Notes under the pieces: generated by a model
The model's database searches: none
The model's input: the letters and a program-made list of their open reading frames with translations, nothing else
Told to the model about the DNA's origin: nothing
Position numbers and translations under genes: made by a program
Part shown: piece by piece, positions 1 to 64,000 of the stretch
Layout: each line of letters starts with the position of its first letter
How positions within the stretch are numbered: the stretch's first letter is position 1
Assembly (NCBI GenBank): GCA_030549855.1
Contig: JAUQQP010000044.1
Coordinates: 1 to 64,000 of the forward strand
Source: Cyanobacteriota bacterium SRBZ.bins.94.201705
GTDB taxonomy: Bacteria; Cyanobacteriota; Cyanobacteriia; Cyanobacteriales; Cyanobacteriaceae
Length of the DNA stretch: 64,000 nucleotides
Direction of reading: 5' to 3'

Positions 1-69
1 AACGCCCACAACTTCCCCTTGGACTTGGCTAGCGCCCCGGCAGTATCTGCGCCCGTAATTAACGGCTAA
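1..69 (+). CDS. psbA: Photosystem II reaction centre protein D1, C-terminal end (partial)
   Basis: The first 22 codons read NAHNFPLDLA followed by a 12-residue tail ending in APVING and a TAA. This is the unmistakable C-terminus of D1. By family numbering the His, Asp and final Ala of HNFPLDLA correspond to His337, Asp342 and Ala344, ligands of the Mn4CaO5 oxygen-evolving cluster. The residues after Ala are the extension removed in the thylakoid lumen by the Ctp protease. From memory most cyanobacterial D1 extensions are 16 residues, so 12 looks short. The gene runs off the left edge, so which psbA copy this is cannot be told. Confidence 0.96.
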   Translation, partial: NAHNFPLDLASAPAVSAPVING

Positions 70-83
70 GACTGGACTGCTAG

Positions 84-113
84 ACGCTCTCCGCAAGGGG
101 GGCGTTTTTTTTT
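84..113 (+). terminator. Intrinsic terminator of psbA
   Basis: Nine-base arms (84-92 and 97-105, with G-T wobbles) close a GCAA tetraloop and are followed by a run of T. It starts 14 bases after the psbA stop, so psbA is probably terminated here, before the permease gene. Confidence 0.85.
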
Positions 114-136
114 GTTTGTAAATTGTGGTAGTCGAT

Positions 137-949
137 ATGCGCTACGCAAGGCAGCTGAAAATTGTCGTTGCTAATGTGGTAGCTATAGTACAGAAAGAGC
201 TACAGGGTTATTTGGTTTCGCCCCTAGCCTTCGTGGTGGCGGCGGTTTTCTGGTTTATCTCGGGGATTTACTTTTTCCTTCTTCTGTTTGGCGAGGGGGG
301 GATTATTCAGAATGTAGCGTTTCAAGAACAACTAGGTAATACTGAGCCAGTGGATGTGGTTTATGAATTTATGCAAATGTTTTTCAGTTTTCTGGCTTCC
401 CTTACCATGTTTGTTTTGCCTATTCTCTCCATGGGGTTATATGCGGAGGAGAGAAAACGGGGTACTATTGAACTCTTGGCTACTTCTCCCGTGTTTAATT
501 GGGTAGTGGCTTTAGGGAAATTTCTGGGGGTTTTGCTGTTTTTTGTTATCATGATAATTCCTATTTTGCTTTACGAAATAATAATTTTTCCCTCGGCTTC
601 ACCCCCTTTATCTCTAGGAGTACCTCTTTTGGCCCACCTAGGAATAATACTTTTTGCCGGCTCAATTTTATCCCTTGGTATGTTTATTTCTTCTCTCACA
701 GAAAGCACAGTATGGGCAGCAATTTTGACCTTCGTGTTGGTGTTGATTTTGTCAATATTGGACGCCTTAGCTAATAACATTGGAAATCAGTTTGGGGATT
801 TCTTGGCCAATTTTTCTCTCATGAAAAACTATGAAAATCTTGTAAGAGGTGTGTTGGATACTAGCAACTTGGTGTTGTTTTTGAGCTATATTATTCTGGG
901 GATATTTTTGACCTGTCAGTCTCTGGAAATATTGCGATATAAAAAGTAG
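137..949 (+). CDS. ABC-2 type transporter permease (GldF-like)
   Basis: This is a 270-residue integral membrane protein with about six hydrophobic segments (near residues 30-50, 80-100, 125-150, 158-185, 190-213 and 243-262). The N-terminal pattern KELQGYLVSPLAF and the FVLPILSMGLYAEERKRGT stretch are typical of ABC-2 permeases related to gliding-motility GldF. Such proteins pair with a separate ATPase, but none is adjacent because psbA lies upstream. The ATG at 137 is chosen over the GTG at 125; neither has a clear Shine-Dalgarno. It ends four bases before the next gene, suggesting co-transcription. The substrate is unknown. Confidence 0.85.
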   Translation: MRYARQLKIVVANVVAIVQKELQGYLVSPLAFVVAAVFWFISGIYFFLLLFGEGGIIQNVAFQEQLGNTEPVDVVYEFMQMFFSFLASLTMFVLPILSMGLYAEERKRGTIELLATSPVFNWVVALGKFLGVLLFFVIMIIPILLYEIIIFPSASPPLSLGVPLLAHLGIILFAGSILSLGMFISSLTESTVWAAILTFVLVLILSILDALANNIGNQFGDFLANFSLMKNYENLVRGVLDTSNLVLFLSYIILGIFLTCQSLEILRYKK

Positions 950-953
950 TTTT

Positions 954-1841
954 ATGGCCTTTTTTCGGGTTGACTCCTATTTGGCAAAGCTGACGGAAGA
1001 TATTTTGAAAAAAACCTGGGAGACGTTTCCAACCCTAGGGAAAAATCAAATTGCCTTGACGGTAATTGTAGACGATGATCAGACATCTCCCTCAGGATAT
1101 AGCTGGAGGGGAGAAGAGAAAATTTACCCGGCAAGTGTGGTAAAATTGTTTTACCTAGTGGCAACTTACCAGTGGCTAGAAGAGGGAAAAATTAAACCCT
1201 CATCGGAGTTAAATCGTGCCATTAGGGATATGATTGTGGATTCTAGCAACGATGCCACTAGTTTGGTAGTAGACACTCTTACTAATACTACCTCAGGCCC
1301 GGAATTGCCGCCAGAGGAGTTTGAAAAATGGTGTCGCCAAAGGAATACAATTAACGACTATTTTCACAGTTTCCCATGGGAGGAATTCTCTTGTATTAAT
1401 GTTAATCAAAAAACCTGGTGTGATGGGCCCTATGGGAGAGAAAGAATGTTTGTGGGGGAAAACTATCAAAACCGCAACATGTTAACCACCAATGCCGTAG
1501 CGAGACTGTTTCATGGCTTGATGAATAATCTTATAGTTTCTCCTGCTGCCTGTGAAAAAATGCGGGAATTGTTGAAAAGAGACGCAAGCAAGAAAAAACT
1601 AGAGGTAGGGCAGGAGGAAAACCAAATAAACGGGTTTATAGGCGAGGCAATGCCGGATAATGCCCAAATTTGGTCAAAAGCCGGTTGGACTTCCACTGTC
1701 CGTCACGACGCTGCCTATGTGGTAACCCCTAATAACCCCCCCTTTTTGTTAGTGATTTTCACCGAGGGGAGGGAAAACAGTGGCAATAGGAGGATTATAC
1801 CCTATATAGCCAGTCTGTTTGTACAATCTTTCGGGAAATGA
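954..1841 (+). CDS. Beta-lactamase-fold serine hydrolase
   Basis: This 295-residue protein has the three landmarks of class A beta-lactamase-like enzymes. They are an SxxK nucleophile motif (PASVVKLF, Ser61/Lys64), an SDN-like SSND near residues 97-100, and a KTG-like KAGWT near residue 240. There is no signal peptide, so it is probably cytoplasmic and not a secreted antibiotic lactamase. Related cyanobacterial proteins are annotated only as serine hydrolases. It follows the ABC-2 permease by four bases and ends directly against the convergent cyclophilin gene (1841/1842). The true substrate is unknown. Confidence 0.8.
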   Translation: MAFFRVDSYLAKLTEDILKKTWETFPTLGKNQIALTVIVDDDQTSPSGYSWRGEEKIYPASVVKLFYLVATYQWLEEGKIKPSSELNRAIRDMIVDSSNDATSLVVDTLTNTTSGPELPPEEFEKWCRQRNTINDYFHSFPWEEFSCINVNQKTWCDGPYGRERMFVGENYQNRNMLTTNAVARLFHGLMNNLIVSPAACEKMRELLKRDASKKKLEVGQEENQINGFIGEAMPDNAQIWSKAGWTSTVRHDAAYVVTPNNPPFLLVIFTEGRENSGNRRIIPYIASLFVQSFGK

Positions 1842-2594
1842 CTATCTCTTCAGGTTTTCTATGCCGGCTATCACTTCTGCGGATTCGATGCGATCGCCCT
1901 GTTTAATGCTTTCTACTACATCCATACCATCAACAACCCGGCCAAACACCGCATACTTACCATCTAAAAAAGGTAAGGGGGCTAGGGTAAAATAAAATTG
2001 GGCAGAGGCAGAATCGGGCATTTGTGACCTAGCCATGGCAATAACGCCGTATTCGTGTTTTAATTCAGGAGGCTCGTCAATAATTCGACTATAAATAATA
2101 GCAGGAGGCGTGGCCCCTTCCTCAGTTTCATCGTATTCTGGACGGATTTCCAGGGGTATATAACGAGGTTGTTTAGTCTGAGGATCAATATAACTGCCAG
2201 TGCCCAAACGGGAAACAGGAATGTTAGGATTTGTACTCTGAGGGTCTCCTCCTTGCACTACAAACGGTTGGGGCTCCTTTACTACTCTATGAAACACGGT
2301 GCCATTATAGACTCCCTTTTGTACCAAGTCTACAAAATTGCCGGCGGTGATGGGGGCATTATAACCATCCACTTCAATGGTAATACTACGGCCGTTGACC
2401 TTCATGACAACGGTAGCTTTGCCTTCCAGACGGGGGAGTTTCATTTCCTTTGCAATCCTGATGGTATTATCAGTAGTTTCAGCTGTGGCGCCTTCTGTCT
2501 GGGGATTGTTGGCATTTAGTTGCTGACATCCCGACAAACCAATTCCGGCGATTATCACCAATGATACCACAATTTTGAACAGAATTTTTCTCAT
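1842..2594 (-). CDS. Cyclophilin-type peptidyl-prolyl isomerase, lipoprotein
   Basis: A 250-residue protein whose first 23 residues form a lipoprotein signal ending in LSGC (Cys23), so it should be anchored outside the cytoplasmic membrane. The rest is a cyclophilin domain with the FHRVV and FVVQGGDPQ core motifs, FYFTLAPLPFLDGKYAVFG and GMDVVESI. The role is prolyl cis-trans isomerisation of exported or lumenal proteins. It resembles other cyanobacterial cyclophilin lipoproteins with an inserted loop (about residues 125-170). A HIP1 octamer lies inside it at 1890-1897. Confidence 0.92.
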   Translation of the reverse strand: MRKILFKIVVSLVIIAGIGLSGCQQLNANNPQTEGATAETTDNTIRIAKEMKLPRLEGKATVVMKVNGRSITIEVDGYNAPITAGNFVDLVQKGVYNGTVFHRVVKEPQPFVVQGGDPQSTNPNIPVSRLGTGSYIDPQTKQPRYIPLEIRPEYDETEEGATPPAIIYSRIIDEPPELKHEYGVIAMARSQMPDSASAQFYFTLAPLPFLDGKYAVFGRVVDGMDVVESIKQGDRIESAEVIAGIENLKR

Positions 2595-2784
2595 TTTTTT
2601 CCTTCAACACTCCTACTAATAGGGTTTATTCTCCGTAGAGTATACAATCTTTTCCCTTAAACTAGAAATATTTGCTCTTTTTTCGGAAACTGGTGACGCG
2701 GTTGTGAGGCAAAAACTCATTACAAATGGCTATTCAGTCAAGTCTACCCTAACTATTCAGTCTCGGCATACAGGGGAGGTTAAA

Positions 2785-3228
2785 ATGTGGCCAAAGCCTC
2801 TGCAAAGAGTTGTCATAGTGTTAACAATTGTTGTAATTGCCTGTCTTGCGGTTGTCAGCGTTTTTGCCAACAGTAAAATCGACTGCATGGTGGTTACTTA
2901 GGGCACCACAGTCGCCAGACTTATTAGTTTAAAATTATCCATCAGTCCGGTTTATACTTGCCTTATTGAGGGTAAACTTAGTTATGACAATCTTCCCTCC
3001 TCTTTGGCAGATACATATAGAAAGGGGATAGATATATTAGTAGCTGGTTTTGTTAAAAATAGCCGGAAGACCAGAGTTTCTGTTACAATTAGCTTTGATA
3101 CAGATGTCAGATGTGTCAGTGGGGATGCCATCATTTTGGCCAAGACTTACAGTGCTTCAGATGCCAATATAAATAAGGTATTAGACAAAGTAGCCCCTGT
3201 GTTTGTAAAAGAAGTTGTTTTCAAGTAA
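2785..3228 (+). pseudogene. Small membrane or exported protein gene interrupted by an in-frame TAG
   Basis: From the ATG at 2785 the frame reads a short basic start, a strong hydrophobic segment (IVLTIVVIACLAVVSVFA) and then hits TAG at 2899-2901. The same frame continues without another stop to TAA at 3228, giving about 109 more codons of normal-looking composition. A Shine-Dalgarno (GGGGAGG, 2773-2779) precedes the ATG. A single CAG-to-TAG change in an exported protein of about 147 residues is the simplest reading. Amber read-through or a sequencing error are alternatives. The family is not recognised. Confidence 0.6.
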
Positions 3229-3282
3229 ATAAAATCCAATGGCCGCGGTATTTTAGTGGTTTATTCCAAGGCAATTATCCCC

Positions 3283-3570
3283 CTATTCCCAATCGAAAAT
3301 AGGGTCCTTTTCTGAGTCTTGTTTCTGGGCAAAATTTCTACTTTTCCTGGGCCTTTTTTGTTTTTTACCTGGGAAAAGGGGGAGAAATGACCCCAGCATA
3401 AAACCCAAGGCTACGGTGAAGGAAAGCAATACCCCCACCGGCAGAGAAATAGATTCAAAAACCAAAAATTTTAGGCTTACTGTTGTGATATTTTGAATGG
3501 AAAAAACAGGGAGGAGTAAAAGCCAAAAACTGACGAGTAAACTGATAAAAAATCTCCTAGTGGTAGACAT
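3283..3570 (-). CDS. Small membrane protein, LapA/DUF1049-like
   Basis: A 95-residue protein beginning MSTTRRFF with two hydrophobic segments (about 8-28 and 45-68) and a basic, hydrophilic C-terminal tail (GKKQKRPRKSR). This layout matches cyanobacterial LapA-domain small membrane proteins. Assignment rests on topology only. The inner ATG at 3570 is preferred over the one at 3606, which gives an unlikely proline-rich start. It ends 55 bases from the convergent broken gene and lies just downstream of pgi on the same strand. Confidence 0.6.
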   Translation of the reverse strand: MSTTRRFFISLLVSFWLLLLPVFSIQNITTVSLKFLVFESISLPVGVLLSFTVALGFMLGSFLPLFPGKKQKRPRKSRNFAQKQDSEKDPIFDWE

Positions 3571-3613
3571 AGGTGGGAAAAGAAGTGGGCCCAAAAAGAA
3601 GCCCACATTACCA

Positions 3614-5209
3614 CTACCGATTATAAGATATTTTCAGAGAGCTGGGACGACGTTTGTCTCCCTCCAGGAAAATGCCACGATTATTGGCGGCTAGATGACG
3701 AAGGATTTTATAAATGGCCTCTTTTTCCTCTGGTTTGCCAATTTTTTCGGCAATTTCGTCGATGGTAAAAGATTGGTTACTACTGGCCAACAGTTCTAAT
3801 ATCTGTTTTTGCATGGCTAGAATAGAAGAGGCTGCCTTTTTCCCCGCCTCTACCCCCGGTTGGTGATAGGCATTGATGTTGATCAGATAAGCATAAATAC
3901 TTACTGCCCTTTCATATAAGGCAATCAAGGCGCCAACAGTATAGGGGGTGACATCAGGAATAGTAATGGTGATAGAGTCTCTACCATTATCATAAAGTGC
4001 CTGACGGGTGCCTTGGAGGAAGCCAGAAAGATAGTCGCCACTAGTAATATACTTCTCTAACTCAGGAGACTTGCCTTCTCTGTCTTTTAATACCTCGATG
4101 AAGGTGACAAAAAAGTTAGGTATTCCCTCTCTTAATTGTTGCACATAGGCGTGTTGGTCGGTAGAGCCCTTATTACCATAAACGGCAATCCCCTGATGGA
4201 CAATATTACCATCCAAGTCCTTTTCTTTGCCTAAGGACTCCATTATAAGCTGTTGTAGGTAACGACTAAGGAGAATCAAACTATCCTTATAGGGGATAAT
4301 TACCATATCCTTTTCCCCTTTGCCGTTACCTGCATAATACCAGGATAGTGCCAGGAGGGCGGCGGGGTTATTCTTTACATCCCTTTCCCTGGTGGCAATA
4401 TCCATGTCTTTTGCCCCAGCCAACATGGCATCAATGTCAATTCCCTCCAAAGCCGCCGGTAACAAGCCTACAGCAGACATTTCGGATGTCCTACCCCCCA
4501 CCCAGTCAAACATGGGGAAACAGTCTAGCCATCTTTCCGCCTTTGCCGTCTGGTACAATTGACTGCTATCCTCCATCATGGTGATAGCCACGGCATAACG
4601 GGGAAACTCCAACCCCATACTTTCATACACCAGCTTGGTTTCCAACATGCCATTACGGGTTTCAGGGGTGGTGCCAGACTTGCTTATTACCAGTACCAAA
4701 GTAGTATTTAGTCTTTCCCTTAGAAGATTAAGAGTGCGATCGAAACCCGCTGGATCAGTATTATCGAGAAAATGGATTTTTAGGGGAGGATTAATGTCTG
4801 CCAAAGCCTGGGAGACGAATTGTGGGCCTAATGCTGAGCCTCCGATGCCAATAGAGAGAATATCGGTGAATTTTCGGCCTTGGGGGGTGGTTATCTCGCC
4901 GTTATGGACTTTTTTGGCGAAATCCTTTACTTTTTGGATACAGTCCTTAATTTGTTGTCGGATTTGGGGGTTAGGTGCTATATCTGGATTCCGTAGCCAA
5001 TAATGGCCTACCATGCGTTTCTCGTCAGGATTGGCAATAGCTCCTTGTTCCAAAAGTGCTACAGAATCAAAAGCAGAGGCGAATTTGGGCAACATCCTCT
5101 GGTAGAAATCCTCATCAAACCGCATCCGGCTAACATCCACGTAAATATCCAGCTGGGGGTTGTAGTAAAGCCAATCCTGATAACGTTGCCACAGTTGTAG
5201 AGGATTCAT
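3614..5209 (-). CDS. pgi: Glucose-6-phosphate isomerase
   Basis: A full-length 531-residue protein interconverting glucose-6-phosphate and fructose-6-phosphate in glycolysis, gluconeogenesis and the oxidative pentose cycle. Diagnostic stretches include [47 protein letters not shown] and the [14 protein letters not shown] region containing the catalytic His. Length fits the cyanobacterial enzyme (about 528). It starts at the ATG at 5209 and is followed closely by the small LapA-like gene, probably in one transcript. Confidence 0.97.
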
Positions 5210-5297
5210 AAATGAGCTATAATCCCGATTATTGTCATCTCCCTATTATTATCAGACTTGTCCCCCACTTCGGAAATTAAGTTACATTAAAATACAG

Positions 5298-5780
5298 TCA
5301 CGGACAGAGGAGGGTATCACGGGTATTTCTGCCGGTTACAGGGTTAGTGCCACTTGCTACCTCACACAGCATTTCCTGCACATAGGGAGTAAGTAGCACG
5401 TCTGTAAAATCAGCTCCTTCAATCAAAGCCCCTTCAAACTTGGTGTTAGTGGCAAAAGCGCCTTCTAAAATGGCATTACGGAGGTTGGCATGGGTGAGTC
5501 TAGCTTGATCCAACACAGCATTCCGTAGATTAGCACCCTCTAGATTAGCAGAATCCATATTAGCACCAAAAAGACTTACCCCCTCTAGGTTGGCATAGCT
5601 GAAGTTGCTATTACGCAGATTAGCCTTATTAAAGGTTGAACCTCTTAAATCCTGATGGGAAAAGTCTACCTCTGCCAAGTCTCTTTTAGTATAGTCCAAA
5701 GAGTATGACGGTGTGGTCCACAGCAACCAGCCAGTGAGACAAACCAGCAGCAACTCTACAATTCGACGGAAAACCATCAT
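5298..5780 (-). CDS. Pentapeptide-repeat protein with signal peptide (probably lumenal)
   Basis: A 160-residue protein. Residues 1-28 form a signal peptide ending near PSYSL. Residues 33-128 hold tandem A(D/N)LxX pentapeptides (SHQDLRGS, ANLRNSNFSYANLEG, ANLRNAILEG) that fold into a right-handed quadrilateral beta-helix. The C-terminal tail has a conserved two-Cys pattern (MLCEVA...DTLLCP). The arrangement matches thylakoid-lumen pentapeptide proteins of the TL17/TL20 type. Biochemical function is unknown. Two adjacent ATGs (5780, 5777) are possible. Confidence 0.85.
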   Translation of the reverse strand: MMVFRRIVELLLVCLTGWLLWTTPSYSLDYTKRDLAEVDFSHQDLRGSTFNKANLRNSNFSYANLEGVSLFGANMDSANLEGANLRNAVLDQARLTHANLRNAILEGAFATNTKFEGALIEGADFTDVLLTPYVQEMLCEVASGTNPVTGRNTRDTLLCP

Positions 5781-5899
5781 TTTCCCCCAAGAAAGTGGCC
5801 CTGGTTTTATTTTATCTCAACAGGCACAGTCAATATCCCTCTGGCAGTTACTGGACATTTGTGCTAGTATCGGCTATGAATATTTAACAAACAAAGTTT

Positions 5900-6397
5900 A
5901 TGGGAAAGGTTTTAGTATTAAATGCCTCCTATGAACCGCTAAACATAACCAACTGGAAACGGGCGGTTGTGTTATTATTAAAGGGCAAAGCCGAACAATT
6001 GGAACACAACGGTAAATACGTATACGAAAAACTCCCCCTTCCCTCTGTAATTCGTCTCAGACAATACGTAAAGGTCCCTCACAAGGAAATTCCCCTTACC
6101 AGGAGGAACATTTTAGAACGAGATCGTTACACCTGTCAATACTGCGGCTATCGTGGTGAACATTTAACTATAGACCATGTTATACCACGCTCCCGTGGTG
6201 GTGGTGACACCTGGGAGAATTTGGTTACCGCCTGTGTCCGTTGTAATATTAAAAAAGGTAACCGTACTCCTAAGGAAGCCAACATGTCTCTTAGTCGTCA
6301 ACCCAGAAAACCTCATAGCAGTCTTCATTTTGAAATTATTAGACACATTCAGGATAATCTCCACCACGAGTGGCGTAAATATATCATCGGCGTTTAA
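5900..6397 (+). CDS. HNH endonuclease family protein
   Basis: A 165-residue protein with a central HNH fold. It has TCQYCG and CVRCN as zinc-knuckle cysteines, LTIDHVIPRSRGG as the catalytic His segment, and the WENLVTAC Asn segment. The N-terminal part (VLVLNASYEPLNI) and the basic C-terminus are typical of a subfamily found in nearly all oxygenic phototrophs, whose cellular role is not established. There is no toxin, restriction or phage context here, which argues for a housekeeping nuclease. Start ATG at 5900. Confidence 0.9.
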   Translation: MGKVLVLNASYEPLNITNWKRAVVLLLKGKAEQLEHNGKYVYEKLPLPSVIRLRQYVKVPHKEIPLTRRNILERDRYTCQYCGYRGEHLTIDHVIPRSRGGGDTWENLVTACVRCNIKKGNRTPKEANMSLSRQPRKPHSSLHFEIIRHIQDNLHHEWRKYIIGV

Positions 6398-6495
6398 CCT
6401 TATCTCACTATACATTTGTAACCTGGGGCGTTAGGGCCCCTGTTTTTGGGGGATAAGAGGGTAAAACTACAAAAAAGGAAAGGAAAGAATGAGGT

Positions 6496-6855
6496 ATGCG
6501 GTTAACCAGTGAAGAAATCCGCTATTACAGACAACAATTGGCAGAATTAGAGGTGGCTAGTAAAGCCTTGGATGTTATTGAAGAAGCCGAGGGAGACTTG
6601 GAAGACGCCGCCACTACCATTGCCCTAGCCGTGGGACAAACTCCTGATAGAATAGACTGGTTAGAGGGTTGGGCCAAACGATGTCGGCTGGCCATTTGTC
6701 AAGAGAAAATCCGTCACGACTTGGAAAACAATTATCTGGTAAATGCAGTCAAATACCTTTTAGAAGAGAAAATTTGTCCTCCCCTTTTGGTTACCCCTCT
6801 GCTGATTTACGTTATCAAAAAAGGTGTCAATCAATTCTGCCAACCCTCTTCCTAA
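6496..6855 (+). CDS. Conserved hypothetical protein
   Basis: A 119-residue, mostly helical soluble protein that starts MRLTSEEIRYYRQQL and is acidic in its first half. A purine-rich AGGAAAG lies upstream. I recognise no domain, but composition and codon use are those of a real gene, and similar proteins of this length are, from memory, common in cyanobacteria. It stands alone between the HNH nuclease and the convergent M56 peptidase. Confidence 0.75.
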   Translation: MRLTSEEIRYYRQQLAELEVASKALDVIEEAEGDLEDAATTIALAVGQTPDRIDWLEGWAKRCRLAICQEKIRHDLENNYLVNAVKYLLEEKICPPLLVTPLLIYVIKKGVNQFCQPSS

Positions 6856-6907
6856 CATTAATTTTCTAAGCAAGAATATTTCTGTCTATTTCTTTTAACC
6901 TCTTTTT

Positions 6908-7759
6908 TCAAAGACTATGAAATGGAATAAAAATCCAGGGAATGAAAGCCAGTAACAGCCAGAATACTTCCCTATAATCCCCTACCAATTTTCCCTCGGG
7001 ATTGTTCAGTAGATTCTCCACCCTTTCCTCTAAACTACTACTAGAATATAAGGGGTATTCAAAAAGCAATTCTTCTCCCCATCGGCTTAGCAAATTACAG
7101 TTGATCATAACCAGGGATTCAGCTAATAGCAAATGGTCCACCTTTTTGCAGGCAAACGAGTCTGCCCTCACCTCTCGCATTAATCTAAGATTTTCCCACA
7201 GTTGCTTGTTTTTTGGCAGAAAGAATCCAATTTCCTTGAGACAATGCAACCAGAAAAAAACAATGGTATCATAATAGTATAAATGGCCTAATTCATGAGC
7301 GATTACCGCCTGCAGGTGTTGTTTTGGTAGCAATTCAATCAAGCCTTTACTGATTACAATTTGGGGATTCCAAAGGCCAACTGCCGCAGCATAGGGAAAG
7401 ACTGTATCCAACAGTTTACAGGAATTTGTTTCTAGGAGGATGATGGGATACTTTTTAAGCAACGATTGGAGTTGCCACTGGTGATACAGGTTTTTAAGAA
7501 TAACGAAAAGGACATAAATAAGAAAAATAAGAGAGAGGAAGTAACTAAATTTACCCGCTTTCACCCCCCACATTTCCCCCTGGTAACCCATGACAACCAC
7601 TGCCAGGGAAGTCATCAACAAAAGAAGGGGGGGAAAAACAAACTGAAACAAAAACCTACCCCAACGCAGTTGGCCATTTTCCGTTGGGGGGAGATGAGGG
7701 AAAACAACTCTTACCCCTACCGCTAAAACAAGGGAAAAAATGACCAAAAGCAGATGCAT
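6908..7759 (-). CDS. M56/M48-type membrane zinc metallopeptidase (BlaR1-like, no sensor domain)
   Basis: A 283-residue membrane protein with hydrophobic segments near 1-20, 35-60, 78-98 and at the C-terminus. The zinc site HELGH sits in VIAHELGHLYYYD at about residues 153-157. A distal acid is likely in MREVRADSFACKK. Unlike BlaR1 or MecR1 it lacks a penicillin-binding sensor domain. It lies nine bases downstream of a BlaI/CopY-type repressor gene, and the pair is a known module in which the peptidase inactivates the repressor. The signal sensed here is unknown. Confidence 0.85.
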   Translation of the reverse strand: MHLLLVIFSLVLAVGVRVVFPHLPPTENGQLRWGRFLFQFVFPPLLLLMTSLAVVVMGYQGEMWGVKAGKFSYFLSLIFLIYVLFVILKNLYHQWQLQSLLKKYPIILLETNSCKLLDTVFPYAAAVGLWNPQIVISKGLIELLPKQHLQAVIAHELGHLYYYDTIVFFWLHCLKEIGFFLPKNKQLWENLRLMREVRADSFACKKVDHLLLAESLVMINCNLLSRWGEELLFEYPLYSSSSLEERVENLLNNPEGKLVGDYREVFWLLLAFIPWIFIPFHSL

Positions 7760-7768
7760 TTCCCTCTC

Positions 7769-8200
7769 CTAATCCCCCTGTTGTGTTTTCTCTCTCTGGT
7801 TTCTAATTTCAGCCAGTCTGGCGGCGATGGCTTGCAGTTTATCAATACTAGTGGTATCAAGACTATCGGCAAAGGAAGCCACTACGTCAGGGTTGCTAAC
7901 AGCCAGAAAATTATGCAGCCTCTCATAAGAGAGTATAGCTTGGGCCTGCTCACGGGATACTAGGGGATACCAATAAAAGGCGCGCCCTTTTTTTTCATAG
8001 CTAATCCAGCCTTTTTTGGCAAGTCTTTGTAAAACTGTCATTACAGACGCATAAGCCAATTCCCGGTCAGGATCAGTTAGAATACGATCATGAATATCCT
8101 TAGCACTAGCATGGCCCAAATCCCAAATAATCTCCAATATCTCCTTTTCTAAGAAACCGAGAGACAGTTTTTTTGGACGGTATTGCGGTAAAAAGGACAT
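7769..8200 (-). CDS. BlaI/MecI/CopY-family transcriptional repressor
   Basis: A 143-residue winged-helix protein. The pattern LGFLEKEILEIIWDLGHASAKDIHD, then YASVMTVLQRLAKKGW and a wing KKGRAFYWYPLVSREQA, is diagnostic of the BlaI family. The C-terminal helix would dimerise. The start at the ATG at 8200 gives MSFLPQYRPKK; an earlier ATG at 8227 overlaps the upstream dctP. It is followed by the M56 peptidase, its expected partner, and preceded by the TRAP binding protein with only one base between, so the three are probably one operon. Confidence 0.9.
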   Translation of the reverse strand: MSFLPQYRPKKLSLGFLEKEILEIIWDLGHASAKDIHDRILTDPDRELAYASVMTVLQRLAKKGWISYEKKGRAFYWYPLVSREQAQAILSYERLHNFLAVSNPDVVASFADSLDTTSIDKLQAIAARLAEIRNQREKTQQGD

Positions 8201-8201
8201 A

Positions 8202-9302
8202 TCAGGCGCGATGGATAAAATTGGCAAAACTCAACTCATTGATAGAATTCCATTGTATAATCCCTTTTCTAAATTCTAACCAGGATTGATAGATTTCTTT
8301 AAACATGGGATTTTGGGCGGCATTTTTCTGGTAAATCTCAAAAGCGATTTTTTCCGCCTGTTTTAGAATATCATCTGGGAAGGGGTTTAAGGAAGTCCCA
8401 CCTGCTAGCAGTCGTTGTAAAGCCTGTTGGTTGACAAAATCATAATGGGCTAACATAGAAGAGTTAGCCTCCTTTGCCGCCACTTCTAGCATGCTTTGAT
8501 ATTCCTTCGGCAGTTTTTCCCAGGCTGTCTTGTTAACGAACAATTCTAAGGTAGCCCCAGGCTCCCACCAACCGGGATAATAATAATAACGGGCTACCTT
8601 GTTTAAACCTAATTTTTCATCATCATAGGGTCCCACCCATTCTGCCGCATCGATGGCCCCTCTGTCAAGGGCCAAAAACAACTCACCACCGGGGATATTC
8701 TGGACAGTTACTCCCATAGCTGCCATCACTTCCCCTCCTAAGCCGGGAATCCGCATTTTTAACCCCTTCAAATCGCTGGCAGACTTGATTTCCCGTTTAA
8801 ACCATCCCCCCATTTGTGCCCCAGTACTGCCAGCCGGAAAATTGATAATATTAAAATCGGCGTATACTCTTCGCATAGCCTCCAATCCTCCACCATAATA
8901 CCACCAGGCATTTTGTTGGGCAGGCAACAAGCCAAAAGGCAAGGAGGTAGCAAAGGCCAGGGCAGAATTTTTGCCAATATAATAATAACCGGCACTATGT
9001 CCACATTCTACTGTCCCATTCTGTACAGCATCAAACACTTCCAATCCTGGTACAATTTCCCCGGCAGCATAAGGGGTAATTTGGAATTTACCCCCACTCA
9101 ACTCCTTGACACGATTGCACAACCCCTCCACTGCCCCATAAATAGTATCTAACGACCTTGGCCAACTTGTCACCATTCGCCAACGCACTTCTGGTAGACT
9201 GTTAGCCACTACTGTTGTCTTATTTTGGCTTTGACAGGAAACCAAGGTGGCAGAAGTGACTGCCGTTATTGCCGTGTTAGTCAAAAATTGTCTTCTTTTC
9301 AT
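8202..9302 (-). CDS. TRAP transporter solute-binding protein (DctP family)
   Basis: A 366-residue protein. The N-terminus has MKRRQFLTNTA (Tat-like twin Arg) and a lipobox-like LVSC. The mature part shows DctP signatures: WRMVTSWPRS, GGKFQITPYAAGEIVPGLEVFDAV, KGLKMRIPGLGGEVM, DRGAIDAAEWVGPYDD and YYYYPGWWEPG. These resemble the 2-oxoacid-binding TakP type. No DctQ or DctM membrane subunit is adjacent, so it is an orphan binding protein in this window. The start is the ATG at 9302. Confidence 0.9.
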   Translation of the reverse strand: MKRRQFLTNTAITAVTSATLVSCQSQNKTTVVANSLPEVRWRMVTSWPRSLDTIYGAVEGLCNRVKELSGGKFQITPYAAGEIVPGLEVFDAVQNGTVECGHSAGYYYIGKNSALAFATSLPFGLLPAQQNAWWYYGGGLEAMRRVYADFNIINFPAGSTGAQMGGWFKREIKSASDLKGLKMRIPGLGGEVMAAMGVTVQNIPGGELFLALDRGAIDAAEWVGPYDDEKLGLNKVARYYYYPGWWEPGATLELFVNKTAWEKLPKEYQSMLEVAAKEANSSMLAHYDFVNQQALQRLLAGGTSLNPFPDDILKQAEKIAFEIYQKNAAQNPMFKEIYQSWLEFRKGIIQWNSINELSFANFIHRA

Positions 9303-9483
9303 CAATTTCTCCTCTCCCGTTTCCCTTCCACCATGGAAATTATACAATCAAGGCTATGGGAGGGAGGTAGAGTGGAGGCTTATTTCTGTCGATGGGTGGT
9401 AAATGAGAAGAAGGCTTGTCCCTCTCCCTGGGAGTTTATAATTATAAGCCCATATACTGGGATAGGGTAGACGGTAGGAAGAG

Positions 9484-10266
9484 ATGAAAGAAAAGTACAA
9501 ATCTAAGGCAAATACCTGTCGTATTCGCTGTAAAGGCCGTCTGTTTGCCCAAATCGAGGCTATAATCCTTGACAAAGACGGGACTATTGCGGATTCTGAA
9601 GATTTTTTACGTCAACTGGCTATTTACAGGGCAAAATTAATAGATGCCAAAATTCCTGGCATTTACCAGTCTCTGTTAAAAGCCTTTGGGGTGGGAGAAA
9701 ACTACTTCAACCCCACGGGTTTGATGGCAGTAGGCAGTAACCGGGAAAATCAAATCGTTGCCGCCGGTTTAATTGCCGCCGCAACAGGCAAGAGTTGGTT
9801 TGATGCCCTAACCATTGCTGCCTCTTGTTTCCAGGAAGCAGAAAAAGCTTTACCCAAAAGGGGTTATATTTCTCCTCTATTTGCCGGGAGTTTAGCGGTA
9901 ATTCAACAACTGGCGGCAAAGGGATTAAAATTAGCTATCCTCTCCGCTGATACCACGGAAAATGTGAAAGACTTTGTAGAAACTCACCAGTTGACGCCCT
10001 ACATAGATTCTATCATGGGAGTAGACGGCAATATCTCTAAACCTGACCCTCGTTTGTATCTTGCTGTTTGTGAGCAGTTGGGAGTAAAACCGGAAAATAC
10101 TATTATGGTGGGGGATTCCCCGGGGGATATTGCCATGGCAAGGAAAGCTAATGCTGGTGGTGTTATTGGCATCTGTTGGAAATTCCCTGATACCAGTCAC
10201 CTACAACAGGCAGATGTAGTCATCCGCCACTTGGCAGAAATCCAGATAGATAACTGCGACTGGTAG
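9484..10266 (+). CDS. HAD-superfamily hydrolase (phosphoglycolate phosphatase-like)
   Basis: A 260-residue protein with all HAD motifs: motif I LDKDGTIADS (nucleophile Asp and DxDGT-like), motif II LSADTT, motif III Lys in SKPDPR, and motif IV VGDSPGDIAMA. A helical cap separates motifs I and II (about residues 45-140), placing it in subclass I with Gph and PGMB-type enzymes. Substrate cannot be read from sequence; a role in 2-phosphoglycolate salvage would be plausible in a phototroph. It is divergent from the dctP operon. Confidence 0.85.
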   Translation: MKEKYKSKANTCRIRCKGRLFAQIEAIILDKDGTIADSEDFLRQLAIYRAKLIDAKIPGIYQSLLKAFGVGENYFNPTGLMAVGSNRENQIVAAGLIAAATGKSWFDALTIAASCFQEAEKALPKRGYISPLFAGSLAVIQQLAAKGLKLAILSADTTENVKDFVETHQLTPYIDSIMGVDGNISKPDPRLYLAVCEQLGVKPENTIMVGDSPGDIAMARKANAGGVIGICWKFPDTSHLQQADVVIRHLAEIQIDNCDW

Positions 10267-10357
10267 TGTCATCCTATTTTTCTTTCATCAACAAAAATTG
10301 GTAACAATAACACCAATATTTTTTCCTGTTCAATATAATGTAATTAGCCCCCTATTA

Positions 10358-10585
10358 ATGGGTATAAGTATGACCCTTCCTGGTAAACTTAAACCTTTAC
10401 CTTATCTGCTTCTGGGGTTGGTTATATTTTCTTCAAATTCTTTAACAATTTTTAACTTCTGGCTGAGAGGTTATCTTGCCATTATGGAAATCCAAATCGG
10501 CTTGGTTTTGTTGTATTTTTTACTGGCTAAATTGGCTAAGACTGGCAAACAACAATCTCTAGGGGAGGAAGGTTATGAAGAATAG
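10358..10585 (+). CDS. Small two-helix membrane protein, first gene of a membrane cluster
   Basis: From the ATG at 10358 this encodes 75 residues with hydrophobic segments near 14-30 and 38-58 and a charged tail (KQQSLGEEGYEE). A TATAAT hexamer lies at 10334-10339, so transcription may start just before the gene, which argues against the TTG at 10298. Its end overlaps the TM2-SHOCT gene by 11 bases, so the two are translationally coupled. No family is recognised. Confidence 0.6.
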   Translation: MGISMTLPGKLKPLPYLLLGLVIFSSNSLTIFNFWLRGYLAIMEIQIGLVLLYFLLAKLAKTGKQQSLGEEGYEE

Positions 10586-10922
10586 AATTATAGCTGTGCT
10601 ATTAATCTTTTTTTTGGGCGCCTTTGGCATTCACAAATTCTACCTGGGTGAAAACACTGCAGGTATATTATATCTCATTTTCTTCTGGACTGGAATACCG
10701 GCTATACTGTCCATTTTTGATTTGATAGCATTAGTGCTAATGTCTGAGGAAGATTTTAACAGAAAATATAATCCCCGGCTAACAGCTGGTGCGGGTTATA
10801 ATAGGGGAGTATCTGCAGACGTAGTCCAGACATTGAAAGAGTTAAAACAATTATATGATTCGGGTATAATTACAGCAGAAGAATACGAAAGAAAAAGAAG
10901 AAAATATTTAGATTCCCTGTAA
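10575..10922 (+). CDS. TM2 domain plus SHOCT domain protein
   Basis: A 115-residue protein. Residues 1-55 are a TM2 domain: two membrane helices with the FLGAFGIHKFYLGE turn and a conserved Asp (FDLIALV). Residues 82-115 are a SHOCT motif, TLKELKQLYDSGIITAEEYE followed by a basic end. SHOCT modules are thought to mediate oligomerisation. It overlaps the preceding membrane protein gene and sits four bases before the HhH protein gene, forming a tight three-gene unit. Function is unknown. Confidence 0.88.
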   Translation: MKNRIIAVLLIFFLGAFGIHKFYLGENTAGILYLIFFWTGIPAILSIFDLIALVLMSEEDFNRKYNPRLTAGAGYNRGVSADVVQTLKELKQLYDSGIITAEEYERKRRKYLDSL

Positions 10923-10926
10923 AGCT

Positions 10927-11628
10927 ATGTCAAATCTGCCAGGTAATATAAAAAAAACGCCCAAATGGGTTTGGTTTTCTTTCATACCGGTTTTTGGGGG
11001 TTTAGCTTTAGTTTATGCCGGAAGTAAAGCCAACTTTAAATCCTGGATTTGGTTTGGATTGAGTTTTACTATATTCAGTTGGGTTTTCAGTGGCAGTGAA
11101 ATAGGATTTCTGATTTGGATTGCCCAAATAGTAACAAGTTTCTATCTGAAAGATAAATATCAGCTAAAAGTCAATGCAGACACTTTGGAAATTAGCGACA
11201 GGAGGATAGCCCAATTAGTAGCAGAATATCGAGGGAGGAAAATAGATATAAACACTGCTTCCAAAGACGATTTAGTCTACGGCTTAGACTTGCCTATTGT
11301 TTACGCCAATCAAATAGAGGAAATCAGAAAAGAGGGTTTTATTTTTACTAGCCTAGAGGAGTTGGTAGAAATTGCCGGGATTCCGGAGAAAATAGTATAT
11401 GACAGGGAGCCTTTAATTACATTCAGCTATGATATTAAACAGGAGTATGATGCCCCTTGGAGACGCTTGAATACCTATTCGGAAGAAGAATTAATTGCCG
11501 CGGGAATTGAACCAAAAGCCGCAAGATTGATTGTTTTAGAAAGACAAAAAAATGGGCCATACAATTCGGTTATGGACTTAAAAAAACGCACTGGTTTGCC
11601 CCTCAAATATTACCAACACCTAATCTAA
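10927..11628 (+). CDS. Membrane-anchored protein with two helix-hairpin-helix motifs
   Basis: A 233-residue protein. Residues 10-75 contain hydrophobic stretches (WVWFSFIPVFGGLALVYAG, WIWFGLSFTIFSWVF and IGFLIWIAQIVTSFYL). Two HhH regions follow. IDINTASKDDLVYG with later VEIAGIPEKIV resembles the ComEA DNA-binding motif, and NTYSEEELIAAGIEPKAAR with MDLKKRTGLPLKYY forms a second. A membrane-tethered, DNA-binding-like module would be unusual outside DNA uptake. Placed four bases after the TM2-SHOCT gene. Confidence 0.75.
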   Translation: MSNLPGNIKKTPKWVWFSFIPVFGGLALVYAGSKANFKSWIWFGLSFTIFSWVFSGSEIGFLIWIAQIVTSFYLKDKYQLKVNADTLEISDRRIAQLVAEYRGRKIDINTASKDDLVYGLDLPIVYANQIEEIRKEGFIFTSLEELVEIAGIPEKIVYDREPLITFSYDIKQEYDAPWRRLNTYSEEELIAAGIEPKAARLIVLERQKNGPYNSVMDLKKRTGLPLKYYQHLI

Positions 11629-11791
11629 CCTTTGTTGTGACTACTTTATGAAGGGGTATGACGGGGGATTTTAGATATTTTATGCCGTAAAAGCTAGTCC
11701 AGGGGAATGCTTATGTTTCCCAGGGATGCCTGCTGGCTTTAAGCCTACATTTCGAACAGCAAATTAAACAGAAAAAGCGACTATTTAGAGT

Positions 11792-12832
11792 TTACATCTC
11801 AATGCCTTTAGACATTAATAGTCTTTCTCGTTTTCTCCTAGCAATTTCCCTCACGTTGGCTGTTTTGTCAGTCTCGTCTACAATATCGCCAGTTAAAACT
11901 TCCAACACGTCTTCTAGACTAACAACCCCAGCTACTCCCCCAAATTCGTCTACTACCACCATCAGATGTTGTCTTAATTCCTGAAAGTGTTTTAATAAAT
12001 AATCTGCCCTCATAGTTTCTGGCACAAAATTAGCAGGCTTGGCTAAACTGGCTATCTTTTCCTCTCCCCTCCCTTGAATAATTGCCGTTAATAATTCGTT
12101 TTTTAGGGCAATACCAATTACCTCATCAATGGAATCTTCTACCACTATAATGCGAGAATGTTCAGAGTCTATAATTGCCTGTTTACACTCGTTTAAAGTC
12201 AAATTACCCTTAAGATAAGTAATGAGAATTCTGGGAGTCATTAAATCCCCCGCCGATAAGTCATTGAGATGAAAAACCCGATTAATCATCTCCGCTTCAT
12301 CTGCCTCAATTACCCCCTCATTTTTCCCAATATTTGCCAAGAGTTTTATCTCCATCTCATTGGTGGTAGGTAATACCTTATCCCCCGTAAAAGGAGTAGT
12401 TATCTTCTCCATAATCCACACAAAAGGAGTCAAAACAAGGGCGATAGACTTTACCGGTATCGCCAGCCATAAAGCCAGACTGTCAGCATACCTTTGCCCC
12501 ATAGTTTTTGGAAGAATCTCGCCGAAAATAATAATCAAAAAAGTCAATAGAGTGGAGACGAATCCTAACCATTTACTTCCCAAAGTTTCCGTGACAGTAG
12601 TCCCTACCAAAACACTTCCCACAATGTTAAAAATATTGTTCAAAATTACAATAGCAGCTATAGGACGATTTATCTTCTTTTTTATCTGTAGTAAAACGGA
12701 AGCAGCTGTCTTTTTAGATTGGGCCCACTGTTTTACCTTTATGTCAGAAACGGAGAGTAAAACCGTCTCTGTTAAAGAACAAAAAGCGGAGCCTATAATA
12801 ACAACTAATATTGTGAGTAAAAGACTAAACAT
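11792..12832 (-). CDS. CNNM/CorB-like (DUF21-CBS) membrane protein
   Basis: A 346-residue protein. Residues 1-180 form the DUF21 transmembrane domain (SAFCSLTETVLLSVSDIKVKQWAQSKK, then further helices around FVSTLLTFLIIIFGEILPKTMGQ). Residues 190-320 form a CBS pair (LMTPRILITYL and HLMVVVDEFGGVAGVVSLEDVLE). The usual C-terminal CorC/HlyC domain is missing; the protein ends in a basic tail. Family members bind Mg2+ and ATP and are linked to magnesium transport. The substrate here is inferred from family only. Confidence 0.87.
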   Translation of the reverse strand: MFSLLLTILVVIIGSAFCSLTETVLLSVSDIKVKQWAQSKKTAASVLLQIKKKINRPIAAIVILNNIFNIVGSVLVGTTVTETLGSKWLGFVSTLLTFLIIIFGEILPKTMGQRYADSLALWLAIPVKSIALVLTPFVWIMEKITTPFTGDKVLPTTNEMEIKLLANIGKNEGVIEADEAEMINRVFHLNDLSAGDLMTPRILITYLKGNLTLNECKQAIIDSEHSRIIVVEDSIDEVIGIALKNELLTAIIQGRGEEKIASLAKPANFVPETMRADYLLKHFQELRQHLMVVVDEFGGVAGVVSLEDVLEVLTGDIVDETDKTANVREIARRKRERLLMSKGIEM

Positions 12833-12962
12833 TCATTGAACTAGGAACAAAAACATAGTATTATGGTAAGGTTTATACAATTCATAATCAAGTAACTAAA
12901 GGAGTATAAAAACAGGCTTTCTTCCAGAAAAGGGCAACCACAATCCGTGGGTGGGAATAGTA

Positions 12963-13097
12963 ATGGCATTTGTGACAGGCATTGACAGAATAAATAACAG
13001 GGCTAGCAAGAATTATATCATGTTTGCCGGGCTTGCCCCCACAACCGCCGCAACTCTGACCATTGTCTATTACAATAAGAGGGAAAAAAAGAGCTAA
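12963..13097 (+). CDS. Possible 44-residue small membrane protein upstream of ispG
   Basis: An ATG frame of 44 codons ends 22 bases before the ispG start. The peptide begins [16 protein letters not shown], then has a hydrophobic stretch ([20 protein letters not shown]) and a basic end (NKREKKS), a plausible single-span layout. A GGGTGGG is 8-14 bases upstream. It may be a real small protein, a leader ORF for ispG, or chance. I do not recognise it as a known small photosystem or cytochrome subunit. Confidence 0.3.
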
Positions 13098-13119
13098 AAA
13101 TAGCTATAAAAATAAAACC

Positions 13120-14358
13120 ATGCAAACCATTGATAAGCCGACTAATAATTCCAGTGGTATACCCATTCCAGATGATCCCAGACTATTTGATACTACAATC
13201 CATCGACGGAAAACAAGGCCGGTAAAAGTGGGTAACGTAACCATAGGGGGTGGGCATCCAGTGGTGGTACAATCCATGATTAACGAGGATACCCTGGATG
13301 TAGATGCCTCCGTGGCTGCCATCCGCCGTCTCCATGAAATGGGTTGTGAAATAGTAAGGGTAACTGTACCAAGTCTAGCCCATGCCAAGGCGGTAAGGGA
13401 CATTAAGGCTAAACTAGAGGATACCTATAAACCTGTACCCCTAGTGGCAGATGTCCACCACAATGGGATGAAAATAGCCCTAGAGGTGGCAAAATATGTG
13501 GACAAGGTGCGGATAAACCCCGGCTTATATGTGTTTGAGAAGCCCAAGGAAAATCGCACCTGTTATACGGAGGAGGAATTTGCGGAAATCGGGGAAAAAA
13601 TAAAGAAAACCCTCGAGCCTCTGGTATTATCTCTAAAAGAACAAGGAAAAGCTATGCGTATCGGCGTAAACCATGGCTCATTGTCAGAAAGAATGTTATT
13701 TACCTACGGAGATACGCCAGAGGGGATGGTACAATCCGCCCTAGAATTTATCAGAATCTGTGAATCCCTAGACTTCCGCAATCTAGTTATATCCCTAAAG
13801 GCTTCCCGGGTGCCAGTGATGATAGCCGCTAACCGACTGATGGTAAAACGCATGGAGGAGTTGGGGATGGATTATCCTATCCACCTGGGAGTCACAGAGG
13901 CAGGGGATGGCGAATATGGGAGAATTAAATCCACTGCTGGCATTGCTACTCTTCTGGCTGAAGGCATTGGCGACACCATTCGTGTTTCCCTTACCGAGGC
14001 CCCAGAAAAAGAAATACCTGTATGCTACGAAATACTCCAAGCTCTAGGACTACGTAGGACTATGGTAGAATATGTAGCTTGCCCCTCCTGTGGACGTACT
14101 CTCTTCAACCTAGAAAAAGTGCTAAAGGAGGTTAGGGAGGCTACTAAACATCTAACTGGTTTAAATATAGCTGTAATGGGGTGTATTGTAAATGGCCCCG
14201 GGGAAATGGCAGATGCCGATTACGGTTACGTAGGAAAACAACCGGGTTATATAGCCTTGTATCGTGGGAGAGAGGAAATTAAAAGGGTGCCTCAGGAGGA
14301 TGGAGTTAAGGAGTTGATTAATCTTATCAAGGCGGATGGCCGTTGGGTTGATCCCTAA
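13120..14358 (+). CDS. ispG: 4-hydroxy-3-methylbut-2-enyl diphosphate synthase
   Basis: This enzyme of the plastidic (MEP) isoprenoid pathway reduces MEcPP to HMBPP and supplies carotenoids, phytol and quinones. The 412-residue protein has [17 protein letters not shown], the TIM-barrel core [21 protein letters not shown], and the [4Fe-4S] cysteines in ACPSCGRT and [10 protein letters not shown]. The start at the ATG at 13120 (MQTIDKP) is preferred to a more upstream start. In cyanobacteria the electrons come from ferredoxin. A nested inverted repeat follows the stop. Confidence 0.97.
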
Positions 14359-14365
14359 ACACCTT

Positions 14366-14417
14366 GGCGGCTAACATATTACTAGCATGGGGTTATTGTG
14401 ACAATCCCCTAGCCGCC
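14366..14417 (+). repeat. Nested inverted repeat after ispG
   Basis: Perfect 8-base arms GGCGGCTA (14366-14373) and TAGCCGCC (14410-14417) enclose a second pairing, GGGG at 14389-14392 with CCCC at 14406-14409 plus flanking bases. It begins eight bases after the ispG stop. There is no T run, so a transcript-end stabiliser or factor-dependent terminator is more likely than a classical intrinsic terminator. Confidence 0.6.
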
Positions 14418-14530
14418 TGCCCCACTGGTAGCTGGAATTTTCTATCTCTCCCCCCAGCTATCCTCCTCGGCTTGCCACTGGTCATGGTGCGTGCTATCAT
14501 TTCTTCAAAAAACCCTCGGGAGACTGGGCT

Positions 14531-14737
14531 ATGTATCTCACTGTCAAGAGTGGCCTTTTGCTCGCAATTTGTTGTGTTGCAAGTATAGCAATGGTAGGGT
14601 GTTTGTTTGAATTGGGTTCAGGAGTACCTGACCTGGGTCAGACTAACACCATTATAATTTTAGCAGCTAGTATACCCACTTCGGTAGTTTCTTTTATTCT
14701 GGCGGTAAAAGACGCCCGTGCCAATTTGGAAAAATAA
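14531..14737 (+). CDS. Small two-helix membrane protein
   Basis: A 68-residue protein with hydrophobic segments near residues 8-27 and 41-60, a Gly/Pro-rich linker (FELGSGVPDLGQTNT) and a short charged tail (KDARANLEK). The composition looks like a genuine small thylakoid or plasma-membrane protein, and the linker pattern feels conserved among cyanobacteria, but I cannot name it. It ends nine bases from the convergent kinase gene. Confidence 0.6.
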   Translation: MYLTVKSGLLLAICCVASIAMVGCLFELGSGVPDLGQTNTIIILAASIPTSVVSFILAVKDARANLEK

Positions 14738-14746
14738 ACTATTACC

Positions 14747-16555
14747 TCATCCCCCCTTTGTAATTCTGTATTCTTCCAGGGAGACAATTCTTTTACTGCC
14801 GGTGGCGTCTACAGGGATTTTCACTTCGTAGACTAGGAGTTTTTGTTGTCCGTCTTTTTCTCCCAGTAGGACGATTTTATCTTCTAAGAGGGGGGCAGCG
14901 GATTTGACTGTGTCTACAATTTCGATTTTCGACTCCCCCATGGCTTCTCCATCCAAACCCACCAGGGCTATTTTACCATCTCTGTTTACACAACAAAAAC
15001 TGTCGTCTAGAGGGAAATAATAATCCGCATAAAAACTTAGGGGAATTCTCTGGACTAAAAAGGGGTAAAACTTGATTAGAATCATATTATTTGTTTGTTT
15101 TTCTCTTGCCAAAAATGCCCTGGATTCCCTAGAATGAAATACCACCCCTGTCAAAGGTACAAATACAGTGTAGGTGTCATACCAAGTGCCTCTCCTGTTG
15201 AAAAACCGAAAGTAGGTATAGTCCTTATTGATGTTATCTTGAGTGTAAATTACCACACCATGACGACGATCTAATCCTATAATCTGTTTAGGGATAAATT
15301 CTTTAATTAGGGGGATTACCGGGGCCAGTTTTTTGAGGTTAATTAACCGGAAACCCTCTTCTTCGTGTTCAATTTTACTTACAGCTAACCAACTACAATC
15401 TGTTGCCACTCCATAACGCAAATCGCTGGTTTTTATTCCTAAAATCTGGCACTTTTGTCCATGACAATAGTAAAAATCAAAATAGGGAAATTTGTCTCCC
15501 CCAGCCGCAACAAGACAGCCGTCTTCCAACACGGTTAAATTCCTTACAGGCCTTTCAAAGAGATAAAGACTTTTAAAGCAGAAATCAAAGAGTTTCTTCC
15601 TCAGGCTGAAAACACAGGTTTTGGCTACTACTTTTTTATCACTAGCCATGTAGATAACCTGGTATTTAGTTGTTATAAAATTTACTTTTTCCTGGAGGTT
15701 ATTTTGCTGGATTAAATTGAGGGACAATTGTCTGAAAGCCAGATTTTCATAAATAGAAACCCCAGAATCCTCCAATTGAATTGTTGCCTTAAGGATTTCC
15801 CCCTTCATTTCTAGGGCAGTGCGGAAACGATGTTGGGGCAGTTTTTGAAGTGCTTGTCTTAAAATTAGACGCAGACTGGGGGGGATATTTTTGGGCAGCA
15901 GAGGGGGACGATTTAAATGGCCTAACATGATTTCATAGGGGCTTCCTGTGAATGGCCTATCTCCTACTAGTAATTCATAGAGAATAACCCCAGTAGCATA
16001 AATATCCGAGGCATAACAGTATTTACCATAAAATTGTTCTGGGGCCATATAGGCGGGGGAACCTGTATCACCAACGCTTCCATTTGTATCTTCTCTTTCA
16101 ATTTTGGCTACCCCAAAGTCGGAAATTTTGGCTTTCCACCCCTGGGGAATAACTGACAGCAGGATGTTTTCAGGCTTCAAGTCGCGATGGATAATTCCCT
16201 CACTATGGGCATGATGTAGACCGTCTAGAATGTCTATAATAATCTTCAATTTTTGCAACAGACTGATGGTTTGATTCTTGGTGATTAAATCTCTTAAATT
16301 ACCTCCCTCACAGTATTCTGTCACCAAATATCTTTTATCCCCACTGTGGGTGACGCCATAACAACGGATAATATTGGGGTGTTCTAATTTTAGTAGAATG
16401 CGGATTTCTCTGAGAAACCTTTTGGTGGAAAACTTTTGAGGGTTTAATTCTTTTAGGGCTACTAATTCCCCCGTCTCCCTGACAATTGCCGCATAAACTT
16501 TGCCAAATTGTCCTTCTCCTACTAATCCAACTGTCCTATAGTGGGGATTCTTCAC
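14747..16555 (-). CDS. Serine/threonine protein kinase with C-terminal uncharacterised domain
   Basis: A 602-residue protein starting at GTG. Residues 1-265 are a Hanks-type kinase: Gly loop GEGQFGKVY, Lys in VALKEL, catalytic loop HRDLKPENILL, DFG in ISDFGVAK, and APE in AYMAPEQF. The catalytic residues look intact, so it should be active. Residues 280-600 are unlike the usual PASTA, WD40 or TPR tails; short repeated beta-rich stretches with aromatic residues suggest a divergent propeller-like sensor. No transmembrane segment is obvious. It stands alone on this strand. Confidence 0.9.
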   Translation of the reverse strand: MKNPHYRTVGLVGEGQFGKVYAAIVRETGELVALKELNPQKFSTKRFLREIRILLKLEHPNIIRCYGVTHSGDKRYLVTEYCEGGNLRDLITKNQTISLLQKLKIIIDILDGLHHAHSEGIIHRDLKPENILLSVIPQGWKAKISDFGVAKIEREDTNGSVGDTGSPAYMAPEQFYGKYCYASDIYATGVILYELLVGDRPFTGSPYEIMLGHLNRPPLLPKNIPPSLRLILRQALQKLPQHRFRTALEMKGEILKATIQLEDSGVSIYENLAFRQLSLNLIQQNNLQEKVNFITTKYQVIYMASDKKVVAKTCVFSLRKKLFDFCFKSLYLFERPVRNLTVLEDGCLVAAGGDKFPYFDFYYCHGQKCQILGIKTSDLRYGVATDCSWLAVSKIEHEEEGFRLINLKKLAPVIPLIKEFIPKQIIGLDRRHGVVIYTQDNINKDYTYFRFFNRRGTWYDTYTVFVPLTGVVFHSRESRAFLAREKQTNNMILIKFYPFLVQRIPLSFYADYYFPLDDSFCCVNRDGKIALVGLDGEAMGESKIEIVDTVKSAAPLLEDKIVLLGEKDGQQKLLVYEVKIPVDATGSKRIVSLEEYRITKGG

Positions 16556-16660
16556 GACTTTACTTTTAACAAGCTAATGGGGATGGTTTCCACTATACCA
16601 CAAAAAGCTAAGAAAATGGGAAAACTACAGAAAAAATTAAGGCTTGTTGCCCAGAATCAA

Positions 16661-16696
16661 GGAAAAAAGAAAGGTGGGCTATCAGTAAACCCACCT
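16661..16696 (-). terminator. Intrinsic terminator of sir
   Basis: Arms AGGTGGG (16672-16678) and CCCACCT (16690-16696) form a seven-pair stem. On the minus strand it is followed by TTTCTTTTTTCC. It begins about 30 bases after the sulfite reductase stop. Confidence 0.8.
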
Positions 16697-16726
16697 GTAA
16701 TTTAAGGGGCTAAGGATTTAAGAATA

Positions 16727-18652
16727 CTATTTTTCGCCCCCAAAATACTTTTCTAAGGCAGCAGCAACAATCTGACTCATTGGCTTTTTCTCTGCTTGGG
16801 AAATAGCCTTTAATTTCTGGTACCAAAAGTCACTGACACTAATACGATGTTCGTGTCTTCTACTACGGGTTTTCTTGTCGGTTTTTTTACTGGAGTCGTC
16901 GCTTTTTGGCTGATATTTACTAGCAAATTCCCGTAGAGAATCAAAGCCAACCCGATGACAAAATTCACCAAAAGTCTCCCCGGGTTGCTTATAGTCGCGG
17001 AAGTAAACCAGGAGGGGTTCCAAAAAGGACTCCAAATCGGCTATATTGAGTTTATCGAGATAGGGACTGGCTAGGCGAGTCTGATGGGGATTACCCCCCA
17101 ACCACACCTGGTAAACATCAGGAGACTCCCCTACAAAACCTAATTCTGCCATATAGGGGCGGGCACAACCGTTGGGGCAACCAGTCATGCGGATGACAAA
17201 AGTCTCGTCAGCCATGCCCAGTTTGGCCAAGAGGGCATCAATGCGCGCCAAGACGCTGGGGAAAACTCGCTCGGATTCAGTAATGGCCAAACCACAGGTG
17301 GGTAGGGCAGGACAAGCCATGGCATAACGGGTAAGGTGGTTAATTTTGTCAGGATTCACCTCTACCCCGTGTTGTTGGAATATAGCCTCAATGTCTTGCC
17401 GCCACTCTGGTTGAATGTCGTAGAGAATGAGGTTTTGGTGGGGGGTGACACGGCCAGGGAGTTGATATTTGCTAATAACCTCCCTGAGGGCGTCTTTGAG
17501 ACGGAAATGGCCATTATTCTTAATTCTACCATTTTCGATGGACAAACCGAAAAAGAGTTTGCCGTCTCCCTGGTCATGCCAGCCGAGATAGTCCTTATAC
17601 TTCCATGGGGGCAGAGGCTTGAAGGGCTGTAGGGGTTTACCAAAATACTCTTCCACCTTCTGACGGAATCTTTCCACCCCCCAGTCGTGGATGAGGTATT
17701 TGAGACGGGCACGTCTTCTGTCGCTGCGATTGCCGTAATCTCGCTGGGTGGCCACTACTGCCTTGACTAGCTCAAAGATGTCCTCCTTATCCACATAGCC
17801 AATCTCGTCGGCTATTCTGGGGAAGGTTTCCTCCTTACGGTGAGTTCGCCCCAAACCCCCCCCTGCCAGGACGTTGAATCCTTGTAGTTTTCCGTTTTCA
17901 TCTGTAATTACAACCAAACCCAAGTCATGGGTGTAAATGTCTACTGAATTATCGCCAGGTACAGTGACAGCACACTTGAACTTACGGGGCATGTAATTGG
18001 TGCCGTAGATAGGCTCAGGGGAATCGGGGAAAATACTACCATTGGTGTTTTTAAGACGGGCAGCCTTAACTTCTGGGGCTTCTTCGGCGGTGATAATTTT
18101 CTCCCCGTCTAGCCAGATTTCGTAGTAGGCGCCGGTTTGGGGGGTAAGTAAGTCAGCCACCTTCTGGGCATATTCCCAGGCATACTGGTATTCGGGACGG
18201 TTTTTATAGGGTGCGGGGGGTGCCATTACATTGCGGTTAACATCGCCACAGGCTCCCAGGGTTGACCCCATATTGCGGATAATGGTAGCTATAACGGTCT
18301 TCAGGTTTTTCTTCAATACCCCGTGGAGTTGAAAACCCTGTCTTGTGGTAGCTCTCAATGTGTTATTCCCGTACTCGGTCGCCAGTCTATCCAGAGTGAG
18401 ATACAATTGGGGAGGCACATAACCGGCAGGGGTGCGGGTGCGCAACATGAACTGATAGTCCTTTTCCTGCCCTTTTTGACGATTATCCCGATTATCCTGC
18501 TGATAGGAGCCGTGGAATTTGAGGATTTGTGCCCCATCTTCACTGAAGTGGGTAGTATCTTGGTTTATTTCTGTAGCTATAGGCTCTCTTAAGAAATTAC
18601 TCCTCTCCTTGATGGCCTCTACCTTGGAGAGTTTTTTTGGCGCAGTACTCAT
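16727..18652 (-). CDS. sir: Ferredoxin-dependent sulfite reductase with ribbon-helix-helix-like tail
   Basis: Reduces sulfite to sulfide with six electrons from ferredoxin in assimilatory sulfur metabolism. Of 641 residues, about 1-555 are the nitrite/sulfite reductase core. The [4Fe-4S]-siroheme cysteines are in ACPALPTCG and [10 protein letters not shown], and the siroheme-site Arg/Lys segments are in the N-terminal half. After a Lys/Ser/Asp-rich linker, residues from about 600 read [17 protein letters not shown] then [13 protein letters not shown], which matches the beta-helix-helix pattern of CopG-type DNA-binding domains. A hairpin terminator follows. Confidence 0.95.
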
Positions 18653-18690
18653 TGGACATGTTAGTTAGAGGTGTTTGATTCCATTTTAAG

Positions 18691-18698
18691 GCGATCGC
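18691..18698. repeat. HIP1 octamer
   Basis: GCGATCGC, the highly iterated palindrome of many cyanobacterial genomes, lies in the divergent region between sir and pdhC. Only one other copy was found by eye in the window (1890-1897). Confidence 0.8.
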
Positions 18699-18785
18699 GC
18701 CGGAGAAAGCAAAAGCCAGATAAATGCCCCCTGCCAACTGATATAATCGTAGGCTTGAACGTTTATGGAAAATTTAAAAGTATAG

Positions 18786-20087
18786 ATGATTTACGAAATA
18801 TTTATGCCAGCCCTCAGCTCAACTATGACAGAGGGCAAAATAGTTTCCTGGGAGAAAAAACCGGGGGATAGGGTAGAAAAAGGGGAGACCATCTTGGTGG
18901 TAGAATCGGATAAGGCAGATATGGACGTAGAGTCCTTTTATTCCGGCTATCTGGCCACCATTGTAGTACCAGCCGGAGAAAGGGCACCAGTAGGCAAGAC
19001 TATCGGTTACATAGCTGAAACCGAGGCGGAAATCGAGGAGGCTAAGAGAAGGGCACAACAGCCGGCTACAACTGCAGCGGCTAGTGCTACCACTACTCCC
19101 ACCCCCACACCACCTACTCCAGTCACAGCCACAGCCACAGTCACCACCACAGTCCCCCAGACACATTCCCCCGCCAATAATGGCAGCAGTGGTCGTGTTA
19201 TAGCCTCTCCCAGGGCGAAAAAACTGGCCAAGGAGTTAAATGTAGACTTACGCACCGTCAAAGGCACGGGAGTCAACGGCAGGATTACGGCAGAAGACGT
19301 GGAGAGGGCTGCTGGAAAGGCTTCAACTACACCAGTAATTTCTCATACCGCTCCCAGTTCTAGTTTTGTGCCCTCCTTCACCCAAGAAACCACTACTGCA
19401 CCCACTGCTTCCCCGGGAGAGACAGTGCCCTTCAACACCCTGCAACAGGCGGTGGTGCGTAACATGGTGGCCAGTCTCCATGTGCCAACCTTCCAAGTCA
19501 GCTATGACATTACCACTAACGCCCTGGAGGAGTTGTACCGCAAAATTAAGCCCAGGGGTGTTACTATGACTGTGCTATTGGCCAAGGCAGTGGCGGTTAC
19601 CCTGGAAAAACATCCTCTCCTTAATGCCACCTACACCGAGGGAGGAATCAAATACAATGATGCCATCAACATCGCTGTGGCCGTAGCTATGCCCGATGGC
19701 GGTTTGATTACACCAGTGCTTAAAAATGCCGCCAGCCTAGACATATACTCCCTTGCCCGCAACTGGCAGGACTTGGTAAACCGCGCCCGCGCCAAACAAC
19801 TACAACCAGACGAGTATAGCACCGGCACCTTTACTATTTCTAACCTGGGGATGTATGGTGTCAGTCAGTTTAATGCCATTTTGCCCCCAGGACAAGGTGC
19901 TATCCTGGCTATAGGTGGTACTCGCCCCACGGTGGTGGCAAACAAAGAAGGCCTGTTTGGCCTTGTCAACCGCATGACTGTTACTATCACCTGTGATCAC
20001 CGTATCATCTATGGGGCCCATGCGGCAGCCTTCCTACAGGATTTAGCCTCTGTCATCGAAAACGACCCTCATTCTCTCACTCTGTAA
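18786..20087 (+). CDS. pdhC: Pyruvate dehydrogenase E2, dihydrolipoamide acetyltransferase
   Basis: A 433-residue E2 core protein of the pyruvate dehydrogenase complex. Residues 1-78 are a lipoyl domain with the lipoylation Lys in VESDKADMDVESF. Next come a long Thr/Pro/Ala linker (about 83-135), a peripheral subunit-binding domain (ASPRAKKLAKELNVDLRTVKGTG), a second linker, and the catalytic acetyltransferase domain from about residue 205. The C-terminal active-site region is VTITCDHRIIYGA, a DHR match to the usual HxxxD motif. No other PDH subunit is adjacent, as is usual in cyanobacteria. Confidence 0.95.
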   Translation: MIYEIFMPALSSTMTEGKIVSWEKKPGDRVEKGETILVVESDKADMDVESFYSGYLATIVVPAGERAPVGKTIGYIAETEAEIEEAKRRAQQPATTAAASATTTPTPTPPTPVTATATVTTTVPQTHSPANNGSSGRVIASPRAKKLAKELNVDLRTVKGTGVNGRITAEDVERAAGKASTTPVISHTAPSSSFVPSFTQETTTAPTASPGETVPFNTLQQAVVRNMVASLHVPTFQVSYDITTNALEELYRKIKPRGVTMTVLLAKAVAVTLEKHPLLNATYTEGGIKYNDAINIAVAVAMPDGGLITPVLKNAASLDIYSLARNWQDLVNRARAKQLQPDEYSTGTFTISNLGMYGVSQFNAILPPGQGAILAIGGTRPTVVANKEGLFGLVNRMTVTITCDHRIIYGAHAAAFLQDLASVIENDPHSLTL

Positions 20088-20126
20088 CCCCTCTCCCCCC
20101 CCTTGCGGGGGGCCTGGTGTAGAACT

Positions 20127-21242
20127 ATGCGTTACGAATGTATTGTAATAGGTGCTGGTCCCTCCGGGGCAACGGCAGCCTATCATCTGGCCAAAAGAGG
20201 AGTGTCAGTACTGGTTTTAGAAAAGGCCTCCCTGCCTCGCTACAAGCCCTGTGGTGGGGGCGTGTCACCGGCTATTCAGTCTTGGTTCGATTTTGATTTA
20301 ACCCCCGCTATCTCTGTCAAAAGTTACACCGTCTACTGTACCTGGCAACAAGAGGAAGCCGTAGCCATAGACTTGGGTGACAGCCCCATTTGGATGGTGA
20401 GACGGGATGTGTTCGATTATTTCCTGGTGCAACAGGCGGTAGGACAAGGGGCTCAATTGCTCACCAATGCCGAGGTTAAGGCTATAGAATTCCAAAAAGA
20501 CTCGTGGCTTGTCCACACCAGCAGGGGGCAATTTTGGGGAAGTTATCTGATAGGCGCTGATGGGGCAAAGGGGAATACTGCCAAATGGTTGGGTTTTGCA
20601 AAACAGAAGAAGACGGTAGTGGGGGCTTTAGAAGTAGAAATCCCCGCCACAACCCCTACTACAGACACCTACTTTGAATTCGGCTTGGTAGCCCACGGTT
20701 ATGCCTGGAATTTCCCTAAGGCGGATGGTTACTCTCTAGGTGCAGGGGGTTTTGCCAAACAGCGTAAAGCCCAGAGTTTCCACCGGATTCTTGAAAACTA
20801 TGCCAGTGGCTTTCGTCTTAAACTCCAAGACGGCTGTGAATACGGACACCCTATTGCCCTATGGGATGGGTTTCAGAAACTACATGCCGAAAGGGCTATC
20901 TTGGTGGGGGAGGCAGCCTGTGTAGTCGATCCTTTTACTGCTGAAGGCATCCGCCCCTCCATCTACAGCGGCATGAGGGGGGCAGAGGCAATAGTCAACG
21001 CCCTGGCTGGCCAAAGTGATGCCCTGGACAACTATAGTGCCATCATGGCGGAAGAATGGGGGAAGGAGATGATGTGGGCTAGACGTCTGTCTCAGGCTTT
21101 TTACCGCTTCCCCCGTCTCAGTTACCAACTGGGGGTTAAACACCCCTCCGCCGGCAAAACCATGGTCAAAATCTTCACCGGCCAGTTAAAATACTCCCAA
21201 GTGGCTCAAAGGGGCCTTAATATCCTCTCCCGGCTGTTTTAG
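20127..21242 (+). CDS. FAD-dependent oxidoreductase, geranylgeranyl reductase family
   Basis: A 371-residue flavoprotein. The Rossmann motif VIGAGPSGATAAYHLAKRG is at the N-terminus, followed by LPRYKPCGGGVS (a family hallmark), IGADGAKG, and LVGEAACVVDPFTAEGIRPS for FAD binding. It is shorter than ChlP, so a different member is likely, one of the uncharacterised GGR-like reductases of cyanobacteria. The start is the ATG at 20127; between it and pdhC lies a short C8/G6 hairpin (20095-20112). It ends three bases from the convergent ctp gene. Confidence 0.88.
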   Translation: MRYECIVIGAGPSGATAAYHLAKRGVSVLVLEKASLPRYKPCGGGVSPAIQSWFDFDLTPAISVKSYTVYCTWQQEEAVAIDLGDSPIWMVRRDVFDYFLVQQAVGQGAQLLTNAEVKAIEFQKDSWLVHTSRGQFWGSYLIGADGAKGNTAKWLGFAKQKKTVVGALEVEIPATTPTTDTYFEFGLVAHGYAWNFPKADGYSLGAGGFAKQRKAQSFHRILENYASGFRLKLQDGCEYGHPIALWDGFQKLHAERAILVGEAACVVDPFTAEGIRPSIYSGMRGAEAIVNALAGQSDALDNYSAIMAEEWGKEMMWARRLSQAFYRFPRLSYQLGVKHPSAGKTMVKIFTGQLKYSQVAQRGLNILSRLF

Positions 21243-21244
21243 CC

Positions 21245-22510
21245 CTATTTTTTAGCTATCTGCTGGGATAATACTTCTACTGCCTTGCGATACTGGGCAT
21301 CCTCCATGGTGCCAATCTTCGTCCTGTCTTTCATCAGTACTTCTTTTTCCTTCTCATTCAGTTCGTATACTACATCCGGCTCAATACCGTGTTTATTAAT
21401 GTCTCTCCCCTTGGGCGTCAGGTATTTGGCAATGGTCACCGCTAAACCTGAACCATCCCCTAAGCCTCTTACTGACTGCACCAATCCCTTCCCAAAGGTT
21501 TTAGTTCCTACCACTATAGCACGGTTGTAGTCTTGAAGGGCGCCGGCAAGAATCTCACTAGCACTGGCCGAACCGCCGTCTACTAATACTACAACCGGCT
21601 TGTTAGTAAGGGCACTGTTATTGGCATTATGGACTTCTACCTCCCCAACCCTGTCAACGGTGGAGACAATTCTACCTTTGTCGATGAACATGCGGGCAAT
21701 TTCTACACTAGAGTAAAGCAAACCACCGGGGTTGGAGCGCAAGTCCAGTATATACCCCTTCACATTCTCCTTCTCCCCCTTGACTATGGCTTCCCGCATC
21801 TCCTTGGGGGCATTGGTGCTAAACTGTACCAAGCGGATATAGGCTATCTTGCCAATGCCCGGTTGCTCTTCAATTCTAGCCCTTACCGGGTGAATTTCTA
21901 TTCTAGCCCTAGTTAGCACGAATTCCTTGATTTCGCCGTTACGCTCAATAGTAAGAGTTACCTTGGTGCCGGGTTTACCCCTTATCATGGACACCACTTC
22001 ATTTAACTCCATCCCCTCTGTGCTTTTGCCATCTACCTTGCGGATAATATCCTTGGGCAAAATCCCGGCCTTCTGCGCCGGCGTATCCTCAATAGGGGCA
22101 ATTACTACAATATTCTTGGTGTCCTCCTCTTTGGTAATTTGAATTCCTACACCCGTCAACTCTCCTGAAGTGTCAATCTGCATGCTTCTGAACTCTTCAG
22201 GCTCCATAAAACGAGTATAGGGGTCATTGAGCCTTTTGAGCATCTCCTTGATGGCTTTGTAAGCCTCTTCTTTGCTGGCATACTCCCTATTGAGGTATTC
22301 CCGCCGTACCTCCCGCCAATCCTCCCCGTTGAAGGTGGCATCTACGTATTGGCGGTTGATTATCTGCCATACTTCGTCTACTATCTCCTTGGGACTGTCT
22401 TTAAAAAAGGCCTGGGTTTGGGAATAACGCAATCCGAAACCTGTAAATGCTACACTGGAAATAGTTAAGGCCGTTGCCCCTAAAATCAGTCCACGTTTTG
22501 TCACTTTCAT
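21245..22510 (-). CDS. Carboxyl-terminal processing protease (S41, CtpA/CtpB type)
   Basis: A 421-residue protease with an N-terminal signal anchor (about 8-28), a PDZ domain (about 112-200; GELTGVGIQI and AGILPKDIIRKVDG) and an S41 catalytic domain. The catalytic dyad is Ser316 in GGSASASEI and Lys341 in KTFGKG; the 25-residue spacing matches the family. It acts outside the cytoplasm or in the thylakoid lumen. Paralogues (CtpA, B, C) are hard to tell apart by eye. CtpA cleaves the D1 C-terminal extension, which this genome has (window start). Confidence 0.93.
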   Translation of the reverse strand: MKVTKRGLILGATALTISSVAFTGFGLRYSQTQAFFKDSPKEIVDEVWQIINRQYVDATFNGEDWREVRREYLNREYASKEEAYKAIKEMLKRLNDPYTRFMEPEEFRSMQIDTSGELTGVGIQITKEEDTKNIVVIAPIEDTPAQKAGILPKDIIRKVDGKSTEGMELNEVVSMIRGKPGTKVTLTIERNGEIKEFVLTRARIEIHPVRARIEEQPGIGKIAYIRLVQFSTNAPKEMREAIVKGEKENVKGYILDLRSNPGGLLYSSVEIARMFIDKGRIVSTVDRVGEVEVHNANNSALTNKPVVVLVDGGSASASEILAGALQDYNRAIVVGTKTFGKGLVQSVRGLGDGSGLAVTIAKYLTPKGRDINKHGIEPDVVYELNEKEKEVLMKDRTKIGTMEDAQYRKAVEVLSQQIAKK

Positions 22511-22717
22511 ACTTTCTCTCTCAATGGTACCGACGAACAGGGTGTAGGAATCTTTTCCGCCTCTTGTTCCCCTTCCTAGTCCATTTTAGCTCTAATATTC
22601 CTTACCCTGATACTAACACATATCTTAGAAATGTTTGTGGTCCTTCTTGCCTTTTTTCTCTCTCATGGTAAAATCGTATTATTAATTGTTTAGTTATATA
22701 ATACAGGAAAAGGGACG

Positions 22718-23542
22718 ATGATTCAACAAAAGCAGTGGTGGGTGGAAAAATGGCTGGAATTGTTGGATTCCTACCGCTTCAAAAAAAGACTGGAAAGAGG
22801 CAGAAGCTACTGGCGGGAGGGAAATATCCTCAATTTGGAATTCAACAAGCAGTGTCAGTTAGTGGCAGAAGTCCAAGGGAGTCAAGAAAAACCCTATAAA
22901 GTAACTCTGGGATTGGATGTGTTTTCCGATGACGATTGGGGATATGTGATTGCTACCATGTCCGAAAAGGCATTTATCGCCGCCCAATTGCTAGTGGGAG
23001 AAATGCCTGAAGAAATCGAACAGGTTTTCATCAAAAATGGTCTTAGTCTTTTCCCCTTCAGTCTAGCAGATGTCCGCGCCCGTTGTAACTGCCCCGATAA
23101 AGCTAATCCCTGTAAGCACATAGCTGCCGTCTATTATCACCTGGCAGAGCGTTTTCGGGAAGATCCCTTTATTATCTTCCAATTGCGGGGCAGAAGCAAG
23201 GAACAAATTTTAGAAGCCCTAAGAGTAGCCCGTAGTTGGCGTCTGTCAGGAAAACAGTGGCAACCAGAACAGTTGGGGAAAATAAAGTCTGTCCCTAAAC
23301 GCAAGAGCAATAATAACAAAACCTATACCCCTCTGTCCATAGAAAATTTCTGGGATTATGAAAAACCGCTAGACTCCTCCCTCTTTCTTATCTTCTCCTC
23401 CACTGACAACACCAAAAACCTCCTAGAGGTGTTGGGAGACATCCCCCTTCCCTACGAGGAATCCCAAACTATGATGCAATACCTCTCTTCAGTATATCAG
23501 ACAGTGCCAGCTAAGGCAGTGGCCATGGCTGAAGGTAACTAA
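22718..23542 (+). CDS. SWIM zinc-finger protein
   Basis: A 274-residue protein. The SWIM motif is at about residues 125-145: RARCNCPDKANPCKHIAAVYYHLAERF has the CxC...CxH ligand pattern. The N-terminal part (RSYWREGNILNLEF, then VQGSQEKPYKV) is the usual pre-SWIM region seen with SWI2/SNF2 helicases, but no helicase gene is adjacent here. Family members bind nucleic acid or proteins. It overlaps the convergent next gene by four bases. Confidence 0.87.
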   Translation: MIQQKQWWVEKWLELLDSYRFKKRLERGRSYWREGNILNLEFNKQCQLVAEVQGSQEKPYKVTLGLDVFSDDDWGYVIATMSEKAFIAAQLLVGEMPEEIEQVFIKNGLSLFPFSLADVRARCNCPDKANPCKHIAAVYYHLAERFREDPFIIFQLRGRSKEQILEALRVARSWRLSGKQWQPEQLGKIKSVPKRKSNNNKTYTPLSIENFWDYEKPLDSSLFLIFSSTDNTKNLLEVLGDIPLPYEESQTMMQYLSSVYQTVPAKAVAMAEGN

Positions 23543-23949
23543 ACTCCCTCCACCAGGCTACTGAGGTAATCCCGCCACCGGGCAGCAATTTTAATGTCAG
23601 TGAAGGGCACTTCTACGGTTTCCTCTTCTAGGACTAATTTTAACAGCCCCTCTCCCCCTTCCGGTATCTGTTGCCCAGGAGATAATAACTGTTTTTTCCA
23701 ATACAATTCCACTGCCTTTAGTCTAGAAAGATATACTGTCTTCTCCTCTGTTATGCCTCTGGGAGTGGGGATGCCTACCACCAACAAATCCCCTTTCTTG
23801 CCCAACACTGCATATATGTCATACTTGGATTTTTCAAACTGACGGGCCCATTCTTGATACCTTTGTAACTTGTCATACTCGCGCTTACCGCTCCAAGTAA
23901 GCCAAACCAGTAGCAACAGTAGGGCAGACCAGATTAAGCCGTGTGCCAT
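23539..23949 (-). CDS. Conserved hypothetical protein with one membrane anchor
   Basis: From the ATG at 23949 this is 136 residues: a single N-terminal transmembrane segment (GLIWSALLLLLVWLTW) followed by a soluble domain of alternating strands and helices. A TTG at 23967 would add six residues. No named domain is recognised. It overlaps the convergent SWIM gene at its end and is divergent from the DUF3318 gene. Confidence 0.7.
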   Translation of the reverse strand: MAHGLIWSALLLLLVWLTWSGKREYDKLQRYQEWARQFEKSKYDIYAVLGKKGDLLVVGIPTPRGITEEKTVYLSRLKAVELYWKKQLLSPGQQIPEGGEGLLKLVLEEETVEVPFTDIKIAARWRDYLSSLVEGV

Positions 23950-24045
23950 GCATGCTAAAATTGTCAATTACACTTTGATAAGACTAGCATAGAAAAAGGG
24001 GTTTTTGTGACTATCCCCCCTTGTTGATGAGAGAGAAGAAAGACT

Positions 24046-24756
24046 ATGACTTATACTGCTTCTGCTAGGGCAGAAATGAATGAATTGAGACGACTAAAAA
24101 CCCTACTGCCACCAGAATTACAAAGTTGGGTAATGGTAGAAGCCTCCACAGAAATAAACCCACCTCTCATCCGCACCGAGGAAATCGGCAGGGATGAGGT
24201 GGAAATCCAAATTGACTTGGCAAAATGGGAAAACCTGGCTATAGACCAACGCAATTTACTATTCTGGCACGAGGTGGCACGCATTCAAAATGATACTATA
24301 CCCCGGGAAGGATGGGAAATGGCAGCCCTGGCTATAGGCTTGGGTGGAGCAGTGGGAGAATTATGGGTACAAGATGGTTTATTATTACTGCTAGCCTTGG
24401 CCCTCTGTGGTATTTCTGGCTATCGTCTGTGGCAAAAAAATAACAGCGAAAAAGTCCTAAAAGATGCTATCGAGGCGGATGAAAAGGCAATCCAAATCGC
24501 TACTCGTTTCGGCTATTCCCTTAAAACCGCCTATCAAAGTCTCGGTAGCGCCCTAAAAACCCTCATCGAACAAACCCCTAACCGTCGTCAGCGGAAAATA
24601 TACGAAGAAAGATTACAGGCGTTGCGTCGCAGTGCTGCTAGAATAAAACAACAACAACAGCAGCAAAAAGCAGCTCAAAGCGCGGCCAATCAGCCTCTCT
24701 CTCCGCCTCCTGCCTCAGAACGCCCCCGCAGTAGTGCTAGAATGAAAAACATTTAG
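24046..24756 (+). CDS. DUF3318 family protein
   Basis: A 236-residue protein: a soluble N-terminal domain (MNELRRLKTLLPPELQSWVMVE, then LLFWHEVARIQND), a hydrophobic double segment (about 100-125), a helical region (DAIEADEKAIQIATRFGY), and a C-terminal poly-Gln, Pro/Ser-rich tail. This layout is the cyanobacterial DUF3318 family, of unknown function. HEVAR resembles a degenerate HExxH but lacks the second His. It is 30 bases upstream of the glycosyltransferase gene and probably co-transcribed. Confidence 0.82.
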   Translation: MTYTASARAEMNELRRLKTLLPPELQSWVMVEASTEINPPLIRTEEIGRDEVEIQIDLAKWENLAIDQRNLLFWHEVARIQNDTIPREGWEMAALAIGLGGAVGELWVQDGLLLLLALALCGISGYRLWQKNNSEKVLKDAIEADEKAIQIATRFGYSLKTAYQSLGSALKTLIEQTPNRRQRKIYEERLQALRRSAARIKQQQQQQKAAQSAANQPLSPPPASERPRSSARMKNI

Positions 24757-24786
24757 GCTTACCTGTGCTGCCACTCACTGGAAACT

Positions 24787-26226
24787 ATGACCAATCCACA
24801 GCCTCAACCCCAGCCACCTGAGTCTTCTTTTCCTGATCCCATCTCTTCTATCATAGAAGAACTGACAGACCCGGAATTAGAAGAGGAGGAGTTTAAGGCG
24901 GATTTCTTTCAGGGATTGTCTGGGAGAAGAAAAAAGGCCGCCTTCACCCTGGGCGTGGTTTGGATAACAGTGGTTACTCTTCACCTGGTATCCTGGGGTT
25001 TTGCCGTCGTGTTAACCCTGGGTATCCTCATCTCCATCCACGCCCTCCGCTTGATTTTAGCCCCCCTCCAGGAGAAAACAAGTTCAACCCCCTCTCACCT
25101 GCCTACGGTTTCCCTGCTGGTGGCGGCCAAAAATGAAGAAAAGGTTATCCGTAAACTGGTGCACCAGTTGGCTAACCTGGACTACCCCCAGCAATTATAT
25201 GAGTTTCTCGTAATAAACGACAATAGTAGCGACGCCACCGGCCTTATCCTAGAAGAATTGAAACAGCTATACCCCCATATGCGGGTTTTACACCGAGATG
25301 CCAGTCAGGCAAAGGGTGGTAAATCTGGCGCCCTCAACCAAGCCTTGCCCCTGACTAAGGGCGAAATCGTCGGCGTCTTCGATGCTGATGCTACTGTTCC
25401 CCCTGACCTTCTCAGGTGTGTAGTTCCTTTGTTTGCTGTTGAAAATATAGGAGCAGTGCAGGTGAGAAAGGCCATATCCAATGCCAAAGACAATTTCTGG
25501 ACAAGAGGACAGGCGGCGGAAATGGCCCTGGACAGCTATTTCCAACAACAGAGGATTGCCTGCGGCGGCATAGGGGAGTTGCGGGGCAATGGTCAGTTCG
25601 TCCGAAGGGTGGCCCTAGAAAGATGCGGTGGCTGGAATGAAGAAACTATCACCGATGACTTGGATCTTACAATCAGACTACACCTGGAGGACTGGGATAT
25701 AGCCCTCCTCCCCCACCCAGCCGTGGGAGAAGAAGGAGTAAAAAGTGCTATCGCCCTTTGGCATCAGCGAAGTCGTTGGGCAGAAGGGGGTTATCAACGC
25801 TATTTGGACTACTGGCGTTTTCTTTTGGGCAATCGTCTCCCTTGGCGGAAAAAATTGGACCTGTTTTACTTCTTCCTGGTACAATACATCTTGCCCACCG
25901 CCACTATCCCCGACCTTCTGATGGCCATCACCCACCACAAACAACCCCTGGTGGCCCCACTGAGTAGCCTCACCTTCGTTTTGGCCTTCTGGGGTATGTT
26001 AATGGGCATCAGACGTACTAAATTGTCCCCCTCCCTCAGTTTGACTGATTGGCTTAAAATAGTCCAGGAGAGCATCTTGGGGATTGTCTACCTCACCCAC
26101 TGGTTTTTGGTTATCCCCGCTACTACCGGCAGAATGTCTATCCGCCAAAAACGACTAAAATGGGTGAAAACTGTCCACGAAGGCCATGGGGAGGAGGAAC
26201 TAGAATTTAACCCCACCAATAGTTGA
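24787..26226 (+). CDS. Family 2 glycosyltransferase, processive, membrane-embedded
   Basis: A 479-residue protein. Two membrane segments (about 55-95) precede the GT-A domain, and two or more follow (about 365-450). The catalytic signatures are [10 protein letters not shown] (first Asp), [11 protein letters not shown] (DxD), [16 protein letters not shown] (acceptor-side acid) and HQRSRW (QxxRW), as in cellulose and hyaluronan synthases. It should make or extend a beta-linked polysaccharide or glycolipid. No PilZ domain or synthase operon is nearby. It is downstream of DUF3318. Confidence 0.92.
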
Positions 26227-26312
26227 CGTACCGCGGCTACCCCCCAAAGGGGTGGCAATTGTCCTTTTGTCCCAATCCTCTGCTATTATTTTGTCACCGC
26301 TCGCTGGGTACT

Positions 26313-26897
26313 ATGTTGCAAATTGGACAAAAAGCCCCGGATTTCACCGCAACTGCCGTCGTAGGTCAGGAATTCAGGGTTATCAGACTCTCCGACTACC
26401 TGGGAAAATACGTTGTCCTCTTCTTCTATCCCCTGGACTTTACCTTCGTTTGTCCTACAGAAGTAATCGCCTTTAGCGACAGGTACCACGAATTTGCCAG
26501 TCTCAATACGGAAGTGTTAGGGGTGTCTGTGGACAGTGAGTTTACCCACCTGGCCTGGATTCAAACGGAGAGAAAACAGGGAGGCGTGGGCGAACTTAAC
26601 TACCCCCTCGTCTCTGATCTTACCAAGGAAATCAGTCGCGCTTACCACGTGCTGGAAGAATCCTCTGGTATTGCCCACCGTGGCTTGTTTATTATCGATC
26701 GCGAGGGTATTATCCAACACATCACCATCAATAATCTCTCTTGTGGTCGTAGTATAAATGAAACACTTAGAGTGTTAAAAGCTATCCAATATGTCCAATC
26801 CCACGAAAACGAAGTCTGTCCGGTAGACTGGCAAGAGGGAGATAAAACCATGATGGCTGATCCAGTAAAGTCTAAACTCTATTTCTCCTCCCAATAA
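26313..26897 (+). CDS. Typical 2-Cys peroxiredoxin
   Basis: A 194-residue thiol peroxidase that reduces H2O2 and alkyl hydroperoxides using thioredoxins. Peroxidatic Cys47 is in FTFVCPTE and resolving Cys169 in NEVCPVDW. A GGxG motif (GGVG, residues 90-93) and a C-terminal Tyr-Phe (190-191) are both present, the pair linked to hyperoxidation sensitivity. The start at the ATG at 26313 ([11 protein letters not shown]) is chosen over the ATG at 26223, which adds 30 unconserved residues. It is probably transcribed separately. Confidence 0.95.
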
Positions 26898-26961
26898 GTC
26901 CCTCTCCCCCCCCTCCATGGTACAATAAGACCAGGTTTTGACTATAAAGGAGAGGTGGAGA

Positions 26962-27807
26962 GTGCAAAACCAAAACGGTTCGGGTATTTTTAGCTTCTTC
27001 GGTGCTATTGTCGCCGCTTTGCTCCTGTTTTTGGGATTAAACTCCATTGTCATCATTAACCCCGGACAGGCTGGTGTTTTGAGTATCCTAGGTAAGGCCC
27101 AAGATGGCCCCCTGTTGGAAGGTTTGCATTTTAAACCCCCCTTCATCTCCTCTGTGGACATCTATGACGTTACTGTGCAAAAATTTGAAGTCTCCGCCCA
27201 AAGTTCCACTAGAGACTTACAGGAATTAAGTGCCACCTTTGCTATTAACTTCCGTCTTGATCCCCTTAAAGTGGTAGATATTAGACGCACTCAGGGGAGT
27301 CTCCAAAATATCGTCGCTAAAATCATTGCCCCCCAAACCCAAGAGTCTTTCAAAATAGCCGCCGCTAAGCGCACCGTAGAAGAGGCTATCACCCAACGGG
27401 CTGAGTTAAAAGAAGACTTTGATAATGCCCTCAACTCCCGGCTGGAAAAATATGGTATCATCGTCCTGGATACCAGTGTGGTAGACCTCAATTTCTCCCC
27501 GGAATTTGCTAAGGCCGTAGAAGAAAAACAAATAGCTGAACAACGGGCACAACGAGCAGTATACATAGCCCAAGAGGCTGAACAACAAGCCTTGGCCGAA
27601 ATCAACCGCGCTAAAGGTAAGGCAGAAGCCCAACGGCTACTGGCCGAAACCCTCAAAGCCGAAGGGGGAGAGTTGGTGCTGAAAAAGGAAGCTATCGAAG
27701 CCTGGAAAGAAGGTGGCGCCCAAATGCCCCAAGTCCTAGTTATCAACGGCAATAACGCCCCGGGTGGCCTCCCCTTCCTCTTCAACCTCAGTGATGTCCA
27801 AAAATAA
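26962..27807 (+). CDS. Prohibitin / SPFH-domain membrane protein
   Basis: From a GTG at 26962 with AAGGAGAGG just upstream, this is 281 residues. One N-terminal membrane segment (about 10-35) is followed by the SPFH/PHB domain (NPGQAGVLSILGKAQDGPLLEGLHF and LDTSVVDLNFSPEFAKAVEEKQIAEQRAQRA) and a long C-terminal coiled coil rich in Ala, Glu and Gln. Prohibitins form ring oligomers that organise membrane domains and modulate FtsH proteases. It ends four bases from the convergent ArsR gene. Confidence 0.94.
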   Translation: MQNQNGSGIFSFFGAIVAALLLFLGLNSIVIINPGQAGVLSILGKAQDGPLLEGLHFKPPFISSVDIYDVTVQKFEVSAQSSTRDLQELSATFAINFRLDPLKVVDIRRTQGSLQNIVAKIIAPQTQESFKIAAAKRTVEEAITQRAELKEDFDNALNSRLEKYGIIVLDTSVVDLNFSPEFAKAVEEKQIAEQRAQRAVYIAQEAEQQALAEINRAKGKAEAQRLLAETLKAEGGELVLKKEAIEAWKEGGAQMPQVLVINGNNAPGGLPFLFNLSDVQK

Positions 27808-27811
27808 CCCC

Positions 27812-28222
27812 CTAACTTTCTGTCTCGTCTAAATGCTCAGCTACTGCTGAATACAAGTCTAATACGTGATGATCCAACAGGCGGTAGTATACTCTCCTCC
27901 CCCTCTTCTCGTAAGCTACCAAACGCATGGCTTTTAGTGTCCTAAGTTGATGGGATACTGCTGACTCTGTCATGTCTAGTGTAGCGGCTAGGTCACATAC
28001 ACATAATTCCTGCTGTGCCAACACCGAAAGAATCCGCAGGCGATTACTATCCCCCAACAAACTAAAAAATTCTGCCATTCTTTGGGCTTTTTCTGGACTC
28101 AAAATCTCTCCCCGAAAAACCTCCACCTGATGTGGACTACAAGACATTAACTCCTGGCGAATAGGGGGATTGCCCGTTTTCATCCTCTCCTTTCCTTTTG
28201 TCTTTACTCCCTGTTTTTCCAT
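27812..28222 (-). CDS. ArsR/SmtB-family zinc-type metal sensor
   Basis: A 136-residue winged-helix repressor. Both SmtB-type metal sites are visible. The alpha-3N site has a Cys in the N-terminal MSCSPHQ plus Cys in ELCVCDLA, and the alpha-5 site DHHVLDLYSAVAEHLDE exactly matches D-x-H-x10-H-x2-E. This is the ligand set of ZiaR/SmtB (Zn or Cd sensing). An alternative start at 28183 has a good Shine-Dalgarno. It begins eight bases after uvrA on the same strand; no metallothionein or P-type ATPase gene is near. Confidence 0.93.
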   Translation of the reverse strand: MEKQGVKTKGKERMKTGNPPIRQELMSCSPHQVEVFRGEILSPEKAQRMAEFFSLLGDSNRLRILSVLAQQELCVCDLAATLDMTESAVSHQLRTLKAMRLVAYEKRGRRVYYRLLDHHVLDLYSAVAEHLDETES

Positions 28223-28229
28223 TATACCC

Positions 28230-31028
28230 TCATATTTGATTCAAATACTTCCTTAGATACCTGCCTGTATGTGACAAGGGATGTGCCGCTACCTCCTCCG
28301 GTGTCCCCACCGCTACAATCTCTCCCCCTCCATCCCCCCCCTCCAAGCCTAAGTCTATAATCCAATCAGCACACTTGATTACCTCCATATTGTGTTCGAT
28401 GACTACTATGGAATTCCCCTTGTCTGTCAGTTTCTGTAAGACATTTAACAGGTGATGGACGTCATACAAAGATAAACCAGTAGTGGGCTCGTCAATAAGA
28501 TATATAGTCTTACCAGTGGCGCGTCTTGACAATTCCGTGGCTAACTTCACCCTCTGGGCTTCCCCCCCAGAAAGAGTGGGCGCACTCTGCCCCAGTTTTA
28601 TATATCCTAACCCCACTGCCATCAACGTTTCCAACTTACTTACCGCCTTGGGCACATTCTCAAATACCTTCATGGCTTCCTCCACCGTCATCTCCAATAC
28701 CTCTGCTATACTATAACCTTTGTATTTTACTTGTAGGATTTCCTTACTATAACGAGTGCCCTTACAAACATCACACCGCACATAGACATCCGGCAGAAAA
28801 TTCATGGAAATAACATTAACCCCTTGTCCACCACAAGCCTCGCATCTGCCTCCCTTCACATTAAAGGAAAAATGCCCCGCTTTATATCCCCTCGCCCTAG
28901 CTGAAGGTGTCTCGGCAAACAATTCCCTAATCACGTCAAATACCCCTGTGTAGGTGGCGGGATTGGAGCGAGGCGTCCTACCAATAGGTGACTGGTCGAT
29001 TACAATCACCTTGTCTATCTCCTCTACCCCCTCTATGGCATCCATCCCCTTGGGAAAGGGCACCTTTTTGGTTAGATGATGCTGTAGGGCAGGATACAAT
29101 AACTCATTTACTAGGGTAGACTTGCCACTCCCCGATACCCCCGTTATACATACTAACTTGCCCAAGGGAATTTCTACATCTATGTTTTTCAGGTTGTGAC
29201 GATGACAGTTTCTCAAAATCAGTGATTTCCCATTGCCTTCCCTTCTTTTCTTGGGCACCTCTATTTTTCTTCTGCCAGACAAGTATGCCCCTGTTAAAGA
29301 CTCCTCACATGCCATTACCTCCTCTAAACTCCCCTCCACTACCACCCTACCACCATTTACCCCCGCCTTGGGCCCTATGTCTACTATATAATCTGCACTT
29401 CTTATTGTATCTTCGTCGTGCTCTACAACAATTACAGTATTGCCCAAATCCCTCAACTTCTTAAGAGTTGCCAACAGTCTGTCATTGTCTCTTTGGTGCA
29501 AGCCAATACTAGGCTCGTCTAATACATATAATACCCCCGTTAAGCCTGAACCTATTTGGGTAGCTAGTCTTATCCTTTGTGCCTCCCCCCCGGAAAGAGT
29601 CATGGCCGGCCTAGCTAAAGTAAGATAGTCTAAGCCTACATCTATCAGAAACTGCAGTCGGCTTTTAATCTCCCTCAATGCCAATTCCCCTATCTGCCTC
29701 TGCCGGGGGGTTAATTGTAGGTTTTCTATCCTTCTCAAACACTCCCTTATGGTAACCTCTGTTAACTGGTCAATGGTGTACTGTCCCAACTTAACCGCTA
29801 ATGCCGCCGGTTTTAGTCTTTTACCTCCACACACCTCACAAGTCTTGTATTCTAAATACTGCTCCAGCTTCTGTTTAATAATCTCAGAATTGGTCTCCTT
29901 ATAGGTTTTCTCTAACAGGGGAATCACCCCAGGATAGTAGCCATACTGCAGTTTTTGTATATCCTTGTCCCCATACAGGATAATATGTTGTTGTTCTGCT
30001 GTTAAACTACCCCAAGGCTGATATAGATCAATCTTATACTCCCTGGCCAAATACTCCAAAAAGGAAAGATAATACTCATTGTCCCCTTTTTCCGTCCAGG
30101 GAACTATAGCATACTTGACGGGCGCCTGAGGGTCTGGTACAATCCTCTCGGGGGAGAATTGTCTAAAACTGCCCAACCCATGACAGTGACTACAAGCACC
30201 ATAGGGGGAGTTAAAGGAAAACAGTCGTGGCGATAACTCCTCCATCACCGCACCGTGAATGGGGCAAGCAAATCTCTCCGAAAAAATTATCTCCTCCCCT
30301 TCCCCCTCATCCCCCACTATTTCCGCTATGGCTACCCCCTCCCCCAACTTTAAACAGGTTGTCAGAGAGTCTACTATCCTCTCCCCAATACCCTCCTTGA
30401 TTATTAACCTGTCTACCACTACACTAATGTCATGTTTCTGTTGGCTGTTCAACCTAATGTCCTCATCTAAATCCCTAATTTGACCATCTATCTTTACTCT
30501 CACAAACCCCTGTGCCCTTAAACTGGATAACAATTGTTGGTGATGCCCCTTTTTCCCCCTCACTACCGGCGCCAACAGATGAATCCTCGTCTTCTCAGGC
30601 AAATTCAACAACTTCTCACACATCTGATCCACCGTCTCCGGCTGGATCGACCTGCCACAAATTGGACAAAATGGCTCCCCTGCCCTACCATATAATAAAC
30701 GAAGATAATCGTAAATTTCCGTTACCGTCCCCACCGTTGAACGGGGATTATGAGAAGTGGACTTCTGGTCAATGGAAATGGCCGGCGATAACCCCTCTAT
30801 ACTGTCCACATCCGGCTTCTCCCACTGTCCCAAAAATTGACGGGCATAGGCACTTAAAGACTCTACATATCTCCTTTGCCCCTCTGCAAATATGGTGTCA
30901 AACGCCAACGACGACTTTCCACTCCCCGATACCCCCGTAAATACTATCAGCTTGTTTTTCGGCAACTGTAAGTCTATATTCTTTAAATTGTGTTGTCTGG
31001 CACCCCTTATTACTATCTTCGACTCCAT
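28230..31028 (-). CDS. uvrA: Excinuclease ABC subunit A
   Basis: This 932-residue protein is the damage-recognition ATPase of nucleotide excision repair, acting with UvrB. It has two ABC modules: Walker A GVSGSGKSSLAFD and GVSGSGKSTLVNE, and signatures LSGGEAQRI and LSGGEAQRV. The zinc modules CPICGR, CEVCGGKR and CEACGGQG are present. The start ATG at 31028 (MESKIVIRGARQHNLK) has a GGGAGGAG ribosome-binding site; an upstream in-frame start is less likely. It is followed directly by the SmtB-type sensor, probably in one transcript. Confidence 0.98.
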   Translation of the reverse strand: MESKIVIRGARQHNLKNIDLQLPKNKLIVFTGVSGSGKSSLAFDTIFAEGQRRYVESLSAYARQFLGQWEKPDVDSIEGLSPAISIDQKSTSHNPRSTVGTVTEIYDYLRLLYGRAGEPFCPICGRSIQPETVDQMCEKLLNLPEKTRIHLLAPVVRGKKGHHQQLLSSLRAQGFVRVKIDGQIRDLDEDIRLNSQQKHDISVVVDRLIIKEGIGERIVDSLTTCLKLGEGVAIAEIVGDEGEGEEIIFSERFACPIHGAVMEELSPRLFSFNSPYGACSHCHGLGSFRQFSPERIVPDPQAPVKYAIVPWTEKGDNEYYLSFLEYLAREYKIDLYQPWGSLTAEQQHIILYGDKDIQKLQYGYYPGVIPLLEKTYKETNSEIIKQKLEQYLEYKTCEVCGGKRLKPAALAVKLGQYTIDQLTEVTIRECLRRIENLQLTPRQRQIGELALREIKSRLQFLIDVGLDYLTLARPAMTLSGGEAQRIRLATQIGSGLTGVLYVLDEPSIGLHQRDNDRLLATLKKLRDLGNTVIVVEHDEDTIRSADYIVDIGPKAGVNGGRVVVEGSLEEVMACEESLTGAYLSGRRKIEVPKKRREGNGKSLILRNCHRHNLKNIDVEIPLGKLVCITGVSGSGKSTLVNELLYPALQHHLTKKVPFPKGMDAIEGVEEIDKVIVIDQSPIGRTPRSNPATYTGVFDVIRELFAETPSARARGYKAGHFSFNVKGGRCEACGGQGVNVISMNFLPDVYVRCDVCKGTRYSKEILQVKYKGYSIAEVLEMTVEEAMKVFENVPKAVSKLETLMAVGLGYIKLGQSAPTLSGGEAQRVKLATELSRRATGKTIYLIDEPTTGLSLYDVHHLLNVLQKLTDKGNSIVVIEHNMEVIKCADWIIDLGLEGGDGGGEIVAVGTPEEVAAHPLSHTGRYLRKYLNQI

Positions 31029-31207
31029 ACTCTCCTCCCTTAAAAAGACGCAAGCCGCCCCTCCCAACCTCCACGGGTTAAGAAAGGACGGCTATGACCC
31101 ATGCTATTATTATAACCCAAAAAAAAAGAAAATGTCAAGGGACTGGGCAAAAAAAATCACCATGGGATACAATAGTGCAAATATAGCAATGTAGGCAAGA
31201 CCGAGCC

Positions 31208-32863
31208 TTGAATCAGAATTGCCTCACCCACCAACAATTTGATGTAATTATAGTGGGCTCAGGGGCGGCAGGTTTGTATTCGGCCCTATGTGTGCCCCAG
31301 AAATATAGTATTGCCTTGGTAACCAAAGATAAACTGAAAAGAGGGGCAAGTAACTGGGCGCAAGGGGGCATCGCCGCCGCTATCCACCCCCAAGATTCCC
31401 CCCAACTCCACCTCCAGGATACCCTCAAGGCAGGTGCTGGCCTGTGTGATGAAGAAGCAGTAAAATATCTGGTGGAAAACGCCGTAGCCTCCATCCACTC
31501 CCTCCTGGCTTTGGGGGTAGAATTTGACCGTCAAAACGGCAATCTGGCTACTACCCTGGAAGCCGCCCACTCCTTCCCCAGGGTGCTTCATGCGGCTGAC
31601 ACCACTGGCAAGGCTATCGTTTCCATCTTGAGACAAAAAGTCCTAGAAAGCCCCAATATACAAGTATACGAGCAGGCCTATGCCCTGAGCCTTTGGACAG
31701 AAGACAATCAGTGCAAAGGCATCTGTCTCTTGTTTGAAAACCAAGTCTACTGGCTGGCGGCAAGGGCAGTCATTCTCGCTACCGGTGGCGGTGGACAGGT
31801 TTTCGCCCATACTACCAACCCGGAAGTGAGTACTGGCGATGGTGTCGCCCTGGCTTGGCGTAGGGGTGCTGTACTACGGGACTTGGAGTTCTTTCAATTC
31901 CACCCCACCGCCTTGAATCTGCCACCGGCGCCTCGTTTCCTCATCAGTGAGGCAGTGAGGGGAGAAGGGGCATATATTATAGATGAAAGTGGCCGACGTT
32001 TCCTCTTTGACTACCATCCCCAGGGAGAATTAGCCCCACGAGATGTAGTTAGTCGTGCTATATATCTTCACCTGCAAAAAACTAGCCCTGACCCCGCCCA
32101 TGCTAAAGTATATCTAGATTTGCGCCATCTTGACCGTCAACGGATAGAATACCGTTTCCCCAATATCATCCAAAAATGTCAACAGTGGGGCGTGGATTTG
32201 TTTGCCCAGCCTATCCCCGTATCCCCCGCCGCCCATTATTGGATGGGTGGTGTTATGGTGGGGCTCGACAATAAAACTACCCTAGAGAGATTATATGCCA
32301 TTGGCGAGGTGGCTAGCACTGGTGTCCATGGTGCCAATCGTCTCGCCAGTAATTCTCTACTGGAGTGTATTGTCTTTGCCGAGGGTTTCCGCTGTCTTTC
32401 CCTCCACTCCTTCTCTCCCCCAACTCCCCCCACTGCCGTTAAACCCCTCCCAGACGACTGGCAACAGGAAATGCCCCTAATTTCCCACATTAGAAAAAAT
32501 CTACCAGTTACCATGTGGGAAGGGGCCGGTATTTGTCGCACCCAGGAGGGATTGGAAAAAGCCTTGACTAAAATCTATAGCTGGCAAGAGGAATTGGCAC
32601 AACTTTCTATCTGTCAGTTTATCTACAGTCTCTCCCCCTCCTGCAATTATCAACTCCTATCCCCCCTGGCGCAATCTCACCTTAAACTAGCCGCCGAAAC
32701 TCTCAATCTAGTAGACATAGGCTACCTCATTGTCAAAAGTGCCCTTTTTCGCACAGAAAGTCGCGGTGGCCATTTTCGTCTCGACTATCCTCACCCCGAC
32801 TCCTCTTGGCAAACCCACACCCTCATCCAAGACAATAAGTGGTATAAGCAGGAAAAACCCTAG
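31208..32863 (+). CDS. nadB: L-aspartate oxidase
   Basis: First step of de novo NAD synthesis: a flavoenzyme that oxidises aspartate to iminoaspartate for NadA. The 551-residue protein has an FAD Rossmann motif (VDVIIVGSGAAGLYSA-like), SNWAQGGIAAA, GGGGQVFAHTTNP, LEFFQFHPTAL, APRDVVSRAI, and GEVASTGVHGANRLASNSLLE, the fumarate reductase/NadB hallmark. The start is TTG at 31208, since no ATG precedes the Rossmann fold. It is divergent from uvrA with about 180 bases between. Confidence 0.95.
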   Translation: MNQNCLTHQQFDVIIVGSGAAGLYSALCVPQKYSIALVTKDKLKRGASNWAQGGIAAAIHPQDSPQLHLQDTLKAGAGLCDEEAVKYLVENAVASIHSLLALGVEFDRQNGNLATTLEAAHSFPRVLHAADTTGKAIVSILRQKVLESPNIQVYEQAYALSLWTEDNQCKGICLLFENQVYWLAARAVILATGGGGQVFAHTTNPEVSTGDGVALAWRRGAVLRDLEFFQFHPTALNLPPAPRFLISEAVRGEGAYIIDESGRRFLFDYHPQGELAPRDVVSRAIYLHLQKTSPDPAHAKVYLDLRHLDRQRIEYRFPNIIQKCQQWGVDLFAQPIPVSPAAHYWMGGVMVGLDNKTTLERLYAIGEVASTGVHGANRLASNSLLECIVFAEGFRCLSLHSFSPPTPPTAVKPLPDDWQQEMPLISHIRKNLPVTMWEGAGICRTQEGLEKALTKIYSWQEELAQLSICQFIYSLSPSCNYQLLSPLAQSHLKLAAETLNLVDIGYLIVKSALFRTESRGGHFRLDYPHPDSSWQTHTLIQDNKWYKQEKP

Positions 32864-32934
32864 TCGCCCCCATTCCCTGCTACACTGTTTTTGTCTGTTT
32901 CTCCCCTTATTGTCTCTCTATTGTCTCTCCCACT

Positions 32935-34674
32935 ATGCAACCCTTCGACTATACCACCCTCAAGGCTGTTTGTTATTCCCTCCAACAAGAATACATCCCC
33001 TCTAGACTAGAACAAGTTTATCAGATAGACCCCTATACCCTTACTCTCTGTTTAAGAAGTGTAAAGAAAAAATCTTGGTTGACAATCTCTTGGCATCCCA
33101 ACGCCGCTAGAATCTGCATCGGCAACCCACCACCCCGTATTAAAGATACCTTCACCCTTAGTGAACAGTTAAGACATCTTATCAACGGTTATGCCCTAAT
33201 TGCCATAAATATTGTCTCCCCCTGGGAAAGGGTAGTAGACTTCCAATTTGCTAAACGCCCCGGTGAATCCCCCCTTGTTCATTTATATGTGGAAATAATG
33301 GGCAAATATAGTAATCTCATCCTCACCAACGCCGATAATCAAATTATCACCCTTGCTAAACAAATAACCGCCGAAAAATCTTCCCTTCGCCTCCTTCAAA
33401 CTAGTGGCATTTATCAACTCCCTCCTCCCCTTACCGCTGACATCCCACACCTAGAAGAATCCTTTGAAAAGTGGCAGGCTAAAGTCAATTTAATTCCTGG
33501 TAAAATCCAACAACAATTAGTTAAAACCTATCGAGGTGTCAGTCCTAGTCTTGCCCGTTATCTCCTCCAAAAGGCTAATATCTCTCCGGATAAAATTAAC
33601 CAAGATTTGACCATTGACGAGTGGAAAAATCTTTATATTCAATGGCAAAATTGGCTTTATCGCCTGGAAAATAACCTTTTCTCCCCTTCCTTACTCCCAG
33701 AAGGTTACACTGTTATTGCTGACGAAAAAAACTCATCCCTTCCCCAGATACACCAGGTTATTAATCAGTACTACTCCCGGCTGATTATACAAGAAAACTT
33801 CGCCAATTTGAAACAACAGCTCCAAAATAGAATAAAAAATTTACTCAAGAAACTTTACCAGAAAAAAGAAGGCTATCTGGCAAAAATCCAAGAATCAGAC
33901 CACTGCGAAATCTACAAAAACCAAGCAGACTTACTAATGGCAAATATTCATCTGTGGCAGCCGGGAATGAAAGAAATTGTCCTCCAAGATTTCCTCACCA
34001 ATAAACCAGTCAAGATTCCCCTCTCTCCCGAGAAAAATATCATCCAAAATGCCCAAAGTCTATACAAACAACACCAAAAACTCAAAAGGGCTAAACAGGC
34101 AGTTCAACCTTTACTACAGTCTACAATAGAAGAAATTAATTACCTGGAACAAATCCTCACCAATATCAACCAACTAGAATACGAAGATGAACAGGATTAT
34201 ACCAGTCTTGAGGAAATAAAACTAGAACTGATAAACCAAAAATACCTGGAAGACAACCAATCCCGGATAACCCTCCGACAAGACAAACAATCCCAGCCTC
34301 GCAAATATTATACCCCCTCCGGCAAAGAAGTACTAGTGGGACGCAACAACCGCCAAAATGATATTCTCACCTTCCGTATAGCCACCGACTACGATTTGTG
34401 GTTTCACGCTCAATTCCTTCCCGGCAGTCATGTGTTACTGCGTTTAAATCCAGGGGAGATACCGGAAGAGGAAGACTTACAATTTGTGGCCAACCTAGCC
34501 GCCTATTATAGCCAAGGGAGGGAAAGTGAACAAGTGCCTGTAGTTTACACCCACCCTAGCTGTGTATACAAACCAAAAGGCGCAAAACCAGGCATGGTAG
34601 TCTATCGCAAAGAAAAGGTTATTTGGGGTAACCCCCTGGCTGTAAACTTAGGTGACAAACACCATAACCACTAG
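32935..34674 (+). CDS. rqcH: NFACT-family ribosome quality-control factor (RqcH/Rqc2)
   Basis: A 579-residue protein. The order is NFACT-N (MQPFDYTTLKAVCYSL to about 200), HhH/M domain, long coiled coil (about 270-440), and NFACT-R (RKYYTPSGKEVLVGRNNRQND, then DLWFHAQFLPGSHVLL). Bacterial RqcH binds stalled 50S-peptidyl-tRNA and recruits Ala-tRNA to add C-terminal alanine tails that mark the chain for degradation. Older annotation calls such genes fibronectin-binding protein A. The start is the ATG at 32935. Confidence 0.93.
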   Translation: MQPFDYTTLKAVCYSLQQEYIPSRLEQVYQIDPYTLTLCLRSVKKKSWLTISWHPNAARICIGNPPPRIKDTFTLSEQLRHLINGYALIAINIVSPWERVVDFQFAKRPGESPLVHLYVEIMGKYSNLILTNADNQIITLAKQITAEKSSLRLLQTSGIYQLPPPLTADIPHLEESFEKWQAKVNLIPGKIQQQLVKTYRGVSPSLARYLLQKANISPDKINQDLTIDEWKNLYIQWQNWLYRLENNLFSPSLLPEGYTVIADEKNSSLPQIHQVINQYYSRLIIQENFANLKQQLQNRIKNLLKKLYQKKEGYLAKIQESDHCEIYKNQADLLMANIHLWQPGMKEIVLQDFLTNKPVKIPLSPEKNIIQNAQSLYKQHQKLKRAKQAVQPLLQSTIEEINYLEQILTNINQLEYEDEQDYTSLEEIKLELINQKYLEDNQSRITLRQDKQSQPRKYYTPSGKEVLVGRNNRQNDILTFRIATDYDLWFHAQFLPGSHVLLRLNPGEIPEEEDLQFVANLAAYYSQGRESEQVPVVYTHPSCVYKPKGAKPGMVVYRKEKVIWGNPLAVNLGDKHHNH

Positions 34675-34799
34675 AAATCTACGCTAACATGGAGTTAGTT
34701 TAAACTGGAAGGCTCCTTTCTTTTATTATCCACAATTCCCCTTGTTTATTCTATTTTTTATTACTAGTTAATAGTTACTGTTTTTCTATATTTACTACT

Positions 34800-35987
34800 A
34801 TGAATAACACCTCTCAACCCCGGAGTACCCTTGCTATTCGCCCAATACAGTATCGGGATTTAAACCCTGTTGCCTCTCTCTTAACTGCCCATTTGGCAGA
34901 GGAATATGACCCCCGCAAATATAATTTACTAAAAAAAATAGAACAATACCATAGCTGTTACGGATTGTTACAACTGACCAGAATCATCCCCTGGTTGGAA
35001 GACAAAGACTTTCACGTGTATGTAGCAGAAAAGGATGGACAAATTCAGGGTTTAATTCAAGTAGCTCCGATAAACTACAGCAGAAGTACATGGAAAGTAG
35101 AACAGGTGGTGATAAACAGGAAAACCCCCCTCAATCATATTCTAATAGGCAGTTGTAGTGTGGGCTCTCAGTTGTTAAGATACTGTTTTGAGAAGATTTG
35201 GGAAGCCCGCACCTGGATAATAGAGGTAGACATAAACGAGAAGAATAGAATAGGACTGTATCGAGAAAATGGTTTTCAGCCTCTGGCACAAATCACCTAT
35301 TGGGAATGCGATAGCCAGCTGTTAAAAAGACTAGCACAACAGGAGCCCAATCTGCCCAATCTCCTTCCAGTTAGCAACGCTGATGCCAAGTTGATATACC
35401 AACTGGATTGTGTTTCCCTGCCACCCATGCTGAGACAGGTTTTTGATCGTCACATCGAAGACTTCAAGAAGAGTTTTTGGCAGTATCTCACAGAAAAAAT
35501 AGGAGGGTGGCTAAACCAGACAGATAACGTGAGTGCTTACGTATTTGAGCCCCAGAGAAAGGCGGCTATTGGTCATTTTCAGCTTAAAATCTGCAAAAAT
35601 GGCCGTCAACCACACCAAGCCCAATTAATTGTCCATCCCGCCTACACTTGGTTATACCCAAAACTGTTAACCCAAATGGCCATCTTGGTAGCTAAATTTC
35701 CCTCCCAATCTCTCTTACTCTCCTCCGCAGACTACCAGACGGAAAGGGAAGAGTTTTTGGAAAAAATGAGTGCCCAACGGAAACAACACAATTTACTCAT
35801 GTCGCGTTCCGTGTGGCACAAGCTCAGAGAAACAAGAGCCCATGACTTTAGTTTATCAGAAGTGCTCAGTGGTCTCAAGCCTGTCCAAAATCCCATTCCC
35901 ACTCCCTGGGGCAAGTCTCACTGGGAAAAGGCTAATCCTTCAGATGCCAAAACCCCTCCGGAGGATGACAACAACAGTACTGTCTAA
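34800..35987 (+). CDS. GNAT-family N-acetyltransferase with extended C-terminus
   Basis: A 395-residue protein. Residues about 10-170 are a GNAT domain. It has a typical start (LAIRPIQYRDLNPVASLL), a beta4-alpha3 region (VGSQLLRYCFEKI) and the motif ending (DINEKNRIGLYRENGFQPL). Residues 200-345 may form a second, degenerate GNAT-like fold (QTDNVSAYVFEPQRKAAIGHFQ). The tail is Pro/Asp-rich. Acceptor substrate unknown. It is monocistronic, with 125 AT-rich bases upstream. Confidence 0.85.
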   Translation: MNNTSQPRSTLAIRPIQYRDLNPVASLLTAHLAEEYDPRKYNLLKKIEQYHSCYGLLQLTRIIPWLEDKDFHVYVAEKDGQIQGLIQVAPINYSRSTWKVEQVVINRKTPLNHILIGSCSVGSQLLRYCFEKIWEARTWIIEVDINEKNRIGLYRENGFQPLAQITYWECDSQLLKRLAQQEPNLPNLLPVSNADAKLIYQLDCVSLPPMLRQVFDRHIEDFKKSFWQYLTEKIGGWLNQTDNVSAYVFEPQRKAAIGHFQLKICKNGRQPHQAQLIVHPAYTWLYPKLLTQMAILVAKFPSQSLLLSSADYQTEREEFLEKMSAQRKQHNLLMSRSVWHKLRETRAHDFSLSEVLSGLKPVQNPIPTPWGKSHWEKANPSDAKTPPEDDNNSTV

Positions 35988-36204
35988 ATAATATCATCTA
36001 ATGGGCACAAAGTTGAAATTTGGTAACATTCACCCCCGGTGTTAAAGGGCGCGGGGAGGGGTAGCCACCCACTGGGTGTATTGTCTGGGTTTGTTTTAGC
36101 AGAATGGAAACCACAGGGACTGCCTTTGACAAATTTGATGGGGATGTGGTGCCCAAAGGGGGGGAAGAAGGAATTGGAGTGAAAATGGTTTCCCCCCTCA
36201 AGGG

Positions 36205-38214
36205 TTAGCTAATGACAGTAAAGGCGATGGCAAATCCTAAAACGGCAGCAAACACAATAAGGGCATAAAACTGAGCCCTACCGTTTTCCAGGTATTTCAA
36301 CCCCTCGCCACTGATGATGGTAATTAAGCCGGTGAGGTTAACAGCACCATCTACCACCTTGTAGTCCACCTCGATGATAGCACGAGCGAGACGACGGCTG
36401 CCAATGACAAATACCCGCTCATATATGTCGTCAATATACCACTTGTTGAGGGAGAATTGGTACAAGGCGGGAAACTTGGCGGCAAGGGCGCTGGGAGAGA
36501 TTTTGCCCTGTAGATACATAAGAGAGGCGAGGGTGATGCCAATGAGGGCAATGCCTACAGAGATGCCTGCCATAGTCAAAAATTCGCCCCACTGGAATTG
36601 GTGGACTACTTCTGTGGTAGTTTCTGTTGGCGGATAGATGAATTCCTCAAACAGATTGTGCCAGGGAAGTCCCACAAAACCCACTACTGTTGAGGGGATA
36701 GCCAACATCACCAGGGGGAATGTCATAGTCAGAGGGGATTCGTGAGGTTTTTCCCCATGGTGGTGATTTTCCTCCTCGGTGGCGGCAATGGCAGCTTCTT
36801 TTAGGATTTTCTCTTGAATTGTCTTGTCGAAGCCTCTAAAATCCCCCTCAAAGGTGAGGAAATAAAGACGAAACATGTAAAAGGCAGTTAAACCGGCAGT
36901 TAACCAGCTTACCACCCAAAGGGCAGGATTAGCCTCAAAAGCCTGACTGAGGATTTCATCCTTTGACCAAAAACCAGCAAAGGGAGGGATACCACAAATA
37001 GCCAGGGTGCCTATTAAAAAGCATATAGCAGTAATAGGCATGTATTTTCTCAACCCCCCCATCAAACGCATATCCTGTGAGAGGATGGGATTATGCCCTA
37101 CTGCAGCCTCCATGCCATGAATTACTGAGCCTGAACACAAGAATAACATGGCCTTGAAATAGGCGTGAGTCATGAGGTGGAACAAACCGGCAGAATAGGC
37201 GCCGATGCCCATGGCCATAATCATATATCCCAGCTGGGAAATGGTAGAATAGGCCAACCCCTTTTTGATGTCATTTTGGGTAGGTGCGATGGATGCCCCC
37301 AAAAAGGCCGTAAAACAGCCAGTCCAGGCAATTACATTCATCACTTCTGGCAGGGGTTGCAATACGGGGTACATCTTAGCTACCAAAAACACCCCAGCGG
37401 CTACCATAGTAGCGGCGTGAATCAAAGCGGAAATGGGGGTAGGGCCTTCCATGGCATCGGGTAGCCACACGTGGAGGGGAAACTGGGCAGATTTAGCTAC
37501 TGGCCCCAAAAACACGAGGATTCCAAACAATACCGCCAGCCATCTAGCAATTTCGCCGGTTTGCAACAACTCTTGCAGTCTTTCGCCCATCACCTGGAAG
37601 TCGAAACTGCCGGTAGCCCAATATAAGCCCAACATTCCCAACAGGAGGCCAAAATCCCCCACCCGGTTGGTAACAAAGGCCTTTTGACAGGCGTCGGCGG
37701 CGGATTTTCTTTCATACCAGAAACCGATGAGGAGATAGGAGGCCATCCCCACCAATTCCCAGAATACATACACCTGTACTAAATTGGGGCTCATGACCAA
37801 CCCCAGCATGGAGGCGGCAAAGATGCTCAAATAGGCGAAGAAACGCACATAGCCTGGATCATGGGCCATATATCCGTCACTATAAATCATTACAAGAATA
37901 GCGACGGTACTCACAATTACCATCATCAGGCTGGCCAAGTGGTCTACAGTATAGCCCATTTGGAGACTATAACTACCAGCCCTAGCCCATTCCAGCATTC
38001 TGGTGTAACTGGGGTGTCCTTGCCACTGACTCCAAAACAGGGCCACAGACAGTACCAGGGATATGGCGAAGGTGGAGATGACAAAGAGGGATGCCGGTTT
38101 CCGTAGTTTATTTGTAGCTTTGTTGAATGAAATCAGTCCCAGTCCCAAAACCATGGAAGAAAACAGAGGGATTACAGGGACTAGCCAAGCGTACTCGTAT
38201 AGAAATTTCTCCAT
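36205..38214 (-). CDS. ndhF: NAD(P)H-quinone oxidoreductase subunit 5 (NDH-1)
   Basis: A 669-residue, about 16-helix antiporter-like subunit of the photosynthetic NDH-1 complex, which takes electrons from ferredoxin to plastoquinone and pumps protons (respiration and cyclic electron flow). Signatures include WELVGMASYLLIGFWYERKSAADACQKAF, VWLPDAMEGPTPISALIHAATMVAAGVFL, the TMs of ISQLGYMIMAMGIG, and the C-terminal helix and transverse segment. Length and the GPTPISALIH motif suggest NdhF1 of the respiratory NDH-1L complex. No ndhD neighbours it. Confidence 0.96.
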   Translation of the reverse strand: MEKFLYEYAWLVPVIPLFSSMVLGLGLISFNKATNKLRKPASLFVISTFAISLVLSVALFWSQWQGHPSYTRMLEWARAGSYSLQMGYTVDHLASLMMVIVSTVAILVMIYSDGYMAHDPGYVRFFAYLSIFAASMLGLVMSPNLVQVYVFWELVGMASYLLIGFWYERKSAADACQKAFVTNRVGDFGLLLGMLGLYWATGSFDFQVMGERLQELLQTGEIARWLAVLFGILVFLGPVAKSAQFPLHVWLPDAMEGPTPISALIHAATMVAAGVFLVAKMYPVLQPLPEVMNVIAWTGCFTAFLGASIAPTQNDIKKGLAYSTISQLGYMIMAMGIGAYSAGLFHLMTHAYFKAMLFLCSGSVIHGMEAAVGHNPILSQDMRLMGGLRKYMPITAICFLIGTLAICGIPPFAGFWSKDEILSQAFEANPALWVVSWLTAGLTAFYMFRLYFLTFEGDFRGFDKTIQEKILKEAAIAATEEENHHHGEKPHESPLTMTFPLVMLAIPSTVVGFVGLPWHNLFEEFIYPPTETTTEVVHQFQWGEFLTMAGISVGIALIGITLASLMYLQGKISPSALAAKFPALYQFSLNKWYIDDIYERVFVIGSRRLARAIIEVDYKVVDGAVNLTGLITIISGEGLKYLENGRAQFYALIVFAAVLGFAIAFTVIS

Positions 38215-38280
38215 GCCAGTTGACTGTGTAATTTCTATTTGACTATCTAGTGTCGAGCTATTTTTCGGACAATTGTAAAT

Positions 38281-38303
38281 CAGAAAATCCCCTCCACAGG
38301 GGA
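38281..38303 (-). terminator. Intrinsic terminator of the gene at 38335-38868
   Basis: On the minus strand TCCCC (38303-38299 region) pairs with GGGGA across a TGTGGA loop and is followed by TTTTCTG. It lies about 35 bases after the hypothetical gene stop, separating it from ndhF. Confidence 0.65.
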
Positions 38304-38334
38304 AAGTTGTCTCGAACCATCATTAATATTAACA

Positions 38335-38868
38335 CTAACCTTCCCGTATTTCCTGTAGCTGGGAGAGAAGATAATGAAGTTGTCCAGCATTCAGCTTAAA
38401 GACTATTTCTATTTTTTTACCCCTATCCCTGACCAATAGTAAGACGTCTGGGCCTTCTTTGGTTGCCTCTATTTCCACATCCTTTAGTGTAAATCTTTCG
38501 TACTTTACTGTAATCAAAGAAAAACGAATAACCGTGTCTGGCCGAGATTGCAGGTATACACTTAGACTCTGATTATCCGAGTCCAATTCCAGTCTACGGG
38601 CAGTATAGCCGAATTCCTGGGCCTGTCCTTCTGGGGTACCATAGACGGTTATGCCTCTCAGCTGGGGGGATGTGAGGATGTATTCTTGGTCAAATCTTTG
38701 TTTGGTATCCCAGTCTATTTCTTCTGGATTGCCGCTGGGGGGGATTATCCTTTGGGCTTGCAGGATTTTCTGACCATTTAAATTCTCCCACCATTCCTTG
38801 ATTAGCCCCAGATTGGTGGGATTGTCTACCTCATTGCTGTTGCTATCCCAGACAATTTTCTGACTCAT
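38335..38868 (-). CDS. Conserved hypothetical protein downstream of ndhH
   Basis: A 177-residue soluble, acidic protein starting MSQKIVWDSNSNEVDN. It looks like a single alpha/beta domain with many strands, with no transmembrane segment or signal. No Pfam-type domain can be named by eye. It follows ndhH by 93 bases and is separated from ndhF by a terminator, so it may be co-transcribed with ndhH. A role in NDH-1 assembly is only an inference from position. Confidence 0.75.
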   Translation of the reverse strand: MSQKIVWDSNSNEVDNPTNLGLIKEWWENLNGQKILQAQRIIPPSGNPEEIDWDTKQRFDQEYILTSPQLRGITVYGTPEGQAQEFGYTARRLELDSDNQSLSVYLQSRPDTVIRFSLITVKYERFTLKDVEIEATKEGPDVLLLVRDRGKKIEIVFKLNAGQLHYLLSQLQEIREG

Positions 38869-38961
38869 GGTATTTTTTCCCTATGAAGGGGCTACTGTTT
38901 TAGTATAGCCCCCTTTTGTATAGGCCAATTTTTTTTGGTAATTGGCGTGTCTTAGGGAGGT

Positions 38962-40146
38962 TTAGCGATCTACTGAGCCCATGATAATATCGACACTACC
39001 CAGAATAGCCATAATGTCGGCCACTTTTACTCCCCGGAGGATGTGGGGCAGTATCTGCAGGTTGTTGAAGTCAGGGGCTCTAATCTTGAAGCGCCATGGA
39101 AATACGTCATCATTGCCAATAATAAACACTCCCAACTCCCCTTTTCCGCTTTCTAGACGGACGTAATGTTCTCCTTTGGGTATCTTAAAGGTAGGAGGGA
39201 TTTTCTTGGCAATGTACTGGTAGTCGAAGTCATACCACTTAGACTTCTTCCCTTCCATCATCCGTTTGGCTTCCAGATTCTCATAAGGGCCTCCTGGCAA
39301 GTTTTTCAGGGCCTGTAGTATGATTTTAGTGGACTCCCGCATCTCCCTGATTCTGACCAGATAACGGGCTAGACAGTCTCCGGCCGTTTCCCATTGGACT
39401 TCCCAGTCGAAGTCGTCGTAACACTCATAGTGGTCCACCTTACGGAGATCCCATTTTACCCCACTAGCCCTTAGCATAGGCCCAGATAGGCCCCAATTGA
39501 TGGCTTGTTCTCTAGTAATAACACCTACTCCTTCTACTCTTCTCCGGAAGATGGGGTTATTGGTAATCAGACGCTCATATTCGTCCACCTTGGGGAGGAA
39601 GTACCTACAAAAATCTTCACATTTGTCTACCCAGCCATAGGGAAGGTCAGCCGCTACCCCACCAATACGGAAGTAGTTGTTATTGATCAAACGCATACCA
39701 GTGGCGGCTTCCCATAGGTCATATATCATCTCCCTTTCCCGGAAGATGTAGAAGAAGGGAGTTTGTGCCCCTACGTCTGCCAAAAATGGTCCTAACCACA
39801 GCAGGTGATTGGCAATACGGTTTAACTCCAACATTATTACACGGATATATTGAGCCCTTTTTGGCACCTTTATATCCGCCAGTTTCTCCGGGGCATTTAC
39901 GGTGATTGCCTCATTAAACATCCCTGCCGCATAGTCCCAACGGCTGACATAGGGTACAAACATGATATTCGTCCGATTTTCGGCTATTTTTTCCATTCCC
40001 CGGTGTAAATAGCCGATTACGGGCTCACAGTCAATTACCTCCTCCCCATCCAGGGTGACTATGAGTCGCAACACCCCATGCATGGAGGGATGGTGCGGCC
40101 CCATATTTATCACCATGGGGTCGGTTCTAGTCTCTATTCTTGCCAT
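38962..40146 (-). CDS. ndhH: NAD(P)H-quinone oxidoreductase subunit H (NDH-1)
   Basis: A 394-residue peripheral-arm subunit equivalent to NuoD/49-kDa, forming part of the plastoquinone site of NDH-1. It has [17 protein letters not shown] at the N-terminus (quinone-site His), [46 protein letters not shown], and the C-terminal [11 protein letters not shown]. The length is that of the cyanobacterial and chloroplast protein. The ATG at 40146 is the only sensible start. Confidence 0.98.
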
Positions 40147-40257
40147 CTTCCCTGTTATACTATCCTTTCTTGTCTTTTCCCTAGATTACCACAATCCTCT
40201 TCTTTTCCGTTACAATCTATTACTTGATCCTCTAATTCTAAGCATAAATACTCATAT

Positions 40258-40398
40258 ATGAAAAACAAGATACAAAAGAGCTACAAAGAAGTTTTACAAA
40301 AGGTCTATAAAACAGAACAACAGTTGAAATACATGAGTCTGGAGGCGGAAGTAGAACTGTTACTCCAACGGCTGAAAACCGTTAATAATAATAAATAA
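40258..40398 (+). CDS. 46-residue basic coiled-coil small protein
   Basis: An ATG frame of 46 codons begins [18 protein letters not shown] and continues into [16 protein letters not shown], ending TAA at 40398. The heptad spacing of Leu, Val, Tyr and Met predicts an amphipathic helix or coiled coil. It is too short for usual ORF callers but has proper coding character, and a small coiled-coil ORF before pdxJ feels familiar from other cyanobacteria. No strong Shine-Dalgarno. Function unknown. Confidence 0.5.
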
Positions 40399-40493
40399 TA
40401 ATAAATAGACCCCTACCCCCCCATACCCCAAATCCGGGCATAAGACAAGCCCTATCCCTACCAGCCCCTATTGGTGAGAAAAAGGAGGAAAAA

Positions 40494-41216
40494 TTGTTAA
40501 CTCTAGGCGTAAATATTGACCACGTAGCCACCCTGAGGCAAGCTAGACGTACGGTAGAACCAGATCCAGTGGCGGCGGCGGTTTTGGCAGAATTGGGAGG
40601 CGCTGACGGCATTACTACCCACTTGCGGGAGGATCGTCGTCATATCCAAGAAAGAGATGTGAGACTACTACGACAAACCGTCCGCACCCATCTTAACCTG
40701 GAAATGGCCCCCACCGAAGAGATGATCGCCATCGCCCTGGATATTAAGCCGGACTACGTCACTCTAGTGCCAGAAAGAAGAGAAGAAATCACCACCGAGG
40801 GAGGCATTGACATAGTCAACAACCTGGAAAGGTTTAAGGAGGTGGTAGACAGGTTACAAAGTGCCGGTATTCCCGTCAGTTGGTTCATTGACCCAGATCC
40901 AGCCCAAATAGAGGCAGCCGCTAAAACCAGGGCCCAATTTATTGAATTACATACCGGTAGATATGCGGAGGCCAAGGACGAAGCTACCCGCCTGAAGGAG
41001 TTAAAACTGCTGCAAGAGGGGACTAAAATGGCCCGGGATTTGGGTTTACGGGTTAACGCCGGCCATGGTTTGACCTACTGGAATGTCTACCCCGTGGCTT
41101 GCATTGAAGGCATTGAAGAATTGAATATCGGCCACAGTATCATCAGTCGCGCTGTCTTGGTTGGATTGGAAAGGGCTGTCCGGGAAATGAAATTGGCCAT
41201 GCGCAATCAACTTTAG
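40494..41216 (+). CDS. pdxJ: Pyridoxine 5'-phosphate synthase
   Basis: Condenses 1-deoxyxylulose 5-phosphate with 3-amino-2-oxopropyl phosphate in the DXP-dependent vitamin B6 pathway. The 240-residue TIM barrel has [16 protein letters not shown] at the N-terminus, [16 protein letters not shown], the catalytic [20 protein letters not shown], and [10 protein letters not shown]. The start is a TTG at 40494 with AAGGAGG about six bases before, so the start choice is firm. Confidence 0.96.
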
Positions 41217-41313
41217 TTTATCACTCCCAAGCTATGGTATTCTTAATTATTGTCTGATATAAAACTTTTGAAAATTACCCAAAAGTTATTTACTATAGAA
41301 AAAGGAAAAAACT

Positions 41314-41640
41314 ATGCCCACCTACCACTATATTCTGGCCAGTGAAAAATTCCTCACCAGCGACGACGAAAATCTCCACGAAGTCCTAAAAGAAAGGGAA
41401 AGGGACTATCGGGAGAAAAACAAGCCAATAGACTTCTGGTTTATCAGACAACCGGCTTTTCTAGAAGCGCCTGAATTTAAGGAAATCAAGGCTAAGTGCC
41501 CACAACCTGCTGCGGCAGTGGTTTCCTTGAACGAACAATGGATAACCTTCTTGAAGTTGCGTTTGGAGTACGTTATCAAGGGTCAATTTGAGGCTCCTAG
41601 CCCTACTATACCAGACCCCCTGGCCTCTTTAGCTAAGTAA
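41314..41640 (+). CDS. ycf54: Ycf54, partner of Mg-protoporphyrin monomethyl ester cyclase
   Basis: A 108-residue protein required for stable, active oxidative cyclase (AcsF/CycI), which forms the isocyclic ring of chlorophyll. Recognised by MPTYHYILASEKFLT, the DFWFIRQPAFLEAPEF segment and KCPQPAAAVVSLNEQWITFLKLRLEYV. It is followed by an intrinsic terminator at 41673 and preceded by about 97 non-coding bases after pdxJ. Confidence 0.95.
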   Translation: MPTYHYILASEKFLTSDDENLHEVLKERERDYREKNKPIDFWFIRQPAFLEAPEFKEIKAKCPQPAAAVVSLNEQWITFLKLRLEYVIKGQFEAPSPTIPDPLASLAK

Positions 41641-41672
41641 TACATAATAATTTTTAAGTAATTAGCAGAGCC

Positions 41673-41706
41673 TGAACCTGTAATACCCGCAGGTTCAAGT
41701 TTTTTT
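41673..41706 (+). terminator. Intrinsic terminator of ycf54
   Basis: GAACCTG and CAGGTTC arms form a seven-pair stem separated by a 9-base loop and followed by a run of T. It lies about 30 bases after the ycf54 stop. Confidence 0.85.
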
Positions 41707-41786
41707 CCAGTGCCCATAGGGGCCAGCACTATGCAGTCTTTCCCGAAAATGGATAGGATAAATAGGAAAGACTGTGGAAAAGGTCA

Positions 41787-42851
41787 ATGGCAATCAGAAG
41801 GGCTAGTGGGAAAGAGAGTCATAATCGTCTCCCACTACAACGGCTAGGGAGAAATAACGGCATTACTAGGCCAGAAATTTTAGAAGAGGATTTAGGGGAA
41901 AATGAGCTAGAAGAGAAAATCCGCCCTCGGACACTGGCAGAATATGTAGGACAAAAGGAACTAAAGAGAATACTGGAAATTGCTATAGCCGCCGCTAAGC
42001 AGAGAAATGAACCCCTGGACCACATTTTACTGTATGGCCCACCGGGATTAGGTAAAACCACTATGTCTTTGATTCTGGCGGCGGAAATGGGAGTGAATTG
42101 CAGGGTTACTACAGCGGTAGCGTTAGAAAGACCCCGTGATATTATCGGCCTTTTGGTGACGTTACAACCAGGGGATATTCTCTTTATAGATGAAATTCAT
42201 CGTCTCCACCGGCAAACGGAAGAAATACTATACCCGGCAATGGAGGATAGACGTTTGGCCCTTACCATTGGCAGGGGACAAGGGGCAAGGATTAGAAGCA
42301 TACCCCTGCCTCCTTTTACCATTGTCGGGGCAACTACCAAGATTGGCGCCCTAACCTCCCCTTTAAGAGAACGTTTTGGCCTAATCCAACGACTACAATT
42401 TTACCAGCCGGATGAACTAAAAGAGATTGTCTTGCGCTCTGCCAAAATTCTTCGTCTCTGTCTGGAGGAGGGGGGTGCTGAGGCCATTGCTTGTAGGTCT
42501 AGGGGAACACCCCGTATTGCCAACCGGCTTCTGAGGAGAATAAGAGACTATGCCCTGGTGGCGGGACAACCCGTTATCACCTCTAAAATTGTAGAGGAGG
42601 CAGCCACCGTCTACGGCATCGACTCTCTCGGCTTGGACGCCACTGATCGTCTCCTGTTGTCTACTATGATAAATCAATTTCAGGGAGGCCCAGTGGGATT
42701 GGACGCCCTTGCTGCCGCTATGGGGGAGGATGCCAAAACCATAGAAGAGGTCTGTGAACCTTATTTACTACAACTAGGCTTCATACTCCGGACGCCCAGG
42801 GGAAGAGTGGTTACGGAAAAGGCCTACAAACACATGAGCGGTGGAAACTAA
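41787..42851 (+). CDS. ruvB: Holliday junction branch-migration ATPase RuvB
   Basis: Hexameric AAA+ motor that with RuvA drives branch migration in recombination. The 354-residue protein shows Walker [10 protein letters not shown], Walker B FIDEIHRL, the sensor/Arg-finger region [31 protein letters not shown], and the C-terminal winged helix [15 protein letters not shown]. The first 35 residues are a variable extension (an ASGKES-type start). ruvA and ruvC are not adjacent. Confidence 0.97.
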
Positions 42852-42902
42852 CTCCACTATAATGTACAATCGTCCATAGGTTGGAAGTTTCTGTTTTGCT
42901 CC

Positions 42903-43697
42903 TTGAAAGTTATTTCCCGTTGGTGGCAAAGATACGGAGGCCAGATTTTCTGGGGATTAGTCAGTGTGGCCATCACCTGGCTAGTCTATGTCCATAATGG
43001 TTGGTTTTTGAGTGAATTGTTATCCCTTATATACCCCTCCTGGCTGTCTTCCCCCATAGTAGATCGTCAGGCATTGTACCAAGATAGGACAATCCAGGAG
43101 TTAAACCAGAAAATTGAAATTCTGGAGAGGGAAAACCAAACCCTCAGACAAATCGTCAACTACCAACAAAAATCTGCCGCACCCCTCATCCCCGCCAGGG
43201 TAATTGCCAGAAGTGCCGACGCCTGGTGGCAGATTATCACCATTGATGTAGGCAGCAGGAAAGGGGTGTCTGTAGATAACACAGTAATCAGTGTAGGGGG
43301 ATTAGTAGGGAGAGTAACCAGTGTCACCCCCAATACTAGCAGAGTTTTGCTAATCAGCGACTACAACAGTCGTGTGGGAGCAATACTGCCTCGGACTGGT
43401 TATCAAGGGGTAATAAAGGGGCAGGGTACCTCTGTGGGGATAATGGAATTCTATGCCAAGGTGGCGGATGTGAGGATAGGGGATGTGGTGGCTACCTCTA
43501 ACTTTAGTACCATTTTTCCCCCAGGTATTCCCATAGGTAAGATAATAGAGGTAGACCTGAACAAGAGTCCAGCCCCCGAAGCCAAGGTGGAATTTACCGC
43601 CCCTCTGGATTATCTGGATTGGGTATTGGTGAATACTGAAAGCCAGCCTCTGTTTGAACAATCTCCCCCTAAGGAATCATCTCCCCCACCCTCATAG
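42903..43697 (+). CDS. mreC: Rod shape-determining protein MreC
   Basis: A 264-residue protein with one N-terminal membrane segment (about 12-32), a coiled coil (about 60-85; IQELNQKIEILERENQTLRQIVNY) and a beta-rich periplasmic domain (VDVGSRKGV, DYNSRVGAILPRT). It connects the MreB scaffold to cell-wall synthesis. The start is TTG at 42903. The usual partners mreB and mreD are not adjacent: ruvB is 51 bases upstream and the next gene is convergent, overlapping by six bases. Confidence 0.9.
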   Translation: MKVISRWWQRYGGQIFWGLVSVAITWLVYVHNGWFLSELLSLIYPSWLSSPIVDRQALYQDRTIQELNQKIEILERENQTLRQIVNYQQKSAAPLIPARVIARSADAWWQIITIDVGSRKGVSVDNTVISVGGLVGRVTSVTPNTSRVLLISDYNSRVGAILPRTGYQGVIKGQGTSVGIMEFYAKVADVRIGDVVATSNFSTIFPPGIPIGKIIEVDLNKSPAPEAKVEFTAPLDYLDWVLVNTESQPLFEQSPPKESSPPPS

Positions 43698-44360
43698 ATA
43701 GTTTTTCGCCTCCGTGGCTATTATGTCCACCTCATCTTGGGCTAGTTTCTCCAAGGCCGCCCTTACCTCCATCCCCTCAGCCTCCCCCTTTAGTCTTCCC
43801 AAAGCCTGAGTGAGACGATAACGAATCTGCCAGTCACTGTTTTCCACAAAGGGTAGCAAAAATGGCACCGCCCTCTTATCCCCCAATTCCCCTAGGGCAC
43901 TAATGGCAGTGGTTTGAAGGAGAGGATTACCAGAATTCAAGGCATCTATCAATAGCTCAAAACCCTCGGCTACCCCCAATTCTCCCAAGGCAGCAATGAT
44001 GCTAAACTGCAACAACCAGTCCTGTGTTTGTTGGTAGACTTGTTTTAAGTCTGAAAATGCCTCCTTTAACCCTAAACCGGCAAGGGAATCGGCAGCAGCC
44101 GCCCTCACGTCTGTCTCCGGGTCATGGTATAGTACTTCCCTTAGCAATTCTAGACAATCTGTGGGATTAGCCTTGCCCACCATTGCCAATTGGGAGACTG
44201 CTGCATACCTCACCCTCTCATTGGTGTCTTTTACCAGCGGTTTCAGCAGCTCATAGGCTACAGTTGTATCCAAATATCTTAGCTGGTTCAAACCACGAAT
44301 CCTCTCCCCATAATCCTGGGATTGCAACAGTCTTTGTACTTCTTCCCTTGTTGTACTCAT
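43692..44360 (-). CDS. HEAT-repeat protein, NblB / phycobilin-lyase-like
   Basis: A 222-residue protein of about six HEAT/PBS-lyase repeats (ERIRGLNQLRYL, ERVRYAAVSQLAMVG, DVRAAAADSLAGLG, QTTAISALGELGDKRAVPFL, WQIRYRLTQALGRL). Such proteins include NblB, needed for phycobilisome breakdown under starvation, and the CpcE/CpcF lyase subunits. The length and the YLDTTVAYELLKPLVKDTN region fit the NblB group. It ends the run PATAN-REC, CBS, HEAT on the minus strand. Confidence 0.85.
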   Translation of the reverse strand: MSTTREEVQRLLQSQDYGERIRGLNQLRYLDTTVAYELLKPLVKDTNERVRYAAVSQLAMVGKANPTDCLELLREVLYHDPETDVRAAAADSLAGLGLKEAFSDLKQVYQQTQDWLLQFSIIAALGELGVAEGFELLIDALNSGNPLLQTTAISALGELGDKRAVPFLLPFVENSDWQIRYRLTQALGRLKGEAEGMEVRAALEKLAQDEVDIIATEAKNYL

Positions 44361-44367
44361 ATTTCAG

Positions 44368-44829
44368 CTATTCCGACTCAGCTAGACAGCGAACAATATC
44401 ACCCCGGGTAATTATACCTACCACCTTATTGTTTTCGTCTACCACCGGCAAACGGCGAATGTTTTTCTGGTGCAGAATCCGGGCAGCCTCCTTGACAGTA
44501 TGATGGCAGGTGATAGTAATGGGGTTGGGTGTCATGACATCTGCCACAGTTTGCCCCAAGGCTTTTTTAAGCAGTTGTTCGTAACGGCTAGGATTTTGCA
44601 GATAAATGACACTATCCAGAATCATAATATAGGGAGGAGGCTCCACTCCCGTCTCCCTCCACATCAAATCACTTTCAGAAATTACCCCCACCACCTCTTT
44701 CTGGGCATTCACCACTGGCATTCCACTTATTTTATGTTTCACCAGTAGGGCAATGGCCTCCTGTAGAGGGGTTTCCGGCGTCACCGTGATGGGGGAGGGT
44801 GTCATCACTTGGGCAACAGTTTTGCTCAT
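44368..44829 (-). CDS. Tandem CBS-domain protein
   Basis: A 153-residue protein made of two CBS motifs only: VAQVMTPSPITVTPETPLQEAIALLV with GMPVVNAQKEVVGVISESDLMW, and VADVMTPNPITITCHHTVKEAARIL with RRLPVVDENNKVVGIITRGDIV. The short linker and intact Asp suggest nucleotide (AMP, ADP or SAM) sensing; the partner is unknown. The stop codon is seven bases from the downstream HEAT gene, so the two are probably co-transcribed. Confidence 0.92.
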   Translation of the reverse strand: MSKTVAQVMTPSPITVTPETPLQEAIALLVKHKISGMPVVNAQKEVVGVISESDLMWRETGVEPPPYIMILDSVIYLQNPSRYEQLLKKALGQTVADVMTPNPITITCHHTVKEAARILHQKNIRRLPVVDENNKVVGIITRGDIVRCLAESE

Positions 44830-44908
44830 CAGATTCTTATACTAGTACTTATAGGTCATCGATTATAATCCCCAATAAGGCCATTTTATCAGAATTCTCC
44901 CCTCCCCC

Positions 44909-46105
44909 CTATTTGTTGGGAGATAAATACTTGTTCAAAATGCCTAACACCTCGTCGGGATTGATGGGCTTGGCCATGAATTCAGAGGCACCACTCATCT
45001 TGCTTCTCAGCCTCTCTACCACCCCATCGTTAGAAGTTAGTATAATTATTGGTGTATTGCGAAATACTGACAACTTTCTGAGACTGGCACAAATCTCAAA
45101 CCCATTGGCATCGGGCATCATTAAATCCAAAAAGATGATATCGGGTTTGCTGGCTAATACCTTGGCTATGGCTTTGAGGGGATCATTAATGCCAATAAAC
45201 TTATAACCGGCTTTGGTGGCTATGGCAGCCATGGTTTCACAAATAAGAGGACTATCGTCTATACAAGCAATAAGAGGGGCAACATTGTCCCCTTCATCAG
45301 GCTGCACCACCGTGGGAGGAGAAACCGGTGCCGGTAAATCGGCTACAGACACTAGTTCCACATAACCCTGTTCAATGAAGGGAAGCAGGGAACTACTGAA
45401 TTGGGCCAAATCCCGTCTAAATTGTATGGCTAGGTCCCTGAGAGTGTTACGGCCGTTAAAATACTTACTAAAGGCGGCATAGGTTTTAGGGGAAGTTTTC
45501 TCCTGTAGTTTCTGGGGATTCCTGATAACAGGGGCAGTATTGGGAGAGCGATCACCCAGTTTCAATTCCACCCATTTTTGCCACTGTTGCCAGGCAGAGG
45601 TTATTATGGGATTAGGATCTAATAGGGAAATCTGCTCATTGAGAGGGACAATGGTCCTGTCATTGAGATAAAAACTTACCTCCAACGTCTGATTTAAGTC
45701 AAAGAATATCTCCGTGAGGATGCCGGTGACCATTTTCATAACCCCCTCCCTATCCGCCCTTCCCTCCGCTAACCAGTCTCGCAACAGTTCATATTCCCAA
45801 CAAAATCTGACCGTCTGCGGGGAAATGGATTGGATTTGTTCTTCCAAATACTCCCTGTCACCGGCAATGGCGGGGAGAGAAGCCGCTAAATTCCTCCGCC
45901 AACGTCTCACGGAGTGTTCCCCCCCTGTCCCATATATCAGTCTCCCCATGTACAGGTAAAAACGCCACTGTTCCCTCCCTGGGTTTACTAGCTGTAATTC
46001 CCCACTGAATTGATGCTTTTTCAGGACATTGAACAAGTATATCTGCTTTGAGGCCACAAAGCCTCGAATAGGGACATTGTACTCCTCTTGATTCCATTTA
46101 TCCAT
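44909..46105 (-). CDS. PatA-family response regulator (PATAN + REC)
   Basis: A 398-residue protein: an N-terminal PATAN/DUF4388 region (about 1-110), a linker, and a C-terminal receiver domain from about residue 275. The receiver shows ACIDDSPLI (acid pocket), IIFLDLMMPDANGF (phospho-acceptor Asp), IILTSND (Thr) and FMAKPINP (Lys). PatA-like proteins control phototaxis, pilus or heterocyst functions. Here it is an orphan: no CheA, CheW, MCP or CheY is adjacent, only the CBS and HEAT genes downstream. The ATG at 46105 is used. Confidence 0.9.
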   Translation of the reverse strand: MDKWNQEEYNVPIRGFVASKQIYLFNVLKKHQFSGELQLVNPGREQWRFYLYMGRLIYGTGGEHSVRRWRRNLAASLPAIAGDREYLEEQIQSISPQTVRFCWEYELLRDWLAEGRADREGVMKMVTGILTEIFFDLNQTLEVSFYLNDRTIVPLNEQISLLDPNPIITSAWQQWQKWVELKLGDRSPNTAPVIRNPQKLQEKTSPKTYAAFSKYFNGRNTLRDLAIQFRRDLAQFSSSLLPFIEQGYVELVSVADLPAPVSPPTVVQPDEGDNVAPLIACIDDSPLICETMAAIATKAGYKFIGINDPLKAIAKVLASKPDIIFLDLMMPDANGFEICASLRKLSVFRNTPIIILTSNDGVVERLRSKMSGASEFMAKPINPDEVLGILNKYLSPNK

Positions 46106-46302
46106 CAGTGCCACCGAGGAATTGCTTGAGCTTCATGTACTACTAGACAGCTACGGCCTTGTCACCCTGCTGTTTTTCCCTGTAGCCCCTAGGGGCAGTT
46201 TCTTCCATTATATAATCTCCCCCCAGCCCCATTGCCCACCCCCTACCTTCCTATGATAATCTATTCCCTTGAGTTTTGTTCCCTCTTACCGCCTAAATAC
46301 CA

Positions 46303-47370
46303 GTGTCTAGACAACCCCGTTTACTTATTGCTGCTAGTGGCACAGGGGGGCATCTGTTCCCCGCTTTGGCTGTCGCTAAGAAATTACACCAATACCACAT
46401 TCAATGGTTGGGAGTACCTCACCGTTTGGAAACGAAGGTGGTGTCTGGAATTTATCCCCTACACACGGTAGATTTGGACGGATTTCAGACTAATTCTATT
46501 TTGAAAGCAGTTGTGTTACTAAGCAAAATGCTTAAAGCCGTCCTCAAGGTGTATGGTATAATAGTTGGGGAGAAAATCCGGGTGGTGTTTACAACAGGGG
46601 GATATATTGCCGCCCCAGCCATTATTGCCGCCAAGCTGGCAGGGATTCCCGTGGTTTTACACGAGTCCAATGCTATCCCCGGGAGGGTGACTAGATGGTT
46701 TGCCTCCTGGTGCGACTTGGTGGCTGTTGGCTTCCACAACACGCAAAAGCGTCTAAAAAAGGCGAAAACCCAATGGATTACTACCCCTGTAAGGGAGGAA
46801 TTCCTCTCCCCACAGCCACTGGAATTAGACATCCCGGAAAATGTGCCTCTGGTAGTGGCAATGGGGGGCTCCCAGGGAGCTGTGGCTTTGAATAAACTAG
46901 TAAGAGGGGCTGCTAGTAGTATTTTGTCCACCGGCGCCTACCTGGTCCATTTGACAGGGAGTCAGGATGAAGAATTTGGCACCTTTTCCCATCCCCGCTA
47001 CATAGAAATGCCCTTTTATGATAAAATGGGGGCACTGCTACAACGGGCTACTCTGGCCATTAGTCGTGCCGGTGCTAGTAGTCTCACTGAATTGGCCATT
47101 ACTGGTACTCCTTCTATTCTTATACCCTATCCCTTTGCCGCCGACGACCATCAGTTTTACAATGGCCAGGAGTTTGTCAATGCTGGTGCTTCATTGATGT
47201 TTCGTCAGGAACACATTACCTCCGACCTCTTGGCCGAAACTGTTATTTACCTCCTCCAACATCCGGAAAAATTGTCCTATATGGCCCAACAGGCTTCTCT
47301 TCTTGCCTCTCCTGACAGTGCTATCATCTTGGCAGATATTATCTCTCGTTTTGCTTCTCCTTCCTCTTAA
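46303..47370 (+). CDS. murG: UDP-GlcNAc:undecaprenyl-PP-MurNAc-pentapeptide GlcNAc transferase
   Basis: Makes lipid II on the inner face of the plasma membrane, the last cytoplasmic peptidoglycan step. The 355-residue GT-B fold has the N-terminal glycine loop AASGTGGHLFPALA, GGYIAAPA, HESNAIPGRVTR, the second G-loop VAMGGSQGA, and the donor-site SRAGASSLTELAITGTPSILIPYPFAADDHQFYN. The start is GTG at 46303 (upstream frame has no ATG). It is followed 38 bases later by the DUF4340 gene. Confidence 0.96.
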   Translation: MSRQPRLLIAASGTGGHLFPALAVAKKLHQYHIQWLGVPHRLETKVVSGIYPLHTVDLDGFQTNSILKAVVLLSKMLKAVLKVYGIIVGEKIRVVFTTGGYIAAPAIIAAKLAGIPVVLHESNAIPGRVTRWFASWCDLVAVGFHNTQKRLKKAKTQWITTPVREEFLSPQPLELDIPENVPLVVAMGGSQGAVALNKLVRGAASSILSTGAYLVHLTGSQDEEFGTFSHPRYIEMPFYDKMGALLQRATLAISRAGASSLTELAITGTPSILIPYPFAADDHQFYNGQEFVNAGASLMFRQEHITSDLLAETVIYLLQHPEKLSYMAQQASLLASPDSAIILADIISRFASPSS

Positions 47371-47408
47371 ATTATCTGCCTCATTTTCTCCTTTTTACTC
47401 TTGGCCAG

Positions 47409-47990
47409 ATGAGACTAAAAAACACTACTATCTTCCTCTCAATTGCTGCTATCTCCCTGGCTGTTATTGCTGTTTTCCCCTATGCAAAATCTGTTGTATT
47501 TTCCACTTTTCCTGGTTTTACTACTAAAATTGCCAAGGATGACCATCTTATTTTTCCCTTTTCCCCCGAAAGGATAAAAAAAATTAAGCTGCGGTTGGCT
47601 AATAACAATTATCTGGAATTTGTCCGCACAAGCAATCAACCCCCTCAATGGCAGATGATTTATCCTGAAAAGACTAAAGCCAATGATGCCGCCATTTCCT
47701 TTCTTACCAGTTTATTCCCCACTGCCAAGAGAGAAATAGAATTGACTCCTACTCCCCAACAGAGACAAGAATATGGCATATCTTCTTCCTCCCCCACCAT
47801 TGATGTTTTTCTCCAGGATGGACAAAATTACCGCATCCTTCTTGGCAAATCCAACTTTGACGACACTCAGATTTATGCTGAGGTTGTTTTCCCCGAATCT
47901 TCTAAACAAACTCCTCGAATCTTTCTCCTTTCAAAGAGTTTTCTTTATGCTATCCAACGGGATTTTTCTGAGTGGAAACAACCTCAATAA
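47409..47990 (+). CDS. DUF4340 family membrane-anchored protein
   Basis: A 193-residue protein with an N-terminal membrane segment (about 6-27) followed by a soluble beta-rich domain: IKKIKLRLANNNYLEFVRT, then WQMIYPEKTKANDAAISFLTSLFPTAKREIE, and GKSNFDDTQIYAEVV. This matches the DUF4340 pattern, often found with GldG-type ABC systems, but none is adjacent here. It is probably in the murG transcript. Confidence 0.8.
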   Translation: MRLKNTTIFLSIAAISLAVIAVFPYAKSVVFSTFPGFTTKIAKDDHLIFPFSPERIKKIKLRLANNNYLEFVRTSNQPPQWQMIYPEKTKANDAAISFLTSLFPTAKREIELTPTPQQRQEYGISSSSPTIDVFLQDGQNYRILLGKSNFDDTQIYAEVVFPESSKQTPRIFLLSKSFLYAIQRDFSEWKQPQ

Positions 47991-48143
47991 TTTCTCTTAT
48001 TCTTCCTTTATACCCGCTTTTTTTCCAGCAGCATACTGAGGCTGATATTGGTATAAAACAGTGATCTAATTACCAGTATAATCTGTTCATAATTATTTTT
48101 ATTGCCGCAAGACGTTATAATATCACCATAGTAGCCATATAAA

Positions 48144-48581
48144 TTATCTCCAATTATGGAATCGATGGGAAAATCGGAGGGTTGTTGTTTTTCTACAACC
48201 TCTAGTTACAAGGAGGGAAATACAGGAGGAATTACAATCATAAATACCACTATCATAGCAAGCCAGAAATAGCAAGTCGTTAACCAGATTGTTAACCCCG
48301 CCAACCAACTTATTCACCCTCTTGAGAGATTGAAGAAGACTGTCCAAATCGGGAAAAGAGGGGGATAATAAACCTTCAATATTAGCCTTGATGGCAGCGG
48401 TGAATTGTTTTAAACCCTGACAGGAGTCTTTGCTGGGTTGACTGTCAATTCCAGATAACCACCAACCGGTAGACGCAACTGCAACAATCAAAGGGATAAT
48501 CCCAACAGTTAAATCGAAAATAGGTTTACGAAAGGGTTTAACAATTCCAATTTTTTCGCCTAGGATAGCATATAATATCAA
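48144..48581 (-). CDS. Hypothetical protein with one membrane segment (uncertain)
   Basis: A 145-codon frame whose only available start is TTG at 48581, with an in-frame TAA seven codons upstream. It encodes a hydrophobic segment (LTVGIIPLIVAVASTGWWL), a helical soluble part (LKQFTAAIKANIEGLL) and a Cys-rich end. Base use by codon position looks coding, but the poor start and lack of recognisable homology leave open a decayed or truncated gene. Confidence 0.4.
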   Translation of the reverse strand: MILYAILGEKIGIVKPFRKPIFDLTVGIIPLIVAVASTGWWLSGIDSQPSKDSCQGLKQFTAAIKANIEGLLSPSFPDLDSLLQSLKRVNKLVGGVNNLVNDLLFLACYDSGIYDCNSSCISLLVTRGCRKTTTLRFSHRFHNWR

Positions 48582-48851
48582 AATAACCGCTTTTTGTTAG
48601 GAGATATATACCTTTATGCTCCACCATTTGCCTATTTTTATCTTGATTTGATTGCCATGCCTTTTTTTGATGCTAATACTTGCCATTTAAAACATACTAA
48701 ATCTACCCCTAATCCCCAAAAATTCGCCCTCTTACAACTTTCTATGATAGCAAAACCCCTTTTCCACCATCTAATTCCTGTACCTAATCACCAGTATCCC
48801 CTCCCGAAAACTTTAGCAAAAATCATAATTAGGTCTGCACTTTTAGCCTAG

Positions 48852-49303
48852 TATAATTATTTTTCAACTTTCCCCAGTAATATTATCCCGAAGGTTTAAT
48901 AGGGTTAATTTTCTCTCCAAAACCCACTTTCCTCTGCCAATTACCCGGAGTACGTATTATAATTATTTATAATATCTAACGAGAGTATTTATAAGGCTAT
49001 ATCCATAACAATCTTAATAGCCAATCACGACATAAACCCCCTATTTTCTCATCTAAAAAAATCCATATTCCCTTGCAATTCTGCCCACTTATACGAAAAA
49101 AATTTCGGAAAATTAGTACCATGAAGCTGGCGAATGATTTATTTTTTGCCGCCTACTACAGAGAGAAAATTTTGGCCAAAAGCTATTTTTTGTCCAATGT
49201 TAATTTGAAACTAGCATACACCTGTTGACTGCAGGATTCTTATGGTTAATCTTCGACAATTTATCTATCTTGGACACTCAGCTTTTTTCTCCCGATATCC
49301 CCC
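48852..49303. other. Non-coding stretch, AT-rich
   Basis: No supported gene. Frames on both strands are short and stop-rich. I see poly-T and poly-A runs and no strong hairpin until the promoter at 49304. The adjoining 48594-48851 frame is also not convincing. Confidence 0.6.
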
Positions 49304-49339
49304 TTGACATTTTGCCTGCGTCCGTGCTATCGTAGTAGT

Positions 49340-49395
49340 GATAGGGTGGGGGGCGTTGGTTTACGCCTCAGACACTTGTCCTGATTTCGTTTTTA
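49340..49395 (+). ncRNA. Candidate small RNA upstream of rpoZ
   Basis: A good promoter (TTGACA 49304-49309, 18 bases, TATCGT 49328-49333) predicts a start near 49340. The next 55 bases form a stem (49350-49356 with 49363-49369, loop TGGTTT), then a second stem (TCAGAC 49368-49373 with GTCCTGA 49378-49384) directly followed by TTTCGTTTTT. That is a complete short transcription unit with an intrinsic terminator. It is not Yfr1 (no ACTCCTCACAC) or tmRNA or 6S by inspection. It could also be an attenuated rpoZ leader. Confidence 0.45.
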
Positions 49396-49416
49396 TTGAA
49401 TATAATTACTGACAGC

Positions 49417-49583
49417 TGCGATAAATGGCTCAGAGTTGGCTTTGCCACGTGGCCTCGTTGGCTCGATTTATCGTATATTATCGGTTTTATTTGATATAAA
49501 TTTTCATTTAAAAAGTAGGCAGGGGCGGCCCTGACAGTCACCTCTCCTGCCGTCCCACACCTCCATTGTAGCAAAGGGGGCGG
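49417..49583 (+). promoter_or_regulatory. Structured region / rpoZ 5' leader
   Basis: Three stem-loops lie between the candidate small RNA and rpoZ. They are a 10-base-arm stem at 49417-49426 / 49466-49475 with an internal GC-rich palindrome (GCCACGTGGC), a stem GGCAGG 49518-49523 / CCTGCC 49546-49551 extended by wobble pairs, and CAAAGG/CCTTTG at about 49572-49588. Nothing here encodes protein. The arrangement suggests a folded leader that could influence rpoZ expression. Confidence 0.45.
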
Positions 49584-49653
49584 CCTTTGTGTGTAAAGAT
49601 TTATAAAATAAGTTATAATGAGAGGGAGGAAAAGGGAAAAAGGCAGAAGGGGA

Positions 49654-49887
49654 ATGGTGAAAAAGAACAATTTTGACTCGAATCAGATAATGTTTAGGAC
49701 AGACGCTCTACTGTCAGCGGCGTCAAATCGTTATAGAATAACAGTAAAGGTGGCACAGAGGGCAAAGGAAAGGAGAAGACAGGAATTGGAAAAAGAGAAT
49801 GGGGAGGAGTCAATGAAGCCAGTAATAAGGGCTATCATAGAAATGTCGGACGAGTTAACGCAACCGGAAATAATAAGCGATGAATGA
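49654..49887 (+). CDS. rpoZ: DNA-directed RNA polymerase omega subunit
   Basis: A 77-residue protein with [28 protein letters not shown] and the C-terminal [21 protein letters not shown], the typical cyanobacterial omega. Omega aids beta-prime folding and, in Synechocystis, affects recruitment of the primary sigma factor. Start at the ATG at 49654, with AGAAGGGG just upstream, in preference to the upstream in-frame start. It overlaps the next gene by eight bases. Confidence 0.95.
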
Positions 49888-50482
49888 GAGAGGGTGTAAG
49901 AAAGAGAAAAGAGGGGTGGTGGGGGGAGTGATGCTGCTGCTGTTGGGTTTTTTTGTGACAGTGTGGGAAGAAGAGGTGTTGGCAGAAAGGTTAACCCCCG
50001 AGACGGTAGCAGAGAAAGTATATCAACAGATGCCAGAATTGCCGAGGGAAAACCACTATATTCAAAGGGAAACGGGGAAAGTGGCAAAGGAAAACAGTCT
50101 GATTAGTAGAATGGTAAGATACCATCAATATGTGAAATCCCGCCCCACTGGTTATCGTCTCGACTGGAAGTTGACGTTGGCAGATTATCTGGGGAAAAAT
50201 GAGATAATAGACGAGCAGCGTTATCCAGGGAGTACAACCCTAACGAAAAACCCCCTAGAGGGTGACAAGGAGGCTATAAGGAGACTGACTCGTCAACAGA
50301 GGGGAAAACTGGTAGACTTGCTGACAGGCATTTACAATCCGATTAACGGTGGGGAGTCGAAACCGCAGTCGCCATCAGAAGGGAAAAGGGAAACAGAAAA
50401 ACAGGAAACAGGAAAAGACAATCCCCCCAAGCCGCTGTTAGCTAAACCCGGGGAGGCAAAAAAATTGTTGCTGTCTCCATAG
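49880..50482 (+). CDS. Conserved hypothetical exported protein, coupled to rpoZ
   Basis: A 200-residue protein with a basic start and a hydrophobic signal or anchor ([14 protein letters not shown], about 14-35), a soluble middle ([42 protein letters not shown]) and a Lys/Glu/Pro-rich C-terminal tail. An eight-base overlap with rpoZ implies translational coupling. Similar rpoZ-linked proteins of unknown function seem common in cyanobacteria. It ends seven bases from the convergent SH3 gene. Confidence 0.8.
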
Positions 50483-50489
50483 ACGCCAG

Positions 50490-50993
50490 TCAGTCGCCAC
50501 AGTGGAGATAGTTGGCATTAACCCAACCCTCCATGCCTGTGACACGACCATTAGGCCCACTTACTACTCTAACATAGTACCAAGGGAAGTCCCCTGCCAG
50601 ATAGTCCACCGTGTTGCCATTGTTTAAACCTGCAATGGATTCGCCGCCGGGAGACTTTCTTAAAGCCAGTTGTCCTCTTTTTAATCCTACCACTACACAG
50701 TCCCCTCCTCTTCCCCCCCCTGCCAGTCTTACCTGGCTTTCATGGATATATCCCATTCTGCCGCAGGCGTCTGTTAGATACCATCCTCTCTCATATCCGT
50801 ATACGTTGATGTTTACACGACTGGGGATAACACACAAGATTTTCCCATTAGGTACCACTCTAACATTAGAGGGAGGGTCCATTACAAAGGCTGTGCCAGC
50901 CAAAGCCTCTTTTGCTGCTACTCCCAAAAGGCATACTATTCCTATACTTGCCCCCACCATGCCGCCTTTTATGAATTTCCCTTTCATTGCCAT
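50490..50993 (-). CDS. Exported SH3b-domain protein
   Basis: A 167-residue protein with a signal peptide (about 1-32; GASIGIVCLLGVAAKEALA) and two bacterial SH3 domains (about 40-90 and 95-165). Key pieces are SNVRVVPNGKILCVI, GYIHESQVRLAG, LALRKSPGGESIAGLNNGNTV, and WVNANYLHC. Four or more cysteines may form disulfides. SH3b domains bind peptidoglycan or polysaccharide. It is convergent with the rpoZ-linked gene. Confidence 0.87.
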   Translation of the reverse strand: MAMKGKFIKGGMVGASIGIVCLLGVAAKEALAGTAFVMDPPSNVRVVPNGKILCVIPSRVNINVYGYERGWYLTDACGRMGYIHESQVRLAGGGRGGDCVVVGLKRGQLALRKSPGGESIAGLNNGNTVDYLAGDFPWYYVRVVSGPNGRVTGMEGWVNANYLHCGD

Positions 50994-51464
50994 ATCCCTC
51001 CTCTTGCTCCCTTGTTATCCTTATTCTATCCTGGTAGGACTTTCCAGCTAATATTTTGTTTCCCATCTGTTTCTTTTTCTTTACACTTTCTTGCCTTTTA
51101 TTCCCCCCATTATCATCACAACAATAATCATGGGCGGCATTTGCCACTTCTCTCCTTTCCTTTTCCCCAGCATTATTGAAATTTACTTTTATTGTCTCCC
51201 CCGCAAATACCTTATCTTCCCTTGGTTTTTACCAATTTATTCTATCTGCTTATCCCCAGGTATATCTATAATAAATATCAAAAAAAAATTAGACACAACA
51301 CCCCATTGTATCTTTAAGGCTATCCTAACATTGCCTATCTTTTTTTGTCAAGGGAAAACAGAAATGACGTAGTGGTTATCGTTTACTGTAATAAACTCTT
51401 GTAGTTGATATAGTTAAAAAGCCAATGGAGGGATAGAATATGACCCTAGTTAAGGGAGGAGGGG
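50994..51464. other. Intergenic stretch without a supported gene
   Basis: An open frame at 51091-51372 gives a hydrophobic 93-residue peptide but lacks a Shine-Dalgarno and family character. A strong GGGAGGAGGGG just before 51465 belongs to the decayed gene that follows. Confidence 0.5.
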
Positions 51465-53137
51465 ATGTGGCAGTTGGTAGGGAATTTAGAGGAGTATAGC
51501 CATTTTTTTGGGGTATGGTTTTCTGCCTTGACAGTGGGGGTTTTGATAGTCACAGTTTCGGAGGTTTTTGAGGGGAAGGTTTTTGAGGGAAAAAAGCCTC
51601 ATTATTAAAACCAGAAGGGGAAAGATTAAACCTTTTTTTGAGGGGAGTGTTTCTAGGGTTTTTTGTAGGATATATATAACTGGAGGAAGACTTTGCCTAT
51701 ATTGACAACGCCCAGTTAAACCCCTTTTCGTTGATAGGAAAATTTACACCCCTCTCTATTCAACCAGAAATAGGTAGATTTTGGCCTTTTGGTTTACAGG
51801 AGTATAACTTAATATCCCTAATTAGCAAAACCCCGGCAGCCTGCCACTTCTACTCTGTTATTCAGTCAATTGTAAACCCGTGACTTTGTTGGAAAATCCT
51901 CTCACCGATTGGAGAAATCTACCGCCTTGTTATTCTTACGTTATTATTGATTCAAAGTACCTTTGTGCTGTGTTTTTTCAACCTAATATGCCCGGAGAGA
52001 AACATAATATTCTTCTTGGCGGTATTCATGTACTGTCTAGTGGCATATGAGGAGAGTAGGAGAATAGCATATCGGATTATAGCTGCTGTAGCGGCCCAGT
52101 TTATGCTTTATAATAGGGGGCCAGTATTTGTAATGCCAGCTAGTTTTTCCCTGGGAAATATAGTAGGCGACTAGCTAGAGAGGGATAAAAACCTGCCGAC
52201 AACAACAACGAGAGAATTGATGGGAAAACACCCTCTGACTGTACGTCTGTTGTTGCTGGCAATGGTCTATTTTAACCCCTAATACATGGAACAGAGTGGA
52301 AACCCCCTACAATTAAGACGTTGACATACAGGTTAATTTTGTGGTAGGTTTGTCCAAGTATTTGAGGCTATCTCCAAGCCTGACAATTTTTCTATTGTTT
52401 TTCTCCTGGCGTTGCTTTTGGGTGGGGACAAGAAAAGGGGAAATAGACGCGTTGTAGGATTCTCTGGCATTAGGGGTTTTATTGTACTTTTTAGCCTATC
52501 TAAAACTGGGACTGTATGGCAATTATATAGCACCAGTGGATTTTCTGGCAATTTTGTATTTGAGTAAGCCAGGCTATAAAACAGTCTCCTGGCGTAGGAG
52601 GAGTAAACAATTTTTGTGCCTCATCCTGTTGGTAAGTTTACTGGCTGTTAACATTGCGGCGTCGTCTTATGGAATTCTCTTCCGCAAGAAGTATATCGAG
52701 GTGAGAGGAGAAATTGCTAGCCTTATTAAAGAATACATAGACAGTCGCCCGAAAGGGATAGTATTGTTTTTTCCTGCCCCTTATGAAAGTCTATATAATG
52801 GCTTTAACATCATGGAGTTTGTCTCTTATTTCAACTACAAAGGCTTTCCCCTTTTGATTAAAGGCTATGAGAGGGAGGGACAGTGTATAATTACTAAAGC
52901 CCCAGAAAAATTACCAGACAATTTGTGTTTTCCGAGGGGTTGTGGGTTGGCCTTTCAATGTTTTTCTGCTAGCCAGAGGGGGGTGATTTAATTGTTTTTT
53001 TGACACCCATTCCAGTGACAGACGAATACCAAAAACATAGCAACTTGTTGTTTCACCACCAATCCCAACTCTGGGGGGTAGAGGGGATATTATATCTCCT
53101 GGCAAGGGTGATGAAAATAGACAAAAAATGGCGGTAG
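51465..53137 (+). pseudogene. Decayed multi-pass membrane protein gene (GT-C glycosyltransferase-like)
   Basis: A convincing start (ATG 51465 after GGGAGGAGGGG) opens 47 good codons before TAA at 51606. The shifted frame from about 51594 then continues through LEEDFAYIDNAQLNPFS, IQPEIGRFWPFGLQEYN and several membrane helices, with stops TAA 51677, TGA 51881 and TAG 52172. After more shifts the frame to 52989 gives ALGVLLYFLAYLKLGLYG and a soluble C-terminal part. A last slip in a six-G run at 52978-52983 restores DLIVFLTPIPVTDEYQK to TAG at 53137. The TM1 then EExxY/ID layout and helix count resemble GT-C enzymes (inference). Confidence 0.75.
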
Positions 53138-53273
53138 TTGAATGGCGGACAACAAAATAACAACGGTGTAATGTAAATTTTTACTGAGAAAAAGTGGTAC
53201 CATTGGCATAAAAGTATTGGGGGAAGGGGATAGAAGTCATGGAGAAACTATTAGACAATGGAGGAGTGAAAAA

Positions 53274-53450
53274 ATGGCCAAAAACACAGGGGAAGGATGG
53301 AGTATTGGCAGTGTGAGGAATTGGAGTCAAACCTACAACCCACAAAACGATACCTGGATGAAGAGAGATACAGACACGGGAAGGTTTATGGATGGCAAGG
53401 ATATCCCCCATAAGGGAGTTGCCAAAGGGCCCGACAAACGCAGAAAATAA
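53274..53450 (+). CDS. Small basic protein (58 residues), conserved family
   Basis: A 58-residue protein with a good Shine-Dalgarno (GGAGG, 53260-53264). The sequence IGSVRNWSQTYNPQNDTWMK, then RDTDTGRFMDGK and the KGVAKGPDKRRK end, matches a small hydrophilic protein family I recall from many bacterial genomes, usually hypothetical. It is highly basic, and nucleic-acid binding would be a guess. It starts 136 bases after the decayed gene. Confidence 0.75.
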   Translation: MAKNTGEGWSIGSVRNWSQTYNPQNDTWMKRDTDTGRFMDGKDIPHKGVAKGPDKRRK

Positions 53451-53901
53451 TGACAACATGAGGGAAAATTACGAGTAAGCAGAAGGCTTATCCTTACCCT
53501 TGGAGAGGAGAAAGAAGAGTTGTCCTTATCGCCGGGGAAGGTACATGTAGTAATGCCCTATCCCAATAACAGACGAATAATAATCATTATCCTATATTTG
53601 ACAAGAAGGGGTGGGGCAGCTAAAAAAAGTGACAATCATTGACATTTTGTGTGTTGACTGTCTGGCAAGGGATGATGAGAGTAAATGGCTATTCAATAGA
53701 AGGGGTGTAGACAAATCATGGGGAAAAATCAACAAACCGGCAGGGTGGGGGATGGGGAGGGTTTATTGGGAGACAATGATAACAGAAAAATGACAATCAT
53801 TCTAACAACTTCAGAGGCAAGCGGATATTGTAGACTAGATATGGAATATTGAATTGTTTTCCCCTTAAGTCTAGTTTGTAGAAGGGAGTGGGGATAGTCT
53901 G
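53451..53901. other. Intergenic stretch upstream of def with several Fur/Zur-like boxes
   Basis: No convincing gene: the 53611-53793 frame has a GTG start and no family character. Four related A/T-rich motifs occur: ATAATCATTAT at 53580-53590 (perfect 5-1-5 palindrome), GACAATCATTGAC at 53631-53643, GACAATGATAAC at 53772-53783, and TGACAATCATTCT at 53791-53803. They resemble Fur-family operators. Confidence 0.35.
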
Positions 53902-54378
53902 ATGGCTTTAGAGATATTACAAATAGGGAATCCCATTCTCAGGCAGGTGGCTAGAGAGGTGAGTGACATTGAGGAGGAGAGGATTCAAAAGCTGATTGAC
54001 GACTTGATTAGCCTCACCCTATCGGCAAATGGGGTGGGTATAGCGGCGCCACAGGTGGGGGTATCTGAGAGACTAATTATAGTGGCTTCCCATCCCAATC
54101 CCCGTTATCCTGACGCGCCTTTGATGTCCCCACTGGCAATGATAAACCCTCGCATTGTATCCTATTCCCAGGAGATGGTAAAGGGGAATGAAGGTTGTCT
54201 CAGTGTCAGGGGGAAAAGGGGGGATGTTTCTCGTCATCGGGAGATAGAGGTGGAGTATTATACTCGTGATGGCAAATTCCACCGTCGACAGTATTCCGAC
54301 TTTGTTGCTAGGATTATCCAACATGAGATAGACCACCTTAATGGTATTCTTTTTGTGGATCGTCTTGATGGGGGTTAG
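53902..54378 (+). CDS. def: Peptide deformylase
   Basis: Removes the formyl group from nascent chains and is Fe2+ or Zn2+ dependent. The 158-residue protein has all three motifs: GVGIAAPQVG (44-53), EGCLSV (metal Cys99) and HEIDH (His141, Glu142, His145). It is short, ending 13 residues after HEIDH, which is normal for some cyanobacterial copies. The stop is followed by about 130 non-coding bases before lptC. The upstream region has Fur/Zur-like boxes. Confidence 0.95.
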   Translation: MALEILQIGNPILRQVAREVSDIEEERIQKLIDDLISLTLSANGVGIAAPQVGVSERLIIVASHPNPRYPDAPLMSPLAMINPRIVSYSQEMVKGNEGCLSVRGKRGDVSRHREIEVEYYTRDGKFHRRQYSDFVARIIQHEIDHLNGILFVDRLDGG

Positions 54379-54411
54379 GAAATAGGAATTAGGAGGTGTG
54401 GGTAGGAAGGT

Positions 54412-54459
54412 GGGAGGGATAGGGCTTGTTTTTGCCTGCCTTTGGCTTGTCTTATGCCC
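54412..54459 (-). repeat. Short dispersed repeat, copy after def (other copy at 40436-40461)
   Basis: The reverse strand of 54444-54459 is identical to GGGCATAAGACAAGCC at 40436-40451. The flank CAAGCCCTATCCCT (54428-54415) repeats 40446-40459. In the 40.4 kb copy the two halves overlap; in this one they are separated by about 21 bases. Both copies lie between genes. Confidence 0.5.
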
Positions 54460-54507
54460 AGGGGAGAAAAGACATAATGGACAATAGGGGGGATATAGGG
54501 ATATAGC

Positions 54508-55665
54508 ATGAGGAAACAGCAACTGGGGTTAAAAAGAATTGGAGTGTTGTCATTGTTTTTAGCAGCATTAGTATTGGGTTGCCGGGGGTATAAATCTCTT
54601 GTTTTAGAAGAGGAAAACGGGGGAGAAAAACAGCAAATTAAACCCGGTTTAGTCTTGTACAATTCCACTATTGAACAGTCGGATGCCAAAGGCAAAATTC
54701 TATGGCGCCTTCGCACTAAAAAGGTGAGTTATTCCCAGGAAGATAAAATTGCAAGGGTGGAGGGGATAGTAGGAAATTTGTATGAGAATAATCGGATTAT
54801 CTTGCAGCTTGGGGCGGAGGGAGGGGAGGTAACAGGGGAAGGAAAAGAAATCCAGATGCGAGGTAATATACTAGTAATTGACACAAGAAATAGGGTGGAA
54901 TTGAGAGGAGAAGAAGTTGTTTGGAAGCCGGAGGAAAACTACTTAAGACTAACAGGCAAAAACCATATAAAAGCCAGCCATGAAAAAATGGTGGTGTTAG
55001 CAAAAGAAGCTGAATACAACACCAAAAAACAAATTTTAAGCCTAAAGGACAACATAAAAGCCACTACTAAACAGCCAACCCTGCTGCTGTCTACCTCCCA
55101 TTTGGATTGGCGGGTGGGGGAGGATAAAATCGTGGGGGATAAACCTCTGACTATCATCCGCTACCAAAATGGACTAGTCACTGACATGGTCAAAACCAAT
55201 AGGGGGGAAGTAGATTTAAATGGACATATTGCTACCATCAGAGACAAAGTGGAATACCAATCCATCAATCCCCTTCTACAGGCGGCGACTTCTAGGCTAG
55301 TTTGGTATTATGACAAACGAGAAGTAGAGGCACCCGAGGCGATACTATTAAGACAACCGGGGGAGGAGGTAACAATATCAGCCAACAGGGCAAGTTTCCA
55401 CATGGAGGAAAAAAAAGTATATCTAGGAAAAGGGGTATATGGGAAAAATTACATGGGGAAGTTGGAAATATACGCCGACAATGCCGTGTTGGATTTAGGG
55501 GTTTCTCCGTCTCAAATCCAGGCAACGGGGAATGTTAGCTATAGACAATCCAAGCCGCCGCTTCTAGTCAGTGGCATAAAAGCCTGGGGTAGTCTAGGGG
55601 ACAAGAAGATTTTTGTCCAGGGGGATGGTAAAACACAGGTATTAACAACCATTGAGATAAAGTAG
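54508..55665 (+). CDS. lptC: LptC-like LPS-transport lipoprotein
   Basis: A 385-residue lipoprotein (lipobox VLGC, Cys25). The rest is repeated beta-strands of the OstA/LptA-LptC type (YNSTIEQSDAKGKILWRLRTKKVSYS, LQLGAEGGEVTGEGKEIQMRG, TISANRASFHMEEKKVYLG). Cyanobacterial LptC proteins are longer than the enterobacterial one because they carry extra jellyroll repeats, which fits. It bridges LptB2FG to LptA in lipopolysaccharide export. A weak stem-loop with T-rich tail (55674-55697) follows. Confidence 0.87.
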   Translation: MRKQQLGLKRIGVLSLFLAALVLGCRGYKSLVLEEENGGEKQQIKPGLVLYNSTIEQSDAKGKILWRLRTKKVSYSQEDKIARVEGIVGNLYENNRIILQLGAEGGEVTGEGKEIQMRGNILVIDTRNRVELRGEEVVWKPEENYLRLTGKNHIKASHEKMVVLAKEAEYNTKKQILSLKDNIKATTKQPTLLLSTSHLDWRVGEDKIVGDKPLTIIRYQNGLVTDMVKTNRGEVDLNGHIATIRDKVEYQSINPLLQAATSRLVWYYDKREVEAPEAILLRQPGEEVTISANRASFHMEEKKVYLGKGVYGKNYMGKLEIYADNAVLDLGVSPSQIQATGNVSYRQSKPPLLVSGIKAWGSLGDKKIFVQGDGKTQVLTTIEIK

Positions 55666-55826
55666 GGATAGGGCTGGTAGCCACCAGGCGGGGGTTTTGT
55701 TTTTATCCGTAGGGGGTTGTCTCTACCCAGGATTATATAGGGTTATTGACAAAGGGGTTGTGTGGTGACGGGATTTGCCTAAAATTAATTGCGTAATAGT
55801 GATATGGAAGGGAAAAGCATATTGAA

Positions 55827-56696
55827 ATGTCAGAGAATTATCAGGTATCTCCGTCTTTGAGAGTAAAAATTCTAAGCGAGGCTTTGCCTTATATCCAGAA
55901 ATTTTCCGGCCGCACTATTGTGGTAAAATATGGCGGGGCCGCTATGAAGGACAGTAGGCTAAAACAGTCGGTTATAAGGGATATAGTTTTTCTTGCCTCC
56001 GTGGGGGTAAATCCAGTTGTAGTACATGGGGGAGGGCCGGAAATCAACGCCTGGCTGGCCAAACTGGGGATTGAACCACAGTTTAAGGATGGGTTAAGGG
56101 TGACGGATGCAGCCACTATGGACGTAGTGGAGATGGTATTGGTGGGGAGGGTAAATAAAGAGTTAGTGTCTATGGTAAACCGGGCTGGTGGCAATGCGGT
56201 AGGAATTTGTGGCAAGGATGGTAATCTAGTACAGGCACGTCCAGTGGATAAAGACAATGTGGGTTTTGTAGGGGAAGTTACCAGTGTCAATATCAGCCTG
56301 GTGGAGGCGTTGGTGAGAAGTGGCTATGTGCCCATAATATCTAGCGTAGCCGCAGATGCTACAGGCCAAGCTCATAACATAAATGCAGATACCTTTGCCG
56401 GGGAGATAGCGGCTGCCTTAGGTGCGGAAAAATTGATTTTGTTGACAGATACCCCCGGCATATTAGAGGATTACAATGATCCCTCTACCCTATTGCACAA
56501 ATTGACGATACAAGAAGCAAGAAATCTTATTGACAAAGGGATCGTAACTGGTGGTATGATACCTAAGGTTAACTGTTGTGTCCGTTCCCTTGCGCAAGGA
56601 GTAAGGGCAGCCCATATAATAGACGGACGTATCCCCCATGCCCTTCTGTTAGAAATCTTTACTGACGAAGGGATTGGTTCTATGATTGTGCCATAA
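55827..56696 (+). CDS. argB: N-acetylglutamate kinase
   Basis: Phosphorylates N-acetylglutamate, the controlled step of arginine synthesis. In cyanobacteria it is activated by PII (GlnB). The 289-residue protein has VVKYGGAAM (ATP-binding Lys), [28 protein letters not shown], the Arg-rich N-terminal helix ([15 protein letters not shown]) for hexamer formation, and a C-terminal GSMIVP end. Start at the ATG at 55827. Confidence 0.97.
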
Positions 56697-56714
56697 TTAT
56701 TCAACAACCCAAGA

Positions 56715-56969
56715 CTACGGTTTTTCGCCTTGGGATACAAAACGATGGGCTACAGTTTCGGGTTGGATAGCCGACAACACCACATGGTTGGAGTCGGTTA
56801 TAATTACAGCCCGAGTACGACGCCCATAGGTAGCATCAATGAGTTGTCCCTTCTCCTTGGCATCACTTACAATCCTCTTGATAGGGGCGGATTCTGGACT
56901 TACTATAGCAATGATTCGGTTAGCCGCCACAATGTTGCCAAAACCGATATTAATCAGTTGAATATCCAT
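56715..56969 (-). CDS. RemA / DUF370 family regulator
   Basis: An 84-residue protein with [19 protein letters not shown] and [28 protein letters not shown], the hallmarks of RemA-like proteins. In Bacillus RemA is an arc-forming DNA-binding activator of matrix genes; the cyanobacterial role is open. The start at the ATG at 56969 follows the conserved family start. It is divergent from the EcfT gene with about 90 bases between. Confidence 0.92.
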
Positions 56970-57061
56970 AAATTTTGCTGACAATTGCCTATTTTCCCAT
57001 TTACCCTTGATCATATCCAGAGATTTTGAGAATAACAATAAGTTTTCCCATTTCCCCCATC

Positions 57062-57937
57062 ATGGATTTACTTCGTTCATTGCCCATTGGTATTTATGTG
57101 GAAAAGCCGGTTTCTTGGTTGCACAGACTGGACCCTCGTGTTAAACTAGCATGGTTAATGAGTTTGATTTTAAGTCCTCTTTTAGCCAGTGCTTACTGGC
57201 GTATTTTTTTAGTCCTTTTCTTAGTGTTGGTGACAGTTTGGGCTGGGATTCCCTGGCGGTTGCAGAAGACGCAACTCAGTTGGCTTGTTTTTTTTCTGTC
57301 AATAGTGTTTGTGATTACCCTTTTTGCGGGGGATGGGTTTAATCTTTCCTATCAACCTCGTCTTCCCGAGGAATTCTCGCCCCCACCTACAGCCAGTAAT
57401 TACCAATATGTATTGTATCAAATAGGGCAGTTTTCTATAACCCGACGCTCTTTGGATTTGGCCATTAGGATTACTACTCTTATTTTCACCCTCCTCTATA
57501 GTAGTAATTTGTACTTACTCACCACCGCTCCTGAAAAAATCGCTGCAGGGATTGAGGAGATATTATCACCTTTAAAGAGACTTAAATTGCCAATAAATGA
57601 GATAATTTTGACACTGATTTTAGCACTTAGATTCATTCCCCTGGTTTTGGAGGAGGTACAAAATCTGGTAAGATCTGTGGGGACCAGGGCAATAAATTGG
57701 GAATATCTTGGATTTAGGCGAGGTTTGCAGGTGTGGCTAATAGTTGCAGGTAGACTTTTAGAAAATATACTACTGAGGGCGGAACAAATTGCAATTGCCA
57801 TGGAAGTAAGGGGATTCACAAGCACAAGGGAACACCAGGTAAAATGGCATGAATTAAGGCTAAAAATGAAAGACATTATTGCCCTGTTTTTACTGGGGGT
57901 ATTTTGGCTGGCCAGGGTTTGGGTGGGGGGTGGATAA
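57062..57937 (+). CDS. EcfT/CbiQ-like transmembrane protein
   Basis: A 291-residue membrane protein with about five to six helices between residues 25 and 125 and at the C-terminus. It has LHRLDPRVKLAWLMSL (typical EcfT start) and the coupling motifs RSVGTRAINWEYLGFRRG and AMEVRGF (the A-x-x-x-R-G pattern). It should be the T-component of an energy-coupling factor vitamin or cobalt transporter, but no ATPase or S-component is adjacent. Start at the ATG at 57062 rather than the TTG at 57026. Confidence 0.87.
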   Translation: MDLLRSLPIGIYVEKPVSWLHRLDPRVKLAWLMSLILSPLLASAYWRIFLVLFLVLVTVWAGIPWRLQKTQLSWLVFFLSIVFVITLFAGDGFNLSYQPRLPEEFSPPPTASNYQYVLYQIGQFSITRRSLDLAIRITTLIFTLLYSSNLYLLTTAPEKIAAGIEEILSPLKRLKLPINEIILTLILALRFIPLVLEEVQNLVRSVGTRAINWEYLGFRRGLQVWLIVAGRLLENILLRAEQIAIAMEVRGFTSTREHQVKWHELRLKMKDIIALFLLGVFWLARVWVGGG

Positions 57938-58066
57938 TGTTATTGCCCCTTTTCCCATGGCAGGGGGTAAAACAGGGGGAAAAATCCTCTGGGAAAATTG
58001 CCAGAATAAGCAAAAATTTGATACCCTAAACTACTAATAACTTATAGGAGAAAAAAGAATAGGAAG

Positions 58067-59230
58067 GTGGACATTGTAATCGGAAGAGGGAAAAAAGCGC
58101 GTAGGGCTTACGGCATAGACGAGATTGCTATAGTGCCAGGCACAAGGACATTAGACCCCAGTTTAGCAGATACTCGTGTTAATATTGGGGGAATAGAGAG
58201 GGAAATCCCCATAATAGCCAGTGCTATGGATGGGGTAGTGGACGTGCGGATGGCAGTATTGTTGTCCCAATTAGGGGCATTAGGGGTACTAAACCTAGAG
58301 GGCATCCAAACCCGTTATGAAGACCCAAACCCCATTCTAGAACAGATTGCCTCGGTGGGGAAGGACGAATTTGTCACCTTAATGCAAAAATTGTATAGTG
58401 AGCCCATCAAACCGGAACTGATCAAACAAAGAATCCAAGAGATAAAACAACAGGGTGGGATTGCCGCCGTCAGCTTCACCCCCGCCGGTGCCAGCAAATA
58501 CGGCCAGGTGGTGGCAGAAAGTGGTGCTGACCTAGTATTCATACAGGCTACAGTTGTATCTACTGCCCATTTGTCTCCCGAGTCTAGCGCCCCCCTGGAT
58601 TTAAGCCGGTTTTGTGCGGAAATGCCCATGCCGGTTGTCCTGGGCAACTGCGTCACCTACGAGGTAGCATTGAATCTGATGAAAGCCGGTGCCGCCGCCA
58701 TTCTGGTGGGGATTGGGCCGGGGGCAGCTTGTACCTCTAGGGGGGTTTTGGGTGTAGGAGTACCTCAGGCTACTGCCATTGCCGACTGTGCCGCAGCTAG
58801 GGATGACTTCTATAGAGAAACCGGCAAGTATGTAAATGTGATAGCTGATGGAGGTATTATCACCGGGGGCGACATTTGCAAATGCATAGCCTGTGGGGCG
58901 GATGCGGTGATGATTGGCTCGCCTATTGCCCGTGCAGTGGAAGCCCCGGGTAGAGGTTACCACTGGGGCATGGCAACACCCAGTCCTGTTCTTCCCCGTG
59001 GTACAAGGATTAAAGTAGGCACCACAGGCACCCTCAAGGAAATCCTGATAGGCCCTGCCAGGTTGGATGACGGCACCCACAACCTCCTGGGGGCATTGAA
59101 AACCAGTATGGGCACTGTTGGGGCCAAAAATATCAAGGAAATGCAAGAGGTAGAGGTGGTCATTGCCCCCTCCCTTCTCACCGAGGGTAAGGTTTATCAA
59201 AAAGCCCAACAGCTTGGTATGGGCAAGTAA
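58067..59230 (+). CDS. guaB3: GuaB3-type IMP dehydrogenase
   Basis: A 387-residue TIM-barrel enzyme. It has RAYGIDEIAIVPGTRTLDPS, the substrate loop IGPGAACTSRGVLGVGVPQATA with the catalytic Cys, IADGGIITGGDICK and the C-terminal end YQKAQQLGMGK. It lacks the CBS pair of classical GuaB, which defines the actinobacterial/cyanobacterial GuaB3 class. Reaction expected: IMP to XMP in GMP synthesis. Start GTG at 58067. An intrinsic terminator follows. Confidence 0.93.
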   Translation: MDIVIGRGKKARRAYGIDEIAIVPGTRTLDPSLADTRVNIGGIEREIPIIASAMDGVVDVRMAVLLSQLGALGVLNLEGIQTRYEDPNPILEQIASVGKDEFVTLMQKLYSEPIKPELIKQRIQEIKQQGGIAAVSFTPAGASKYGQVVAESGADLVFIQATVVSTAHLSPESSAPLDLSRFCAEMPMPVVLGNCVTYEVALNLMKAGAAAILVGIGPGAACTSRGVLGVGVPQATAIADCAAARDDFYRETGKYVNVIADGGIITGGDICKCIACGADAVMIGSPIARAVEAPGRGYHWGMATPSPVLPRGTRIKVGTTGTLKEILIGPARLDDGTHNLLGALKTSMGTVGAKNIKEMQEVEVVIAPSLLTEGKVYQKAQQLGMGK

Positions 59231-59255
59231 CTAGGGGTTACATTCTGCCCCTCCT

Positions 59256-59301
59256 GCTGGTAGTGTTGCTCTACTTCTTTGTACTACCAGCTCCTTTTTT
59301 T
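59256..59301 (+). terminator. Intrinsic terminator of guaB3
   Basis: GCTGGTAGT (59256-59264) and ACTACCAGC (59283-59291) form a perfect nine-pair stem with an 18-base loop, followed by TCCTTTTTTTT. It starts 26 bases after the stop codon. Confidence 0.88.
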
Positions 59302-59561
59302 ACATTTCTTAACAATTAGACCTTCCCCAAAATCCCTTTTTTACCTGTATTTTTTTTGAAATTTTTAGAATACAGGTATTGGCAAATAAAAAGGCCCACT
59401 CTATTCCATCTTATTGAGAACAGACCCTTTTGGGATGCCCCCCGGGGGGATTTTTGCGGGGAAATTGTAATAATTTTTTACAGTTAGCAACAATCTGTAA
59501 ATTTAGAGCCTGGGGGTATCTGCAGAGAGGCAAGTGGATTGCGTCTGAGGCGACTGGTAAC
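59302..59561. other. Structured intergenic region between guaB3 and pth
   Basis: It contains a perfect nine-base inverted repeat ACCTGTATT / AATACAGGT (59343-59351 / 59369-59377) and a 12-base palindrome CCCCCCGGGGGG at 59438-59449 followed by ATTTTTG. The latter is a terminator-like end for a plus-strand RNA. guaB neighbours often carry Yfr1 in cyanobacteria, but its ACTCCTCACAC core is not present on either strand. Confidence 0.4.
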
Positions 59562-60185
59562 CTAGCCGGCAGTGGTAGGCAATAGGGTGATGGACTTTTG
59601 ATTGTAGATGCTCATGCTTTTTTCTACTCCCTCTCTAATGCTACAATCAATGGCCTGATAACACAAATCTAACAAACTGGGGATAGCCCCCATCTCTTGG
59701 GGAGAAAACTTACCTAAAACGTGACTGACAGTGGCGTCTTTGTGGCTAGATTTGCCAATACCAATACGGAGACGGGGGAAGTCCTGAGTGCCGAGATGAC
59801 TGATAATAGACTTTATACCATTATGGCCACCAGAAGAGCCAGACAACCGCAAACGAATTTTGCCAAAGGGCAAGTCCATGTCGTCATAAATTACCAGAAT
59901 GGAGTCATTTTGCAATTTATACCAATCTAAAATTGCCCGCACCGAAATGCCGGAATTATTCATATAAGTCAGGGGTTTGAGGAGAAGAATCTTTTTTTGA
60001 GGATAAACAAAACCTTCCGTAAATAACCCCTGAAACTTGCTACTTTTTTCCCATCTCAATCCCCATTTGTTTGCCAAAAAATCTACCACTTCAAAGCCTA
60101 TATTATGGCGGGTGGATTCGTATTGTAATCCGGGATTCCCTAGGCCTACAATTATCTGGGGAATGACCAACTTTTTTTCCTTCAT
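59562..60185 (-). CDS. pth: Peptidyl-tRNA hydrolase
   Basis: Recycles peptidyl-tRNA released from stalled ribosomes. The 207-residue protein has VGLGNPGLQYESTRHNIGF (catalytic His in TRHN), LLKPLTYMNNSG, VIYDDMDLPFGKIRLR and SGGHNGIKSIISHLGTQDFPRLRIGIGK. Start at the ATG at 60185 (MKEKKLVIPQ). It is 22 bases downstream of the hypothetical gene at 60208, likely in one transcript. Confidence 0.96.
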   Translation of the reverse strand: MKEKKLVIPQIIVGLGNPGLQYESTRHNIGFEVVDFLANKWGLRWEKSSKFQGLFTEGFVYPQKKILLLKPLTYMNNSGISVRAILDWYKLQNDSILVIYDDMDLPFGKIRLRLSGSSGGHNGIKSIISHLGTQDFPRLRIGIGKSSHKDATVSHVLGKFSPQEMGAIPSLLDLCYQAIDCSIREGVEKSMSIYNQKSITLLPTTAG

Positions 60186-60207
60186 ACTCCTTAAAATGAT
60201 AACAGAT

Positions 60208-61056
60208 TTAGTCATCACACCAACTGGCACGCCAAGCAGACTCCGCTTCGGCAATGGCGAGTTTTTGACTGATTTGTTGGTATTCCGTGTCTAAGGCGGA
60301 AAGTCTTTTGAAAATTTCTATCCCCTGCTGCCGGAGAGAATTCAAATTGTTGTCATAAAACTCTATCTCATTTAGTCTAAGGGAAACAGCTACCACCGGG
60401 GCAACATTTGTTTCCTGAGATTTTTCATCTTTTTCAATTAAAACACTAAGTACATTAGGTACACCGGTTGTGAAAGAGGAATTTTCCCCTGCTTTCAAAG
60501 CCATTTCTAGTATTCTGTTGGGAATATTCTGGGGAAGAATCTTTGCGTCTTGGAGAAGAAGATTAGCCAATTGGGAAACATCTACTAAGCTGGATTCAAT
60601 AGCATTCTCCACTGCCATCATGAATCTCAAAAGGGTTGCTGGTGAAAGTTGACTCAGAGTGGCATTGTCTATTCTCTTTTCAATCAGAGAATCTTCTTTG
60701 TCTTCTTCCCCTCTCAAAGAGGCTAGAATTTCCTTGGTTAAATCCATCAGTATTGGCTGGGATTTAATTTCCTCTATACCAGCCAGCCTTTGACACAGAT
60801 TTTTCCTGAATATAATCCCCAATTCTTTTATTTTCTGCTGGAGATTGTATCTATCTTGATAATTTAGATTGAGAAAGGCTTGGGGGTATTTCTGAGTGCA
60901 AATATGATAACAAGCCTGGACTATTTGCCGTTTTACCGCTTCCTGGAGTTGAAGGAAATAATCTTTGTAAAAACCCTTTAATTGTCCAGCTATATTTTCT
61001 ACTTCTTGGTGGATAACAGCTAGATTTTCTCTTAATCGTTTAATAGCCGCCGCCAT
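60208..61056 (-). CDS. Conserved hypothetical helical protein, upstream of pth
   Basis: A 282-residue soluble protein, mostly helical, beginning MAAAIKRLRENLAVIHQEVENI. It has coiled-coil stretches near 1-40 and 225-270 and a polar middle. No enzyme motif is visible. Similar long helical proteins of unknown role occur in cyanobacteria. It is co-oriented with pth 22 bases downstream. Confidence 0.75.
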   Translation of the reverse strand: MAAAIKRLRENLAVIHQEVENIAGQLKGFYKDYFLQLQEAVKRQIVQACYHICTQKYPQAFLNLNYQDRYNLQQKIKELGIIFRKNLCQRLAGIEEIKSQPILMDLTKEILASLRGEEDKEDSLIEKRIDNATLSQLSPATLLRFMMAVENAIESSLVDVSQLANLLLQDAKILPQNIPNRILEMALKAGENSSFTTGVPNVLSVLIEKDEKSQETNVAPVVAVSLRLNEIEFYDNNLNSLRQQGIEIFKRLSALDTEYQQISQKLAIAEAESAWRASWCDD

Positions 61057-61177
61057 AATAACCTATAGGGGAGGATATATGTCAAAAATCTGAACCGGGG
61101 GGTTTTATAAACAAAAGTGCCTGGTGTCACTGATAATAGTAACAAAATAGGAGGTAACTGGCCAAGCGGAGAAAAAG

Positions 61178-61233
61178 TAGAAGGTGTAGAAAGCTATTTG
61201 ATTAAAGGAAGAAAAGTCTTCTATCACCTTCTA
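61178..61233 (-). repeat. Long imperfect inverted repeat after tsf
   Basis: Arms 61178-61191 (14 bases) and 61219-61233 (15 bases) are complementary with a single-base bulge around a 27-base loop. The stem lies about 90 bases beyond the tsf stop and may be a transcript-end structure for the rpsB-tsf operon. There is no clear T run on the minus strand. Confidence 0.55.
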
Positions 61234-61321
61234 GCAACTGTCCTGAATTGCCCGGTTTGGGGGTATGGTTATTTGTTTTTTACAGGAAGAAATAAAAACA
61301 TCAATCTTGCAGCAAAGGGTG

Positions 61322-61990
61322 TTAGGAATTACTGGCTGCACCAGTTTGGGCGGCGACTTCTTGGGCAAAGTTGGTTTCTTTTTTCTCAATTCCCTCCCCT
61401 AAGACAAAACGGGCAAAACGACGGACTTGAATATTCTCGCCGATTTTGGCGATGTATTGTTTAATCAACTCCTCCACTGTGATAGACTGGTCTCTAATAT
61501 AGGGTTGGGAGAGGAGACACATTTCAGAGAGGCGTTTTTGTACTCTTCCCTCTACAATCTTCTCACGGATGTTTTCTGGCTTGTTAGCCAAGTCTTCCCT
61601 CCCCATTTCGATTTCTCTTTCCTTGGCTACCACTTCTTCGGGGATGTCGCTGACTTTAACATACTCTACATTAGGGCAGGCGGCAATTTGCATGGCAATG
61701 TCTTTGGCTAGGGCATGGAAATCCTCCCTACGGGCAACGAAGTCGGTTTCGCAGTTGACTTCCACTAAGACGCCAATTCTGCCACCAGTATGGATATAAC
61801 TTTCAATAATCCCCTCAGCGGCGACTCTGCCTGCTTTTTTCTCGGCAGAGGCAATCCCCTTTTGTCGTAGCCATTCTATGGCCTTTTCCATGTCTCCCCC
61901 GGTTTCCTCAAGGGCTTTTTTACAATCCATCATCCCCGCATTGGTTTTTTCTCTCAGTTCTTTTACCAGTTTCGCTGATATTTCCGCCAT
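61322..61990 (-). CDS. tsf: Elongation factor Ts
   Basis: A 222-residue guanine-nucleotide exchange factor for EF-Tu. It has the N-terminal UBA-like [55 protein letters not shown], and the C-terminal coiled-coil and core parts. Start at the ATG at 61990 ([12 protein letters not shown]); the earlier in-frame start at 62065 is unlikely. It follows rpsB with a hairpin in the 125-base gap. Confidence 0.96.
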
Positions 61991-62069
61991 ACTACCAGAA
62001 CCTCTAAATAGGGTCACTGAATAATAATGACATGATTTGACCAGATTGAAAATCCACCCACACAAAACA

Positions 62070-62093
62070 GGAGAAGCATAGATAAACTTCTCC
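62070..62093 (-). terminator. Intercistronic hairpin between rpsB and tsf
   Basis: On the minus strand GGAGAAG pairs with CTTCTCC (62093-62087 with 62076-62070) across a 10-base loop, followed by TGTTTTG. It could be a partial terminator that sets the rpsB:tsf ratio, or an mRNA processing signal. Confidence 0.5.
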
Positions 62094-62115
62094 CCTCTGG
62101 TAAGTGTGTGTCTAT

Positions 62116-62946
62116 CTATTCACCGCCGTAGGATTCCACTAATTCCTCCTCATCCATCTCTAATTCCTCTTCTGCCACTTCTTCTTCCTCTACCTCGTAT
62201 TCACTGTCTTCAGCGGCGGATACAGAGGCGAGGAATTCATCCAGTCTCCCCTCGGCGGCTGCCTTATTATAACGGCCTTCGTAGATGGCATCGGCTAGTT
62301 TGCCTATAATCAGTTTAACAGAGCGGATGGCATCATCATTGGCCGGGATGGGATAGTCTATACCATCTGGGTCACAATTTGTATCCAACATGGACACTAT
62401 TGTCAACCCCAGCTTCTGACACTCCTTTACCGCGTTATACTCTCTCTTGGTGTCAACTATAATTACAATATCTGGCACCCGTCGCATCTCTTTAATACCG
62501 CCGAAGTACTTGCGGAGTTTTTCTAGCTTTCGCCTCAAGACGGATGCTTCTTTTTTGGGGCGTCTATCGATGGCACCACTTTCTTCTAGGATTTCCAACT
62601 CTTTTAGGTAGCTGATACGGGATTTTATGGTTTCCCAGTTAGTAAGCATTCCCCCCAGCCACCGTTGGTTGATATAATAGGAGCCACATCTTTTTGCTTC
62701 TTGGGCTACAATACCGGCTGCTTGTCTTTTTGTACCAACAAAGAGGACTTTTTTTCCCCCTTCTGCTGCTTTTTTCAGGAAGTTATAGGCTTCTTCCAAC
62801 AGTGTCGCCGTTTGTACTAAGTCGATAATATGAACCCCATTTCTGGCAGTATATATATAAGGGGCCATCTTAGGATTCCAACGGCGGGTTTGATGTCCAA
62901 AGTGGACACCACAATCTAATAATTCCTTTAGGGTGACTACAGCCAT
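62116..62946 (-). CDS. rpsB: 30S ribosomal protein S2
   Basis: A 276-residue protein with the universal start [78 protein letters not shown] and [14 protein letters not shown]. The C-terminus is extended by about 40 acidic residues (Glu-rich), as in other cyanobacteria. It is the first gene of the rpsB-tsf operon, with a folded leader upstream. Confidence 0.98.
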
Positions 62947-62965
62947 GACAATTCTCTCCTGTTTT

Positions 62966-63056
62966 CGGGTTAATCCTCCATCTGGGCAATGTGATTTCCC
63001 CTCCGGGAAACACCCGATAACCCAGATGTGCGAATTTTGACAGCCTTATCATTATA
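62966..63056 (-). promoter_or_regulatory. rpsB promoter and structured leader (possible pseudoknot)
   Basis: On the minus strand a promoter (ATGACA 63080-63075, 18 bases, TATAAT 63056-63051) predicts an RNA start near 63044, giving a leader of about 98 bases. In it CATCTGGG and CCCAGATG (63028-63021 with 62986-62979) form an 8-pair outer stem, and TTTCCC with GGGAAA (63010-63005, 63000-62995) an inner one. CGGGT (63016-63012) can pair with ACCCG (62970-62966), just before the Shine-Dalgarno, as a pseudoknot. Alternatively GGGTTA (63023-63018) can pair with TAACCC (62972-62967). Confidence 0.6.
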
Positions 63057-63089
63057 ACAGAAGAGAGGTCTTTTTGTCATGGTATACTG

Positions 63090-63683
63090 CTAGGCGGAAG
63101 CTATACTTACTTGTAAATCCTCGAAAATGACACCGGTGAGTATGGCGGCAATGAAGTTAGCATTCTCCAGTCTGGCAAGACTAAAATCGGCTTGAATTAG
63201 GATTGCTTCTCCTAAGTCAGCCTCTTGTAGGTTGGCTTCTAGGAAACAAGCCTTTTTGAATATTCCTTTTCTCAGACAGGCATAGGTTAGCTTAGCTGTT
63301 ATAAAAAAGCAATCAGAGGCATTAGCTTGCTGAAAATTAGCTCCCAGTAGCCTAGATCTGCTAAAATCACTCCCAACAAGATAGGCCCCAAAGAAGTTGG
63401 CATCTTGGGCATTGGTTACACTGAAATCGGCGTCTTCTGCATAAACCCTTGCCAGATTAGCTTTAGACAGAGTAGCCTTAGACAGATTGGCATAGGATAG
63501 ATTAGCTTGGGATAGATTGGTTTGTGTTAAATCAGCCTCTTTTAGATTGAAACCACTCAAATTCAAGCCACTTAGGTCAGCCCTACTCAAATCTGGTACA
63601 ATATGGGGGTTATCCTGGCGCCAATCATTCCACTGTTTAGCGGAAAGGGTTTTAACATACTGTAGGTGTTGTAGGTTAGCCAT
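63090..63683 (-). CDS. Pentapeptide-repeat protein (cytoplasmic)
   Basis: A 197-residue protein with no signal peptide. Residues 30-190 are A(D/N)LxX repeats (SRADLSGLNLSGFNLKEADL, LSKANLARVYAEDADF, ANLQEADLGEAILIQADF), predicted to form a quadrilateral beta-helix. The N-terminal LSAKQWNDWRQDNP resembles the short cap in related cyanobacterial proteins. No role can be inferred. Its neighbour rpsB is on the same strand, and their promoter regions are separate. Confidence 0.88.
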   Translation of the reverse strand: MANLQHLQYVKTLSAKQWNDWRQDNPHIVPDLSRADLSGLNLSGFNLKEADLTQTNLSQANLSYANLSKATLSKANLARVYAEDADFSVTNAQDANFFGAYLVGSDFSRSRLLGANFQQANASDCFFITAKLTYACLRKGIFKKACFLEANLQEADLGEAILIQADFSLARLENANFIAAILTGVIFEDLQVSIASA

Positions 63684-63903
63684 AGTTTAATCCCCCCTGC
63701 TTTTTTCCTCTCCGTTTTCATCTCTGCTACTATTACACTGGAAGACTGTGGAAAAGCCATGAAGGTTTTGTGGAATTTTTGTGGATTTTTTTCTTCCCTA
63801 TAGTCTCCCCGCCACACCACTTAGAGACGAATAACTCCCGGGAGGTATCCCTTTGGCATATTTTTTGTCTTTTTTTTGGATAAACCAATGGGAGGTGGTG
63901 TTA
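63684..63903. other. Intergenic stretch at the right end
   Basis: No gene is supported. Polypyrimidine and T-rich sequence, then a strong Shine-Dalgarno (GGGAGGTG, 63891-63898) before the short frame at 63904. Confidence 0.5.
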
Positions 63904-63990
63904 ATGTCAACGACTCGTTATGCCATTATTGGTGTCAGGAGAGAAAATTTAGTGAAAAAGGGGGCAAATTTTACCTTGTTTCCGATGTGA
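63904..63990 (+). CDS. Possible 28-residue leader or small ORF
   Basis: The ATG at 63904 follows a strong Shine-Dalgarno at ideal spacing and reads MSTTRYAIIGVRRENLVKKG before a TGA at 63990. AAGGAG follows directly, so another start may lie beyond the window. It may be a leader peptide or the beginning of a misread gene. No family is recognised. Confidence 0.25.
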   Translation: MSTTRYAIIGVRRENLVKKGANFTLFPM

Positions 63991-64000
63991 AAGGAGATTT

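Follow-up and report, generated by a model that had tools for sequence, protein, structure and literature searches.

A conserved pseudoknotted leader before rpsB in Cyanobacteria, a form of the known ribosomal protein S2 motif

The rpsB motif, an RNA structure before the gene of ribosomal protein S2, was described by Meyer et al. in 2009 (PMC2704228) for most Alpha- and Gammaproteobacteria, a few other Proteobacteria, Cyanobacteria and some Firmicutes. According to the available text of that paper, the motif has a long outer stem (P1), an inner stem (P3) of typically at least four pairs, and a pseudoknot between the junction J2-3 and a 3' extension after P1. The pseudoknot has about five pairs, three in Firmicutes, and the stem P2 is absent from Cyanobacteria or has at most three pairs. 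The same text sees no obvious resemblance to 16S rRNA; mimicry of 16S, as a common architecture reported from in-cell probing, is cited in a review (PMC10931766). In the available part of this review, E. coli uS2 represses the translation of rpsB-tsf with bS1 as a necessary helper, the operator does not include the ribosome-binding site (RBS), and pseudoknots are high-affinity targets of S1. No S2 leader is found among the 20 newer ribosomal leaders in the available text of PMC7247131. For cyanobacterial rpsB leaders, a search of mostly open access literature found no experimental study and no binding or expression data. In Rfam, the same rpsB leader seems to stand under two names, t44 (RF00127) and rpsB (RF01815), both typed as sRNA genes. 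Judging by its name and anatomy, RF01815 would be the model of the Meyer et al. motif.

The window (the whole stretch of 64,000 nt analysed here) carries rpsB on the minus strand at 62116..62946, with the ATG at 62946-62944. The gene encodes an S2 protein of 276 aa, named by recognition and by its label in the preliminary description. It is followed on the same strand by the listed open reading frame (ORF) of elongation factor Ts (tsf, 61322..62065), named by sequence recognition, and tsf is presumed to be the second gene of an rpsB-tsf operon. A promoter-like site, ATGACA-18 nt-TATAAT, is found at 63080-63051 (minus strand) as a consensus match, with 11 of 12 sigma-70-like positions. Its -10 box, TATAAT at 63056-63051, is preceded by TG, as in the extended -10 type. 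Nine bases separate the -35-like hexamer from the end of the upstream gene (63090-63683, minus strand), by eye a pentapeptide-repeat protein. A conserved block, GCTGTC in the window (63039-63044) and mostly GTTGTC in other leaders, follows the -10-like box and precedes CACA, the 5' edge of the leader. GTTGT or GCTGT was present at most 30 nt upstream in 55 of 67 non-picocyanobacterial leaders, and the block may mark the transcript start. A transcription attenuator was ruled out, as no terminator-like hairpin was found within 62900-63300; control is therefore expected at translation rather than by attenuation.

The minus strand before rpsB (63032-62944), read directly, contains an outer stem, an inner stem and a pseudoknot. 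P1 pairs CATCTGGG (63028-63021) with CCCAGATG (62986-62979) in 8 Watson-Crick pairs. P3 is a hairpin at 62995..63010, in which TTTCCC (63010-63005) and GGGAAA (63000-62995) form 6 pairs around the loop GGAG. Both stems had been given with these lengths in the preliminary description, and the reading confirmed them. The description had also paired a CGGGT loop segment with ACCCG next to the Shine-Dalgarno (SD) sequence. This pairing stands, with CGGGT at 63016-63012, ACCCG at 62970-62966, five pairs and an additional T63017-A62965, but CGGGT belongs to the junction that links P1 to P3 and not to a hairpin loop. The spacer from P1 to CGGGT has only four bases (TTAT), fitting a P2 that is absent or has at most three pairs. 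Two conserved elements, both on the minus strand, border the outer stem. CACA (63027..63030) forms the 5' edge, its second CA being the start of P1, and GGAGG (62975..62979) flanks the stem, its first G closing P1. After GGAGG come the tail AACCCG, the SD AGGAGA (62960-62955) and the start codon. The 3' strand of the pseudoknot, ACCCG, ends five bases upstream of the SD.

For comparison, 93 rpsB upstream regions were collected from 57 of 60 genomes (the window's own and 59 relatives) and from 36 cyanobacterial contigs. Three genomes yielded no leader, two of them cut at contig ends (G013, G016) and one without a match (G040). The 93 include at least one duplicate, as L033 is apparently the same contig as L013 and has the same leader. 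The whole anatomy, written as a search pattern (CACA-like ... CGGGT ... GGAGG-like ... AACCCG), was recognised in 85 leaders, and six more were placed with hand anchors, giving a set of 91. L015 and L142, the two outside this set, both with a longer P3, were later found by the covariance model R1, described below, at 64.4 and 51.2 bits. By pattern, hand anchors and R1 together, all 93 leaders carry the motif. GGAGG, as matched by the script pattern, is present in 80 of the 91; two divergent lineages have GGTTG, GGTTT or GGATT in its place.

Covariation was examined in alignment A1, which holds 47 of 67 non-redundant leaders. The other 20 were dropped by hand, mostly for a long P3 or as further picocyanobacteria, and one (L145) for neither reason. 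P1 was paired in 98.7% of the cells, and seven of its eight pairs had changed on both sides. For P3, whose stem and loop lengths vary among leaders, 88.1% of the cells were paired, with changes on both sides at all five pairs tested. The observed P1 and P3 values were matched by none of 500 shuffles (0/500) and by none of six slid versions of the stems. Covariation in relatives had been set beforehand as a check, and it was seen both in P1 and, as compensatory changes in two lineages, in the pseudoknot. The nested stem and pseudoknot before rpsB are confirmed as a real structure.

All five core pairs of the pseudoknot were kept without variation in the 47 leaders of A1, so that this alignment speaks for the core by conservation only. 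Three further pairs lie 5' of CGGGT in A1: the first is U-A in 46/47 leaders and U-G in one, the second U-A in 40/47, and the third a mixture of standard pairs in 23/47. Among the 91 leaders, uninterrupted Watson-Crick pairing through CGGGT/ACCCG extended over 5, 6, 7, 8 or 9 pairs in 5, 16, 25, 22 and 23 leaders, respectively, and thus over 6-9 pairs in 86. Changes were found in divergent leaders. In one genus, three genomes (L177-L179) carry TGGGT/ACCCA, with C-G replaced by U-A. In a second genus, L180, L182 and a third genome, L243, have CTACGGGT/ACCCGTAG, with extension pairs changed from U-A to A-U and from U-A to C-G. L235 has the G-U variant TGGGT/ACCCG. A3 is an alignment of 20 rows picked by hand. 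Of five measures taken on it for the pseudoknot, four were reached by at most one of 500 shuffles; the fifth, the count of further pair types, was not above shuffles (288/500 reached it). Four of the five core pairs are invariant even in A3, which is neutral as evidence. Most lineages thus keep the core unchanged, and two divergent lineages show compensatory changes. Each of these lineages probably represents one event, which makes two independent lines of support for the pseudoknot, not many.

The 110-nt leader folded at -37.5 kcal/mol, compared with -27.3 ± 3.5 in shuffles (z -2.9), and 3 of 200 shuffles were as good. On its own, this energy is moderately significant, and the comparative evidence is far stronger. 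A fold begun at the -10 box includes pairs with bases that probably lie outside the transcript. Starting the fold later gave a different outer fold, with P1 and P3 unchanged.

A competing pairing that uses bases of P1 and the pseudoknot had also been proposed, between GGGTTA (63023-63018) and TAACCC (62972-62967). As an alternative fold, it would turn the leader into a two-state switch. The six-base match does exist in the window, but GGGTTA occurs at the corresponding position in only 1 of the 91 cyanobacterial leaders, that of the window itself. The corresponding columns were paired in 49.6% of the cells, equal to the shuffle mean of 49.6%, without excess covariation. The competing pairing was rejected on these grounds, and a switch of this kind is highly improbable.

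The model R1 was built from A1 and therefore from cyanobacteria only; the leader of the window, one of its 47 rows, scored 72.5 bits. R1 was run over 291 genomes of the phylum. At E <= 2e-10, it matched 130 of 138 genomes inside the window's class and none of 153 outside, 117 genomes without a match being counted as outside by assumption, from the kinship order of the table. Another 22 genomes outside the class had weak matches (2e-4 to 0.01). Chance folding, or conservation of promoter and coding start at the DNA level without any RNA function, would agree with the only moderately unusual folding energy. It is refuted by the covariation of P1, P3 and the pseudoknot, and with the confinement of strong matches to the class it retains next to no probability.

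Strong matches were missing from eight class genomes; seven of these have rpsB with a readable divergent motif, and in the assembly of the eighth (G274), no rpsB match was found. In a class sample spread more evenly over families, R1 matched 50 of 59 genomes at E <= 1e-7. The remaining nine (G131, G135, G212, G214, G272, G278, G338, G339 and G349) have P1, GGGT and an ACCC tail at rpsB, and G135 also has a weak R1 match away from rpsB. The matches lie at most five bases from rpsB in all 27 genomes common to the rpsB-locus and R1 surveys. This adjacency and the divergent leaders were read by eye from tables and sequences.

Both Rfam models stayed below their cut-offs. On the window, RF01815 scored 29.3 bits (gathering score 40), and for RF00127 (gathering score 44) no match was reported. 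Among 19 other cyanobacterial leaders, the best RF00127 score was 32.1 bits, and one or the other model matched 13 in the correct place at E <= 0.1. In 59 class genomes, apparently identical to the even sample used for R1, none was above the cut-off of either model; at E <= 0.1, RF01815 matched seven and RF00127 none. In 14 control genomes, RF00127 matched E. coli and Thermotoga, above the cut-off in one of them, and RF01815 matched Caulobacter only, below the cut-off. The cut-off of RF01815, reached in none of the controls, is thus strict outside cyanobacteria too. The leader of the window belongs to the published rpsB motif and not to the Rfam models as curated. Current cut-offs hide the rpsB leader in the sampled cyanobacterial genomes, and a cyanobacterial covariance model would mend the annotation and provide simple reporter targets.

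The position of the pseudoknot relative to the start of translation is narrowly bounded. Its core 3' strand ends 13-23 nt before the start codon and, in all 67 SD-bearing leaders, 2-7 nt before the SD core. A stretch at these distances lies within the coverage of the 30S subunit. The 67 leaders with an SD core are all those of the 91-leader set outside the picocyanobacteria. By a crude ORF count over four 20-kb stretches per group, SD cores preceded 5 of 54 ORFs in family f49, here equated with the picocyanobacteria, and 11 of 54 ORFs in the second group of stretches. Their presence in 67/67 rpsB leaders is notable, because SD cores look scarce in general. All 24 picocyanobacterial leaders of the set (L042-L066 except L046, all but one from contigs named Prochlorococcus, Synechococcus or Cyanobium) keep the motif and have no SD core between pseudoknot and start codon, which excludes SD hiding as a general mechanism. 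In three leaders of genus g97, family f47 (L180, L182 and L243), an 8-pair pseudoknot overlaps the SD TAGGAG (ACCCGTAGGAG). There, to judge by the letters, pairing of the pseudoknot and of the SD would compete, as a natural case. Such variants, with the SD absent or overlapped by the pseudoknot, offer a handle on the mechanism.

Taken together, we consider it about 85% probable that the leader represents the known rpsB motif (the S2 leader, t44/rpsB in Rfam) in its cyanobacterial form, with S2 blocking 30S loading via the pseudoknot. By analogy with the described leaders, it most likely lets S2 turn down its own production. S2 in excess of free 30S subunits, probably with the help of S1, would bind P1, the junction and the pseudoknot. 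Binding would hold the pseudoknot, with its 3' strand within the stretch covered by the 30S subunit, and the held pseudoknot would keep the subunit from loading. The output of S2 would be lowered, and that of EF-Ts through the operon. Binding and repression by S2 in cyanobacteria are presumed here from the known systems, and the steric block at the pseudoknot is a proposal. A pseudoknot stabilised by S2 is the simplest model for blocking the 30S subunit, because it lies inside the stretch that the subunit covers. The steric step is weakened by the available account of E. coli, where the RBS lies outside the operator (PMC10931766).

The same conserved RNA could instead be a constitutive translation enhancer, a ribosome standby site or an mRNA-stability element, and not a sensor of S2. 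We regard this as unlikely, given the specific place before rpsB and a core common to known S2-regulated leaders. Its appeal lies in the SD-like GGAGG conserved in the leader, in the picocyanobacterial leaders that keep the structure without an SD core, and in the affinity of S1 for pseudoknots stated in the available part of PMC10931766; the literature search, which found no data on regulation in cyanobacteria, agrees with it as well. GGAGG as an obligatory standby SD was rejected, because it is not kept in the two divergent lineages, and this also argues against the wider proposal. Within control by S2, the pseudoknot could be an active gate and not only a part of the binding site, and in SD-less picocyanobacteria it could control SD-independent initiation. 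This extension, which draws on a pseudoknot that runs past five pairs, ends near the SD and overlaps it in g97, is doubtful. If true, it would mean SD-independent control by S2, a form without description in the available text on the E. coli work.

Compared with the published motif, the preliminary observation was correct, and the element has been known since 2009. A cyanobacterial counterpart had been thought new, but Meyer et al. (PMC2704228) already name Cyanobacteria. The window has the position before rpsB, the long P1, the minimal P2, the P3 and the J2-3 pseudoknot of their motif, and no anatomical difference was found in the features tested. The pseudoknot extends beyond the five pairs of the paper in the 86 leaders with longer runs. 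Added here are the wide survey of the class, the covariation of the pseudoknot, and the finding that both Rfam models stay below their cut-offs in 59 class genomes.

Leaders from outside the class share the skeleton CACAC-P1 ... GGAGG-AACC with the cyanobacterial ones. Other classes of the phylum contributed 15 leaders, of which R1 found one (L185) and six could be parsed as CAC-P1-GGAGG. At 592-693, upstream of rpsB, L185 also carries another rpsB start that has a copy of the motif to itself; this double copy may come from a mis-joined or mixed assembly, and a residue X in an ORF there points to Ns in the contig. R1 found 11 of 43 Firmicutes leaders at E <= 0.05, a threshold that two off-target matches in this set also reached. 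The Firmicutes leaders, mostly from Clostridia, share the CACAC-P1...GGAGG skeleton, many with GGTGCC and AACC. Both parts of a pseudoknot of about three pairs (GGT/ACC) were found in 25 of 35 parsed leaders, 42 having been tried. This count came from a longest-complement script, used otherwise only as a lead. The script chooses a wrong partner in many leaders of Firmicutes and of sister groups, and among 100 class leaders it overlooks 11.

The kinship to the autoregulatory S2 leader of Gammaproteobacteria, already suggested in the preliminary description, is borne out by the anatomy and by R1. In E. coli, the sole proteobacterial sequence compared, R1 found the leader, ending just before rpsB, at 18.6 bits (E 0.002). 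The E. coli t44/rpsB leader (RF00127) shares CACAC 5' of P1, GTGGAGG after P1 and the AACCC tail. It has GGGGT able to pair with ACCCC where cyanobacteria have CGGGT/ACCCG, although the partner is ambiguous, with a second GGGGT in the P3 region. Unlike the cyanobacterial form, it carries one more stem, placed between P1 and P3. The large genome sample thus confirms one S2-leader architecture common to Cyanobacteria, Clostridia and E. coli.
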